Of a stretch of 52,647 nt of DNA, positions 1 to 52,647 are shown piece after piece (within the stretch, counting starts at the first letter, position 1; each line of letters starts with the position of its first letter). The notes under the pieces were generated by a model. That model was given only the letters and a program-made list of their open reading frames with translations. It was not told the DNA's origin and did not search any database. The stretch is from Flavobacteriales bacterium (GTDB lineage: Bacteria; Bacteroidota; Bacteroidia; Flavobacteriales_D; Sanyastnellaceae). A program made the translations under genes and the position numbers. Location of the stretch: positions 1-52,647 of the forward strand of contig CANNHA010000003.1 of the NCBI GenBank assembly GCA_947504275.1. Direction: 5' to 3'.

Positions 1-143
1 TGGCCTCTACGGTCACCTATCTGATTCCCATCGTAGCTGTAGGCTGGGGCTATTACATGCATGAAAGTTTAAGCTTTTGGCAAATCGGATTTGCGGGTGT
101 CATCCTCCTCGGCGTCTACCTCGGCAACCGACCTCAGAAGTAG
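1..143 (+). CDS. C-terminal fragment of EamA/DMT-family transporter (truncated at window start)
   Basis: Open frame from the window edge: ASTVTYLIPIVAVGWGYYMHESLSFWQIGFAGVILLGVYLGNRPQK*, typical EamA last TM helices; stop TAG at 141-143. Confidence 0.75.
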   Translation, partial: ASTVTYLIPIVAVGWGYYMHESLSFWQIGFAGVILLGVYLGNRPQK

Positions 144-1525
144 GGTTTGAAGAGGAGTTGGCATATTTCAGCCTTGGTTTGAATCCACTTCTGCTCATAC
201 TCCAAAGCCTTGATGCGTTGATCAATCCAAGTGTTCTCCCGCAGATTGACCATGAAGACAGAACTCTCTCCCAACTCTAATCTCTGCAATTCAGCCTCCC
301 ATAGTTGTTGATAATAGACTGAATTGGTCTCTGCCCGACTCTGCTGGTTCTTTACTATCCGCTCTTGTTGCTCCAATGCTCTGGCCTTCTGAGCCAAACT
401 ATTTGTCTTTAATGACAAATCATTTTCATTCTCCAATTGCTTGATTCGCTGCAATTGCAATTGCCCACGAGCGTCACGAATAAAAAGTGGAAAGGCAAAC
501 TGTACTCCCCAACGGTAATTTTGGACTGAGAAATCAGCTCCATTGTTGGCCAATTCTTTATTCAGTGCATGATATTCCAAGTTCAACTTAGGCTTTAACT
601 TTTCTCGTTTCCACTTCTCCTCCCAATCCAAGATTTTTGTTTTTGATTGATACCACTGTATCATCGGATGAGCCATTAGCCATGTCTGCATATCCATGGT
701 CAGACTGTACTCAGGTAATGTACTTTCCAATGCCTTTTCTGGCCTTAGACTTAGGGCCAATATGTTCTTCTTCTCATTTAGCTCAGGCAAGAAGGCCGTC
801 ATGGCCAAACGAGATTTAATGGAAAACAATTGAGCTTCCTGCCATGCTATATTTCTCGTTTGCCACTGCGCAAATGCCTCTAAGGTGTCAATCGAAGGTC
901 TGTCTCCAACCAAAAATCTTGAACGAACCGCGCCCAAACGAATGTTAGCTGCATCCATAAACTCTTTTTGTAACTGAACCCGCTCTTCTGCAATGTACCA
1001 ATCCAAATACAACATTGTACTTTGAAACAACAACTCATTCAATGCCATTTGCTTTTCCAATACCGACATCGCTTGAATTTGCTCTGCCCTTCTCAGCGCC
1101 AATCGGGTTTCATCAAACATCAACCCTTGCAACAAGGGCAGATTTACACCCAAAGCCATCAGCCCATCCTTTCCTGTGTATGCCTCGGGATCCAAATAAT
1201 CTCCACTGTTCACATCCCATTGCGCTACCAAACCCAAAGCATACGGTGACTGAAAAGCCAATTGTGTCTCTGAACGCTGGTAATAGGACTGACCATCATA
1301 AAACTTGTCCTTCCATTTTGAAGACAACACGGGATCTAAAAGTCCCTTGGCCTGCATCCATTGAGCATTTCCTGCTTCCTCTATCAATTTAGCATTCTTG
1401 GATTCTGGATGATCTTGCATGACCCAAGCCAAATACTCTGGTAAGGTCAACACAACTTGTTCTCTGCTCTGTGCAAAAATATTTGTTGTACTGAAAAACA
1501 AAAAAACAAAAAGGAAAATTCTCAT
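134..1525 (-). CDS. TolC-family outer membrane efflux protein
   Basis: Signal peptide MRIFLFVFLFFSTTNIFAQS at internal Met of the ORF; long alpha-helical repeat architecture; ATGA overlap with upstream HlyD-fusion gene. Confidence 0.8.
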   Translation of the reverse strand: MRIFLFVFLFFSTTNIFAQSREQVVLTLPEYLAWVMQDHPESKNAKLIEEAGNAQWMQAKGLLDPVLSSKWKDKFYDGQSYYQRSETQLAFQSPYALGLVAQWDVNSGDYLDPEAYTGKDGLMALGVNLPLLQGLMFDETRLALRRAEQIQAMSVLEKQMALNELLFQSTMLYLDWYIAEERVQLQKEFMDAANIRLGAVRSRFLVGDRPSIDTLEAFAQWQTRNIAWQEAQLFSIKSRLAMTAFLPELNEKKNILALSLRPEKALESTLPEYSLTMDMQTWLMAHPMIQWYQSKTKILDWEEKWKREKLKPKLNLEYHALNKELANNGADFSVQNYRWGVQFAFPLFIRDARGQLQLQRIKQLENENDLSLKTNSLAQKARALEQQERIVKNQQSRAETNSVYYQQLWEAELQRLELGESSVFMVNLRENTWIDQRIKALEYEQKWIQTKAEICQLLFKPYF

Positions 1526-3825
1526 TTTTTCTCCTCCTTTTTCTGATTCATATCCTTCTGACCACTGTCCTTTGGCTGGTAAAAATCTGGTGGGAATCCA
1601 TTCAGTACCCGCCACATCTCATAACCCAATGGAACATCATTCAGCAACATGATTCCCTTGGCACCTCCTCCCAATCTCAAATTGGCAGGCCAAGATTTAT
1701 CACCTGCTGGTTTGACCCAAACCCTGAACTTTCCTTCTTCTTGCACTGCAGGATCAACACTCACAATGACTCCATCAAACAAACCCGTTGACATTTGATT
1801 CCATCCACTAACAAAAAACGCAGGCCATCCATCAAAAATAATTCTGACATTCTCACCCACATGAATCAACGGACTATTGACAGGATCTATCATTAACTCT
1901 ACTGCTTTATCAAAGCGATAAGGTGTAATTCTTACTACTTCTTCACCCTCTTTGATGGTCTCGCCAATTCCTGAACGGGTCACTTTCGAAACAAAACCGT
2001 TTTGTGGCGCAATGATGTAATAATATCCTGTCCTCTTATCGTAATTGTTGTATTGATTCTGTAGCTTGGTTACTTGAGCCTCTGCGTCATACATGGCTGA
2101 AAAAGTTGCATACTTATCACTCTCAGCTTTGCTAATCTTATCTCGATACTCAGCTTCTGTTCCCTTGTAATCACGTTGGGTGTTGATATACTCGGCACGC
2201 GCAATAGCCAACTTATTGCGTTGATCATTGATTTTTGCCTGCGCATTCTGCAAGGCCACTTGACGACTTTCCCAATCTGTTCTTGAAATCAATTCTTGCT
2301 GATACAACTGATCAAAACGCTTCATTTGCTCTTGGACTACTTTGTAATTGTTCTCAACAGCAATCAAATCCGTGCTATCTGTTTTGATCTTCAATCCCGT
2401 CTGCTGCAATTTGGTCAAGACCTGCTCTCGCTTGATGTCCTTTGCATTAAGCAAGGCATCAATTTGTGTATCCAACGCTTTAACCTTTTCCATATAATTG
2501 TCCACAGCGCCTTCCTTGGACTTGATTTGACTTTCTGTATTGTCCAACAATTTGGGATCAAAATAGTCATCTTTGATCTCCGAAAGAAATAACAAAGTAT
2601 CACCCGCAGCCACAGAGTCGCCTTCTTGAACATACCATTTCTCAATTCTTCCAGCGATAATCGATTGAACCGACTGCGGACGCTGATCAGGCTCTAAAGA
2701 AATCACCTTTCCCTCTGTTTCGATGTTCTGCGTCCAAGGCAAAACCAACAAAGCAACCAAGGCCAACAAATAAATGAGCAGTAAATACTTTGTCTTTTTC
2801 TCGCTTTTTCCAAATTGTACTTTATGCCAAACAGGATAGGAGGCAGCAATAGGAGCGTCAAAAAATTCATCTGAATCTGCGTTCGTTTCTGCGATTAATG
2901 AAAATCCCTTCTCAAAGGATACCATGGTCTCATAAATTGATGATAAACCGAAAAGCAATTTTTCAATGCTGTTCACCAAAAGAACAATCACAATCTCAGC
3001 CGCTAAAAATTGACCAAGAGAAATTTCTTGTTTTATGGCCAACCAAACACCCAAAAGAAGCATCCCAGCCAACACGCACATTTTGAAAAATAAAAAGGAG
3101 CGCATCTGAAATAGTACGATAGCGAAGTACTCACGTTTGGCCTGAATATAATTCATTGAGCGGCCATGAAGCTGTTCATTTTTGTCAGTAACATCATCTC
3201 CAGACTTGCCTTCCTTTAGCAGCCATTCATACATACCATACTTCTCATTAGAAACATCAACACCGGCAGACAAAGCTGATTTTCCTTTGATCTTAATGAT
3301 AAAATACAAGCCTCCCAAAAGTGAAAATCCAAAAACAAGGAAAAAAGGGTGATAGAAAGAGATTAAAATCACCCCTAGAAACAATTGCAATCCTGCCGTC
3401 ATCACATCGATAACGGTCTTGCTATAACCTTTCTGTATGGATGAAATCTCTAAAAAATACTTGGACTTGGAAACAAACTTCTGAAAACTCCCCTCCGCGG
3501 GCTTGATGAATAAACGTTGGGCATATTCATACGCCATCAAAACAAACAATCTCTCCTCAATTTGCTCACCTGTTCTGATCATTTTCACTTGCCAACGATT
3601 GGCCATCCAAGTGGCCAGCAATACCAATAATATGATGGATATCGTTCCAATTCTAAACTCACCTCCAGTAATGAAGCCCATCAGGGCTTGAATGCCCAAA
3701 GGCAAAGCCAACTGAAACAAACTGGCCAATATGGAAAGAAGAAATATCTTGCGCAGGGCCTCACCCTCAAGTCGCATACCCTGTAACCACAACGCTCTAA
3801 AACCTCTCTTCATAAAAAATGACAT
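1522..3825 (-). CDS. ABC-exporter transmembrane domain fused to HlyD-family periplasmic adaptor (no visible nucleotide-binding domain)
   Basis: 767 aa; N-terminal ~330 aa polytopic exporter-like TMD, then single TM (YLLLIYLLALVALLVLPW), then HlyD biotinyl-lipoyl-like (GRIEKWYVQEGDSVAAGDTLLFLSE), coiled coil and beta-barrel; no Walker A or LSGGQ motif. Confidence 0.8.
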   Translation of the reverse strand: MSFFMKRGFRALWLQGMRLEGEALRKIFLLSILASLFQLALPLGIQALMGFITGGEFRIGTISIILLVLLATWMANRWQVKMIRTGEQIEERLFVLMAYEYAQRLFIKPAEGSFQKFVSKSKYFLEISSIQKGYSKTVIDVMTAGLQLFLGVILISFYHPFFLVFGFSLLGGLYFIIKIKGKSALSAGVDVSNEKYGMYEWLLKEGKSGDDVTDKNEQLHGRSMNYIQAKREYFAIVLFQMRSFLFFKMCVLAGMLLLGVWLAIKQEISLGQFLAAEIVIVLLVNSIEKLLFGLSSIYETMVSFEKGFSLIAETNADSDEFFDAPIAASYPVWHKVQFGKSEKKTKYLLLIYLLALVALLVLPWTQNIETEGKVISLEPDQRPQSVQSIIAGRIEKWYVQEGDSVAAGDTLLFLSEIKDDYFDPKLLDNTESQIKSKEGAVDNYMEKVKALDTQIDALLNAKDIKREQVLTKLQQTGLKIKTDSTDLIAVENNYKVVQEQMKRFDQLYQQELISRTDWESRQVALQNAQAKINDQRNKLAIARAEYINTQRDYKGTEAEYRDKISKAESDKYATFSAMYDAEAQVTKLQNQYNNYDKRTGYYYIIAPQNGFVSKVTRSGIGETIKEGEEVVRITPYRFDKAVELMIDPVNSPLIHVGENVRIIFDGWPAFFVSGWNQMSTGLFDGVIVSVDPAVQEEGKFRVWVKPAGDKSWPANLRLGGGAKGIMLLNDVPLGYEMWRVLNGFPPDFYQPKDSGQKDMNQKKEEKK

Positions 3826-3901
3826 TTGTCAGCAAAAATAAACACAAGCTCCGTGAAGAACTTCCAATAAATGATAACATTTCACTGCTGAAAATATTAA
3901 A

Positions 3902-4219
3902 TCAATCGTTGACCTGCCAAGCCATAGGTATCGCATCCACTTCAAAATAATTACAAAAAACCTCATAATCTTCAACATCGGGCCAAAAGGCCTCCGTCTC
4001 TGTCCACTCTGAGACAAAGTGAATGAATAAATCTGTGAAGTGCTCCAACAACCACTGGTGAATGTCAATCACATCAGTGAGGTCAGGTATCATAAAAACA
4101 TCTGAGTCCAAAAACTGAACCATGGCCATCGGATCATGAAAAGGAAGGGACCAATGCAAAAAAGTGGCGGTAGGCTTCAAAACCAAAGCCGCATGAGGCA
4201 ATCTTTCAATCTTTTTCAT
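3902..4219 (-). CDS. hypothetical protein (105 aa)
   Basis: Complete ORF between co-oriented genes; no recognised motif. Confidence 0.55.
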   Translation of the reverse strand: MKKIERLPHAALVLKPTATFLHWSLPFHDPMAMVQFLDSDVFMIPDLTDVIDIHQWLLEHFTDLFIHFVSEWTETEAFWPDVEDYEVFCNYFEVDAIPMAWQVND

Positions 4220-4223
4220 GGTT

Positions 4224-5096
4224 CTAATTGTATAAAGAAGCTTGATCTATTATTCTGCCTCGTTGAAAAGAATACTTGCTTCCAAGGGGCAAATGTTGAC
4301 AGGGATGAATCATCGAACCACAGTCATGCAGGTCGATCAATCTACTCTCCATGTAATGAAAAAGGAAACTGGTATAATTCCACGACTGATTGCCGATGAG
4401 CAGAAAACCAAGAGAGTCTGATTGAGCGTAACACACAGCACACCTAGCTGAGACAACACGCAAGAATTGGTCACCGCAACTTCTAAAAAAATCTATCAAC
4501 TCAAAAGTTCGATCAACAAAAACATCCAACGCCATCTCAATCTCCAATACCTTATAAATCTCAAGAAAAACATGATGCTCGATAAAATCCTTGAGTGAAA
4601 AGATTTCTCGGAAGAGGATATTTGCAGGTCCAATACGCGTGGCAAAAGTTTCATTGTAATCGATTGGAATTAACTTACTCCATTCTGCAGATCGAATAAC
4701 TTGTAGTATTTTAAAACAATCCCGTTCGTCCAATAGCTGTACATTCAAGTAATCAGAAGTTCCGTTCTGCAACTTGTAATTGATATACCGTACAATGCAT
4801 TCCTTGGCGAATATGCTTTCAGGAAATAAAGAAACAATGTTCCTAATCTCAGAGCTGACCAAGTATCGACATGCCCTTAAATAGGGATCTGCGATAGTTC
4901 CTTGTTGATGGATATCGTCACTACTCCAAGCGATAAAATGCTGTGGGTGAAAGACACATTGGAATACCGTATCCTGAGGATGCAATGGAATGTAAGATGA
5001 AATAGAATCCGGCGATACCCGAACTGTTGGTGCTTTGCAATAAGGACAAAACTCGCCTCTGATTCCCTTATCGGAAATGGAAATAGGATGATACAT
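4224..5096 (-). CDS. hypothetical protein with N-terminal zinc-finger (DUF3268-like)
   Basis: FCPYC...FQCVFHPQHFIAW...QQGTIADPYLRACR resembles CPYC...C..C.AYVG.H...G.LA...LR..R of zinc-finger DUF3268. Confidence 0.5.
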   Translation of the reverse strand: MYHPISISDKGIRGEFCPYCKAPTVRVSPDSISSYIPLHPQDTVFQCVFHPQHFIAWSSDDIHQQGTIADPYLRACRYLVSSEIRNIVSLFPESIFAKECIVRYINYKLQNGTSDYLNVQLLDERDCFKILQVIRSAEWSKLIPIDYNETFATRIGPANILFREIFSLKDFIEHHVFLEIYKVLEIEMALDVFVDRTFELIDFFRSCGDQFLRVVSARCAVCYAQSDSLGFLLIGNQSWNYTSFLFHYMESRLIDLHDCGSMIHPCQHLPLGSKYSFQRGRIIDQASLYN

Positions 5097-5159
5097 GAAC
5101 TTTCGGTTTATCAGACCAAGAACCGAAGGCTGATTGTAATGTATTTACAACGTAAAATG

Positions 5160-6437
5160 TCAATTTGACATCATCGCCTCAATTTCTTCTACAGTTGTAG
5201 GAAAATCGGCAAACAAATCCAAGGGCTCACCATTGGTGATCACAATGTTGTTCTCTATTCTAATACCCAAAGACTCCTCAGGGATATAAATACCTGGCTC
5301 AACGGTAAATACGTTGCCGGCCTCAATAGGAATATTCCAATCGCCAACATCATGGACGTCCAATCCCAAGAAATGACTGGTACCATGCATGAAATATTTT
5401 TTGTACGCCTGTGGTTGCTGAGACTCTTCAGTTGTCAACAATCCTAATCCGACCAACTCCACCGTCATCAATTTCCCAACCTCTGTATGATAATCAGCCA
5501 TCATAACGCCTGGACGAAGCAACTGCTTGGCACCTTCCATCACGCGCAATACAGCATTGTACACATCTTTTTGACGTGGTGAAAACTTACCATTTACAGG
5601 AATACAACGCGTCATGTCCGCATTGTAATTGCCATACTCAGCACCCACATCCATCAGCAACAAATCGCCGTCTTTGCATGGCAAATCATTGGCGATGTAA
5701 TGCAAAACACAAGCATTGGCCCCTGATGCGATGATAGGTGTATAGGCAAAACCTCTTGAGCCATTTTTCACAAATTCATGCAAATACTCCGCCTCCAATT
5801 CGTACTCCAACACTCCTGGCTTAACCATCTTCATCACCCGCTCAAAACCCTGTCTGGTCAAGTTGATGGCACGCTTCAACTGATCAATCTCTTCATCCGC
5901 TTTTATCGCTCGCACGTGGTGCATAATGGGAGCCATGCGGTACACACCATGATTGGGGTAATCTTGACGCATCTTCTTATTCCACCTGGCTTCGCGCGTT
6001 TCCACCTCAATGGTAGCTCGAGTATGCGCGTTGTCATTTAAACCCATTACTTCAGCCTCGTTCATGATGATACGCATAACCTTTTCAAAATCACTCGTCC
6101 ATTGAATATTCTGCACTCCCGTTTGCGCTCTGGCTTGATCCTTGGTCAACTTGGCCCCTTCCCACACCGCAATGTGCTCATTGGTTTCTCGGACAAACAA
6201 AATTTCACGCATTCCAGATTGTGCAGATGAAGGAAACAAAACCAAAATGGTTTCCTCCTGATCGACGCCAGTCAAATAAAAAATATCAGAAGCCTGCTTA
6301 AAAGGCAATGTGCCATCAGCGCTTGTTGGATAAATGTCATTGCTAAAAAATACAGCTGCACATCCTTGTGGCATTTGGGCGCTAACCCTGGATCGGGCAC
6401 CAGTATAAAACGAAGCGGAAAGTTGTTGGTATTTCAT
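5160..6437 (-). CDS. pepP: Aminopeptidase P family protein (Xaa-Pro aminopeptidase)
   Basis: Pita-bread metallopeptidase motifs: LLMDVGAEYGNYNADMTRCIPVNGKFSPRQ, HGTSHFLGLDVHDVG, FTVEPGIYIPEE, RIENNIVIT. Confidence 0.93.
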   Translation of the reverse strand: MKYQQLSASFYTGARSRVSAQMPQGCAAVFFSNDIYPTSADGTLPFKQASDIFYLTGVDQEETILVLFPSSAQSGMREILFVRETNEHIAVWEGAKLTKDQARAQTGVQNIQWTSDFEKVMRIIMNEAEVMGLNDNAHTRATIEVETREARWNKKMRQDYPNHGVYRMAPIMHHVRAIKADEEIDQLKRAINLTRQGFERVMKMVKPGVLEYELEAEYLHEFVKNGSRGFAYTPIIASGANACVLHYIANDLPCKDGDLLLMDVGAEYGNYNADMTRCIPVNGKFSPRQKDVYNAVLRVMEGAKQLLRPGVMMADYHTEVGKLMTVELVGLGLLTTEESQQPQAYKKYFMHGTSHFLGLDVHDVGDWNIPIEAGNVFTVEPGIYIPEESLGIRIENNIVITNGEPLDLFADFPTTVEEIEAMMSN

Positions 6438-6454
6438 TCCTCAAAGGTAATTCA

Positions 6455-7060
6455 TCACCAACCCACTTCACATTGACAAGGGAAAGAAAAATGCATTTGA
6501 CAATTGGGAAGACCCTCCTGAAGGGCACGTTGAACAGTCTCGTTGATAGGATTATTGAGAAAATCCAAATGTTTAAGGTTGTTCAATCGCAACAATTCAT
6601 GGCTGTAAATTCCTATGGGATTATCCCACATGGCCAATATCTCTAACTCTTGTAAATCTCCAATGGCATCAGGAATCGTAAATATATCATTGTAACCCAA
6701 ATCCAATTTTTTCAAATGCAACAAGGTAAATAATGCAATGGGCAAACTATCAATGCGATTGAACTGCATTTCTATCCTTTGTAATTCAGTACAATTTCTG
6801 ATTTCATCAGGAATAGTTCGAATATCATTTTTATTCATTCTCAATTCCTGAAGATGCGGACAATTGAATACTTCCAAAGGAATGGACTTCAATTTCTTTT
6901 TACTCAAATCAATGCGGTAAACTTCCTGTTCATGTCCTTGAATGGCGGCAATTGACCTGAAAATTCGGCAGGTATCCAGCTGCTCCGCAGGCAAACATTG
7001 AGCGTTATACTTAACAACAACTACAATCAGAAAGAAGAGGCATACCAATCTTTTACCCAT
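6455..7060 (-). CDS. Secreted leucine-rich-repeat protein
   Basis: Signal peptide then LxxLxLxxNxIxxIP repeats (LKKLDLGYNDIFTIPDAIGDLQELEILAMWDNPI). Confidence 0.8.
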   Translation of the reverse strand: MGKRLVCLFFLIVVVVKYNAQCLPAEQLDTCRIFRSIAAIQGHEQEVYRIDLSKKKLKSIPLEVFNCPHLQELRMNKNDIRTIPDEIRNCTELQRIEMQFNRIDSLPIALFTLLHLKKLDLGYNDIFTIPDAIGDLQELEILAMWDNPIGIYSHELLRLNNLKHLDFLNNPINETVQRALQEGLPNCQMHFSFPCQCEVGW

Positions 7061-7965
7061 TGGACATCTTTTGTTATTTGCGCAACCAAATCTTCCAAAC
7101 CATTCATCTTCTTTTCATCCCTTAACCGTTGGTGCAATTCTAAGGTAATGCATTTCCCGTAAATATCTTGATCGAAATCCAAAATGTGTGCCTCAACGTG
7201 CAATTGGATTGTACTGCTTACCGTTGGCCGATATCCAACGTTCAATGCCACCGCATATTGCGTATTACTCCAATTCAATACTGCTGCATAAACTCCCCAC
7301 TTGGGAATCAACTTATCCAATCCTTGAACCGTTATGTTGGCTGTGGGAAATCCTATTTTGCTTCCCAACTGTTGCCCTTTGATTACTTCACCCTTAAGTT
7401 GAAAAGGCCGCCCCAACATTCTGTTGGCATTTACAATTTCACCGTTCAATAAAGCTTGACGAATCTTGGTTGAGCTCACTGGGACTCCATCCGGAGCAAA
7501 GGCCTCTATTTGCTTTACCTCAAAACCATGAACTTCACCCAATTGCGCCATCAAGTGTATATCACCGATTCTGTTCTTACCAAAACGATGATCATACCCC
7601 ATGTACACTCCTGCGGCGTGCAATCCGTTTACGATGATGTTTCTTACAAAATCAGTGGCGGATAATTGTGCCAACTCCAATGTAAAAGGAAGCAATACAA
7701 GATGATCTATTCCCCACTCTTCCAAAACCTGAGCCTTCTCCTCCAAACTTTGAATCTGAGGCAATGGTTCACTATCTGGGAATAATACTTTCTTGGGATG
7801 GGGATCAAAACTCAATACCACCGTTTGAGCATGATGCTCTTGCGCCTTTTGTTGCATGTTCAAAAGGATAGAACGGTGCCCCAAATGCAAACCATCAAAG
7901 GTCCCCATGGTTACCCATGTCTTGACATGAGGAGGTAGGGTATCAATGGAGTAATGAATTTTCAT
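7027..7965 (-). CDS. ribF: Bifunctional riboflavin kinase / FAD synthetase
   Basis: VTMGTFDGLHLGHRSIL, MGYDHRFGKNRIGD, SSTKIRQALLNGEI, GFPTANI motifs. Confidence 0.95.
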   Translation of the reverse strand: MKIHYSIDTLPPHVKTWVTMGTFDGLHLGHRSILLNMQQKAQEHHAQTVVLSFDPHPKKVLFPDSEPLPQIQSLEEKAQVLEEWGIDHLVLLPFTLELAQLSATDFVRNIIVNGLHAAGVYMGYDHRFGKNRIGDIHLMAQLGEVHGFEVKQIEAFAPDGVPVSSTKIRQALLNGEIVNANRMLGRPFQLKGEVIKGQQLGSKIGFPTANITVQGLDKLIPKWGVYAAVLNWSNTQYAVALNVGYRPTVSSTIQLHVEAHILDFDQDIYGKCITLELHQRLRDEKKMNGLEDLVAQITKDVQWVKDWYASSF

Positions 7966-8027
7966 CGTGCAAAGGTATGAAGGGAAGATTTTTGTTTTTC
8001 AATGATGTTATTATATTCGCTGCGTCC

Positions 8028-8119
8028 AAAGGGGTGACGAGAACTTGTTTTCGTCTGAGATTATACCCTTCTTGTTTTCAAACAAGGGAACCTGGGCAGG
8101 TCATGCTGCCAAGGGAAAC
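8028..8119 (+). ncRNA. TPP riboswitch (THI-box) aptamer
   Basis: GGGGTGACGAGAACTTGTTTTCGTCTGAGATTATACCC...GAACCTGGGCAGGTCATGCTGCCAAGGGAA: conserved CTGAGA, TACCC, ACCTG, GTCATG, AGGGAA; helices GACGAGAA/TTTTCGTC, GGGT/ACCC and GGCAG/CTGCC pair; P1 looks weak. Confidence 0.9.
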
Positions 8120-8165
8120 AAAGTAAATTGCATTGTCATGACCAATGCTTTGTATTTTAAGACAA

Positions 8166-10580
8166 ATGAAAAAAATTTTAATCTTGGTCGTTTGCTCGGT
8201 GACGACAGGATTTTTGGGCTACTCCCAAAAAATTGAACCTACAAAGCCTCAAAGGGTTGCTAAAGACTCCATTCCAAAACAACCGATTATCCCAAGTTCT
8301 GGTCTTTACACTGCTCATCCTCAGGTAGGGACAGACTCGATTCCATTGCAACAAATCACCAATCCGCTGATCATCAGAGACTCACCCGTTTTTGTAGATC
8401 AAAAATCACCCGTTGCGCATACCAATCTTACCTCAAAAGATCTGGCCAAATTGAATACCGCACAAGACATTCCGTATTTGTTGCGCTTCACGCCTTCATT
8501 GGTATCCACAAGTGACGCAGGAACAGGCGTGGGTTACACCGGACTTTGGATCAGAGGAAGTGATCCCTCACGCATCAATGTTACCATCAACAATATTCCA
8601 TTGAATGATGCAGAAAGCCAACAAGTCTTTTGGGTTAACCTTCCTGATTTGGCTTCAAGCACCAGTGAGATTCAAATCCAACGCGGTGCAGGGCCCAGCA
8701 CTGCAGGTCCAGGAGCTTTTGGAGGGTCCATCCACATCAACACCATAGATCAAAACCTTAACCTTCCCCACCGAATATCTTACGGAATGCAATGGGGAAG
8801 CTTCAACAGTTTGCGCAAAACACTGCAATTTGACCGCATTGCCTTACCCAAAGGAATTTTCTTGAATGCCCGATTGTCACAAATCAACAGCGACGGATAC
8901 ATTGATCGTGCTTCCGCAAAAATGAACGGATACCAATTTGACCTTCAAAAAAACACGCAACAATGGAAGTTCTTGCTCACCGCGTTTGGTGGAAATGAAA
9001 GAACTTATCAATCTTGGTATGGAACACCTCATGAAAGGTTGTACGGAAACACAACAGACATGATGAACTTTGCCGCACGCAATGGTTTGACAGAAGCTGA
9101 GACTACTAACCTACTAGAGTCAGGGCGCACATACAATTACTATACGCACCCAAATCAGGTGGATCAATACCAGCAACACCATCAGCAGTTTCATGTGTTG
9201 TACCACAATGCAAAATTGAAATGGCACACCAATATCTTTCACACTCGCGGTGCAGGCTATTTTGAGGAGAAAAAAAATGGTACTGCCTTGGCCAATTATA
9301 ATCTACCTGGATTCATCAATACTGGACAAGATGGAACGCTAGTAGACTATGCTGATATCGTCAGAAGAAGATGGCTAGACAACAATCTTTTGGGAGCATC
9401 ATCCAGATTAAGCCTTTTCTTGAATGAGTTCAACACCCTGCACATTGGAACTTATATGATGCAATACATTGGGAAACATTTTGGGGAGGTAATTGATATC
9501 CAACCTATGCCCAACTATGATTTCTCATCACCATACTATCAAGGCAATTCTCAAAAATCTGATCAAATGGGATACGTGCAATACACCCACCAAAGAGACA
9601 AATGGAATGGCTTTGCAGATTTACAATTGAGAAGGGTGAACTATAATACAACAGGAATCAACAATGACTTAGTCAGTTATAACGTGAATGATGAGCTCAT
9701 TTTCTTTAACCCCAAATTGGGAGGAAGTTATCGAATCAATAGAAAACATCAAATCAGTGCATTGGTTGCTTGGATAGGGAAAGAACCAAACCGCAATGAT
9801 TACATCGATAATGATTACAAACCAAAGGCAGAGTGCATGCTTGATAATGAACTATCTTGGACATGGAGACGTTTGGATGTCAATAGTCAACTGGATTTTG
9901 ACCAAAAGGGAATTCAACCCAATAGCAATAAACCTCAACTTAAATTAACCCAATTCAATGTCAATTTATTCCGGATGCAATACAAAGACCAATTGGTATT
10001 AACAGGAGCTGTCAATGATGTTGGTGCCCCCCTAAGAACCAATATAGCGTCCAGCTTCAGAAGGGGTATTGAGATAGAGGCAACAAAAGACGTCACGCTG
10101 TTCAACCGAAATCTTAGAATATACGCCAACCTTACGTTATCGGATCACCGAATCAAAGCCTTTGACGAAATCATCTATGACTACACCAACGGTTTTGATG
10201 TGATTAACATAGCGCATCAAAACACACCCATATCTTTCTCACCAAACAGCATTTCAAGTATTGTACTTCAATACAACATCGTGAATCACCTTGAAATTCT
10301 TTGGCAATGGAAATATGTTGGGCAACAGCACTTGGACAATACAGGAGACATGAACAGAACACTGTCTGCGTATCAAGTGCAGGACTTGACATTGCAATAC
10401 ACCAAAAGCAAAGGACGCCATGAGGTACAAACAACCTTGACGCTAAATAATTTGCTCAACACCTCTTACGTTAGCAATGGTTACACTTATGCTTACATCG
10501 TTGGTCAGCGCATTGACGAAAGATTTTATTATCCGCAAGCGGGAAGAATGGTGTGGGTAGGGGTTAAGATTTCATTATAA
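8166..10580 (+). CDS. TonB-dependent outer membrane receptor, predicted thiamine/thiamine-precursor uptake
   Basis: Signal peptide MKKILILVVCSVTTGFLGYSQ, plug domain (DIPYLLRFTPSLVSTSDAGTGVGYTGLWIRGSDPSRINVTINNIPLND...), C-terminal barrel strand; preceded by TPP riboswitch. Confidence 0.9.
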   Translation: MKKILILVVCSVTTGFLGYSQKIEPTKPQRVAKDSIPKQPIIPSSGLYTAHPQVGTDSIPLQQITNPLIIRDSPVFVDQKSPVAHTNLTSKDLAKLNTAQDIPYLLRFTPSLVSTSDAGTGVGYTGLWIRGSDPSRINVTINNIPLNDAESQQVFWVNLPDLASSTSEIQIQRGAGPSTAGPGAFGGSIHINTIDQNLNLPHRISYGMQWGSFNSLRKTLQFDRIALPKGIFLNARLSQINSDGYIDRASAKMNGYQFDLQKNTQQWKFLLTAFGGNERTYQSWYGTPHERLYGNTTDMMNFAARNGLTEAETTNLLESGRTYNYYTHPNQVDQYQQHHQQFHVLYHNAKLKWHTNIFHTRGAGYFEEKKNGTALANYNLPGFINTGQDGTLVDYADIVRRRWLDNNLLGASSRLSLFLNEFNTLHIGTYMMQYIGKHFGEVIDIQPMPNYDFSSPYYQGNSQKSDQMGYVQYTHQRDKWNGFADLQLRRVNYNTTGINNDLVSYNVNDELIFFNPKLGGSYRINRKHQISALVAWIGKEPNRNDYIDNDYKPKAECMLDNELSWTWRRLDVNSQLDFDQKGIQPNSNKPQLKLTQFNVNLFRMQYKDQLVLTGAVNDVGAPLRTNIASSFRRGIEIEATKDVTLFNRNLRIYANLTLSDHRIKAFDEIIYDYTNGFDVINIAHQNTPISFSPNSISSIVLQYNIVNHLEILWQWKYVGQQHLDNTGDMNRTLSAYQVQDLTLQYTKSKGRHEVQTTLTLNNLLNTSYVSNGYTYAYIVGQRIDERFYYPQAGRMVWVGVKISL

Positions 10581-10586
10581 CCAAAC

Positions 10587-10618
10587 AATCTATCCAGAGC
10601 AAACTCTCTGGATAGATT
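10587..10618 (+). terminator. Intrinsic-terminator-like hairpin after TonB receptor
   Basis: Perfect 13-bp inverted repeat AATCTATCCAGAG / CTCTGGATAGATT, 6-nt loop, T-rich tract downstream (TTATTTTT). Confidence 0.75.
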
Positions 10619-10760
10619 GACCTCCTTATTTTTCAGTTTTGGTAAACGAATTCAATTCGGTCTGAAAGCTCAGTACAAGAGGAATCTTATTGGATGTATA
10701 TTTTTGGCAAGGAATAATGCTATGTTGGCCCTCTCTATTAATAGCTCCAAAGGAGTAACA

Positions 10761-11225
10761 TTATTCAATTTCCTTGAACAGATATTTGTCATTAAAATCA
10801 ATATCCAATTTTTGCAGTAACTCGATGAACTCATTTCTGAAGGTTTTTGTAGCGTGATGTTCTTCTTGATTATTCATATATGCAATAACATCATTCAATT
10901 GAGAATGAGAACAAGAGAAAGCTCCAAAACCCTCCTGCCATTCAAATCTGCCCATGACCAACCTCTTCTCGTTGATCCATTTTGAAGAATTGGACTTAAC
11001 CTCTCTCACCAAATCTGATAAAGCAATATTTGGTTTGATACTAAATAAAATATGAATATGGTCCGCTACTCCCCCAATGGCATAAACCTTTTGTTCCTTA
11101 CCCCGAGCTATTCCTGAAATATACATGTACAATTCATCTTTCCAATTTTTTTGAATTAGGCTTTGTCTTCCTTTCACTGAAAACACAACATGAATATAAA
11201 TCTGGGTATATGTATTTGCCATCAA
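10761..11225 (-). mobile_element. REP-associated tyrosine transposase (RAYT, IS200/IS605-like Y1 HUH)
   Basis: YTQIYIHVVFSVKGRQ, HUH motif VADHIHILF, FEWQEGFGAFSCSHSQLNDVIAYMNNQEEHHATKTFRNE containing the Y1 tyrosine helix. Confidence 0.92.
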
Positions 11226-11236
11226 TTTATTTTATC

Positions 11237-11280
11237 TATTAATATGTCGCCCCTATTAATATGTCGCCCCTACGGGGCTT
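11237..11280 (+). repeat. REP unit 1 (forward), with 17-bp tandem duplication TATTAATATGTCGCCCC
   Basis: GCCCCTACGGGGC palindrome at 11266-11278; preceding 17 bp duplicated at 11237-11253 and 11254-11270. Confidence 0.88.
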
Positions 11281-11304
11281 TGGTTGCTTTATTATTCGTT
11301 TCCT

Positions 11305-11334
11305 ATAATATGTCGCCCCTACGGGGCTTTTTTC
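11305..11334 (+). repeat. REP unit 2 (forward)
   Basis: ATAATATGTCGCCCCTACGGGGCTTTTTTCC; palindrome 11315-11327. Confidence 0.88.
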
Positions 11335-11357
11335 CTTTATTAACTCTCTCAGCTATT

Positions 11358-11380
11358 TATATAACGCCCCTACGGGGCTA
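11358..11380 (+). repeat. REP unit 3 (forward)
   Basis: TATATAACGCCCCTACGGGGCTA; palindrome 11366-11378. Confidence 0.85.
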
Positions 11381-11545
11381 TGTGCAAATTCTCGAATTGC
11401 TAATCTCGATATCAACTTCTTCATTTCGATTAATCACGAATCTCTGCTGTAGAACCATTACCAATGCAATCCTAAAATGCTATATGAACTCTAAAAGTAT
11501 TTTTTTACTTAAAATACAAATGTATAAAAATCCCAAAACAATAAA

Positions 11546-11570
11546 TGAAAGCCCCGTAGGGGCGAAATAC
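11546..11570 (-). repeat. REP unit 4 (inverted)
   Basis: TGAAAGCCCCGTAGGGGCGAAATAC; palindrome 11551-11563. Confidence 0.87.
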
Positions 11571-11594
11571 TAATAGCACGAATATCCACAGCCA

Positions 11595-11620
11595 AAAAAG
11601 CCCCGTAGGGGCGAAATAGT
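11595..11620 (-). repeat. REP unit 5 (inverted)
   Basis: AAAAAGCCCCGTAGGGGCGAAATAGT; palindrome 11600-11612. Confidence 0.87.
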
Positions 11621-11644
11621 AATTAGTGTGATTGAAGAAGAAAT

Positions 11645-12394
11645 CTAACGATTTGGAACTAGGCTAAATTGCATCAACTTACGCAATGGCTTGAGCAATA
11701 GCGTAAACCACTTTGGTTGAAGACCATTGATCTTCCATGACAAACGATCTTGTTGATTGGCCTTCCAGCGCTGATTCCAAGTGACGTTGGATGCGCCACC
11801 TGTTTTCATTTGTGTAATTACCTTTGGCAAATAAGACAACGTAATTCCATGCTTATGAATCATGCGCAACATGAGCTCATAATCGGCAGCGGTTCCTTGA
11901 TCTATGAGATACAATCCGTGCTGATCATAGTATTTCTTGCGCAAGAAAAAAGTAGGATGAGGGGGCATCCAACCCTTTAAAAAATCACCGCTTCGATACA
12001 ATCCTGACTTCCAGTGACGAACTACCTTTCCAGTTTCAGCGTTGACATATTGCAAATCAGCATAAACAGCATCTGCATCACCCAGTGTCTGAACTATATC
12101 GGCAATGACGGTTGGATAAGCATAAGTATCGTCACTATTTAAAATACCAATCAACTCGCCGGTAGCCAAAGACACTCCCTTGTTCATTGCGTCATATATG
12201 CCGTTGTCTTTTTCAGAAACAACATGTGCTATTCTGTGCTTGTACTTGTCGACAATCTGCAATGTGTTATCTTTTGAACCACCGTCAATGATGATGTACT
12301 CAATATCGGCATCCTCTTGGGCCAATACACTTCGAATGGTGGCCTCAATGGTTTTGCCACTATTGAAGGAAATGGTGATGATGCTGACTTTCAT
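11645..12394 (-). CDS. Glycosyltransferase family 2
   Basis: MKVSIITISFNSGKTIEATIRSVLAQEDADIEYIIIDGGSKDNTLQIV...DNGIYDAMNKGVSLATGELIGILNSDD. Confidence 0.92.
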   Translation of the reverse strand: MKVSIITISFNSGKTIEATIRSVLAQEDADIEYIIIDGGSKDNTLQIVDKYKHRIAHVVSEKDNGIYDAMNKGVSLATGELIGILNSDDTYAYPTVIADIVQTLGDADAVYADLQYVNAETGKVVRHWKSGLYRSGDFLKGWMPPHPTFFLRKKYYDQHGLYLIDQGTAADYELMLRMIHKHGITLSYLPKVITQMKTGGASNVTWNQRWKANQQDRLSWKINGLQPKWFTLLLKPLRKLMQFSLVPNR

Positions 12395-12433
12395 TTTAAC
12401 AATGTTCGGGCAAGATATGCGTATTTTTAACAC

Positions 12434-15400
12434 ATGAGAAAAATTTTTGTTGGATTTCTTATGGTGATTTCTATCACCTCATGGGGACAATTGGAAATGT
12501 TCAAAGGTATGAGCATGCGCTCTATTGGTCCTGCAACGACCAGCGGTCGTGTCACAGCGATTGATGTAGACACCCATGCTAACACATATTACATCGGAGC
12601 AGCCTCAGGAGGTGTTTGGAAAAGTGAGAGTGGCGGTGCTACGTGGGAACCCATTTTCGATAAAGAAGCAGTTCTGGGCATTGGTTCTATCAAAATTTCA
12701 CCCTCTCATCCCGATGTTGTTTGGGTAGGAACTGGAGAAGGCAATCCGCGCAACTCGCAAACCAGTGGAAGAGGAATCTATCGTTCTCTAGACAGAGGAA
12801 ACAGCTGGCAATGCATGGGATTGGAGGAAACCAAAACCATTCACCGGATTTGCATTGACCAATCCGACAATGTTTATGCTGCAGCTTTGGGATCTGCGTG
12901 GGGACCGAATGTTGATCGTGGTGTTTTTTATTACAACAACCAAAATAAGTCTTGGAAAAAAATTCTTTATGTCAACGATTCTACTGGATGCGCTGATTTG
13001 GTGATGGATCCCCGCAATGACCAAAAATTACTAGCCGCCATGTGGCAATACCAAAGACAACCCTGGCAATTCAACTCTGGAGGAAAAGGTTCAGGCCTAT
13101 ACATCACCGTCAATGGTGGTCAAGACTGGAAAAAATTGACAGATAAAGACGGATTGCCCAAGGGAAAATTGGGTCGCATCGGATTGGCCATTGCCCCATC
13201 TGATTCGCGCATTGTGTATGCGATGATTGAGAGTGAAAAAACAGGATTATACAAAAGCACAGATGGCGGGCACCATTGGTCGTTGGTCACCGATAAAGGT
13301 GTAGAGGATAGACCATTCTATTACTCCGAATTTTATGTAGACCCCTCCAATCCCAATCACCTCATTTACCTGCACAGCACCGTTTCTGAGAGCATTGACG
13401 GTGGGAAAACATGGAGTACCATGCTGCCTTATTGGGGAGTTCATCCCGACCACCACGCTTTTTGGTGGAACCCCAACAATACGCTGGAAATGTGGGAAGG
13501 CAATGACGGAGGTCTCAACGTCAGCAGAGACGGAGGAAAAAATTGGGACTTCATCCCCAATCTTCCACTCGGCCAATTTTATCATATTCATTACGATCAT
13601 CAAACCCCTTACAATGTGTATGGTGGTCTACAAGACAACGGAACTTGGAAAGGACCAGGCTATGAATGGCACTCCAATGGCATCCTAGACAGTGATTGGC
13701 AAGAACTGTATTTTGGAGATGGATTTGATGCCGTGCCTGACCCATCAGATGAAAACTATGTTTATGTTTTGTCACAAGGTGGAAACATGGGTCGAGTAAA
13801 TGCTACAACAGGTGAAGAACATTTTGTTCAACCTGTGCACCCAGAAGGAAAGCCTTTGCGTTTTCATTGGAATACCGGAATCAGCAACGACCCTTTCATT
13901 GAAAATGGCATTTACATCGGATCTCAGTATTTGCATTATAGTACAAACAACGGACAGAGTTGGGAAATCATCTCTCCCGATTTAACCACCAACGACACCA
14001 CCAAGCAGCATGCTTATCGCAGCGGAGGATTAACAACAGATGCCACCTCTGCAGAAAACTATTGTACCATATTAACGATTGAGCCCAGTATTTTCAATGC
14101 AGGCGAAATTTGGGTCGGGACAGATGACGGTCAAATATCCATGACCACTGACCACGGAAAAACTTGGAAAAACATTACAACCAACATCAAGGGGCTGCCA
14201 AAGGGCGCTTGGATTCCTCAAATTGTGCTGTCTCAAAACGATCCCAAAGAAATTTGGGTAGTAGCCAATCATTACCGCCGGAACGATTGGAAGCCTTACT
14301 TATTCCACTCCACTGATGGTGGAAAGAAATGGGAAAATGTTGTAGAAAAAGCCAACATGACAGGGCATTGCTTGAGCGTAGCACAGGATCATATCCAACC
14401 AGAATTGGTGTTTTGCGGAACAGAGCACGGGATGTTTGTTTCTTTAGACCGCGGAGCAACATGGGAAAAATGGAAACACAACTATCCATCAGTTGCAACC
14501 CAAGATTTAAAAATTCATCCTGACCAAGGTGATTTGATCATTGGAACTTTTGGAAGGGCAATCTACATATTGGATGATATCAACCCCCTCAGGGATTGGA
14601 TAGCCAATGGCAAACAAATCAAAGATTCTTTAAGCGTTTACAATACCGTTAATCCTATCTATCAAGCACAATACAAACGCCACAACGGTCAAAGATTCCC
14701 AGCTGATATGTACTTCAGCGGCGAAAACAAATCGTCTTCTGCAAAAATGTATTGTCATATAAAACAAAATGAAAAAAACAAAGAACAGAAGTTAAAAGTA
14801 ACCATTCACAGAAGCAATGGAGGAACCAAAGAAATCATTAGAAACTGGGAACAAGCACCTGACTCTTTCTTAACCGTAATCGACTGGGGCTTTGATAGCA
14901 ACGGATTTGCTTATCCAAGCAGAAACAAAAGAGAAAAAGCAAAAGAAACCCCAGGCGGAGGTTTTAAAGTGGAGCCCGGTGAATATTGGGCTGTTGTAGA
15001 ATGGGGAAAAGAAAAGGACAGTATTCTCTGGAGCATTGACTACGACCCAAGAATGACTTTCAATCCAGATCATTATCAAGTGCAAAAAAATCTCTATGAA
15101 GAATGGAAGAAAGAAATGATCAAACTTGGGGATGAATTGGAAAAAATCAATGAGGCCAAAACCCTTGCGCAATGGACACTGGATGCCATGAAGTACCAAG
15201 AAGATAGCACACTAAAACCAATGAAATCCTTAAAAGATTCCTTGGATAAATCATGGGAAAAGCAAATGCTGAAAGTATTCCTCAAAGAAGGATTGAAAGG
15301 AATTCAAGATGATAGCAAAGTCATCAGTGGTCATTGGTGGACACCTTATGCTTTGTTGAGCACAGAGTCTGCTATGCCAGGAGAAAATGCCAAAGTGGCC

Positions 15401-15535
15401 ATCCATAACTTGCGGAATGAAATTGATGCTTGGATGGGCGAGAATAAACTCATCTGGGAAGGGCCTTGGCAATCTTATCAAAAATCAGCAACAGAAAAAG
15501 TGGACTGGCCCAAAGAATGGACGAATCAGAAATAA
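12434..15535 (+). CDS. Secreted BNR/sortilin-like (VPS10-type) beta-propeller protein, glycosyl-hydrolase-like
   Basis: Repeated SxDGGxxW Asp-box motifs (STDGGHHWSLV, SIDGGKTWSTM, SRDGGKNWDFI, STDGGKKWENV). Confidence 0.85.
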   Translation: MRKIFVGFLMVISITSWGQLEMFKGMSMRSIGPATTSGRVTAIDVDTHANTYYIGAASGGVWKSESGGATWEPIFDKEAVLGIGSIKISPSHPDVVWVGTGEGNPRNSQTSGRGIYRSLDRGNSWQCMGLEETKTIHRICIDQSDNVYAAALGSAWGPNVDRGVFYYNNQNKSWKKILYVNDSTGCADLVMDPRNDQKLLAAMWQYQRQPWQFNSGGKGSGLYITVNGGQDWKKLTDKDGLPKGKLGRIGLAIAPSDSRIVYAMIESEKTGLYKSTDGGHHWSLVTDKGVEDRPFYYSEFYVDPSNPNHLIYLHSTVSESIDGGKTWSTMLPYWGVHPDHHAFWWNPNNTLEMWEGNDGGLNVSRDGGKNWDFIPNLPLGQFYHIHYDHQTPYNVYGGLQDNGTWKGPGYEWHSNGILDSDWQELYFGDGFDAVPDPSDENYVYVLSQGGNMGRVNATTGEEHFVQPVHPEGKPLRFHWNTGISNDPFIENGIYIGSQYLHYSTNNGQSWEIISPDLTTNDTTKQHAYRSGGLTTDATSAENYCTILTIEPSIFNAGEIWVGTDDGQISMTTDHGKTWKNITTNIKGLPKGAWIPQIVLSQNDPKEIWVVANHYRRNDWKPYLFHSTDGGKKWENVVEKANMTGHCLSVAQDHIQPELVFCGTEHGMFVSLDRGATWEKWKHNYPSVATQDLKIHPDQGDLIIGTFGRAIYILDDINPLRDWIANGKQIKDSLSVYNTVNPIYQAQYKRHNGQRFPADMYFSGENKSSSAKMYCHIKQNEKNKEQKLKVTIHRSNGGTKEIIRNWEQAPDSFLTVIDWGFDSNGFAYPSRNKREKAKETPGGGFKVEPGEYWAVVEWGKEKDSILWSIDYDPRMTFNPDHYQVQKNLYEEWKKEMIKLGDELEKINEAKTLAQWTLDAMKYQEDSTLKPMKSLKDSLDKSWEKQMLKVFLKEGLKGIQDDSKVISGHWWTPYALLSTESAMPGENAKVAIHNLRNEIDAWMGENKLIWEGPWQSYQKSATEKVDWPKEWTNQK

Positions 15536-16173
15536 TGCAATAACATCAGCAATACCGTGCTATTGTAATTGCCTCTTTCGTAATAGCTGAATTGATTGGT
15601 TGGAGAAGGATTGGGTCTAATAGGAACGACACTTTGACCGAATTCAAAAACGATTGAAGTGTTGTCTGTAAATACAAAACCAATCCCAGCATTGATTCCG
15701 AAATCCCAATCGTTGAATGCAGGCTGGCCGCCATACTCAGTCAAAGTATAGGATTCCTTATTGGCCATCACGGATTGGTGGACCAAAAAAGCAGCATACG
15801 GACTCAAATGAATATTGATTTTCTCATTCCAATGAATTTGCCATGTCACAGGAATCTGAATGTAATTCAATCGATAGGCAAAAACGTTTCTGGTCAAAGT
15901 ATCCAGTGGTGCACGGCTTCCCTTGGAGATAAAACCCATACCCAAAAGCACATCACTTCTATCAGAAATATTTGCCCTTAAAGACAACCCGGCAGTACCA
16001 CCAAATTTGTCAAAACCGCCCAAACCATCACCACTCATTTGAGAAGATGACGGACCAATGAAATAACCCAAATCAAATCGCTTGGTTGATGATTCTTGTG
16101 CTTTGGAAAGAAGACCTCCTAGCGCAAATAGAATCGCCAACAACCACTTATTGCAATTCAAACTCTGCTGCAT
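15526..16173 (-). CDS. Outer-membrane beta-barrel protein (PorT-like family)
   Basis: 215 aa, alternating barrel strands, YRLNYIQIPVTWQIHW, GINAGIGFVF, C-terminal LLMLLHYF. Confidence 0.7.
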   Translation of the reverse strand: MQQSLNCNKWLLAILFALGGLLSKAQESSTKRFDLGYFIGPSSSQMSGDGLGGFDKFGGTAGLSLRANISDRSDVLLGMGFISKGSRAPLDTLTRNVFAYRLNYIQIPVTWQIHWNEKINIHLSPYAAFLVHQSVMANKESYTLTEYGGQPAFNDWDFGINAGIGFVFTDNTSIVFEFGQSVVPIRPNPSPTNQFSYYERGNYNSTVLLMLLHYF

Positions 16174-17017
16174 TGACTACTTCTTGTGTTGATTTATCGG
16201 TAACAAAGGCCACAACAGTCATGTGGTTGCCTTGCCAACCGGCCTTCAAAGGATAGGTGTAGCTCTTGGTAATCATCGCCCCTGCTTCAGGGTTACTGAC
16301 CAAATCATTTCCCATTGGTTGGGTGACTGCGTCACGCAAAAGATGCTTGTGCTCATAGTCCAAAATATCTGATGGACTGGCATTGTAATCCAATTGAGCA
16401 CTAATGATATGCGACTCCACCAACAAAACAGTCAAAGCATAATTGCCTGACATGGTTTCATTGAACTGAGATGCAGTATGGATATTGATTACATTGTCTT
16501 CTGATACAAACTCCGCTTGAATTTGCACAGCAGCTTTAGCCGTCTCGTTCTTGGCATCTTGAATCAACCCTTGCCATGCACCTGGATTTCCTGGATCCAA
16601 ATAATGAAAGGTGCTCAAGCTTCCATTGCGATCGATGCGTCCACATGGATTGAATCCACCCTGCAATTGCGCCCAATACAAATTGCCTGGCAACGTATTG
16701 TAGTCCGCTTCATACGGAGCTGCTTTGGTCTCTGCCAAAGTTCCAGCGTGGATAGCCACCGTTACCAAACGCTCACCCAATACTGAGTCTAGCTGATTGA
16801 CCAATGCGGTTGCTGCAGGACAAAAGCCACACTTGTGCCCCGTGAATTCTTCCAAAAGAACATTCTTTTGAATATTGTCCGCAAAAACAAACGTTGGAGC
16901 TGGTCCATACACTTCGTCCTTGTAACGGTACTTCACCGCATTCACTGGTGATTCAATCTTATCACAAGAGGACCAAACCATCGCAGATAAAACAAAAAAA
17001 CTAAGAATCTTTTTCAT
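16148..17017 (-). CDS. Omp28-related outer membrane lipoprotein
   Basis: Lipobox-like SSCDK; KNVLLEEFTGHKCGFCPAATALVNQLDSVLGERLVTVAIHAG. Confidence 0.85.
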   Translation of the reverse strand: MKKILSFFVLSAMVWSSCDKIESPVNAVKYRYKDEVYGPAPTFVFADNIQKNVLLEEFTGHKCGFCPAATALVNQLDSVLGERLVTVAIHAGTLAETKAAPYEADYNTLPGNLYWAQLQGGFNPCGRIDRNGSLSTFHYLDPGNPGAWQGLIQDAKNETAKAAVQIQAEFVSEDNVINIHTASQFNETMSGNYALTVLLVESHIISAQLDYNASPSDILDYEHKHLLRDAVTQPMGNDLVSNPEAGAMITKSYTYPLKAGWQGNHMTVVAFVTDKSTQEVVNAAEFELQ

Positions 17018-17019
17018 GA

Positions 17020-18690
17020 TTAAAAACTACTGGTAATACTGATTTCGAAACCATTGGTAGCTGGTACCGCTCGGCAAACTCCACCGATGCAAAACACCCC
17101 TTCACGTCGTTTTCCATAACCCAATGTTACCCGATGTGGGCCATTGATATAACCTACTGTTCCAAATAGATAATTGATTTTCTTGGTCTCAACTGGATTT
17201 CCGCTGTTGTATTGATTGACAACGCCCAAAGTCCAATGAGGACTTCTGGTATACTCCACAACAATGGTCTCCCAATTGCCCTTGTCCTGTTTGGTGTGCA
17301 ATTCCTGCAACTCAATACGAATATTGTCCTTTTTAGAAATCTTGTACCCCAACTCCAACACCTGAATATTGGCAAACAACAAACCTTTGAAATCACTTGT
17401 TACCGGTGTAACCTTGGTATTGAATTCCATGTAGTAAAAAGTATAGGTAGCTTGAAACTCTTTGGTCAATTTGCGTTTGAATTCAATATTAAAATCCCTC
17501 ACATATTTGGTCTTTCCAAAACCCAATGAGTTTACCTGGTAAGACTCAGTAAAAGCTTGCAAACCGTTCAGACCAGTAGTATCCAAACAATTGGCTGCCG
17601 CATAACTTGCGGTGATTTGGGTTCCATATTTTCCTCCTAATTTAGATCCCTTGGGAACCGTATAAAATGCCTCCAACATAAAACTCGCTTCACCGGTTAA
17701 TGGCGTAGCATAAGGATACAGTGTTGATGCAAGATTATAAGTATGCTGCTTGGTAATGGCAGGGGTATAGTTCAAAGGCACATCAAACAACTTCAAATTC
17801 CTATCTCCTCTGAAACTCAAATTATCGATGCTCTTGGCCATCAAATTAAATCCCATTCCTTTTTTACTGAAGGAAGAGTTCAAGAATATCCCTTGACCCT
17901 CCTTGTAAATGTATCCATTATCAGCACTGGGATCATTGATTTTACGGGCATACTCACCAGAAATCATCCAACCTCCGCGTTGTAACATAAGTCTACCGCT
18001 ATACATAGCGACGTTGTCTGGAATGGTGAACACCAAACTATCTACAAACCGGCTTCCACCTTGTTGGTAGCGACTTACAAAATTCCCACCAATGGTTACC
18101 CTGGTTTTGGCTCCACTCCAATTTTTAATCAAATCATTGATTGCAATTTCACCATCCACACCGCGCACTATTCCTTCTGCATGAATAATCTGATTGTCAA
18201 AATCCAAACGTTGACGACCAAAAACACCTTTCAATGCAACACCTTTTGCAGGACGCAAGACAACACGTGCGCCGTCCATGGCATTGTCGATTCCCAAATT
18301 GGGTTCCCAATAAGTGCGCAAGGTTAAACCATTTCCAAATTGCTCATAGAAATTTCCAACGGTAATCTCAAAACTGGAATCAGCATAGGTCAAGTAGCGA
18401 TTTCCGATACCAGTTCCTTTGTAACGGTTCTGGGCACTGTAGCCTTGCAACGCGTTCTGATAGGTCTCCAAACGCCAACCGGCAGTGACATTTCCATAGG
18501 TATAGGTGAAATTACCAAAACCATTGAGGGCAGCCTTGGATGGTGGCACGGTAGCATTGATCAAACTGTCCGCACTGTACTGCTGAGCGATGAATTGAAA
18601 ATTCCCCCTGAGAATTCCTTGCTTGGGTTGTTCTTGCGCCCATGTTGTCAAAGAGCACAACAACAGTAAAGCCCCTGTAATTCGTTTCAT
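17020..18690 (-). CDS. DUF6029-like outer membrane protein
   Basis: MKRITGALLLLCSLTTWAQ...NFYEQFGNGLTLRTYWEPNLGIDNAMDGARVVLRPAKGVALKGVFGRQR; adjacent to Omp28-type gene. Confidence 0.7.
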   Translation of the reverse strand: MKRITGALLLLCSLTTWAQEQPKQGILRGNFQFIAQQYSADSLINATVPPSKAALNGFGNFTYTYGNVTAGWRLETYQNALQGYSAQNRYKGTGIGNRYLTYADSSFEITVGNFYEQFGNGLTLRTYWEPNLGIDNAMDGARVVLRPAKGVALKGVFGRQRLDFDNQIIHAEGIVRGVDGEIAINDLIKNWSGAKTRVTIGGNFVSRYQQGGSRFVDSLVFTIPDNVAMYSGRLMLQRGGWMISGEYARKINDPSADNGYIYKEGQGIFLNSSFSKKGMGFNLMAKSIDNLSFRGDRNLKLFDVPLNYTPAITKQHTYNLASTLYPYATPLTGEASFMLEAFYTVPKGSKLGGKYGTQITASYAAANCLDTTGLNGLQAFTESYQVNSLGFGKTKYVRDFNIEFKRKLTKEFQATYTFYYMEFNTKVTPVTSDFKGLLFANIQVLELGYKISKKDNIRIELQELHTKQDKGNWETIVVEYTRSPHWTLGVVNQYNSGNPVETKKINYLFGTVGYINGPHRVTLGYGKRREGVFCIGGVCRAVPATNGFEISITSSF

Positions 18691-18705
18691 GTTCAAATAT
18701 AAGTC

Positions 18706-20424
18706 TTAGTTGTTACCGATGAGTTCTTGTTCAATCACCTTCATGCGTTGCTTCATCTCATCCACTTGCTGATAATAAGTATCTTTTCCTTGAAAAGGTG
18801 ACTTCATGCTAAAGTAAAATTTAATCTTGGGCTCTGTTCCGCTGGGTCGAGCAGAGATGGTTGACCCATCCTCTAAGATAAATTGCAAGACATCTGATTG
18901 TGGCTGACCCAAATCATAAGTTGTCCCATTTGACAACGTGGCTCTTTGCAAATAAAAATCGCGCAACTCTATAACAGCTTTGCCTCCCAATGCTTTTGGA
19001 GCTTGCTCTCTAAAGCCACTCATCATGGATTTGATCTGTTGCACTCCATCCAATCCCTTGAGGGTGATGGATACCAACTCTTCATGGTACAAACCGTATT
19101 GAGTATAAATCCCCATCAACATTTCCCATAGGCTACTTCCATTGGCCAATGCGTGCGCACCAGCCTCGCTCAGCGCAGCGGCGCTGATTACCGCATCCTT
19201 GTCCCGCACATCATCGCCAATGAGATAACCGTAACTCTCCTCTCCGCCTACCAAAAACTTCTCTTTCCCCTCACGCTCTCTTATCACTGCAGCGATGTAT
19301 TTGAATCCTGTTAAGGTGGAATAGCACGGGACTCCAAAAGAAGTGGCAATATCCTCTATCAATGTTGAGGTAACGATGGTACGTGCAGTAAAATATGGCA
19401 ATCCCGAAGGGTGCATTTTTCCTTTTTGTTTCAATTGATGATAAGCCAATAATGCTCCGGTCTGATTGCCATTGAGCAAAGCCATTTGTCCTGTATGGTC
19501 TCTGACACACAACCCGACACGATCCGCATCAGGATCTGTTCCCAAAACCCAAGCCGCATTGGTCTTTTCAGCCAATGCAATGGCCATAGCCAATGCCTCT
19601 CTCTCTTCTGGATTGGGTGATTTAACGGTAGGAAAATTTCCATCCGGTTTTGCTTGCTCTTCCACTACTTGGACATTTTTAAAACCCATGCGCTTCAGCA
19701 GTGGTGGCACCATGGTAATTCCAGTACCATGAATAGAAGTAAATACAATGGGCGTATCCGCAACCTTTCCAATTGATTCCGAATTCTCAACCAAAGGCAA
19801 CACGGTGTTCAAATAATTCTCATCCCATGATGCATCCAAAATATGCAACAAATCATCGTTGCCTTTAAAGACAACATCATTAAAAGAGGAGACACCGCGC
19901 ACACATTGAATGATTCCTTTGTCATGCGGAGGCACAACCTGTGCTCCATCCTGCCAATACACCTTGTATCCATTGTATTCAGGGGGATTGTGAGAAGCCG
20001 TGATAACAATTCCCGCCTGGCATTGCAATTGTCGAACAGCAAAGGATAAAACAGGAGTAGGACGCAATGATTCAAACAAATACACCTCCAATCCATTTCC
20101 TGTTAAGACATCGGCAGCTGTTTTGGCTAAAGTATCTGATTGGTTTCTGCTGTCGTAAGCAATGGCCACTTTAGCAGGTCCATTGACTTGCTGGCGAATA
20201 TAATTGGCCAATCCTTGGGTAGCGGCACCGATGGTATAACGGTTGATGCGCATCGCACCAATACCCATTACACCTCTCAGTCCGCCTGTTCCAAATTCTA
20301 AATCTTGGTAAAAAGCCTCTTGCAAGGCAGGGCCATTCTCAGCCATCAAAGCTTTCACTTCATTTTGGGTAGACTCATCTACCGCATCTACCAACCACGT
20401 GGCTGCTCTCTCTAATGCATTCAT
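18706..20424 (-). CDS. Phospho-sugar mutase (phosphoglucomutase/phosphomannomutase)
   Basis: GTGGLRGVMGIGAMRIN, GIVITASHNPPEYNGYKVYW, GTDPDADRVGL, GGEESYGYLIGD, SARPSGTEPKIKFY. Confidence 0.95.
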   Translation of the reverse strand: MNALERAATWLVDAVDESTQNEVKALMAENGPALQEAFYQDLEFGTGGLRGVMGIGAMRINRYTIGAATQGLANYIRQQVNGPAKVAIAYDSRNQSDTLAKTAADVLTGNGLEVYLFESLRPTPVLSFAVRQLQCQAGIVITASHNPPEYNGYKVYWQDGAQVVPPHDKGIIQCVRGVSSFNDVVFKGNDDLLHILDASWDENYLNTVLPLVENSESIGKVADTPIVFTSIHGTGITMVPPLLKRMGFKNVQVVEEQAKPDGNFPTVKSPNPEEREALAMAIALAEKTNAAWVLGTDPDADRVGLCVRDHTGQMALLNGNQTGALLAYHQLKQKGKMHPSGLPYFTARTIVTSTLIEDIATSFGVPCYSTLTGFKYIAAVIREREGKEKFLVGGEESYGYLIGDDVRDKDAVISAAALSEAGAHALANGSSLWEMLMGIYTQYGLYHEELVSITLKGLDGVQQIKSMMSGFREQAPKALGGKAVIELRDFYLQRATLSNGTTYDLGQPQSDVLQFILEDGSTISARPSGTEPKIKFYFSMKSPFQGKDTYYQQVDEMKQRMKVIEQELIGNN

Positions 20425-21299
20425 TGTGCGTCTTTCATTTTTTGAAAACAGTGTTGCAATTGATCCCTCCAAGAAGCGGGGACAATACCTGTTCTGGATT
20501 GGAAAAGTGAACTATCCAATTTGGAATAGGAAGGTCGCTTGGCCTTTTGAGGAAAAGCATCACTGCTAACGGGAGACAAGTTAATAGGAATCACAGCAAA
20601 TTGAAAAATTTGCTGCGCAAAATCATACCAGCTGCAAATACCTGCTGGGCTGTAGTGCAAGATACCGTTCAAATTGCATTTGCTTTGCAAAGACAAATCC
20701 ATGGCTGTATAAATATCTTTGGCCAAATCGTCCACGAACGTTGGGCTACCGAGTTGGTCATTGACAATTTGCAAATCTTTTCGGGTTGTAGCCAAAGACA
20801 ATATGGTAAGTAGGAAGTTTTTTCCTCTTGAGCCATACAGCCATGAAACTCTGAAGATGGTATGGATGGGGAAAAGTCGCTGAACTATACCTTCTGCCGC
20901 CAACTTAGAACGGCCATAAGCGTTAAGTGGGGCAGGAACATCATTTTCAGAATAAGGAGCAGCCTTGCTCCCGTCAAACACGTAGTCAGTTGAGAAATAG
21001 ATGAGCCACGTTTTCTGGGTATCGATGGATTGCGACAAGGTGATGAGGCTAGTGGCGTTGATGAAAGTGGCTTGGTCTTCTTGCTCCTCTGCTAGCTCCA
21101 CGTTGGTATAAGCAGCAGCATGGAAAATGATATCAAATGAATGGGATGAAAAATACTTCTCGATACTTTCGGCATTGCTCCAATCAAGTTCATCACGACC
21201 TGGGGTAGCCACCTGCCCTTCCCAATTGTTGGCAGCCAGCACCTCAGCAAAGGCTCTGCCCAGCTGCCCACTGTACCCCGTCACCAGCACCGATTTCAT
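20421..21299 (-). CDS. dTDP-4-dehydrorhamnose reductase-like SDR (RmlD family)
   Basis: MKSVLVTGYSGQLGRAFAEVL, FHAAAYTNVELAEEQ, YFSTDYVFDGSKAAPYSENDVPAPLNAYGRSKLAAE. Confidence 0.88.
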   Translation of the reverse strand: MKSVLVTGYSGQLGRAFAEVLAANNWEGQVATPGRDELDWSNAESIEKYFSSHSFDIIFHAAAYTNVELAEEQEDQATFINATSLITLSQSIDTQKTWLIYFSTDYVFDGSKAAPYSENDVPAPLNAYGRSKLAAEGIVQRLFPIHTIFRVSWLYGSRGKNFLLTILSLATTRKDLQIVNDQLGSPTFVDDLAKDIYTAMDLSLQSKCNLNGILHYSPAGICSWYDFAQQIFQFAVIPINLSPVSSDAFPQKAKRPSYSKLDSSLFQSRTGIVPASWRDQLQHCFQKMKDAQ

Positions 21300-21459
21300 G
21301 TTTCGAAGATAGTGATTTTGGGGGTGGGGGACACCCATCAACATCACCGAAAAAATTTATACCAAAAATTCTAGTGACAAGCAAACAAACAGTTTAATCT
21401 CAAAGATTTAAGGTATCCAAAACTGAAAATGATTAATGTGTCGATAAAAAGGTATTTGA

Positions 21460-22164
21460 TTATTTGGAATGACTCACATTTAATCTCCTATTCACCTCTT
21501 CAAACCAAGATTTCAATACGGTATTATTATCCCAATTAATTTTGTGAAAAATAGGCGTTGTAAATTTATTATTAGTGTCACAAAAATTACTTGTAGGTTG
21601 TGGCCCCAAACCAAAAGTATTTCTACCCGCAATACTATGAAGTTCTTTTTCTAAATTCTTTAAATCTTCGCCAAAATTCACATTGTCTTCATCAACATCG
21701 ATCCATGTAAATATCAATCTCTCAAACATCCAATCTACAGTTTTTCGAATTGTACGATTATAATAAAAATCATGAAGAACATGCAAACCATAATTTTTAT
21801 AAATAACATCATTACCCAACTGACCGCATTGTACAGACTGTTGTTTACTGTATAAATTGGAACTAAAGGGATTGTTCATTAGCCATTGGTGACTTACAAT
21901 TGTACCAAAACCTCCAACAATAAACTGAGTAATCTCTTCAGTCATTCGATTTATAACATTTGTCTGATGCTTTCCTATGTAGTAAAGTACAATCTCATCC
22001 GCCTTTTGAGGGATGCAATTAGGATTATCTCCCAAATAAAAACCCCACATATAGACTCCAGGCTTTGCAAAACTTCCAGGACCACATTGACCAAACTTCT
22101 TTCTAAAAAAATCATTTTGATTTCCTTGAACCGCCTTTAATGCAAAAAACTCATTTACCCTCAT
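21460..22164 (-). CDS. GIY-YIG-like nuclease-fold protein (234 aa)
   Basis: KPGVYMWGF...IVLYYIGKHQTNVINRMTEEI and C-terminal DLKNLEKELHSIAGRNTFG, matching GVY...YIG...R...E order. Confidence 0.62.
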   Translation of the reverse strand: MRVNEFFALKAVQGNQNDFFRKKFGQCGPGSFAKPGVYMWGFYLGDNPNCIPQKADEIVLYYIGKHQTNVINRMTEEITQFIVGGFGTIVSHQWLMNNPFSSNLYSKQQSVQCGQLGNDVIYKNYGLHVLHDFYYNRTIRKTVDWMFERLIFTWIDVDEDNVNFGEDLKNLEKELHSIAGRNTFGLGPQPTSNFCDTNNKFTTPIFHKINWDNNTVLKSWFEEVNRRLNVSHSK

Positions 22165-22167
22165 AAT

Positions 22168-22506
22168 TCAATAATTATTTATTTCGTGAATTGTATCCAC
22201 CGTCAGTATCTTAATTTCAATGTCATGCTCCTTACAAAAGGAAATAAAAAAATAAGGAATTTCAATTTCTCCTCCACCTTGAAAAATAATCTCATTGGCT
22301 TTGCAATTTTTTAAAATATCAATTAATCGAAGAAAAAAAGCTTCCACCTGAGGTTGTTTAGACCCAATCATGTCAACATTTATTGACTCTACAATCAACA
22401 ATTTTTTATTGATTCGCTCTAAGATCGAAATACTAAGATCTCCATATCCACGTATCTTTTGTAATACCCAACCGCGACTTCTCAAAGCATTGATGAAGGA
22501 TTTCAT
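22168..22506 (-). CDS. hypothetical protein (about 112 aa), partner of the GIY-YIG-like gene
   Basis: Start at internal MKSFINALRSRGW; 3-bp gap to downstream GIY-YIG-like gene; AT-rich. Confidence 0.55.
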   Translation of the reverse strand: MKSFINALRSRGWVLQKIRGYGDLSISILERINKKLLIVESINVDMIGSKQPQVEAFFLRLIDILKNCKANEIIFQGGGEIEIPYFFISFCKEHDIEIKILTVDTIHEINNY

Positions 22507-22585
22507 GAAATTTATTTGAAGCATAAACAAGTTCTTAAATTTTATTTTTCATTGAATCAGATAGTACAATTCGACCACTTTCATA

Positions 22586-24133
22586 CTAATCCTTTAAACA
22601 ACGAATGGACATTCCGTTGCTGATTTGCCCAAATGTGTACAACGCACTTCGAAAAATACTTTGACCATGGGCCGATAAAAATCTAAACCATTGCAAATCC
22701 ACACTGAACGGGGTATTTGTCCAAAACAATCCATATACATAAACTCCAACATAACCTTGTTCAATATCAATTATTCCTGCTGGCAAAGCATTAAAACCTG
22801 AAGAGTTGGTGTAAGAATAACCAGAAACCTCCCAATAAATGTTTGACTTCAGCTTTTCACCCTCAAAATTCAAACCTCTGTTGTTGGTTTGTTGTTGCTG
22901 AAAAACATTCATCCCAAGCTGACCCTCTAAATACATCCATTCACAATCAGATGGTACGTGCCACCCTACTGGACACACATTCTTGTCACTTCGCACTACA
23001 AATCCATTGTACTTCATACCAAATATCTCATTCTGGGAAACGTATTGATAATTTGCATAACCTGGTAAAGTATTTGTGCTCCATTGCTGAGGGCTTGTAA
23101 CGACCAAAAGCTCTGTTCCATCATTGAACTTGGTAGTAGCCAAATTCTCAGCAAACCAACATTGACCTCCAATCTCCACCAAATCATAAACGTGATCAAA
23201 ATAGGAAAGGGTGGTTAACCCGCCACAACCGTTTACTGAAATATTCTCATCTTGACAAGTAATATTTCCAGGTAACAACACAGCGGCATTTCCTATCCCA
23301 GCATTTGGATTTACACCATTGCACTCGCACTGTCCATTGTATCGATCATTTATTGTAGTACCATCTTCATCATCACAAATTGCACCAATGAAAACGCAAC
23401 TTCCATTATCGGTGGTGGCTAAACTATTATAATTGCAAGCAAAGGCATTGGTGCATCCTAACAGATTGTTAAACCCTTGACAAACACAATCATTGATATA
23501 AACGTCATTAAACGTTGATGGATTGCCATCATCACAACTTTCACCAACTGATTTACAAACACCATTATCAATAGTGGCTTGAGCATTATAATTACAACTT
23601 TGTGCATCAGTACACCCCAAAATCAATTCAATAGTTCCGGCATCATTCATACTCCCATTGGCCAGATAAAAGAGTAGGTGATTATTCTGTATGGAAATTG
23701 AATCAATAGTTGAAACATTGTTAACATCATTGGCACGTTCACAATACATCGCATAAGGCACACTCATCAATTGCTGATTTCCCATCTCTAAATATTCACC
23801 CAATCCAGTTTGCCTGAACTCTACTTGCAAGAACTTGGGCAATATTGACCAATCAATTGTCTGAAAATTTCCATTCAATACAACTCCCTCTCCAATGGTG
23901 GCGTGCATTAATCCCTGGTTATTTGTTGTCAATGCATGCTGCTCCTGATATACAACCACTCCATTCAAGGCATCCAAATTTCTCAATGTAAATCGAACTT
24001 CAACATTCGTATTAGACATGGCTGTGCCATCTACTTCTCTAACAACGGCCTGATAAGGAATACCCGGCATGTTAAGCTGAGCATTAACGGCACAGCCCAA
24101 AAATCCCAAAACCAAAATCAAAATATTCTTCAT
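22586..24133 (-). CDS. FISUMP-domain secreted protein with Cys-rich tandem repeats
   Basis: Signal peptide; two repeats GCT(D/N)AxxCNYNxxATxDNGxC...CDDxxxxTxND; C-terminal FISUMP features (NVCPVGWHVPSDCEWMYLEGQLG, ...FLSAHGQSIFRSALYTFGQISNGMSIRCLKD). Confidence 0.82.
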   Translation of the reverse strand: MKNILILVLGFLGCAVNAQLNMPGIPYQAVVREVDGTAMSNTNVEVRFTLRNLDALNGVVVYQEQHALTTNNQGLMHATIGEGVVLNGNFQTIDWSILPKFLQVEFRQTGLGEYLEMGNQQLMSVPYAMYCERANDVNNVSTIDSISIQNNHLLFYLANGSMNDAGTIELILGCTDAQSCNYNAQATIDNGVCKSVGESCDDGNPSTFNDVYINDCVCQGFNNLLGCTNAFACNYNSLATTDNGSCVFIGAICDDEDGTTINDRYNGQCECNGVNPNAGIGNAAVLLPGNITCQDENISVNGCGGLTTLSYFDHVYDLVEIGGQCWFAENLATTKFNDGTELLVVTSPQQWSTNTLPGYANYQYVSQNEIFGMKYNGFVVRSDKNVCPVGWHVPSDCEWMYLEGQLGMNVFQQQQTNNRGLNFEGEKLKSNIYWEVSGYSYTNSSGFNALPAGIIDIEQGYVGVYVYGLFWTNTPFSVDLQWFRFLSAHGQSIFRSALYTFGQISNGMSIRCLKD

Positions 24134-24231
24134 ACTCCAAAGCTATTTTCATATCCCTCAGCTTTGAGGCCCACGTAAGCCCAACTAAAAAATTTCATCT
24201 TCAAGTATAAAGCGTGAACTAAATTCGCTCC

Positions 24232-25464
24232 ATGTCTAGACGCGCTATACAAATTGGAGAAGAAGACATTGAGACGCTATCCCTTCAAGTCCAGCATACA
24301 TTTGACGCGCCCATCAAAACAAAGAAGAACATTCACGACCTTATCGATGCCATTACCAAACAAAACCCCAAAGATGTAATAAGCTTCAACACCCTCCGCA
24401 GATTCTTTAAGCTCATCCCTTCTACCCACACCCCAACCATTGAAACCCTAAACATCCTCAGTAGATTTTGCGGCTATTCTCATTGGGATGAATTCACCTA
24501 TGTCGCTAACCAAAACTCTGAAAATCTCCTGGGCCACTCCATAATCCAAATGCTGCGTCAAAAATGGTCCCGTGAGCACGCTGCTCAAATGATTCAAGAC
24601 TTTGGGAGAAGCGAAAAACTATACTACTGGCTCGCTGCTGCTTTTCCCAATTTGGAAGAAAAAGACAAAATATTCCTTATCAATAACTCCCTAGACAACA
24701 TCATCTCTCCTCAGTATGAAAATAGCGCACTGGGGTATGCCCAATACTTTTGGATACAAACTATTGGTTGTTATTTAATACAACTCAAAGAACATTCTTT
24801 TTTAAAAGTTATTCCAAAAATTAAACACCGAAAAATCATATCCGAAATCTGCGTGAGTTACAATACTTCTGAGAAAAATTATGACCATCTATTGGAGCAA
24901 ACGAAGGATCTTTTTACTAACCAACAAGACCATGTTTTCCTCAAATCTGTAATCCTATTCCGATCTTTCCTCTCTTCAAAAAAATGGAATGAACAACACC
25001 AACACTACATTGCTGAACTGCACCTGACACCAGCGAACATAGACATCAAACCCTTTTCACGAATGAGGGCTTTGCAAATCCTGGCCAATCACCCATCACA
25101 AAGTACATTCACTACCATCCAATCCGACTTGCATTTTTTTAAGCGAAACAAATTCTACCGAGAATCAATCGTTTTCTATATCATTGAAATTACCCGAGCG
25201 CTCTGTTACAGCAAACGCAATGATGATGCTGTTGTTCTATTGGAAGAATACAACAGTCTCTACCAAGGGAACATTGGATTCTGGGCCAGCATTCACCGTA
25301 ACACCCTTCAACTGTATGCCAGTTGGGCTTTTGCGATGAACAATCAAATGGAAAGAGCCATCGATTATTATCAAAAATTCAATCCATCCTTGATTGAAAA
25401 CTTTCAAGAAGAATGCATCAAAAAAGATTTAGACAGAGTGAAAAAAATATTGAAACAAACTTAG
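24232..25464 (+). CDS. hypothetical protein with N-terminal Bacteroidota-type (HTH-like?) domain and helical-repeat-like body
   Basis: ISFNTLRRFFKLIPSTHTPTIETLNILSRFCGYSHWDEF; downstream helix-rich region with TPR-like MERAIDYYQKFNP. Confidence 0.6.
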   Translation: MSRRAIQIGEEDIETLSLQVQHTFDAPIKTKKNIHDLIDAITKQNPKDVISFNTLRRFFKLIPSTHTPTIETLNILSRFCGYSHWDEFTYVANQNSENLLGHSIIQMLRQKWSREHAAQMIQDFGRSEKLYYWLAAAFPNLEEKDKIFLINNSLDNIISPQYENSALGYAQYFWIQTIGCYLIQLKEHSFLKVIPKIKHRKIISEICVSYNTSEKNYDHLLEQTKDLFTNQQDHVFLKSVILFRSFLSSKKWNEQHQHYIAELHLTPANIDIKPFSRMRALQILANHPSQSTFTTIQSDLHFFKRNKFYRESIVFYIIEITRALCYSKRNDDAVVLLEEYNSLYQGNIGFWASIHRNTLQLYASWAFAMNNQMERAIDYYQKFNPSLIENFQEECIKKDLDRVKKILKQT

Positions 25465-25466
25465 CC

Positions 25467-26747
25467 TTAATTCTCCACTACCCTCACCTTTCCGACCAGT
25501 TGACCTTTGATCTCAAGAACCTTAAATACATAATCTCCTATTACTATTTCTTGTCCTTTGACTGGGAAATTTTCTAAGCAATGTAAAATCATCCCGTTAA
25601 TGGTATCATACTTTTCTTCATCCTCTTCCAACTTCAATCCATATTGGTCATTGATGTTCTTGATCTCGTCCCTTCCCGTAAAAATATAACTACCATCAGC
25701 CTGCGGGTTGGTCACCAAATCCACCTCATCATGCTCGTCCTCAATCTCACCAATGATTTCCTCAATAATGTCTTCCAAAGTAGCCATTCCTGCCGTCCCG
25801 CCAAATTCATCCACTACAATAAACACTTGCTTCTTCTCCCGAATGTTCATGCTCAACATCTCTTGTGCGGGCATCGCCTCCGGGATAATCGCCACCGGAC
25901 GAATCAAATTCTGAATGCGCGTGGGTTGGCTCAACAAATCAAAGGAATGGACATAACCAATGATATTGTCAATGTTGTTTTTAAATACCAATATTTTAGA
26001 CAACTGTGACTCAACAAATTTGTTTTTTAAATCAACCATACTCGCCGTCAACGGAACAGCTACAATCTCATTTCGCGGAATCATGCAATCACGGGCTTTA
26101 ACCTTGGAAAAATCCAAGGCATTCTGAAAAATCTCTATCTCATGATCCATGGTAGTGGTTGGATCTTGCTGGCCTGTTACCTTTTCCAGATAATCATCCA
26201 AATCCACCCTTCCAAATACGCGTTTCTCATTCTCTGTATTGGCCTTTTTTCCCAAAATCAAATGCGCCAACATCATCACCAACATGACAAATGGCCAAAG
26301 TATAAAACACCAAAGCACCAGCGGTACAGCCAAAACATTTAACCAACGATTAGGAGAATGCGTCACCATGATTTTGGGCAAAAACTCTCCAAACACCAAA
26401 ATGATGATAGTGGACAAGATTGTTTGAACCAAAACCAAACCTCCTTCACCTAAAAAATGAGCTACATCGTGCAGGTGATTTTCAATTCCCAATACAATTT
26501 GGTCCCCTAATGTCATCCCAAATACCACCAACCCTATGTTGTTTCCCACCAACATCGCCGATAGGAACAACTGTGGACGATTAATAAAATAAGAAACAAT
26601 ATTGGCGGACCACAATCCCTGTTTTTTATCCAACTCAACCTTTAAATGATTGGCGGACAAAAAAGCCATCTCCATGCCGCTGGAGAATGCACAAACCAAT
26701 ACGCTAATGATCACCCACAATAACCAATTGTCTGTAACAGCTTCCAT
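25467..26747 (-). CDS. Hemolysin/CorC-family protein (CNNM + CBS + CorC_HlyC domains; GldE-like)
   Basis: CNNM TM region, CMIPRNEIVAVP, VFIVVDEFGGTAGMATLEDIIEEIIGEIEDEHD. Confidence 0.9.
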   Translation of the reverse strand: MEAVTDNWLLWVIISVLVCAFSSGMEMAFLSANHLKVELDKKQGLWSANIVSYFINRPQLFLSAMLVGNNIGLVVFGMTLGDQIVLGIENHLHDVAHFLGEGGLVLVQTILSTIIILVFGEFLPKIMVTHSPNRWLNVLAVPLVLWCFILWPFVMLVMMLAHLILGKKANTENEKRVFGRVDLDDYLEKVTGQQDPTTTMDHEIEIFQNALDFSKVKARDCMIPRNEIVAVPLTASMVDLKNKFVESQLSKILVFKNNIDNIIGYVHSFDLLSQPTRIQNLIRPVAIIPEAMPAQEMLSMNIREKKQVFIVVDEFGGTAGMATLEDIIEEIIGEIEDEHDEVDLVTNPQADGSYIFTGRDEIKNINDQYGLKLEEDEEKYDTINGMILHCLENFPVKGQEIVIGDYVFKVLEIKGQLVGKVRVVEN

Positions 26748-26948
26748 TTATCCCTGATCTTGATTGCGCTTCATGCGCTCGTACATTTTTTTTCTAAAGT
26801 AATACCAAACGAAAGCAATTACTGGAATCACCAAATTGTTGCTTTCCTTTTCAAAACCATTCAAGTAGATTCTAAAAACAGCATAGATTGTAGTAGCAAT
26901 GGCAACCGCCAACCAGAAGTGAATGAGTAAACGTGTGAATTTGTCCAT
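26748..26948 (-). CDS. small membrane protein (66 aa)
   Basis: Abutting ORF within the operon; two TM segments. Confidence 0.65.
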   Translation of the reverse strand: MDKFTRLLIHFWLAVAIATTIYAVFRIYLNGFEKESNNLVIPVIAFVWYYFRKKMYERMKRNQDQG

Positions 26949-27493
26949 TAGTCAATGTTGTTGTTGATGTTCATTTGGCCTGTTGGTTTCAATATCTGAT
27001 ATTCAGTGAATGCAGCATTGCTGATTAAACCCTTTCCATGCAATATCCCCGTCTTGGTCTGTATCGTTACCCAATCATCCGTCTTGATTAAATCACTGTC
27101 TCTGAAAAAGACAACCGATTCAGACAACATATACTCTTGATCACTGTTGATCATCTTTACATTTCCGTTGGCTTTAAAGACACCTGACTTTTCCCAAAAC
27201 TCTCCCGTATTGGCCGTTAGCACAGCATCTCCTTCTTGTGCATCATAAAAGGTCATTTTAAATCCTTTGTTGGCTATTATAATACTGGTATCTTGAACAA
27301 ACCTCTCAAGCAATGGAGATTCCAATCGCGTAGAACGCTCACCGCGCTCAGAAAAAATATAATCTGCATCAACAATGGACTGCACAGGATAGTTAAAATC
27401 ATCCGTTACAGCTTTTATCTCTGCTATTTCATTTTGACATGAAACACAACAAAAGAAAAGTATTCCTATGAGGAGTGCATGATCTTTCATCAA
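26948..27493 (-). CDS. lptC: LPS export periplasmic protein LptC-like
   Basis: Lipobox CCVSC; YIFSERGERSTRLESPLLERF...GFKMTFYDAQEGDAVLTANTGEFWEKSGVFKANGNVKMINSDQEYMLSESVVFF. Confidence 0.82.
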   Translation of the reverse strand: MMKDHALLIGILFFCCVSCQNEIAEIKAVTDDFNYPVQSIVDADYIFSERGERSTRLESPLLERFVQDTSIIIANKGFKMTFYDAQEGDAVLTANTGEFWEKSGVFKANGNVKMINSDQEYMLSESVVFFRDSDLIKTDDWVTIQTKTGILHGKGLISNAAFTEYQILKPTGQMNINNNID

Positions 27494-28842
27494 TCGTATT
27501 TTCTAACCAAGAACCATTTCTCAAATGGTTGCATTTGGAAACCAACGGACACCACATTCTGACGGGTGGCCAATAAATCACCAGCGCTTTTACTGACGTT
27601 CTGATAAGAGAAATGCAATGCTGAACTGGACTTGGAAGCACGCAATGGGATGGTCAAACCAGCAGACCAAGATCTTAAGTCAACCGCCTTGCTCTCCAAC
27701 TGAATATTCTCTTTTCCTTGAGTAAAACCTACCCTGTAACGAATACTCGACCAAAAATTATTGGCCCGTTCCGCAGCAAAAGGTTGTACTTCTAAGAATG
27801 TAGCATATCGTTCAGCACGAGAAAAATTTCCCAAAGTATTCAGAGAAAACGTAGTGGATACATTGGTCCAATCTTGAACAGAATACTGTACACCTAATGA
27901 AAACTTACCTCCTGCTTTGCTCAGCCATGTTAACATTCCAGCTACTTTCAATTGATCGGGCGTTCTCATGCTTCCTTTACCGCTGACCAAGACAAAGCCT
28001 GTATCCAATGTAATATCTTCGCCAGCATAGGAAACAGTGCTCACACCGTAAATTCGCTCGTTGGCTTTTAAGTCAAAAGATGGTGAATACATCAAACTGC
28101 TGGTTAGCAAGATTAAATGTTGTTTTCCAGACTTTTTTACATTGCCGATTAATGGCATTTGGTGAAGAACAGAAATATCATAACGCATTGTCTTTACTTC
28201 CAGCCATTGGTCAAATCGACTATCGTACATCTGTGTCGAATTAAAGTCCATCTTGCGGTGAAAACTCATAGCGCCAAACATAAAATATCCATTGACACCA
28301 ATGGACAATTGTTGCCCCAAATAATGAGCACTATCCAAACCCCATGCAAAACTGCGTGCTCCGCCAAAGACCAATTGATTAATTCCCCCTTCACCACTAT
28401 GAAGAATATCTCCTGATAAGGAATCATTCACTGAAAACGCATTGCCCATGTTGTAACCCACGCGACTATAATTGTTTAAACCTACAGCAAACCCATATGG
28501 AGATCCGCTGCGCTTAAAAGCAAAAGCCACTTCTCCTACCTGACCACCGCGATACGGAGACGAAGCAATCTCACCCTTGTACTTGGTTTCATGCATCATC
28601 ATGCTAGATTGAAAGGATGTTTCTTTTAACCAAGCATATGATGCAGGATTGTCCAATAGTACAACATTCAAATCCGTAGGAACAAGAGAAACACCTGCCA
28701 ACCCTTTGCTCAAAGCATTGTCATGTATAGTCTTTTCTCCAATTCCCCAGCGCGTAAACGGATCATTCATCGTGTATTGAGCCATCAACGGCACAGTCCC
28801 CAAGATCATCCAAAAAACAATCAAAAATAATTTAGCCTTCAT
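27490..28842 (-). CDS. outer membrane beta-barrel protein, hypothetical
   Basis: Signal peptide; barrel-like strands; conserved position between lptC and coaX. Confidence 0.7.
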   Translation of the reverse strand: MKAKLFLIVFWMILGTVPLMAQYTMNDPFTRWGIGEKTIHDNALSKGLAGVSLVPTDLNVVLLDNPASYAWLKETSFQSSMMMHETKYKGEIASSPYRGGQVGEVAFAFKRSGSPYGFAVGLNNYSRVGYNMGNAFSVNDSLSGDILHSGEGGINQLVFGGARSFAWGLDSAHYLGQQLSIGVNGYFMFGAMSFHRKMDFNSTQMYDSRFDQWLEVKTMRYDISVLHQMPLIGNVKKSGKQHLILLTSSLMYSPSFDLKANERIYGVSTVSYAGEDITLDTGFVLVSGKGSMRTPDQLKVAGMLTWLSKAGGKFSLGVQYSVQDWTNVSTTFSLNTLGNFSRAERYATFLEVQPFAAERANNFWSSIRYRVGFTQGKENIQLESKAVDLRSWSAGLTIPLRASKSSSALHFSYQNVSKSAGDLLATRQNVVSVGFQMQPFEKWFLVRKYD

Positions 28843-29542
28843 TCAACCAATAATTTAAACCCCAAAGATTCATGTGATTTGCAACCACAAAGCGCTCCTT
28901 GAAATGCTTTTCCAAATGTACGACATCGCTTCCTGTAATCATGACCTGATCAACATGCTCTGTTTCACAAAATAAGTCAATCATACCCTCCAATTCCATT
29001 TGCCATCCCTTCATTCCGCCGATGTACAAATTATTTAATGTTCCTTTTACAGATGTAGGTTTTAGATGATCCATCAAAGGCAACTGGGCTGTAAAATGAT
29101 GCATCGCATTCCACCGCATTTGCAATCCTGGAGAAATGGCCAATCCTGAAATACAAAAATCATTGACCATGGTATAGGTAATACAAGTTCCCAAGTCCAC
29201 GACAAGAATTGACGCGTCATTGCTTGATTTAAATCGCGCTCCTATAGCAGCGGCCAAACGATCCAAACCCATTTCAGATGGCTCAGCATAATCGATAAAA
29301 AATGGTGAGATCTCACTAGCCGATAACAGTCGAACATTGTTAAAGCTAAGCCAATCCAAAGGCCCCTTTACATTACTAACTGCTATGCTATGCGGAGGAT
29401 ATTTTTCTTCTACTTCCTTAACTTGAATTGAAGTAGGGTTCTCTCTAAATTGAAATACTTCCAACAACTCATTGTCTTTAAAAACACCCCACTTGATTGA
29501 GGAATTGCCCGCATCAATGCACCAATTGTAGTTTGTCATCAA
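28832..29542 (-). CDS. coaX: Type III pantothenate kinase
   Basis: CIDAGNSSIKWGVF, GLDRLAAAIGARF, ILVVDLGTCITYTMV, GLAISPGLQMRWNAMHHFTAQLP. Confidence 0.93.
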   Translation of the reverse strand: MMTNYNWCIDAGNSSIKWGVFKDNELLEVFQFRENPTSIQVKEVEEKYPPHSIAVSNVKGPLDWLSFNNVRLLSASEISPFFIDYAEPSEMGLDRLAAAIGARFKSSNDASILVVDLGTCITYTMVNDFCISGLAISPGLQMRWNAMHHFTAQLPLMDHLKPTSVKGTLNNLYIGGMKGWQMELEGMIDLFCETEHVDQVMITGSDVVHLEKHFKERFVVANHMNLWGLNYWLNEG

Positions 29543-31614
29543 TCTTTGTGCAATAAGGTAACCAAGCCCCGCGCCTCGATGGGCTGTCCTCCACCCATCG
29601 TGTATCGGATGTAATAAACATAAACGCCTTGTGCAATTTTGTCACCATCATCAGTTATACCCGTCCAGCCTTGATTATAGTCGTGGCTTTCAAACAATAC
29701 ATCACCCCATTTGCTGTATACATACATCTCATAAAAATCAAGAGGAGCATAAGAAATAACGGGCCTAAATACATTATTGACACCACCTGTCACTATGGCA
29801 TTTGGAATAAAGAATTTAGGGTCATGAATCAAAACTACCTCATTTGAAAAAACAGAAAATGTTGTATCAAAATTCAACGAAGGATTGGAAATCATTTCCA
29901 ATCGGTAAGCGACATAACCATCCGATTGATAAAGTGAATCAATATAATCATTATAACTCAATTGATTGACAGAAACGTCCGCTAGAAACTCATACCATCC
30001 AAACTCTCCTACCTTTCTATGCAGAACATACTTATTGATTCCTTCCGACCAAGTTTCATAGGGTTTCCATTGCAATAAGCCCTCATACTTGTTGTCCATT
30101 TTCAATCCTTCAAGCACCACATTCTTGCAGGTGTTACTGATATAAACGGTGTCGTTGCATTGATTAAAGACCAGCACGCGAAACTTGTATTTAAAAAACT
30201 CAGGATCCAACTCATACACTTGAAAAACAATTGGGGTTGCTGCATTTGTTTTCTCTTCAATAAAATTCCACGTTTGCAAAAAATCATCGAACCGTTGCAA
30301 TTCATAACGATGTACCGTTGGTGTTGTAGAAGTTTGAAAAGTCACGGTAATGGAATTGTCTAATTCCACTGAAACTCCAGAAAGATAATTATAAGCCGGA
30401 GGAACAGGATAATTGAGTGTGATGGTTTGCACATTGCTCACAGCAAAGTAACCATCATTGGCGGTGGCCAATACATAAAAACTGTGATTTAAATCCGTAA
30501 AACCATTGAGGTTAACAGACCATTGTGTTGTATTTCCATTTACAACACCCAATTGGGTGAAAGTCCCATTGGCTTCAGCATGAAAAATGGTGTAGCTCTC
30601 CACACCGTTTTCCCAACCTTGGTATGCCGTCCATTGCAATTGAATTTGATCTGTGCAGGGCAGTTGATTGACGGGCGATAACAAGACCGCGCAATTGCAA
30701 GTACTTCCTGTTACACTGGTATTGGGTGAAGGCGGATTGCCATTGGGGCAGCCATCAAATGCCGCCAATAAGTAACAGCCTGTCTGAGTAGCGCTATTAA
30801 TAGTTGGATCCAAATAAGTGGTTGTAGGAACAAACAACGTTTCTGCTATGGCCACTGAACCACCACTGCACCGATACAAAATATAACCTTCTGTATCCGT
30901 TGATGCACTTGGATCCCAACTGATCATGGGATTGCCATTGGACACACTTACCGAGGTAATCAAAGGTACTGCCGGCGGGGTTTGATCATTAAAAACACCC
31001 TCAGCCACATTGGAAACATTCAAACAGGTTCCCATTTGCGTAGAGACCACAAATGACATGAGTGCATTGCAAGTAGTGACCTCTACACTGTACCCTCCAC
31101 TTCCATCAGAAATCAAAGCAGAGTTATTCCAAGACGTATTGACATCATCCCAAATAAGATTGTATGGCACACTCGATTCACCTGTCCAATCGAGGTCTGC
31201 ATAACCCAGAGGTGAAGACGACGGCGTTGCCGTTAAAAAAGTATTACAGTGGGTAAGACCCGGATCAGACAATAAATTCCCAAATCCCGTATTGTATTCA
31301 ATTACAATATAATAACAGATTGCATTGGCTGCAGCGTCATTAATATTGTCTAAAAAAGAAACAGTAGCAATGTTGTTGATCTGGGCAATTTCGATAAAAG
31401 GACCTGCAGATACTGAAGCAAAAATATGATAAGCCACAAACTCACCGTTGGGATCAGCTGGCGCTGTCCAGATAATATTGCTCGATCCATTGATATCAAC
31501 CTGAGAGCAATCAATATCGGGAGAAGTCAATTGCGCTTGTGCGCTATGGACCAAAATCAACATGCCCATCATGAACAAAACCAAAACACTATTTCTAGTC
31601 AATGTTGATATCAT
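29539..31614 (-). CDS. Secreted Fn3-like protein with gliding-motility/T9SS type-B C-terminal domain
   Basis: FIPNAIVTGGVNNVFRPV...YEMYVYSKWGDVLFESHDYNQGWTGITDDGDKIAQGVYVYYIRY. Confidence 0.88.
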   Translation of the reverse strand: MISTLTRNSVLVLFMMGMLILVHSAQAQLTSPDIDCSQVDINGSSNIIWTAPADPNGEFVAYHIFASVSAGPFIEIAQINNIATVSFLDNINDAAANAICYYIVIEYNTGFGNLLSDPGLTHCNTFLTATPSSSPLGYADLDWTGESSVPYNLIWDDVNTSWNNSALISDGSGGYSVEVTTCNALMSFVVSTQMGTCLNVSNVAEGVFNDQTPPAVPLITSVSVSNGNPMISWDPSASTDTEGYILYRCSGGSVAIAETLFVPTTTYLDPTINSATQTGCYLLAAFDGCPNGNPPSPNTSVTGSTCNCAVLLSPVNQLPCTDQIQLQWTAYQGWENGVESYTIFHAEANGTFTQLGVVNGNTTQWSVNLNGFTDLNHSFYVLATANDGYFAVSNVQTITLNYPVPPAYNYLSGVSVELDNSITVTFQTSTTPTVHRYELQRFDDFLQTWNFIEEKTNAATPIVFQVYELDPEFFKYKFRVLVFNQCNDTVYISNTCKNVVLEGLKMDNKYEGLLQWKPYETWSEGINKYVLHRKVGEFGWYEFLADVSVNQLSYNDYIDSLYQSDGYVAYRLEMISNPSLNFDTTFSVFSNEVVLIHDPKFFIPNAIVTGGVNNVFRPVISYAPLDFYEMYVYSKWGDVLFESHDYNQGWTGITDDGDKIAQGVYVYYIRYTMGGGQPIEARGLVTLLHKD

Positions 31615-32550
31615 TTACAACGATAATTTTTGAACGGCTGCTTTGAAATCCATCATGGTTTGATCAATGATTTGTTTGGCTGAAAATACATGGCCCAATC
31701 GGGCAGAAACTTGACCAATCTCCAATTCACCTTCTATCATATCTCCTTCAAACATTCCCTTTTTGGCCCTACCACGTCCCAATAACGCTTTTAACTCGTC
31801 ATTTGTTGCACCGCTGTGGTAGGCCATTTTTACTTGATCTGCAAATGGGTTGTTCAACAAACGTACAGGGGTAATTTCTTTCAAGGTAAGGTGCGTATCA
31901 CCTTCCTTAGCTGCAATCACCGCTTGCTTAAAGGCATCATGGGCGGAAGACTCTTCACAAGCCACAAATCGCGACCCCATTTGCACACCTTGGGCACCCA
32001 AAGCAAATGCCGCCAACATGGATCTACCATCGGCAATTCCTCCAGCAGCAATAACAGGAATGCTTACCGCATCAACTACTTGTGGGATTAAACAAAGGGT
32101 GGTAGTTTCTTCTCTACCATTGTGGCCACCCGCCTCAAATCCTTCCGCAACAACTGCATCACAGCCTGCGTCTTGCGCCTTAATAGCAAACTTGGAACTG
32201 GAAACCACATGAATCAACTTACAACCTGCGGTTTTGAAAGTCTCCGCGTACATTTTTGGATTACCCGCGGAGGTAATCACCACCGGCACTTTTTCCTCTA
32301 AAATAATCTGAATATGATCGGCTACTTGAGGATAAATCAAGGGCAGATTAACCGCAAATGGGCGAACAGTTGCCGACTTGCACTTTCTGATTTGTTCTCT
32401 TAAAACATCAGGATACATAGAACCAGAACCAATTGTACCCAAACCGCCAGCATTGCTAACCGCTGCAGCCAACTCCCATCCTGAGCACCAAATCATTCCC
32501 CCCTGAACAATGGGATATTGAATACCAAAAAGTCCTGAAATATCATTCAC
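31615..32550 (-). CDS. Nitronate monooxygenase family protein
   Basis: YPIVQGGMIWCSGWELAAAVSNAGGLGTIGSGSM, GCDAVVAEGFEAGGHNGR, VIAAGGIADGRSMLAAFALGAQGVQMGSRF. Confidence 0.92.
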   Translation of the reverse strand: MNDISGLFGIQYPIVQGGMIWCSGWELAAAVSNAGGLGTIGSGSMYPDVLREQIRKCKSATVRPFAVNLPLIYPQVADHIQIILEEKVPVVITSAGNPKMYAETFKTAGCKLIHVVSSSKFAIKAQDAGCDAVVAEGFEAGGHNGREETTTLCLIPQVVDAVSIPVIAAGGIADGRSMLAAFALGAQGVQMGSRFVACEESSAHDAFKQAVIAAKEGDTHLTLKEITPVRLLNNPFADQVKMAYHSGATNDELKALLGRGRAKKGMFEGDMIEGELEIGQVSARLGHVFSAKQIIDQTMMDFKAAVQKLSL

Positions 32551-32639
32551 GCTTTAAAAATACTGCAAAATGAAAGACTTTTTTAATTTTTTGCTGCAAT
32601 CCAAAAAAACATTATCTTCGTTGCTCACATTACTGAACC

Positions 32640-33668
32640 ATGAAAAAATTAGTACTCTTTTTATTGTTGGCTTTCGCGTTAGAACAAAACGCTTCAGCTC
32701 AGTTTAAATACGATTATGGTTTCAGATTTGGTGGAGCCAATTATCTAGGAGACATCGGAGGAAAAAACTTACCCAGAAGGGATTTGGTTGTGGACATGCA
32801 CCTACCAAGTACCAGATGGGCAGTAGGTGGTTTTATCCGAAAAAGGAAAAATAAAAAACTCGCTTTCACCAGTACTTTCGATTACATCAGAATTCAAGGG
32901 ACCGATGAACTAACCACTTACTTTCCAAGAAGGGCAAGGAACTTGACTTTTAAAAATGACATGTTCGAGTTAGCGGCAAGAGCTGAATACACATTATACT
33001 ACGACAGCGATTTGAGCAATCAAGGATATTTCAATCCTGATATGAAGATCTACGTTTTTGGTGGTGTTGCGGGATTATTCACCAATCCAAAGGGATTGAT
33101 GAATTACTATGCTGCAAAAAATTATAATCGCGCTACAGGGGAAGATTTAGAGGGAGAATGGATTTCTTTAAGAAAGTATAAAACAGAAGGTCAAGCAAAT
33201 GCATATTCAGCGGCGGCTATAGCGGTTCCCATGGGTATTGGCATGTATTTCACCTACATGAAGAAATGGAGAATCGGCTGGGAATATTCATGGAGAATGA
33301 CTTTCACGGATTATTTAGACGACATCTCTGGCGCTTATCCTGATCCATTAGTCATAGCTGAAAGTAACCCAGATGCCAACACTTTGCTGGACTCATATAT
33401 CTATCATAGCTATGATGAGAGCTTTGTGGGTAAAAAGGTTAATGGTACATTTATCCCTGCCGAATCCAACCCTGATGGTATACTTCCTGCCAACTTTGAC
33501 ACCAAAGGTAGCCCTAGAGGAAATCCTTTGAACAACGACAATTATATGACTTTCCAACTGTACGTGAGCAAAGTAATCCGCTCTAAATCCAACTTCTACA
33601 AATCCAAATACAGTTGGATGCGCGGGAAGAATAGTGGTGGGGTCCGAAGGGCAAAAATCCGATTCTAA
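32640..33668 (+). CDS. DUF6089-like outer membrane protein
   Basis: Signal peptide then FKYDYGFRFGGANYLGDIGG; barrel strands. Confidence 0.8.
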   Translation: MKKLVLFLLLAFALEQNASAQFKYDYGFRFGGANYLGDIGGKNLPRRDLVVDMHLPSTRWAVGGFIRKRKNKKLAFTSTFDYIRIQGTDELTTYFPRRARNLTFKNDMFELAARAEYTLYYDSDLSNQGYFNPDMKIYVFGGVAGLFTNPKGLMNYYAAKNYNRATGEDLEGEWISLRKYKTEGQANAYSAAAIAVPMGIGMYFTYMKKWRIGWEYSWRMTFTDYLDDISGAYPDPLVIAESNPDANTLLDSYIYHSYDESFVGKKVNGTFIPAESNPDGILPANFDTKGSPRGNPLNNDNYMTFQLYVSKVIRSKSNFYKSKYSWMRGKNSGGVRRAKIRF

Positions 33669-33676
33669 AAGAGGAT

Positions 33677-36600
33677 TTAGAAATCCATATTAAGAGATAG
33701 GTAAAACACCCGCGGCAGCACTTGTCTGTCATCTATTCCCCATGCCCAATCTGCCCGAAGGTAATAGCCCAAAACTTTTGAGCGAAGACCAAATCCATAG
33801 CCGACAATTACGGGTTCCTTGAAGCTACTAACCGCTACAGTGATTGGATTTTGAACTACCGTTACCGTATTGAATCCATTCTGTTGATCATATGGCGATT
33901 TACCTGTCCAAGCGCTGCCTGCATCTGCAAAACCAATCACTTGAAAATACCGCAAGAAATCACTGCTTATTGGTCGTTTCGAAAAATAACTAAACAAAGG
34001 CAAACGTATCTCTGCATTCAAAGCCATAAATGAATTCCCATTTCGAGCATTGACATAAAAACCGCGCATTGGGCCACAAAAAGAGGCAAATCGGTAATTC
34101 ATTGTATCTGAAACTTCGGTAGAATTATCCACCTTTTGAAAGAGCCAGTTATCAACGCCACCCAGGTAATGAACGATTTTTTGCGTTCCAAAAGAAGTGG
34201 CACCGGCCCATCTAATGGCTCCAATTATGTTCCTATGCAACTTGACGTAATGTCTTATATCACCGCCAATCACCTGCATGTCCGATTTAATGCTCCAATC
34301 GTCTACACGCTGCATCCGCTCATACCAAATCTTACCTCTGGTGCCTTGCAGCAAATTCATGTCCAAAGAACGCGTGTTATCAATGACATACTCCAACAAT
34401 ACTCCTGCGTTGTGTTCATTGACATTTGGATTGGCCAAAGATTGCGGATCCACAGACAAATCAATGCTTCGGTCCCAACGGTATTGTCCACTGATCCTGA
34501 AAGATTGAAACTCATCCAAGGGGTATTTCAATTGCTGCGTTACAAAATAGGTCTCCTGTCTGTATGCACTAAATACACCTCCCCAACGTTGCGATCTTCT
34601 TTGAAATGTTGTCTTCTTATCCAATTGCTCTTTGTTGTTCTCAAATGCAATTCCAAAATCACTGTTTCTAATATCAGCAGAAATCCTTACGGCTGCAATC
34701 AAACGAAAATCCTCCATCAAATCACTCAATGAGACCTTGAACAATCCGCTCATACCTGGAAAAATACTCGTTGGTCCCGATGCCGCACTTTGATAAAAGT
34801 TGGTCACAAAGGTGTTGTCCAATAATGTGGAAGCATAATCAGTGGTAAAATTCAAATCATAATTGCTCCGCTTCCACTCATTGTCTTTGGACTTTTCTTT
34901 GCCTGGTATTAACTCATCCAATACCAAGGTTTGTTTCTCCAAAACAAAATTCTTTCGTTCATTGTAAAATTGATACTCAGAAACATCGATTCTACCCAAT
35001 TGTATATCCCTTGGAATAAAACGCAAGGTGTCTGCGGGCAATGCAATGATGGTTTCTTTCCTATTTATTAATGACGTACTCTCAAAATGTTTCAGTTGCA
35101 ACTTAGTAACATGAGGAAAGCCATTGAAATCATGCCGAATTATCCAAGAATGATCAGCGCTCAACCATTGTTCCACCTTTGACACATAAGACAACTTGGC
35201 CAACTCATTCAATCGGGGTTCTTTTCTGTAATGCACCGTTGTATCGACAAAGGCAATAACAGAATCCCATTTTACTCGATAAAAAACTTGTTGTTCATCT
35301 ATATACTCCACACAACCCATTTCATCACTCCCCCAATCATAGGCAAATCGCAAAGGACGATTGGTTTCATAAATGGTCTCAATCTTAGGCGACATTTGTG
35401 TTGATTCAACCTGATTCAACTGGTATTTCCATTCACCATCTTGGATTGATTTGGACAAGAAAATAACCTTCTTGTTGGGAAGATACACGGGTGAATAATC
35501 ATCATCATCAGACTTGGTCAACGCCCTTGGTGTATTGGCTATTGTTGGCATTAAAAAGACATCACTTCTACCAGCCAAAACACCTATAAAAACAATGTTT
35601 TTTCCATCATTGCTAAAACGGGGCTGAATAATTTTATCTACAGCAAAAACTTCCTTTTCACTCCAATTTTTGTCTTGAACATTATACTGTGCAAAGCGCA
35701 TAAATCCGCGTTTCTCATAAAATACAGCCAACATTTCCCCTGAAGGATGCCAAGCAATGGCCGGATAAGTTAAATCATCGGGACGATCTTGTTTGGGTTG
35801 TCTCTTTAATATACAATTTAATTTCTTAGAGGTTGTATCATAAACCCACACGCGGTATTGCCCCCACTCATGTGTAATAAAAGCCCATTGGTCACCTTTG
35901 GCATTCACCATAAAGTCCCTGTAAATAAATCGCTTTTTGGCCTTTCGATCAATCTCTCCCATGAGCTTCCTGGCCGCCATGGTATTGGGAAGTCCATCTG
36001 GCTTGAGCATGGGTTGGGTCTTTAATTTGTAATACTGATAAAACTCTTCAACTATACCATCCAATGTTTTTCCCAATACTATCTCAAATCCTGCATCAAC
36101 ACCTCTTGTGAACTTTGACATTTGAACAATGCTGGGAATAACACCTGAGCCATAACGATCTTCAATGAATGTCCAAAATGCAGCTCCACCAAGCGAGGCA
36201 GATGTATTTTTCCAAAAATTGATTTGATGCCTCTTTCGGCGCAGTTCAGAGTACATAAACAAATCAATCTCCTCATGAGAAGCCCCGGACTTCCAATGAG
36301 CCAAACCCTTTAAAAACCACTCCGGTAAAGAAGAAGATGCAGCTGCTTTAACAGCGTCCTTCCATCCGTTTCCAAGAATAATTTGATTCAAAGCAATGGA
36401 AGTCAAACCTTGCTTCAGTTGGCGAGCGTATGCCTGATGGTCACCTTCAAAAAAAACAAAGAGTTTATTTTGAATAATCTGATCTGTTCCCATGATCTGA
36501 AAACGCTCATCTAAGGTGGTGCCTACATTGCTCTGGCGCATGTCTGATTGACTGAGGTAAACCAAGATGTAAAAGCGCTCAGTGGGTTCAAAACCAAAAA

Positions 36601-36838
36601 ACTTGGTTAACTCATCACATATTGCATCACTCTGCTTGGCCGTTTCCAAGGCCAACTTCTCTCCTCCTTGATAAAAATATACATCTGCATACTTTCCTTT
36701 AAAATACGACCAATCAAAATGCCTGAATTGCACCCTGTTTTTTCCAAAGTCTAAATTGCTTCCTTGATAAAACTGCGCCTGCACTTTTCCGCAAAAGAAA
36801 AAGATCAACAAGCACAATAAGAAAATTCGTTTTATCAT
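33677..36838 (-). CDS. Large surface protein: degenerate peptidase-MA-like region, TolB-like beta-propeller, C-terminal outer-membrane barrel
   Basis: SSLPEWFLKGLAHW (gluzincin-like), WHPSGEMLAVFYEKRG / PRFSNDGKNIVFIG propeller blades, barrel-like C-terminus with GYGFGLRSKVLGYYLRADWAWGID. Confidence 0.75.
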   Translation of the reverse strand: MIKRIFLLCLLIFFFCGKVQAQFYQGSNLDFGKNRVQFRHFDWSYFKGKYADVYFYQGGEKLALETAKQSDAICDELTKFFGFEPTERFYILVYLSQSDMRQSNVGTTLDERFQIMGTDQIIQNKLFVFFEGDHQAYARQLKQGLTSIALNQIILGNGWKDAVKAAASSSLPEWFLKGLAHWKSGASHEEIDLFMYSELRRKRHQINFWKNTSASLGGAAFWTFIEDRYGSGVIPSIVQMSKFTRGVDAGFEIVLGKTLDGIVEEFYQYYKLKTQPMLKPDGLPNTMAARKLMGEIDRKAKKRFIYRDFMVNAKGDQWAFITHEWGQYRVWVYDTTSKKLNCILKRQPKQDRPDDLTYPAIAWHPSGEMLAVFYEKRGFMRFAQYNVQDKNWSEKEVFAVDKIIQPRFSNDGKNIVFIGVLAGRSDVFLMPTIANTPRALTKSDDDDYSPVYLPNKKVIFLSKSIQDGEWKYQLNQVESTQMSPKIETIYETNRPLRFAYDWGSDEMGCVEYIDEQQVFYRVKWDSVIAFVDTTVHYRKEPRLNELAKLSYVSKVEQWLSADHSWIIRHDFNGFPHVTKLQLKHFESTSLINRKETIIALPADTLRFIPRDIQLGRIDVSEYQFYNERKNFVLEKQTLVLDELIPGKEKSKDNEWKRSNYDLNFTTDYASTLLDNTFVTNFYQSAASGPTSIFPGMSGLFKVSLSDLMEDFRLIAAVRISADIRNSDFGIAFENNKEQLDKKTTFQRRSQRWGGVFSAYRQETYFVTQQLKYPLDEFQSFRISGQYRWDRSIDLSVDPQSLANPNVNEHNAGVLLEYVIDNTRSLDMNLLQGTRGKIWYERMQRVDDWSIKSDMQVIGGDIRHYVKLHRNIIGAIRWAGATSFGTQKIVHYLGGVDNWLFQKVDNSTEVSDTMNYRFASFCGPMRGFYVNARNGNSFMALNAEIRLPLFSYFSKRPISSDFLRYFQVIGFADAGSAWTGKSPYDQQNGFNTVTVVQNPITVAVSSFKEPVIVGYGFGLRSKVLGYYLRADWAWGIDDRQVLPRVFYLSLNMDF

Positions 36839-36869
36839 TGCCGCAATTTAATGCTTAAAGCTTTACAAC

Positions 36870-37535
36870 ATGTCTATACAAACCATAAAAAGAAACAAAA
36901 TTGAAGTTCATAGCTTAACCGCAGGACCCTTTCAAGAAAACACATTTATTGTTGTACATGACAGTCATAAAATCACGATTATTGATCCCGGTGTGAGCAA
37001 CACAAATGAAGAGATGATTTTGAAAAATTTAATAGCTGAAATCAATCTTCCTGTTCAACAAATTCTCAATACGCACTGCCACATCGATCACGTATTGGGC
37101 AATGATTTTTGTGTAAATAGCTATGGAGCTCCATTGTATTATAGTGCAAAAGATGAATACAACCTTGAACGAGCCATTCAGATGAGTGAGCTTTGGTCAA
37201 TACCATACAAAACTTCTCCAATGGCTACCAACTATATTGACGAAGGAGACACGGTCATTTGGGGAAATTCAGGTGTTGACATATGGCACGTCCCAGGACA
37301 TTGCAAAGGTCACTTGGCCTTCATTGATCATGAGAACAGATGCATATTTAGCGGCGATGTTTTGTTCTATGAAAGCATTGGTAGAATTGACTTGCCTGGT
37401 GGAGATGCTGATGAAATTGAAAAATCTATAGCGCGACTTTACACCTTACCCGATGACTATACCATTTTCTGTGGACATGGCCAAACAACCAATATCGGAC
37501 ATGAAAAAAAGCACAATCCTTTTTTCAAGGGATAA
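36870..37535 (+). CDS. MBL-fold metallo-hydrolase (glyoxalase II-like)
   Basis: TVHxHxDH motif NTHCHIDHVLGND; HVPGHCKGHLAF; FSGDVLF; FCGHGQTTNIGHEKKHNPF. Confidence 0.93.
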   Translation: MSIQTIKRNKIEVHSLTAGPFQENTFIVVHDSHKITIIDPGVSNTNEEMILKNLIAEINLPVQQILNTHCHIDHVLGNDFCVNSYGAPLYYSAKDEYNLERAIQMSELWSIPYKTSPMATNYIDEGDTVIWGNSGVDIWHVPGHCKGHLAFIDHENRCIFSGDVLFYESIGRIDLPGGDADEIEKSIARLYTLPDDYTIFCGHGQTTNIGHEKKHNPFFKG

Positions 37536-37541
37536 TTGCCA

Positions 37542-38591
37542 CTAGGCCTTCTTCAAAGTAAAGCCAAAGGTGCTTCCAATGTCCTCCGTTGAACGCACAG
37601 ATATGGATTGGTGATGAGCCTCAATGATGTGTTTGCAAATTGCCAAACCTAAACCAGATCCTCCATCATTTCTTGAACGACTTTTATCTACCCGATAGAA
37701 ACGCTCAAATATCCTGGGCAAATGTTCTTTGGCGATGCCTATGCCATTGTCTGCCACTTCGCAGAGCATATGCTCTTCCATATCATAAAACCTAATCTTC
37801 ACTTCTCCCTTCTCAACCCCATAATGAATGGCATTGGAGATTAAATTGGTCAGTACTTGCTGAATCCGCTGTGCATCACCCATCACCCATAAATTTTTAG
37901 GACTGCTCTCTTTCAAATGCACGTGCGTTTGCTTAATTGTCGCTGATTGTTCCAACGTCTCTATAGCAAGATGAACACATTGTATCAGATCAAAACGTTC
38001 AATATTCAGTGGCAAAGCTCCACTCTCCAATTTTGAAATTTGATCCAAGTCGCCAATCAAAGCGCCCAATCGATCTGCCTGTCGATTTGCCTTTTCCAAA
38101 AATAGTTTAACCTGCTCTTCATCTTTCAAATCATCATCGAGTAATGTTTCAATATAGCCTTGAATACCAAACAAGGGAGTCTTCAACTCATGCGCTAGGT
38201 TTCCAATAAATTCTTTTCTAACATTGTCTGTGGCGTGCAGTTGCTTCAATTCTTTGATTTTATCTTCCACCCAATCCGACACCTCTTGCTCAATATCCTG
38301 AATCACATCTGAAGCCATCGGCACAGAAGGCCTGCGCTCTGACTGACTTTTGAAAGCATGAATGTTTTTGTAAATGATTTTGATGCGCTTGTATAGAAAG
38401 CTCTCTATAAAACTCCTCGAAAGGAAATAGGAAAAGACCCATGAAAAAACGACCCATAAAAAGATGGACCAAATGGATAAAAATTGAGACTCCCATCTAA
38501 GCTTAACAACTGTAAGGATTACAGCAACTAAAATGGCATTGGCAGAAGCTAACCAAACGGCAATAGCATTGGGAGAGTGGGGTTTCATCAA
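37542..38591 (-). CDS. Sensor histidine kinase (PhoR-like)
   Basis: H-box HELKTPLFGIQGYIETL; N-box LISNAIHYG; VADNGIGIAKEHLPRIFERFYRVDKSRSRNDGGSGLGLAICKHIIEAH. Confidence 0.95.
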   Translation of the reverse strand: MMKPHSPNAIAVWLASANAILVAVILTVVKLRWESQFLSIWSIFLWVVFSWVFSYFLSRSFIESFLYKRIKIIYKNIHAFKSQSERRPSVPMASDVIQDIEQEVSDWVEDKIKELKQLHATDNVRKEFIGNLAHELKTPLFGIQGYIETLLDDDLKDEEQVKLFLEKANRQADRLGALIGDLDQISKLESGALPLNIERFDLIQCVHLAIETLEQSATIKQTHVHLKESSPKNLWVMGDAQRIQQVLTNLISNAIHYGVEKGEVKIRFYDMEEHMLCEVADNGIGIAKEHLPRIFERFYRVDKSRSRNDGGSGLGLAICKHIIEAHHQSISVRSTEDIGSTFGFTLKKA

Positions 38592-39271
38592 GGCTCAAAT
38601 TTATAGCCTACTCCCTTTATAGTTTTAAAAAGTTCTTCACCCAATTTCTCTCTTAATTTTCTGATATGCACATCGATGGTACGATCACCTACAATGACGT
38701 CATTGCCCCAAACAGCATTCAAAATATACTCCCTTGTAAAAACCCTTCCAGGCGCGCTAACCAAAAGTGCTAATAATTCAAATTCTTTTTTAGGAAGATG
38801 AAAAACCTCACCATTATTGGTTACCAGATACTTTTCCTTATCAATCACCAAACCACCTGTAGAAGCTTCGGTACCTGAATGATCTGACTTCTGTTCCCAC
38901 CTTTTCAACCATGCTTTCACTTTAGAAACCAAGATTCTGGGCTTGATGGGCTTAGCAATGTAATCATCACCTCCTGATTCAAAACCAGCCATTTGACTGT
39001 AGTCCTCATTTCTAGCAGTTAAAAAAGCAATAATCACTTCTGAACCTTGAGGTAAATCCCTGATCTCCCGACAAGCCTCCATGCCATCCATCTCCGGCAT
39101 CATGACATCCATTAAAATCAACTGAGGCTGAAAACTTTCAAATGCCTGAACTGCGAGTCTACCATTGGATGCTGTTTCCACCACAAATCCTTCCTTCTCC
39201 AAATTGTACTTCAACAAGTCCAAAATGTCCTGCTCATCGTCAACTAAGAGAACCTTAAATTGCATTGTCAT
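38588..39271 (-). CDS. Response regulator, OmpR/PhoB family
   Basis: VLLVDDEQDILDLLKYNLE, DVMMPEMDGMEA, winged-helix RTIDVHIRKLREKLG; overlaps histidine kinase by 4 bp. Confidence 0.95.
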   Translation of the reverse strand: MTMQFKVLLVDDEQDILDLLKYNLEKEGFVVETASNGRLAVQAFESFQPQLILMDVMMPEMDGMEACREIRDLPQGSEVIIAFLTARNEDYSQMAGFESGGDDYIAKPIKPRILVSKVKAWLKRWEQKSDHSGTEASTGGLVIDKEKYLVTNNGEVFHLPKKEFELLALLVSAPGRVFTREYILNAVWGNDVIVGDRTIDVHIRKLREKLGEELFKTIKGVGYKFEP

Positions 39272-39358
39272 TTTTTTTCCAAAACTAATCCTTTTCTTGT
39301 CAAATTAGGGTTAAGGCAATATTAACGAAATTGAAAAAAAATAGAATATGTTTGCCTC

Positions 39359-40150
39359 ATGAAATGGGAAAACAAAATGGTGTGGATAATTGGCGCTAGC
39401 TCAGGGATTGGGCAGGGTTTGGCCATGGCCATCAACCAATTGGGCGGGTTTGTTGTTTTGTCCTCTAGAAATTCCTCATCGCTTCAAAATACGCAAAGTC
39501 AGCTTCGTCATCCAGAAAAATCAGGCGTTATTCTTTTGGACCTTACCAATGATGAATCCATCGCACAAGCCATAGCCCAATATGAGCAGCAGTTTAAACA
39601 GATAGATACACTCATTCATTCAGGAGGAATAAGTCAACGTTCGTTGGCTTTAGAAACAACTTCTGAATCAACAGAACTAATCTTTAAAAGCAACTTTTTA
39701 GGACAAATTCCCATTACCCAATATGCCGCAAAAAAAATGATTGCTCGACAATCTGGAAAAATTGTGGTCATTACCAGTTTTACTGGAAAGTGGGGATTCT
39801 TCTTGCGCTCATCTTATGCAGCCTCCAAACACGCCCTGCATGGTTTTTATGATAGCCTTAGAATGGAGATAGAAAATGACGGCGTTCAAATTCATTTGGT
39901 TACTCCAGGATTTATTGCAACAGACATTTCTAAAAATGCTATAGACCCCACAGGTCAGGCGACAGGAGAGATGGATAACAATCAACAACAAGGCATCAGT
40001 GCTTCATTGTGCGCACAACAAATCTTACAAGGTATTGACAAAGAAAAAACAGAATTTGGTGTAGGTGGAAGTGAACTTAAGGCACTTTGGATTCACCAAT
40101 ACTTTCCTAATCTTTTTCAAAAAATACTGCGCAAGCAATCTGCTCGTTAA
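39359..40150 (+). CDS. SDR-family oxidoreductase
   Basis: IGASSGIGQGLA; SYAASKHALHGFYDSLR. Confidence 0.92.
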   Translation: MKWENKMVWIIGASSGIGQGLAMAINQLGGFVVLSSRNSSSLQNTQSQLRHPEKSGVILLDLTNDESIAQAIAQYEQQFKQIDTLIHSGGISQRSLALETTSESTELIFKSNFLGQIPITQYAAKKMIARQSGKIVVITSFTGKWGFFLRSSYAASKHALHGFYDSLRMEIENDGVQIHLVTPGFIATDISKNAIDPTGQATGEMDNNQQQGISASLCAQQILQGIDKEKTEFGVGGSELKALWIHQYFPNLFQKILRKQSAR

Positions 40151-41211
40151 TCCTTGATTCTGCTGAAACGCAGAGCCTTGAGCATAAAATCAGGTAGAGG
40201 TTTCAACGGATCTCTTTTCTCGACATTCAAAAATATTCCCCATTTCTCCATAATGGGAACTTTATACACCTCAATCATTTCAATCAAAACACCATCTGGA
40301 TCATCGATATAAACACAATGTACCTTGGTATTGCCCATGCTCAGAGCGTTTTGACTATCGCAAGTAAAGGGAAAGCCCTTATCACTTAAATTCTTCTCCA
40401 ATGTTTTCATGCCTTTGACATCCAAACCCAAATGCACAAAACCCAAATCACCCCATATTCTTCCTTTGAATATTTTTTTGGGTTGACGAGACAACACTTG
40501 GATCAATTCAATCTGATTGTTTCCCGTGACTTTGGCAAAACCGCCACCAGTGGGTTGGCTCGGTGTTAAAAGAACACGTCTAAAAGTATCGTTGCCTCCT
40601 GGTAAACCTTTCCATTCTTCAAACTCTCCCGTTGTATCATAAACAACCTGATCAAAACCCAGAATATCTGAATACAATTTCATGGATTGGTTGATATCAC
40701 TCACGCCAATGGCGCAGCCCATTACTCCACCTAGAGGATGTCCGCTATTGGTATACCAGCGATCATCGGATGTAATCTGAAACCAATTGCTATCTGGATC
40801 TTGAAGGTAAAAAGCGGGACGATCATCTGGTCTTGAATGAACATCTTCTATACGGCTCACCAACTGCTTGGCGTGGTCATGAGCACGGTGCACGTCTCTG
40901 GATTTAAAATGGATGAAATTGATTCCGATATCACCCAGTTCAAAGGTGTTCAAATTGGGTCTAGCCTTAAATGATGCGGGCTGAATGACTTCAATGGCAC
41001 AGCCTCCTTGCAGGTTCAACACCATGCTCGCGCGCTTGGTGATGGTTTTTTGATGGGTATACACATCCATCAAAGGTGCCGGTTGAACTGAATCAAAAAA
41101 CGGAATGTCTAAACCAAACAACTTTCTGTACAAAGGCAAAAACTTATCCATGTCACTCACCGCTATGCCGATGTGCTGCATGCCATTTACTCGAGCAATA
41201 CTATTTTTCAT
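40147..41211 (-). CDS. VOC-family protein with two glyoxalase-like domains
   Basis: MQHIGIAVSDMDKFLPLYRKLFGLDIPF and GCAIGVSDINQSMKLYSDILGFD; YIDDPDGVLIEMIE. Confidence 0.88.
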   Translation of the reverse strand: MKNSIARVNGMQHIGIAVSDMDKFLPLYRKLFGLDIPFFDSVQPAPLMDVYTHQKTITKRASMVLNLQGGCAIEVIQPASFKARPNLNTFELGDIGINFIHFKSRDVHRAHDHAKQLVSRIEDVHSRPDDRPAFYLQDPDSNWFQITSDDRWYTNSGHPLGGVMGCAIGVSDINQSMKLYSDILGFDQVVYDTTGEFEEWKGLPGGNDTFRRVLLTPSQPTGGGFAKVTGNNQIELIQVLSRQPKKIFKGRIWGDLGFVHLGLDVKGMKTLEKNLSDKGFPFTCDSQNALSMGNTKVHCVYIDDPDGVLIEMIEVYKVPIMEKWGIFLNVEKRDPLKPLPDFMLKALRFSRIKD

Positions 41212-42511
41212 ATCTCTTCCTCCAATTGTTTCTTATTGATACCAATTCATTCCACTCATCAGAATGAGTCTTCTTGATGCGTTTAATCTTAAACACTGCC
41301 GCAATTTTCAAATTGTATCTGGACCAAGAAATTGAGAACAGTCCAAGCGAAATCAAAACGGCCAAAAACATCAACTGATTCATGAGACCCGACATAGGCA
41401 ATAATGAAAGTAAAACTAACCAAATCAGCAGCGTGTAAAAAGGAGATAAGAAAGTGAAAAAGGCATATCGAATTGAATTATAAAACAACTCATCTTGCAC
41501 GTTCTTTTTGACAAAATTCTCTGTAAAGAAAGACAACGGCCAATAAAGCAAACGACCCAGTCGCCCGGGAATAAACTCGACCAACCAAAAAAACCAATCG
41601 TTCATCCGAACTTTAAAAAACATCTCTGCCTCTTTGACTGTTAAATTCAGAGCGCTCACTTTCTTGTGATAAGCGCGAATTTCAACTTTCTCTGCTTCTT
41701 CCACTTCATGGTAGTTGTTGCAGAAATCTCGGTAGTGCTGCCATCCTTCTACAACACCTTCATGTTTCAATCTGTCAAATGCCGGCGCCATCTCTTCAAG
41801 TACCGTATAATCTTCTTCATCTTTGATGTCGACCATCAAATTAGACAGGGATTGGTGCACCGTTTTCAAAAGGTTATTGATGGCTCTATTGTCGTCTTCT
41901 TGGTAATCTGCCCAAAAGTCTTTTAGTGCAATGGGTTGACCTACTTCTAAAATTAATCGTGGATGCTTCTGGTAAAAATCGCTGTAGTCCAACCCCATGG
42001 GAACAATCTTCAAGCCCAACAATTTGGGATCCCGCTCAATGGAGGAAAATGCCAAACGGGCAAAACCTTTTTTCAAAGGAAGCATGAGTTGTTTCTTTCC
42101 GCGGTGGCTTCCTTCAGGAAACATGCTTACTACCGCTCCTTTGGACAATCGTGTTCTGCAAACCTCAAATACATCCTCATTTCGTTGAGATTGATCCGCA
42201 ATCTTATCTTTCTCTCTGTAGATAGGCAACATGTTTAGCCTGTACAAAAGCTGAGCAATGGTAGGGCTTTTAAAAACATCTGAGCGTGTTAACCAATGCA
42301 ATTGATGAGGAACAACGCGACAGCAAATCAATGGGTCAATCATCGCATTTTGATGATTGGCCACCAACATGATAGAACCAGATTTTGGGAAATTTTCCAA
42401 TCCCTTGACATAAAATCCATCAAAGAACAACCCCAATCCATTGGCAACCCATGGGTACACCAATGAATACAACCATGATTGCTTTGATAACGGATATTGT
42501 GACTTTGACAT
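41201..42511 (-). CDS. Lysophospholipid acyltransferase (PlsC-like)
   Basis: MLVANHQNAMIDPL (HX4D-like NHQNAMID); VSMFPEGSHRGKKQLMLPLKKGFARLA. Confidence 0.88.
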   Translation of the reverse strand: MSKSQYPLSKQSWLYSLVYPWVANGLGLFFDGFYVKGLENFPKSGSIMLVANHQNAMIDPLICCRVVPHQLHWLTRSDVFKSPTIAQLLYRLNMLPIYREKDKIADQSQRNEDVFEVCRTRLSKGAVVSMFPEGSHRGKKQLMLPLKKGFARLAFSSIERDPKLLGLKIVPMGLDYSDFYQKHPRLILEVGQPIALKDFWADYQEDDNRAINNLLKTVHQSLSNLMVDIKDEEDYTVLEEMAPAFDRLKHEGVVEGWQHYRDFCNNYHEVEEAEKVEIRAYHKKVSALNLTVKEAEMFFKVRMNDWFFWLVEFIPGRLGRLLYWPLSFFTENFVKKNVQDELFYNSIRYAFFTFLSPFYTLLIWLVLLSLLPMSGLMNQLMFLAVLISLGLFSISWSRYNLKIAAVFKIKRIKKTHSDEWNELVSIRNNWRKRYEK

Positions 42512-42521
42512 ATAAAACAAA

Positions 42522-44351
42522 TTAATGATTTAACAAATGCTGCATGTTGAGCATTTTTCCGTACAATGAATGAGGGTCTTGTAAAAGCTGGTTGGGGTGT
42601 CCCATCTCCTTCACTTCACCTTTATCCAATACCAGTACTTGATCACAGTCTTTTACAGTTGACAATCGGTGTGCGATAACAATGCTGGTGCGCCCCTTCA
42701 TCAATTTATCCAATGCTTCTTGCACTTGTCTTTCACTGCTGGTATCCAATGCACTTGTGGCCTCATCCAATATCAATACTTTTGGATTTCTAATCATTGC
42801 CCTGGCGATAGCAATTCTTTGTCTTTGACCGCCAGACAACTGAACACCACGCTCTCCCACCATGGTATCCAAACCCTCCGGAAATTGGGTGATAAACTCC
42901 AAAACATTGGCATCCTTCACCACTTGATTCAAAGTTTCCTCATCAGCATGGGGCTTCCCGTACAGAATGTTTTCACGTATGGTTCCACCAAACAAAATAA
43001 CTTCCTGCGGAACAAAAGCCATTTGACTTCGGATAAATGACTTGTCCAAATCAGTTGCCAGTTGATTTCCCCATTTTATCTGGCCCTCATTGGGATCAAA
43101 AAATCGCAAAATCAATGCTGCAATGGTTGATTTGCCTGAACCGCTTTGTCCAACCAAAGCCAATTTCTCACCTGCATTCAATTGAAAACTCACAGATTTC
43201 AAAACTGTTACATCAGGGCGAGTGGGGTAATAAAATACAACATTTTCAAAAGACAAAGCGGTGTCTAAAATCTGAGTTCCCGATTGGGGCTCATCAAATG
43301 ACACGCCCTCATCCTCAGAATCTATCAACTTCATGATGGTCTCAATGACACCGATTCCTCTTTGCAATGCACCCAACTGTGCGGCCAAACCACCGATAGA
43401 TCCAGCCACCAATCCGGTGAGCATGATAAATTGAGGCAAAACCTCTGCTGGCAATTCACCCTTCTGATGCAAGTAAGATCCCCAACCTATTACCAAACCC
43501 AATGCACCGAACAAGAAAATAATAATGAACGTACCAAACATTCCACGCCAAATAGCACCCCTCATTCCATAGGCCTTGATATTCTCTACACTGGCTCTGA
43601 ATTTTTTCCACTCCAACCATTCGTTGGCGTAACTCTTCACATTGACAATGCCCATCAATGACTCATTCACTATATTTCCCGACTCTGCAACTTTGTCTTG
43701 TGTTTCTTTTCCCAATCGCTTGATGAATTTGCCAAAAAACACCATCACAATCATTATCACGGGCAATGAGCTCAGCATTACCAAAGTGAGCTCCCAAGAA
43801 AAGGCCACCAAACAACCTACACCAAAAACAATGATAACCGTTTGACGAATAAACTCAGCCAAGGTAATTGTCAATGTTTCCTGTACCGTTGATACATCGC
43901 TGGAAATCCTGGTAACCAAATCACCCACCTTGCTGCTGTGATAAAAATCCATAGACTTGGAAATCATCTTTTTGTAGGCCGCACTGCGCAATTCAAGCAT
44001 TGCATTCTCTGTGACATAAGCAAACAAGTACACCCGAATAAATGAGAAAACTCCTTGAATCAAAAGCAAAGCAACCAAAGCTATGAGAACACCCTTTGTG
44101 GTATCAAAAGACAAATTGGAAAAGAACATACTCAAAAATTGTTGTGTCCATGCCCCTCCAGGCACTGTAGTAATATCGCCTGGCGCCATCAACAATCCCA
44201 ATAAAGCTGTAATGGTAATCACCAACAATCCTGATACTGACAATAAGATAATACCCAATCCAAAAGAAAGCGCATAAGGTTGTAAAAATCTAAATACTGC
44301 TAATGAATTTCTAAAAGACTCTTTAGAAATTTTTTTCTTTTCTTTTTCCAT
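42522..44351 (-). CDS. ABC exporter, TMD-NBD half transporter (MsbA-like)
   Basis: Walker A GQSGSGKST, signature LSGGQRQRIAIARA, Walker B VLILDEATSALD. Confidence 0.95.
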   Translation of the reverse strand: MEKEKKKISKESFRNSLAVFRFLQPYALSFGLGIILLSVSGLLVITITALLGLLMAPGDITTVPGGAWTQQFLSMFFSNLSFDTTKGVLIALVALLLIQGVFSFIRVYLFAYVTENAMLELRSAAYKKMISKSMDFYHSSKVGDLVTRISSDVSTVQETLTITLAEFIRQTVIIVFGVGCLVAFSWELTLVMLSSLPVIMIVMVFFGKFIKRLGKETQDKVAESGNIVNESLMGIVNVKSYANEWLEWKKFRASVENIKAYGMRGAIWRGMFGTFIIIFLFGALGLVIGWGSYLHQKGELPAEVLPQFIMLTGLVAGSIGGLAAQLGALQRGIGVIETIMKLIDSEDEGVSFDEPQSGTQILDTALSFENVVFYYPTRPDVTVLKSVSFQLNAGEKLALVGQSGSGKSTIAALILRFFDPNEGQIKWGNQLATDLDKSFIRSQMAFVPQEVILFGGTIRENILYGKPHADEETLNQVVKDANVLEFITQFPEGLDTMVGERGVQLSGGQRQRIAIARAMIRNPKVLILDEATSALDTSSERQVQEALDKLMKGRTSIVIAHRLSTVKDCDQVLVLDKGEVKEMGHPNQLLQDPHSLYGKMLNMQHLLNH

Positions 44352-44357
44352 AAATGC

Positions 44358-44876
44358 TTACTCACTATACGCCTTTAGCACGGCATCCAAACGGGCCTTC
44401 ATCTCGTAATAATAACGATCATCCCACAATACGCCTTTCTGCTTCATGCTGTAAATCCCTTTCCCAAAAGGTTTTGTTTTCAAAAAATTTACACCCATGT
44501 AATCATCATTTCGGTATAGAAAAGCATCCATCTCCAAAATCAAACTAGCGGCATTGTCATTACCAAATTCACTAAAATCAACATCAATCATTTTAGGAAG
44601 ATGATTTACTTCTTTAAAAACAATCTGTATGCTTGGTGCATAGGGTATTTTCTTGATTTTATACTGCCCGCTGGAGCTAGCAGTATCTGAAGCTATCTTT
44701 TTTCCGTCTGCAAAAGCTTCTACAACGGCTTTGTTTAATCCCTTACCCAAGGTGTCAGGCCAAACAGCAGAGGTGATTTTACCAGAAAGCGCTATGAATT
44801 TCTTTATGTCCTTTTGGGCATAAGAGGACAATACAGAAAGAAAAAGACAAATGACAATGAGAGGTTTTCTTAGCAT
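44358..44876 (-). CDS. hypothetical secreted protein (172 aa)
   Basis: Signal peptide MLRKPLIVICLFLSVLSSYAQ; carboxypeptidase-like regulatory Ig fold suggested. Confidence 0.65.
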   Translation of the reverse strand: MLRKPLIVICLFLSVLSSYAQKDIKKFIALSGKITSAVWPDTLGKGLNKAVVEAFADGKKIASDTASSSGQYKIKKIPYAPSIQIVFKEVNHLPKMIDVDFSEFGNDNAASLILEMDAFLYRNDDYMGVNFLKTKPFGKGIYSMKQKGVLWDDRYYYEMKARLDAVLKAYSE

Positions 44877-44927
44877 ACATCAAAGATAAGGAAACTTTTT
44901 CACATTTATTTGTATCAACATTAATTG

Positions 44928-44943
44928 TATGTACATATATTTG
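44928..44943 (+). promoter_or_regulatory. Candidate MarR operator (TATGTACATA palindrome) overlapping -7 box TATATTTG
   Basis: Perfect 10-bp palindrome 44928-44937 overlapping TAnnTTTG at 44936-44943, 4 nt before the GTG start. Confidence 0.5.
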
Positions 44944-44947
44944 CCCG

Positions 44948-45418
44948 GTGAAAATAGAGGAAGAAATAAAACAAGAAAAATTCAGAAGTGAACATCACAA
45001 GTTGATGATTAATCTTCTGTTTACTTCTTCTTGGCTGCAGCGCATGCAAATGAGTGTGATGCGGCCATATGACCTTACTCCTCCACAATACAATATTTTG
45101 CGCATTCTCAGAGGATCAAAGGGTGAGATGGTCAACTTAGGTGAAATCACCAGCAGAATGATTGATCGCTCCAGCAATACTTCTCGGCTTATTGATAAAC
45201 TGGTGATAAAAAAATGGGTTTCTCGAAAAACATGTCCTAACGATCGACGACAGAGCGAAATCTACATTACTCAGGAGGGATTGAAGATATTGGAGCAACT
45301 TGACAAACCCATAGACAGCATAACTGAACAATTTCATTTCCTATCGGTTAAAGACACCAAAGAAGTGAATCAATTTTTAGATCAGCTTAGAAACCAAAAT
45401 TTAAATCAAATCATATGA
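44948..45418 (+). CDS. MarR-family transcriptional regulator (GTG start)
   Basis: LTPPQYNILRILRGSKGEMVNLGEITSRMIDRSSNTSRLIDKLVIKKWVSRKTCPNDRRQSEIYITQEGLKIL wHTH. Confidence 0.92.
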   Translation: MKIEEEIKQEKFRSEHHKLMINLLFTSSWLQRMQMSVMRPYDLTPPQYNILRILRGSKGEMVNLGEITSRMIDRSSNTSRLIDKLVIKKWVSRKTCPNDRRQSEIYITQEGLKILEQLDKPIDSITEQFHFLSVKDTKEVNQFLDQLRNQNLNQII

Positions 45419-45996
45419 GAAAAATCATGACTATTGCCTTAATGGCATTGACAACTGTAGCTTTTGCTCAGTTAAAAGATGGTAAGTACATCTTAGATTA
45501 CAAAACATCCAAAGTAGATTGGAGAGGTGAGAACCTAGTAGGCGGAGGCCACGACGGTTTTGTGAAAGTTTCCAGTGGAAATGTTGTTGTCACAAGAGGC
45601 AACATTGCTTCAGGAAAAATCAAAATCAACATGAACGATATCACCTGCACTGACATCTCTGATCCAGGCACCAATTCAAAATTGATTAACCATTTGAAGG
45701 CCGAGGATTTTTTCTACACTGAAAAATATCCAGATGCCATCTATGAAATCACAAATTGCGCAGCCAAAGCAGACGGAAATGGCAACTCACACGTTGTTAA
45801 GGGAAAAATGACCATCAAAGGCATCAGCAAAGAGTTGGAGTTTCCAGTGAAAATTGAAGGCCGTGATGGTGACATGAAAGTAACAGGAGATATTGTATTT
45901 GACCGTTCATTGTTTGACATAAAATACCCAAGTGTTGGTAACTATGCAGCTAAAAATGAAATCAAATTGAAATTGAACATTTCATCTAAGATATAA
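45415..45996 (+). CDS. YceI-family protein
   Basis: Signal peptide; YILDYKTSKVDWRGENLVGGGHDGFVKVSSGNV...; LINHLKAEDFFYTEKYPDAIYEI; ATGA overlap with MarR gene. Confidence 0.93.
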   Translation: MRKIMTIALMALTTVAFAQLKDGKYILDYKTSKVDWRGENLVGGGHDGFVKVSSGNVVVTRGNIASGKIKINMNDITCTDISDPGTNSKLINHLKAEDFFYTEKYPDAIYEITNCAAKADGNGNSHVVKGKMTIKGISKELEFPVKIEGRDGDMKVTGDIVFDRSLFDIKYPSVGNYAAKNEIKLKLNISSKI

Positions 45997-46015
45997 GACG
46001 AATCCAAAATACAAG

Positions 46016-46037
46016 AAGAGAGGCTAAGGCCTCTTTT
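46016..46037 (+). terminator. Intrinsic terminator between convergent genes
   Basis: AGAGGC-TAAG-GCCTCT (46019-46034) followed by T-run; the opposing gene's stop lies inside the hairpin. Confidence 0.75.
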
Positions 46038-46770
46038 TTTGTTTGGGTAAATCCTTATCTGGCTTTAAAAAATAACGCAGATCCAAAGTCAGGTAAGTCC
46101 CGCCAATAGGCATCCAAAGATCATTTCCGGCACCTTTTGATTCCACTCTAAGTTGAGTTAAAGCAATGTCTCCCATGGGGCGATGATAAGAAGCACCCGC
46201 ATAAAAATAACCCTGGTCCTTGGTTCTGTATTCAAATCCCAGGTTGGCCGTTGCAGCTAACATTGCCCAACGGGTTCTGAATGTTTTGGCATAGGAGTCA
46301 ACGTACAAACTATCTTTAAATACAGACCCTGTCTTGTACAAATTACTGGGGTAAAAATCCAAAGCCACACCTCCACTGCCGTTGATATACCATTTTGGAC
46401 TCAATTGAACATAAATCAATGCTTGCACTGGAATTTCATATCCAACCATTTTGTATTTTAATACATCTTCAATCTGATAGCGTTGGCTGTAGAATTTTAG
46501 TTCAAAATTTCTTTGTACCATTGAAATTCCGGACTCTATACTCCACATGTCATTGATCCCCTTTCGAATAACCACTCCGGTATTCCATCCCAATTTTTGG
46601 AATAAAGTTGCGTCCAAAGAATCACTCACAAAGCGCTGTGGGCCAGTTTCAAAAAACTTACTGGCAAACATGGGTTTTAACTGCAAACCCAACGTGGTTT
46701 GGCCCTTCTGAGCAACCACTGCCAATTGCAAGAAGCAAAAAGATATCAAAACAAAAAATCTAACCTTCAT
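46024..46770 (-). CDS. outer membrane beta-barrel protein (248 aa)
   Basis: Signal peptide, barrel strands, GFEYRTKDQGYFYAGASYHRP, C-terminal YLTLDLRYFLKP. Confidence 0.7.
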   Translation of the reverse strand: MKVRFFVLISFCFLQLAVVAQKGQTTLGLQLKPMFASKFFETGPQRFVSDSLDATLFQKLGWNTGVVIRKGINDMWSIESGISMVQRNFELKFYSQRYQIEDVLKYKMVGYEIPVQALIYVQLSPKWYINGSGGVALDFYPSNLYKTGSVFKDSLYVDSYAKTFRTRWAMLAATANLGFEYRTKDQGYFYAGASYHRPMGDIALTQLRVESKGAGNDLWMPIGGTYLTLDLRYFLKPDKDLPKQKKRP

Positions 46771-47359
46771 CTGACAAGCGCCAAGTGGTCACGTATTCCA
46801 ATGGTTTGCGGTGTGATTTAAATTCTCCATCCTCCTTGGGGTATCCCAGATAAAAGAATCCCAAACACGTCATCCCGTCTGTCAACTGCAGAAAATCACG
46901 CATCATTTCGTGCTGGATAACAGATGGTGTTGCCCAAAAACCAGCAAGACCATAGGCCGTAGCCGTTAAATGAAGATTTTGAACTGCAGCACCCATGGCT
47001 GCCACCTCCTCCCACTCCGGAACTTTTTGCGCTGGATCTCTATGCATATTAACCGCGATGACCACAGAAGCTGTCAAAATTCTCTCCTTCATTCGCTGTA
47101 CTTTATGCAGATTAATATCCTTGGGATCCTTCTCATTGGTTGCGCAGAAAAAGGCCAACTCTGCCAATTCTATTTTGGATTCATCGTTCATGACAACAAA
47201 ACGCCAAGGTTGAGTAAGTCCATGATTGGGAGCCCAACAGGCATTGGTCAGCATCAACTCTACTTGCTCCCGATGGACTTTTCTTGCGCCAAAATGTTCT
47301 GGAGCTATCGATCTTCTGTTGCGGATCAGCTCAGTTACTTCACTTAAATTGTACTTCAT
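46760..47359 (-). CDS. Nitroreductase-family protein
   Basis: IRNRRSIAPEHFGARKVHREQVELMLTNACWAPNHGLTQPWRFVVM; AAMGAAVQNLHLTATAYGLAGFWATP. Confidence 0.93.
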   Translation of the reverse strand: MKYNLSEVTELIRNRRSIAPEHFGARKVHREQVELMLTNACWAPNHGLTQPWRFVVMNDESKIELAELAFFCATNEKDPKDINLHKVQRMKERILTASVVIAVNMHRDPAQKVPEWEEVAAMGAAVQNLHLTATAYGLAGFWATPSVIQHEMMRDFLQLTDGMTCLGFFYLGYPKEDGEFKSHRKPLEYVTTWRLSDEG

Positions 47360-47423
47360 AATTGAATTTCAAAACTACATGCAAATCAGGAAACAATTAC
47401 ATTTGTTGACTGTAAAAAACACA

Positions 47424-48185
47424 ATGACAAAGAATATACTCATCACCGGTGCGGGCTCAGGAATGGGCCGAGCAACTGCAATTGTCTTATCGCAAAATTC
47501 AGATTATCGCATCATCTTGGTTGGTCGAGACCAAGCTAAACTATCAGATACTTTGGCGCAAATGAATAGACACAACAATCATCTCATTTGGGCCATGGAC
47601 ATTAGGGATAGTAGTGCATGGGAAGAACATTTGCGCAGCCATACCATGACATCACTTTTTGCAGTATTTGCCAATGCTGGGGTTGGTGGTGAAAATCAGT
47701 TTGGTGAAGGGGATCGTTGGAAAGAAATCATCAGTACCAATTTGGATGGCACCTATTACACCATTCAATATTGTCTTCCCTTGCTTAGAAATTCTGATAC
47801 AACTTTCAAACACATCTTGATTACTTCATCGTGTTTGGCACGTTTCGGTGTTCCCCGTTATACTGCTTATTGCACAGCTAAAACAGGGCTATTGGGATTG
47901 ATGCGTTCCTTGGCCGTTGAGTTAGGACATGAGAAAATATTGGTCAACGCATTAACACCCGGTTGGGTAGAAACAGACATGGCTGTGGCAGGTGTAGAAA
48001 AATTGGCCTTGGCCAATGGTCGCTCATTAACTGAAGAAATGAAGATTCAACAATCCATTGTTCCATTGCAAAGATTCAGTCAGCCTGAAGAAATTGCTCA
48101 TTTTGTTGATTTCCTTTTTTCTGAAAAACAAACGTCCATGACAGGTCAAGCTTTGGACATCAACAATGGATCTTTCATGATATGA
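47424..48185 (+). CDS. SDR-family oxidoreductase
   Basis: MTKNILITGAGSGMGRATAIVL; YTAYCTAKTGLLGLMRSLAVELG; LTPGWVETDMA; start at internal Met of the listed ORF. Confidence 0.93.
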   Translation: MTKNILITGAGSGMGRATAIVLSQNSDYRIILVGRDQAKLSDTLAQMNRHNNHLIWAMDIRDSSAWEEHLRSHTMTSLFAVFANAGVGGENQFGEGDRWKEIISTNLDGTYYTIQYCLPLLRNSDTTFKHILITSSCLARFGVPRYTAYCTAKTGLLGLMRSLAVELGHEKILVNALTPGWVETDMAVAGVEKLALANGRSLTEEMKIQQSIVPLQRFSQPEEIAHFVDFLFSEKQTSMTGQALDINNGSFMI

Positions 48186-49543
48186 AAAAGATTTCTCAAC
48201 TTGTCATACTAATGATTTTGACTTGTCCCGCCATAGGACAGTACAGCAGCGATTCCATTGCATTGTCTAAAATATATGAGGAGGTATTGCTGCATGGTAC
48301 GTGTTATGATGAATTGAATCATTTGTGTAAAAAGATTGGACACCGGGTAGCGGGATCGCAATCGGCTCAAAATGCGATAGACTGGGGTAAAAAACGATTG
48401 CTCGAACTTGGCGCGGACACCAGTTATTTAATGCCTGTTGAAGTTCCCAAGTGGTCAAGAGGAAATATGGAGTATGGAAAGGTGTACATAGGAAACAGCA
48501 AGGAGATACAAATTCCAATTGCCGCTTTGGGCGGATCCGTTGCCAGCACATTGAAAGGGGAAATGATCATGGTGAGTAGTGTTCAAGAATTGGAAAGCAT
48601 TGACCCAAAAAAGATTAAAGGTAAAATTGTGTTTATTAACAAACCATTGGATGCTGCATTAATCAACACAGGTGCAGCCTATGGCAATGGAGGAGAAACC
48701 AGATGGAAAGGCCCCAAATTGGCTGAAAGCAAGGGTGCCATTGGCTGTCTTACACGTTCGCTCACTTTGGCTGACGATCAATTTCCGCATACGGGTGCAA
48801 CTGAAGCAACCAATATTCCAGCGGCGGCATTGAGTGCATACCACAGCAAATGGCTCAGTGATGAAATAAAAGCGAATCCTGAACTTAAATTTGAATACCA
48901 TTTGGAATGTAGCAATGGAGGAAGAGTTCAACAAGCCAATGTCATTGCGGAAATCAAAGGAAGTGATTACCCCAATGAAATCATCACCATTGGCGGTCAC
49001 CTAGACTCATGGGACATTGGAGAAGGGGCACACGATGATGGAACAGGATGCGTACAAAGCATGGAAGTTATTCGCACACTGCGCGCCATTGGATACCAGC
49101 CCAAAAGAACCATACGTGTTGTATTGTTTATCAACGAAGAATTTGGAAATGACGGTGGGATAACCTACGCCAAAAAGACTGTAGAGCAAGGGGATCGCCA
49201 CCTAGCGGCCATTGAAAGTGATGGTGGTGGGTTCAGTCCCAGAGGCTTCAGTGCACAAGCCCCAGATGCGCGTTACGAGGAGTGGATGAAATGGTTGCCC
49301 CTTTTTGAACCATACAACCTTCACTCATTCAAACGTGGATGGAGTGGAGTAGACATTGGCCCATTAAAAAATGATGAAGTTGCGCTGTTTGCATTGAATG
49401 TAGACAATCAACGCTATTTTGATTATCACCACACTGCCAATGATGTTTTTGAGAATGTCAACAAACGTGAATTGCAATTGGGAGCCGCCTCCATGACATC
49501 CTTGGTGTATTTGATTGATCAGCATTTTTCTCCACTTCCCTAA
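48182..49543 (+). CDS. M28-family peptidase (carboxypeptidase Q-like), secreted
   Basis: EIITIGGHLDSWDIGEGAHDDGTGCVQSMEVIRTLR; RVVLFINEEFGNDGG; DYHHTANDVFENV. Confidence 0.93.
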   Translation: MKKISQLVILMILTCPAIGQYSSDSIALSKIYEEVLLHGTCYDELNHLCKKIGHRVAGSQSAQNAIDWGKKRLLELGADTSYLMPVEVPKWSRGNMEYGKVYIGNSKEIQIPIAALGGSVASTLKGEMIMVSSVQELESIDPKKIKGKIVFINKPLDAALINTGAAYGNGGETRWKGPKLAESKGAIGCLTRSLTLADDQFPHTGATEATNIPAAALSAYHSKWLSDEIKANPELKFEYHLECSNGGRVQQANVIAEIKGSDYPNEIITIGGHLDSWDIGEGAHDDGTGCVQSMEVIRTLRAIGYQPKRTIRVVLFINEEFGNDGGITYAKKTVEQGDRHLAAIESDGGGFSPRGFSAQAPDARYEEWMKWLPLFEPYNLHSFKRGWSGVDIGPLKNDEVALFALNVDNQRYFDYHHTANDVFENVNKRELQLGAASMTSLVYLIDQHFSPLP

Positions 49544-50038
49544 TCACAACCACATTTGTGCATGCCAAGATTGCGCAAAAGGTTTGATGAGATTTTCTAC
49601 ATCACTGAATTGTGTAATGGTACTATCGACAATAAGGGTTTCATCATGCACCACATTGGCTTTGCGCAAAGCCCAAAACTGGCTCAATTTAGCCATTACC
49701 CATTCTTGATTCTCTGCCTGGTACATCACCCAATTTCGATCCAATAAATCGACATCCCAACCAGCAGATAAACCCTTTATCCAAGCCACACTTTTATCGA
49801 TACTGCAACCTGACACCCCCTCAAATTCATTCCCAGCAACAATCAAAATGCATCTATTCTCTATCAACCAAACATCAGCTGAATTGGCCTTTCCATGGGT
49901 GTTCCATTGCGAGAGAAAATCTCTCTTTGACTGATGAAAATAAGTCAACTCATCATCTAACAAAGGTCTAGGAACCCAATAAAACCAAAGTTTGGCGTTG
50001 CTAGGAAATTGCTCAGTTTCTTTCTGAATATTGATCAT
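49544..50038 (-). CDS. Conserved Bacteroidota protein often (mis)named 'ABC transporter ATPase'
   Basis: FPSNAKLWFYWVPRPLLDDELTYFHQSKRDFLSQWNTHGKANSADVWLIENRCILIVAGNEFEGVSGCSIDKSV; no Walker motifs. Confidence 0.65.
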   Translation of the reverse strand: MINIQKETEQFPSNAKLWFYWVPRPLLDDELTYFHQSKRDFLSQWNTHGKANSADVWLIENRCILIVAGNEFEGVSGCSIDKSVAWIKGLSAGWDVDLLDRNWVMYQAENQEWVMAKLSQFWALRKANVVHDETLIVDSTITQFSDVENLIKPFAQSWHAQMWL

Positions 50039-50549
50039 GCTGGAATAAATTGTATATAAAAAACAGGACAAAAAGGGACGGTGATTGAAGGATCATCCAC
50101 ACCTTCCTAGTGATGGCAAAGATGGCATCAGATGCTGTAACATGAGAAATAAAATACATCAACAAAACAAGGAACATCAATGCCAAATAATAGTAACCAA
50201 TCCACAGTCGACGGATAGACAAGGTAGAAAAACACAATGGAAGCATCATCCATTCGAGCAGGGCAAAGCACAAAGTGAAAAAAACAGGTATAACCCATTT
50301 CATGGTTGTCCAAAAAGACAAACTTTTTTCGTACATCCAATGAAAATCTGAATGGGTATGAAAAAAAGAAAAAGGCACATTTTGTTCGTCTTGCGTTTTG
50401 AATGATAATCGCTCTGAAAATGATAGTGATTCCCAGTCTGGATGTTCATTTCTGAGATGAATCTGGTAATTGCAATTGACTTTGCTCCAGTCATTGCACC
50501 AAATCAGGATGCATGAAAAAAGAACAAATATCAGGCGCCACCGGTTCAT
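50013..50549 (-). CDS. Exosortase-associated membrane protein (candidate XrtF/XrtX-associated type)
   Basis: Multi-TM; start codon overlaps the exosortase stop (ATGA). Confidence 0.6.
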   Translation of the reverse strand: MNRWRLIFVLFSCILIWCNDWSKVNCNYQIHLRNEHPDWESLSFSERLSFKTQDEQNVPFSFFHTHSDFHWMYEKSLSFWTTMKWVIPVFFTLCFALLEWMMLPLCFSTLSIRRLWIGYYYLALMFLVLLMYFISHVTASDAIFAITRKVWMILQSPSLFVLFFIYNLFQHDQYSERN

Positions 50550-51055
50550 TTCACACTCCACTTTTTAATGCCCAACCACCATAAAAAAATCACAAAACCG
50601 TAAACCACTATGGTAAAAGTGTAATCATGATTGAAAGCCAAAGATTGGGGGTAATATTTGGTAATGATGGCCAAACTTACGATTCTTATCACATTCACAC
50701 CTTCAATGGCCAGGATGAGCAGCGGTAGTGTTGCAAACTTCCAAAATTTATTAAGCGGTAGAAAAATCCAAACACTGAGAAATACCCAAACCACCATCCA
50801 GCCGTCACAGTTGGGAGAGACCCAAACGCCAACGCTATTCTCTATTTGAATCGTGTAGAAAAGTGATGTTAGGTGTGTTTTGGTAACAAATCCCAAATGC
50901 TGTATTACCCATTCAGAAGCCACTACCAGTAAATGGATAAGGTGCTCATCCATTTTTGTTTTGGGCAATAAAAAAGACTCGTAAAACACGAGTCCTATAA
51001 GATAAAATGCCAAAACGGAAAAAATGAACTTTAACAGATCATTGTTCCATCTCAT
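50546..51055 (-). CDS. Exosortase/archaeosortase-family membrane cysteine protease
   Basis: Multi-TM with C/R/H signature: SPNCDGWMVV, EGVNVIRIVSLAI, AFNHDYTFTIVVYGFVIFLWW. Confidence 0.8.
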   Translation of the reverse strand: MRWNNDLLKFIFSVLAFYLIGLVFYESFLLPKTKMDEHLIHLLVVASEWVIQHLGFVTKTHLTSLFYTIQIENSVGVWVSPNCDGWMVVWVFLSVWIFLPLNKFWKFATLPLLILAIEGVNVIRIVSLAIITKYYPQSLAFNHDYTFTIVVYGFVIFLWWLGIKKWSVK

Positions 51056-51261
51056 TTCTGTTGATTGCGTTTTTCTTTTAGCCATTTGGCACCACCCAAT
51101 GCAATACCCGATGCCAAGAGAATACCAACACCTCCGTCGATTGGAATAGGACATGGTCCAAACTCGCCGCCACAAGGAATCTCGCCGCCACCCGGATCTG
51201 GCAATGCAAATGCAACCGCCGACACAGTCAGAAATAGCAGAGTTAATAGTTTAATCTTCAT
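51052..51261 (-). CDS. Small protein with PID/PEP-CTERM-like C-terminal sorting signal (putative exosortase substrate)
   Basis: Signal peptide MKIKLLTLLFLTVSAVAFA, short Pro/Gly/Cys segment, PIDGG + TM (VGILLASGIALGGAKWL) + basic tail KEKRNQQK; ATGA overlap with exosortase. Confidence 0.8.
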   Translation of the reverse strand: MKIKLLTLLFLTVSAVAFALPDPGGGEIPCGGEFGPCPIPIDGGVGILLASGIALGGAKWLKEKRNQQK

Positions 51262-51390
51262 TTTTTTATGAACGTTGAATTTACAAATATAAGCAAGTCA
51301 CAAAATCCCACATCATTTGGTTGATATATTGTCACAGAATTCCAATGATTGAAGCAAATACTTTTGCATATTGCGGTATTATAAAAGAGA

Positions 51391-52647
51391 ATGAGCAAAG
51401 CAGGCAAATCTGGTTTTTTAGATGCTGAAGATTTAATACCAGTCATTAAATTTATCAACAAGAACTGGATTCTCATTCCCATTTTTTGCTCCGTTTCTTT
51501 TGTTATTGCTTACTTCTATAGCAATAGAATGCCTGATATATATGGTGCTCGAGCGGAAATCCTGTTAAAGTCCAACGAGACGTATAACTACCAGAGTAAA
51601 CTTTATTCCAATCTTGGATATTACTCTGTTATTCAAGATATCGCCAATCAAAAAAGGGTTATCGCATCCAAAGATTTAATCGGGCGCGTGATTGATAAGC
51701 TGAATTTTAACATTAGCTATTACATCGTTGGTCGTATAAAAACCGCTCAAGTTTCCAACTTTGGATCGATGAACATCATCTGCGATTGGAAAAATTTCAA
51801 TCCTCGCATGCGCAATATGGCTTTTTTTATCAAAGTCATTGATGAAACAAGATACCAGCTTTCATTTGATGCACGCGGCGTTAAGTTTTTCAAAGAATGC
51901 GAGTTTAATAAACCTGTTAAAGATGGACAGATCCAGCTTCAGGTAGATTTGGCCGAAGGAATCAATGCAGAAGAATTTGAGTTGATCAAAGAGCAGACAT
52001 ACAAATTTATAGTTCACACCCGTGACCAATTAATAAGTAAATACGCTTCCGCTGTTTCAGTAGCCAACAACAATTACTCCAGCATTCTAACCTTATCCAT
52101 CAATGACGGATTAGCCGAGAATGCGCAACAATTCTTGGACACCCTCACCAAAGAGTACATTCATCAGACGATAGAAAATCAAATTGAAATCAACGAAAAC
52201 ACCTTGCGTTTCATTGATAAACAAATCAGCCAAATGACCCACATTATTGATTCATTGGAGCTCATTCTTGACTCTTACTCAGATGACAATGAAGTTGTGG
52301 ATTTATCACAAAAAGAACAAAGTGCCTTCAATCAACTCTCCAAAGCGCAAGAAGCGCTGGCTGAAATTGAGATTCAGGTCAGCAGCATCGAAAAAATACA
52401 ATCCTCCTTTGGAGACATTAATTCATCGGATTTGATACCATCCGTATTTGCCAACACCTATGAGGATGGCAATCTCCAAAACATGATCACCAAAGTTCTA
52501 GAGTTAAAACAACGCAGACATAACTTTTTGATGGATGTAACACCGCAGGACTCCCGGATTGTTAGGATAGACAATGAATTGAACGGCTTAACCAAAAACA
52601 TTAATCAGCATATCTCTGATCTAAAGAAAATGTTATTGGTCAAAAAA
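51391..52647 (+). CDS. Wzc/chain-length-determinant-like polysaccharide co-polymerase (truncated at window end)
   Basis: Frame open from ATG 51391 to the edge: MSKAGKSGFLDAEDLIPVIKFINKNWILIPIFCSVSFVIAYFYSNRMPDIYGARAEILLKS...; coiled coil; absent from ORF track because it has no stop. Confidence 0.85.
   Translation, partial: MSKAGKSGFLDAEDLIPVIKFINKNWILIPIFCSVSFVIAYFYSNRMPDIYGARAEILLKSNETYNYQSKLYSNLGYYSVIQDIANQKRVIASKDLIGRVIDKLNFNISYYIVGRIKTAQVSNFGSMNIICDWKNFNPRMRNMAFFIKVIDETRYQLSFDARGVKFFKECEFNKPVKDGQIQLQVDLAEGINAEEFELIKEQTYKFIVHTRDQLISKYASAVSVANNNYSSILTLSINDGLAENAQQFLDTLTKEYIHQTIENQIEINENTLRFIDKQISQMTHIIDSLELILDSYSDDNEVVDLSQKEQSAFNQLSKAQEALAEIEIQVSSIEKIQSSFGDINSSDLIPSVFANTYEDGNLQNMITKVLELKQRRHNFLMDVTPQDSRIVRIDNELNGLTKNINQHISDLKKMLLVKK

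Follow-up and report, generated by a model that had tools for sequence, protein, structure and literature searches.

A divergent XrtX-type exosortase operon with one probable dedicated micro-substrate, encoded beside a Wzc-type exopolysaccharide gene

Exosortases are usually regarded as sorters of many surface proteins. In the XrtA/EpsH–PEP-CTERM systems of proteobacteria an exosortase is tied to chain-length and tyrosine-kinase polysaccharide genes, as in the XrtX systems considered here; unlike XrtX, these systems use a PEP motif, many substrates per genome and a different enzyme family. The archaeosortase ArtA has its catalytic superfamily and tripartite signal in common with XrtX, but its PGF-CTERM substrates are large, S-layer-type and attached to lipid, whereas XrtX substrates are tiny peptides. 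MYXO-CTERM signals are like those of XrtX substrates in carrying a Cys directly before the C-terminal hydrophobic helix; their enzyme, myxosortase, is a CPBP protease unrelated to XrtX, and a genome holds dozens of MYXO-CTERM substrates (PMC11980579). The best experimental analogue is the XrtF system of Flavobacterium johnsoniae (TIGR04128, TIGR04127; Fjoh_1448/1449), in which a small accessory membrane protein likewise comes after the exosortase and deletion of xrtF or of the accessory gene lowers sand colonisation and biofilm formation (PMC10936215). Closest of all is the curated set of XrtX, PID-CTERM and XrtX-associated protein (NF046081, NF046080 and NF046082). Our search of the literature on XrtX or PID-CTERM found no study and no XrtX experiment.

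The window, that is, the whole stretch of DNA analysed, is a complete contig (G000:C3; 52,647 bases); the assembly it belongs to has 2.47 Mb and is 85% complete. Three minus-strand genes (51261–50013), linked by two ATGA overlaps, encode a CTERM-type micro-substrate (gene 1), an exosortase (gene 2) and an accessory membrane protein (gene 3). An earlier note had described this module; its coordinates, frames, motifs and both overlaps all proved correct on re-reading the sequence, and matches to NCBIfam HMMs bear out the identification. Two neighbours that it did not mention, a fourth gene (49544–50038) and a divergent Wzc-type gene starting at 51391 (plus strand), are included here:

49544–50038, minus strand: fourth gene, 164 aa, overlapping gene 3 by 26 nt; a core gene, probably outside the system
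50013–50549, minus strand: gene 3, XrtX-associated membrane protein, 178 aa, about four long helices (NF046082 match; AF2 pLDDT 91.6)
50546–50549, minus strand: ATGA stop/start overlap from exosortase to accessory protein, read in the sequence; the same 4-nt overlap occurs in 44/67 relatives
50546–51055, minus strand: gene 2, XrtX-type exosortase, 169 aa (TIGR04178, NF046081, catalytic triad and tree)
51052–51055, minus strand: ATGA stop/start overlap from substrate to exosortase, read in the sequence
51052–51261, minus strand: gene 1, PID-CTERM micro-substrate, 69 aa (NF046080 28 bits, cut-off 26; sole match in its own genome)
51130–51144, minus strand: codons of the PIDGG sorting motif, residues 40–44; the NF046080 match starts at P40
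51151–51174, minus strand: Cys pair C30...C37 just before PIDGG, a pattern shared by relatives
51262–51390, no strand: 129-bp divergent intergenic region with one TAnnTTTG box facing each gene (0.11 expected, both strands)
51391–52647, plus strand: divergent Wzc-type polysaccharide co-polymerase/tyrosine autokinase (Pfam Wzz 31.1 bits)

Gene 2 scores 39.1 bits against TIGR04178, the signature of the exosortase/archaeosortase superfamily (curated cut-off 23). The Cys, Arg and His signatures previously read in it, NCDGW (C83, 50807–50809), NVIRI (R124, 50684–50686) and FNHDYTF (H143, 50627–50629), are present, and 17 aligned exosortase homologues all keep C83, D84, N121, R124, N142 and H143. The two checks on which the identification could have failed, matches to exosortase HMMs and conservation of these residues, thus both came out in its favour. 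The earlier note named XrtX- and XrtF-type families of Bacteroidota but left the family of gene 2 unassigned; by HMM score and tree it is XrtX-type. The best NCBIfam model is still NF046081 (XrtX; 108.6 bits, E=3e-31), even though the score is below its cut-off of 170, and the XrtF model TIGR04128 gives 47.6 bits, below its cut-off of 90. In a maximum-likelihood tree of 42 rows (36 XrtX-type, gene 2 included, and six XrtF), XrtF forms a separate clade, split from the XrtX-type rows at 100/100. Gene 2 and its three nearest relatives are set off by long inner branches inside the XrtX set, into which row L184, whose 183.2 bits exceed the XrtX cut-off, also falls. Score and placement together exclude XrtF as the family of gene 2. 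The two XrtF loci inspected (L185 and L186) have neither an adjacent PID-CTERM gene nor a Wzc neighbour, and a search of the XrtX profile against PDB sequences gave no match. An adjacent PID-CTERM substrate and an accessory protein also place gene 2 with XrtX. On these sequence features the system is XrtX-type, of a divergent lineage that by the curated cut-off rule formally stays outside.

The claim that gene 3 is a multi-transmembrane protein is supported by several long predicted helices and a confident AF2 model, whose fold found no significant match in the PDB. Its own match to NF046082 (assoc_w_XrtX) is weak (23.6 bits, E=3.4e-5, below the cut-off of 75). All 24 accessory homologues aligned with it match assoc_w_XrtX and no other NCBIfam model, and it is this alignment that ties gene 3, by sequence, to the XrtX-associated family.

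Gene 1 encodes MKIKLLTLLFLTVSAVAFALPDPGGGEIPCGGEFGPCPIPIDGGVGILLASGIALGGAKWLKEKRNQQK. By eye, residues 1–19 are a probable signal peptide, followed by a Gly/Pro-rich stretch holding two Cys (C30 and C37) ahead of PIDGG, a hydrophobic segment and the basic tail KWLKEKRNQQK. The proposed ending of PIDGG, transmembrane segment and basic tail is thereby upheld: NF046080, which models PIDGG, hydrophobic helix and basic tail, matches above its cut-off (E=1.4e-6). Among 68 distinct PID-CTERM substrates, 66 carry a Cys 1–4 residues ahead of the motif P and two lack this Cys. Exactly two Cys follow residue 20 in 47 of the 68, with a spacing of 8 in 26, 5 in 12, 7 in 6, 6 in 2 and 9 in 1. Typical forms are CGGPFGPACPIDGG and CWPPPCIPIDGG, and the gene 1 form is CGGEFGPCPIPIDGG. 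The pattern points either to a small loop where cleavage takes place or to lipid attachment of the kind proposed for MYXO-CTERM.

Together, these comparisons place the locus, on its sequence, among a known kind of system, all three of its families being already curated, as a divergent member. Components, order, triad and C-terminal signal are those of the curated XrtX set; the differences are the scores of gene 2 (108.6/170 bits) and gene 3 (23.6/75 bits) and the long-branched lineage. The resemblance of the operon exceeds chance (PID_CTERM E=1.4e-6, TIGR04178 39.1 bits, XrtX model E=3e-31). The analysis adds the single-substrate counts, the association with Wzc and the conservation of a Cys ahead of PIDGG.

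The enzyme and its substrate were also proposed to have their stoichiometry fixed by translational coupling. Across the family, the XrtX-to-accessory ATGA overlap is found in 44/67 loci, and of the 27 loci whose ATG start could be fixed, 17 have a substrate gene that overlaps XrtX by 4 or 1 nt; in other loci there are gaps, or the substrate gene lies at a distance. Overlaps of the ATGA type are frequent in bacteria. A fixed ratio is unsupported, because an enzyme, as a catalyst, needs no equimolar substrate, such overlaps are common and other loci have gaps. The overlaps do support, as a reading of the sequence, a single operon.

The proposal of one enzyme for one tiny substrate fared better. 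Across 299 genomes of the order, with a substrate counted as a PID-CTERM match over the cut-off, XrtX homologues occur in 135 and PID-CTERM proteins in 97, all but one of which (96) carry XrtX as well (Fisher p about 7e-45, uncorrected for relatedness). The two genes are adjacent and on the same strand in 87 of the PID-CTERM genomes. Exactly one PID-CTERM protein is found in 92/97, and five genomes have two over the cut-off. A scan of the source assembly for other PIDGG proteins returned gene 1 as the only match to the PID_CTERM model, with the reservation that an assembly 85% complete could be missing further substrates. The only other PIDGG-like DNA match in that genome (C21:500-513) was rejected, because by eye it closes a frame resembling a short-chain dehydrogenase and it gives no match to the PID_CTERM model. 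The extra copies inspected (L191–L194) are only 70–87 aa long, and second micro-PID-CTERM genes at L192:2119-2379 and L194:3029-3292 have no exosortase adjoining, their neighbours being a sugar-phosphate transferase-like and an aminotransferase-like gene. Some genomes with XrtX and no scored PID-CTERM (L017, L028 and L009) carry next to it a variant whose motif reads PIEDG, PISDG or PIDGD. In genus g7 (L012, L022, L030 and other loci) XrtX adjoins an S-adenosylhomocysteinase-like gene, without Wzc, and a PIDSG-type protein, the probable substrate, is encoded at another place, where a large protein immediately precedes it.

The Wzc-type gene runs off the contig end, so that only its N-terminal 419 aa are present; a complete homologue at L065 (806 aa, 56% identical) scores 170 bits against TIGR01007, over the cut-off. 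Among the 43 named loci where a micro-substrate adjoins and upstream sequence reaches 1.2 kb or more, 41 have a Wzc-type gene divergently beside the substrate, whereas it lies beside XrtX in 0/23 loci without an adjacent substrate, those 23 being largely one clade; these counts share ancestry and are not independent. Further orders of the class show the association too, with differing intervening genes, and in some of those loci a Wzm-like ABC permease gene follows Wzc. The link is kept while the intervening genes change. It is not obligatory, as genus g7 has XrtX without Wzc. In other families and orders, Wzc and the PID-CTERM gene are often separated, as at L179, L180, L182, L183, L184, L189 and L190, by a gene that is oriented like the exosortase operon and encodes a protein of ~900–1,700 aa whose C-terminus resembles a T9SS tail. 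In G169 and G100, second micro-substrates have as neighbours genes resembling a sugar-phosphate transferase and an aminotransferase (names by eye). In the window, the TAnnTTTG boxes, which we take to be Bacteroidota -7 elements, stand about 23 nt before each start codon.

The fourth gene was considered as a system component and rejected. Its relatives occur in 267/299 genomes of the order, whether or not these carry XrtX, and in families f3 and f9 the two genes are far apart. The fourth gene is thus a core gene and probably a bystander, co-linear with the module in the family of the source genome. The product has no significant match in Pfam or NCBIfam; its family has invariant FxxxWxxHG, GCxxD and W motifs, and its AF2 model is confident (pLDDT 93) but finds no significant fold match in the PDB. 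Elsewhere in the window, an open reading frame at 10761–11225 (minus strand) resembles, by eye, an IS200/REP-associated tyrosine transposase.

Module identity, one substrate per genome, Wzc synteny and the Cys beside PIDGG are read from sequence, and proteolytic processing of the C-terminal signal by gene 2 is predicted. We consider it likely that the locus is a divergent XrtX/PID-CTERM operon with one dedicated micro-substrate, transcribed away from a Wzc-type exopolysaccharide gene, and that it works as follows. The 69-aa precursor would be exported by Sec, presumably with cleavage of its signal peptide, and would stay anchored in the inner membrane through its C-terminal helix and basic tail. 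With the aid of the four-helix accessory protein, XrtX (C83/R124/H143) would cut at or near PIDGG, the exact site being a supposition, and would probably pass the new C-terminus to an acceptor. The product would be a peptide of ~25 residues with a Cys pair, which may form a disulfide or carry a lipid. The peptide would most likely reside at the cell envelope and help to assemble, export or anchor the polysaccharide that the neighbouring Wzc handles. Such an envelope-polysaccharide role is the most likely one by analogy, because of the Wzc link and the deletion phenotypes of XrtF.

Two alternatives concern the substrate and its chemistry. XrtX could carry out ordinary surface-protein sorting, anchoring several PID-CTERM proteins of which the 69-aa protein is merely one. 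That PEP-CTERM/XrtA systems sort many proteins is established, and the five genomes of the order with two matches over the cut-off would agree; the single PID-CTERM protein in 92/97 genomes and in the source assembly, and the likewise tiny extra copies of L191–L194, make this quite unlikely. Alternatively, by analogy with MYXO-CTERM and myxosortase, the Cys before PIDGG might be lipidated and the tail then trimmed by XrtX, leaving a C-terminally lipidated mini-lipoprotein. The position of the Cys in 66/68 substrates would suit this, as would the invariant Cys that MYXO-CTERM needs for cleavage (PMC11980579). Against it, 47/68 substrates have two Cys at spacings of 5–9, mostly 8, 5 or 7, which a disulfide loop fits at least equally well, two substrates lack the Cys, and myxosortase is an unrelated CPBP enzyme; we regard lipidation as doubtful though conceivable. 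Gene 1 itself is not a MYXO-CTERM protein, since its operon partner is an exosortase and not a CPBP protein.

The other two concern what the neighbourhood means. A mature length of about 25 aa, a dedicated processing enzyme and a Cys loop would also suit a peptide that is secreted as a signal and forms no part of the envelope; this is very unlikely, given that the recurring neighbour is Wzc and that the loci inspected have no recurrent receptor or regulator gene beside the module. It is also possible, though we think it unlikely, that the Wzc adjacency is inherited synteny of no functional meaning. Gene order does persist among related genomes, and the fourth gene hitch-hikes in the same way within family f1, but the Wzc link recurs in several families and in further orders of the class despite different intervening genes, Wzc is absent where no substrate adjoins (0/23 loci, largely one clade), and XrtA systems have chain-length and tyrosine-kinase families of their own (TIGR03007 and TIGR03018).

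A wider reading we put forward tentatively. XrtX may be a peptide-maturation system, not a general sorting system, that makes one Cys-loop peptide of ~25 residues as a working part (a linker, anchor or regulator) of a Wzc-dependent polysaccharide machine in Bacteroidota. The near-constant polysaccharide-export neighbour makes the function of the XrtX unit testable, and a branch widespread in Bacteroidota that seems to serve a single micro-peptide, with a Wzc neighbour and a conserved Cys ahead of the presumed cut site, offers a small, genetically clean test system for exosortase chemistry. The XrtX system could thus settle whether exosortases hydrolyse or transfer, what the acceptor is and how exosortases are linked to polysaccharide export.
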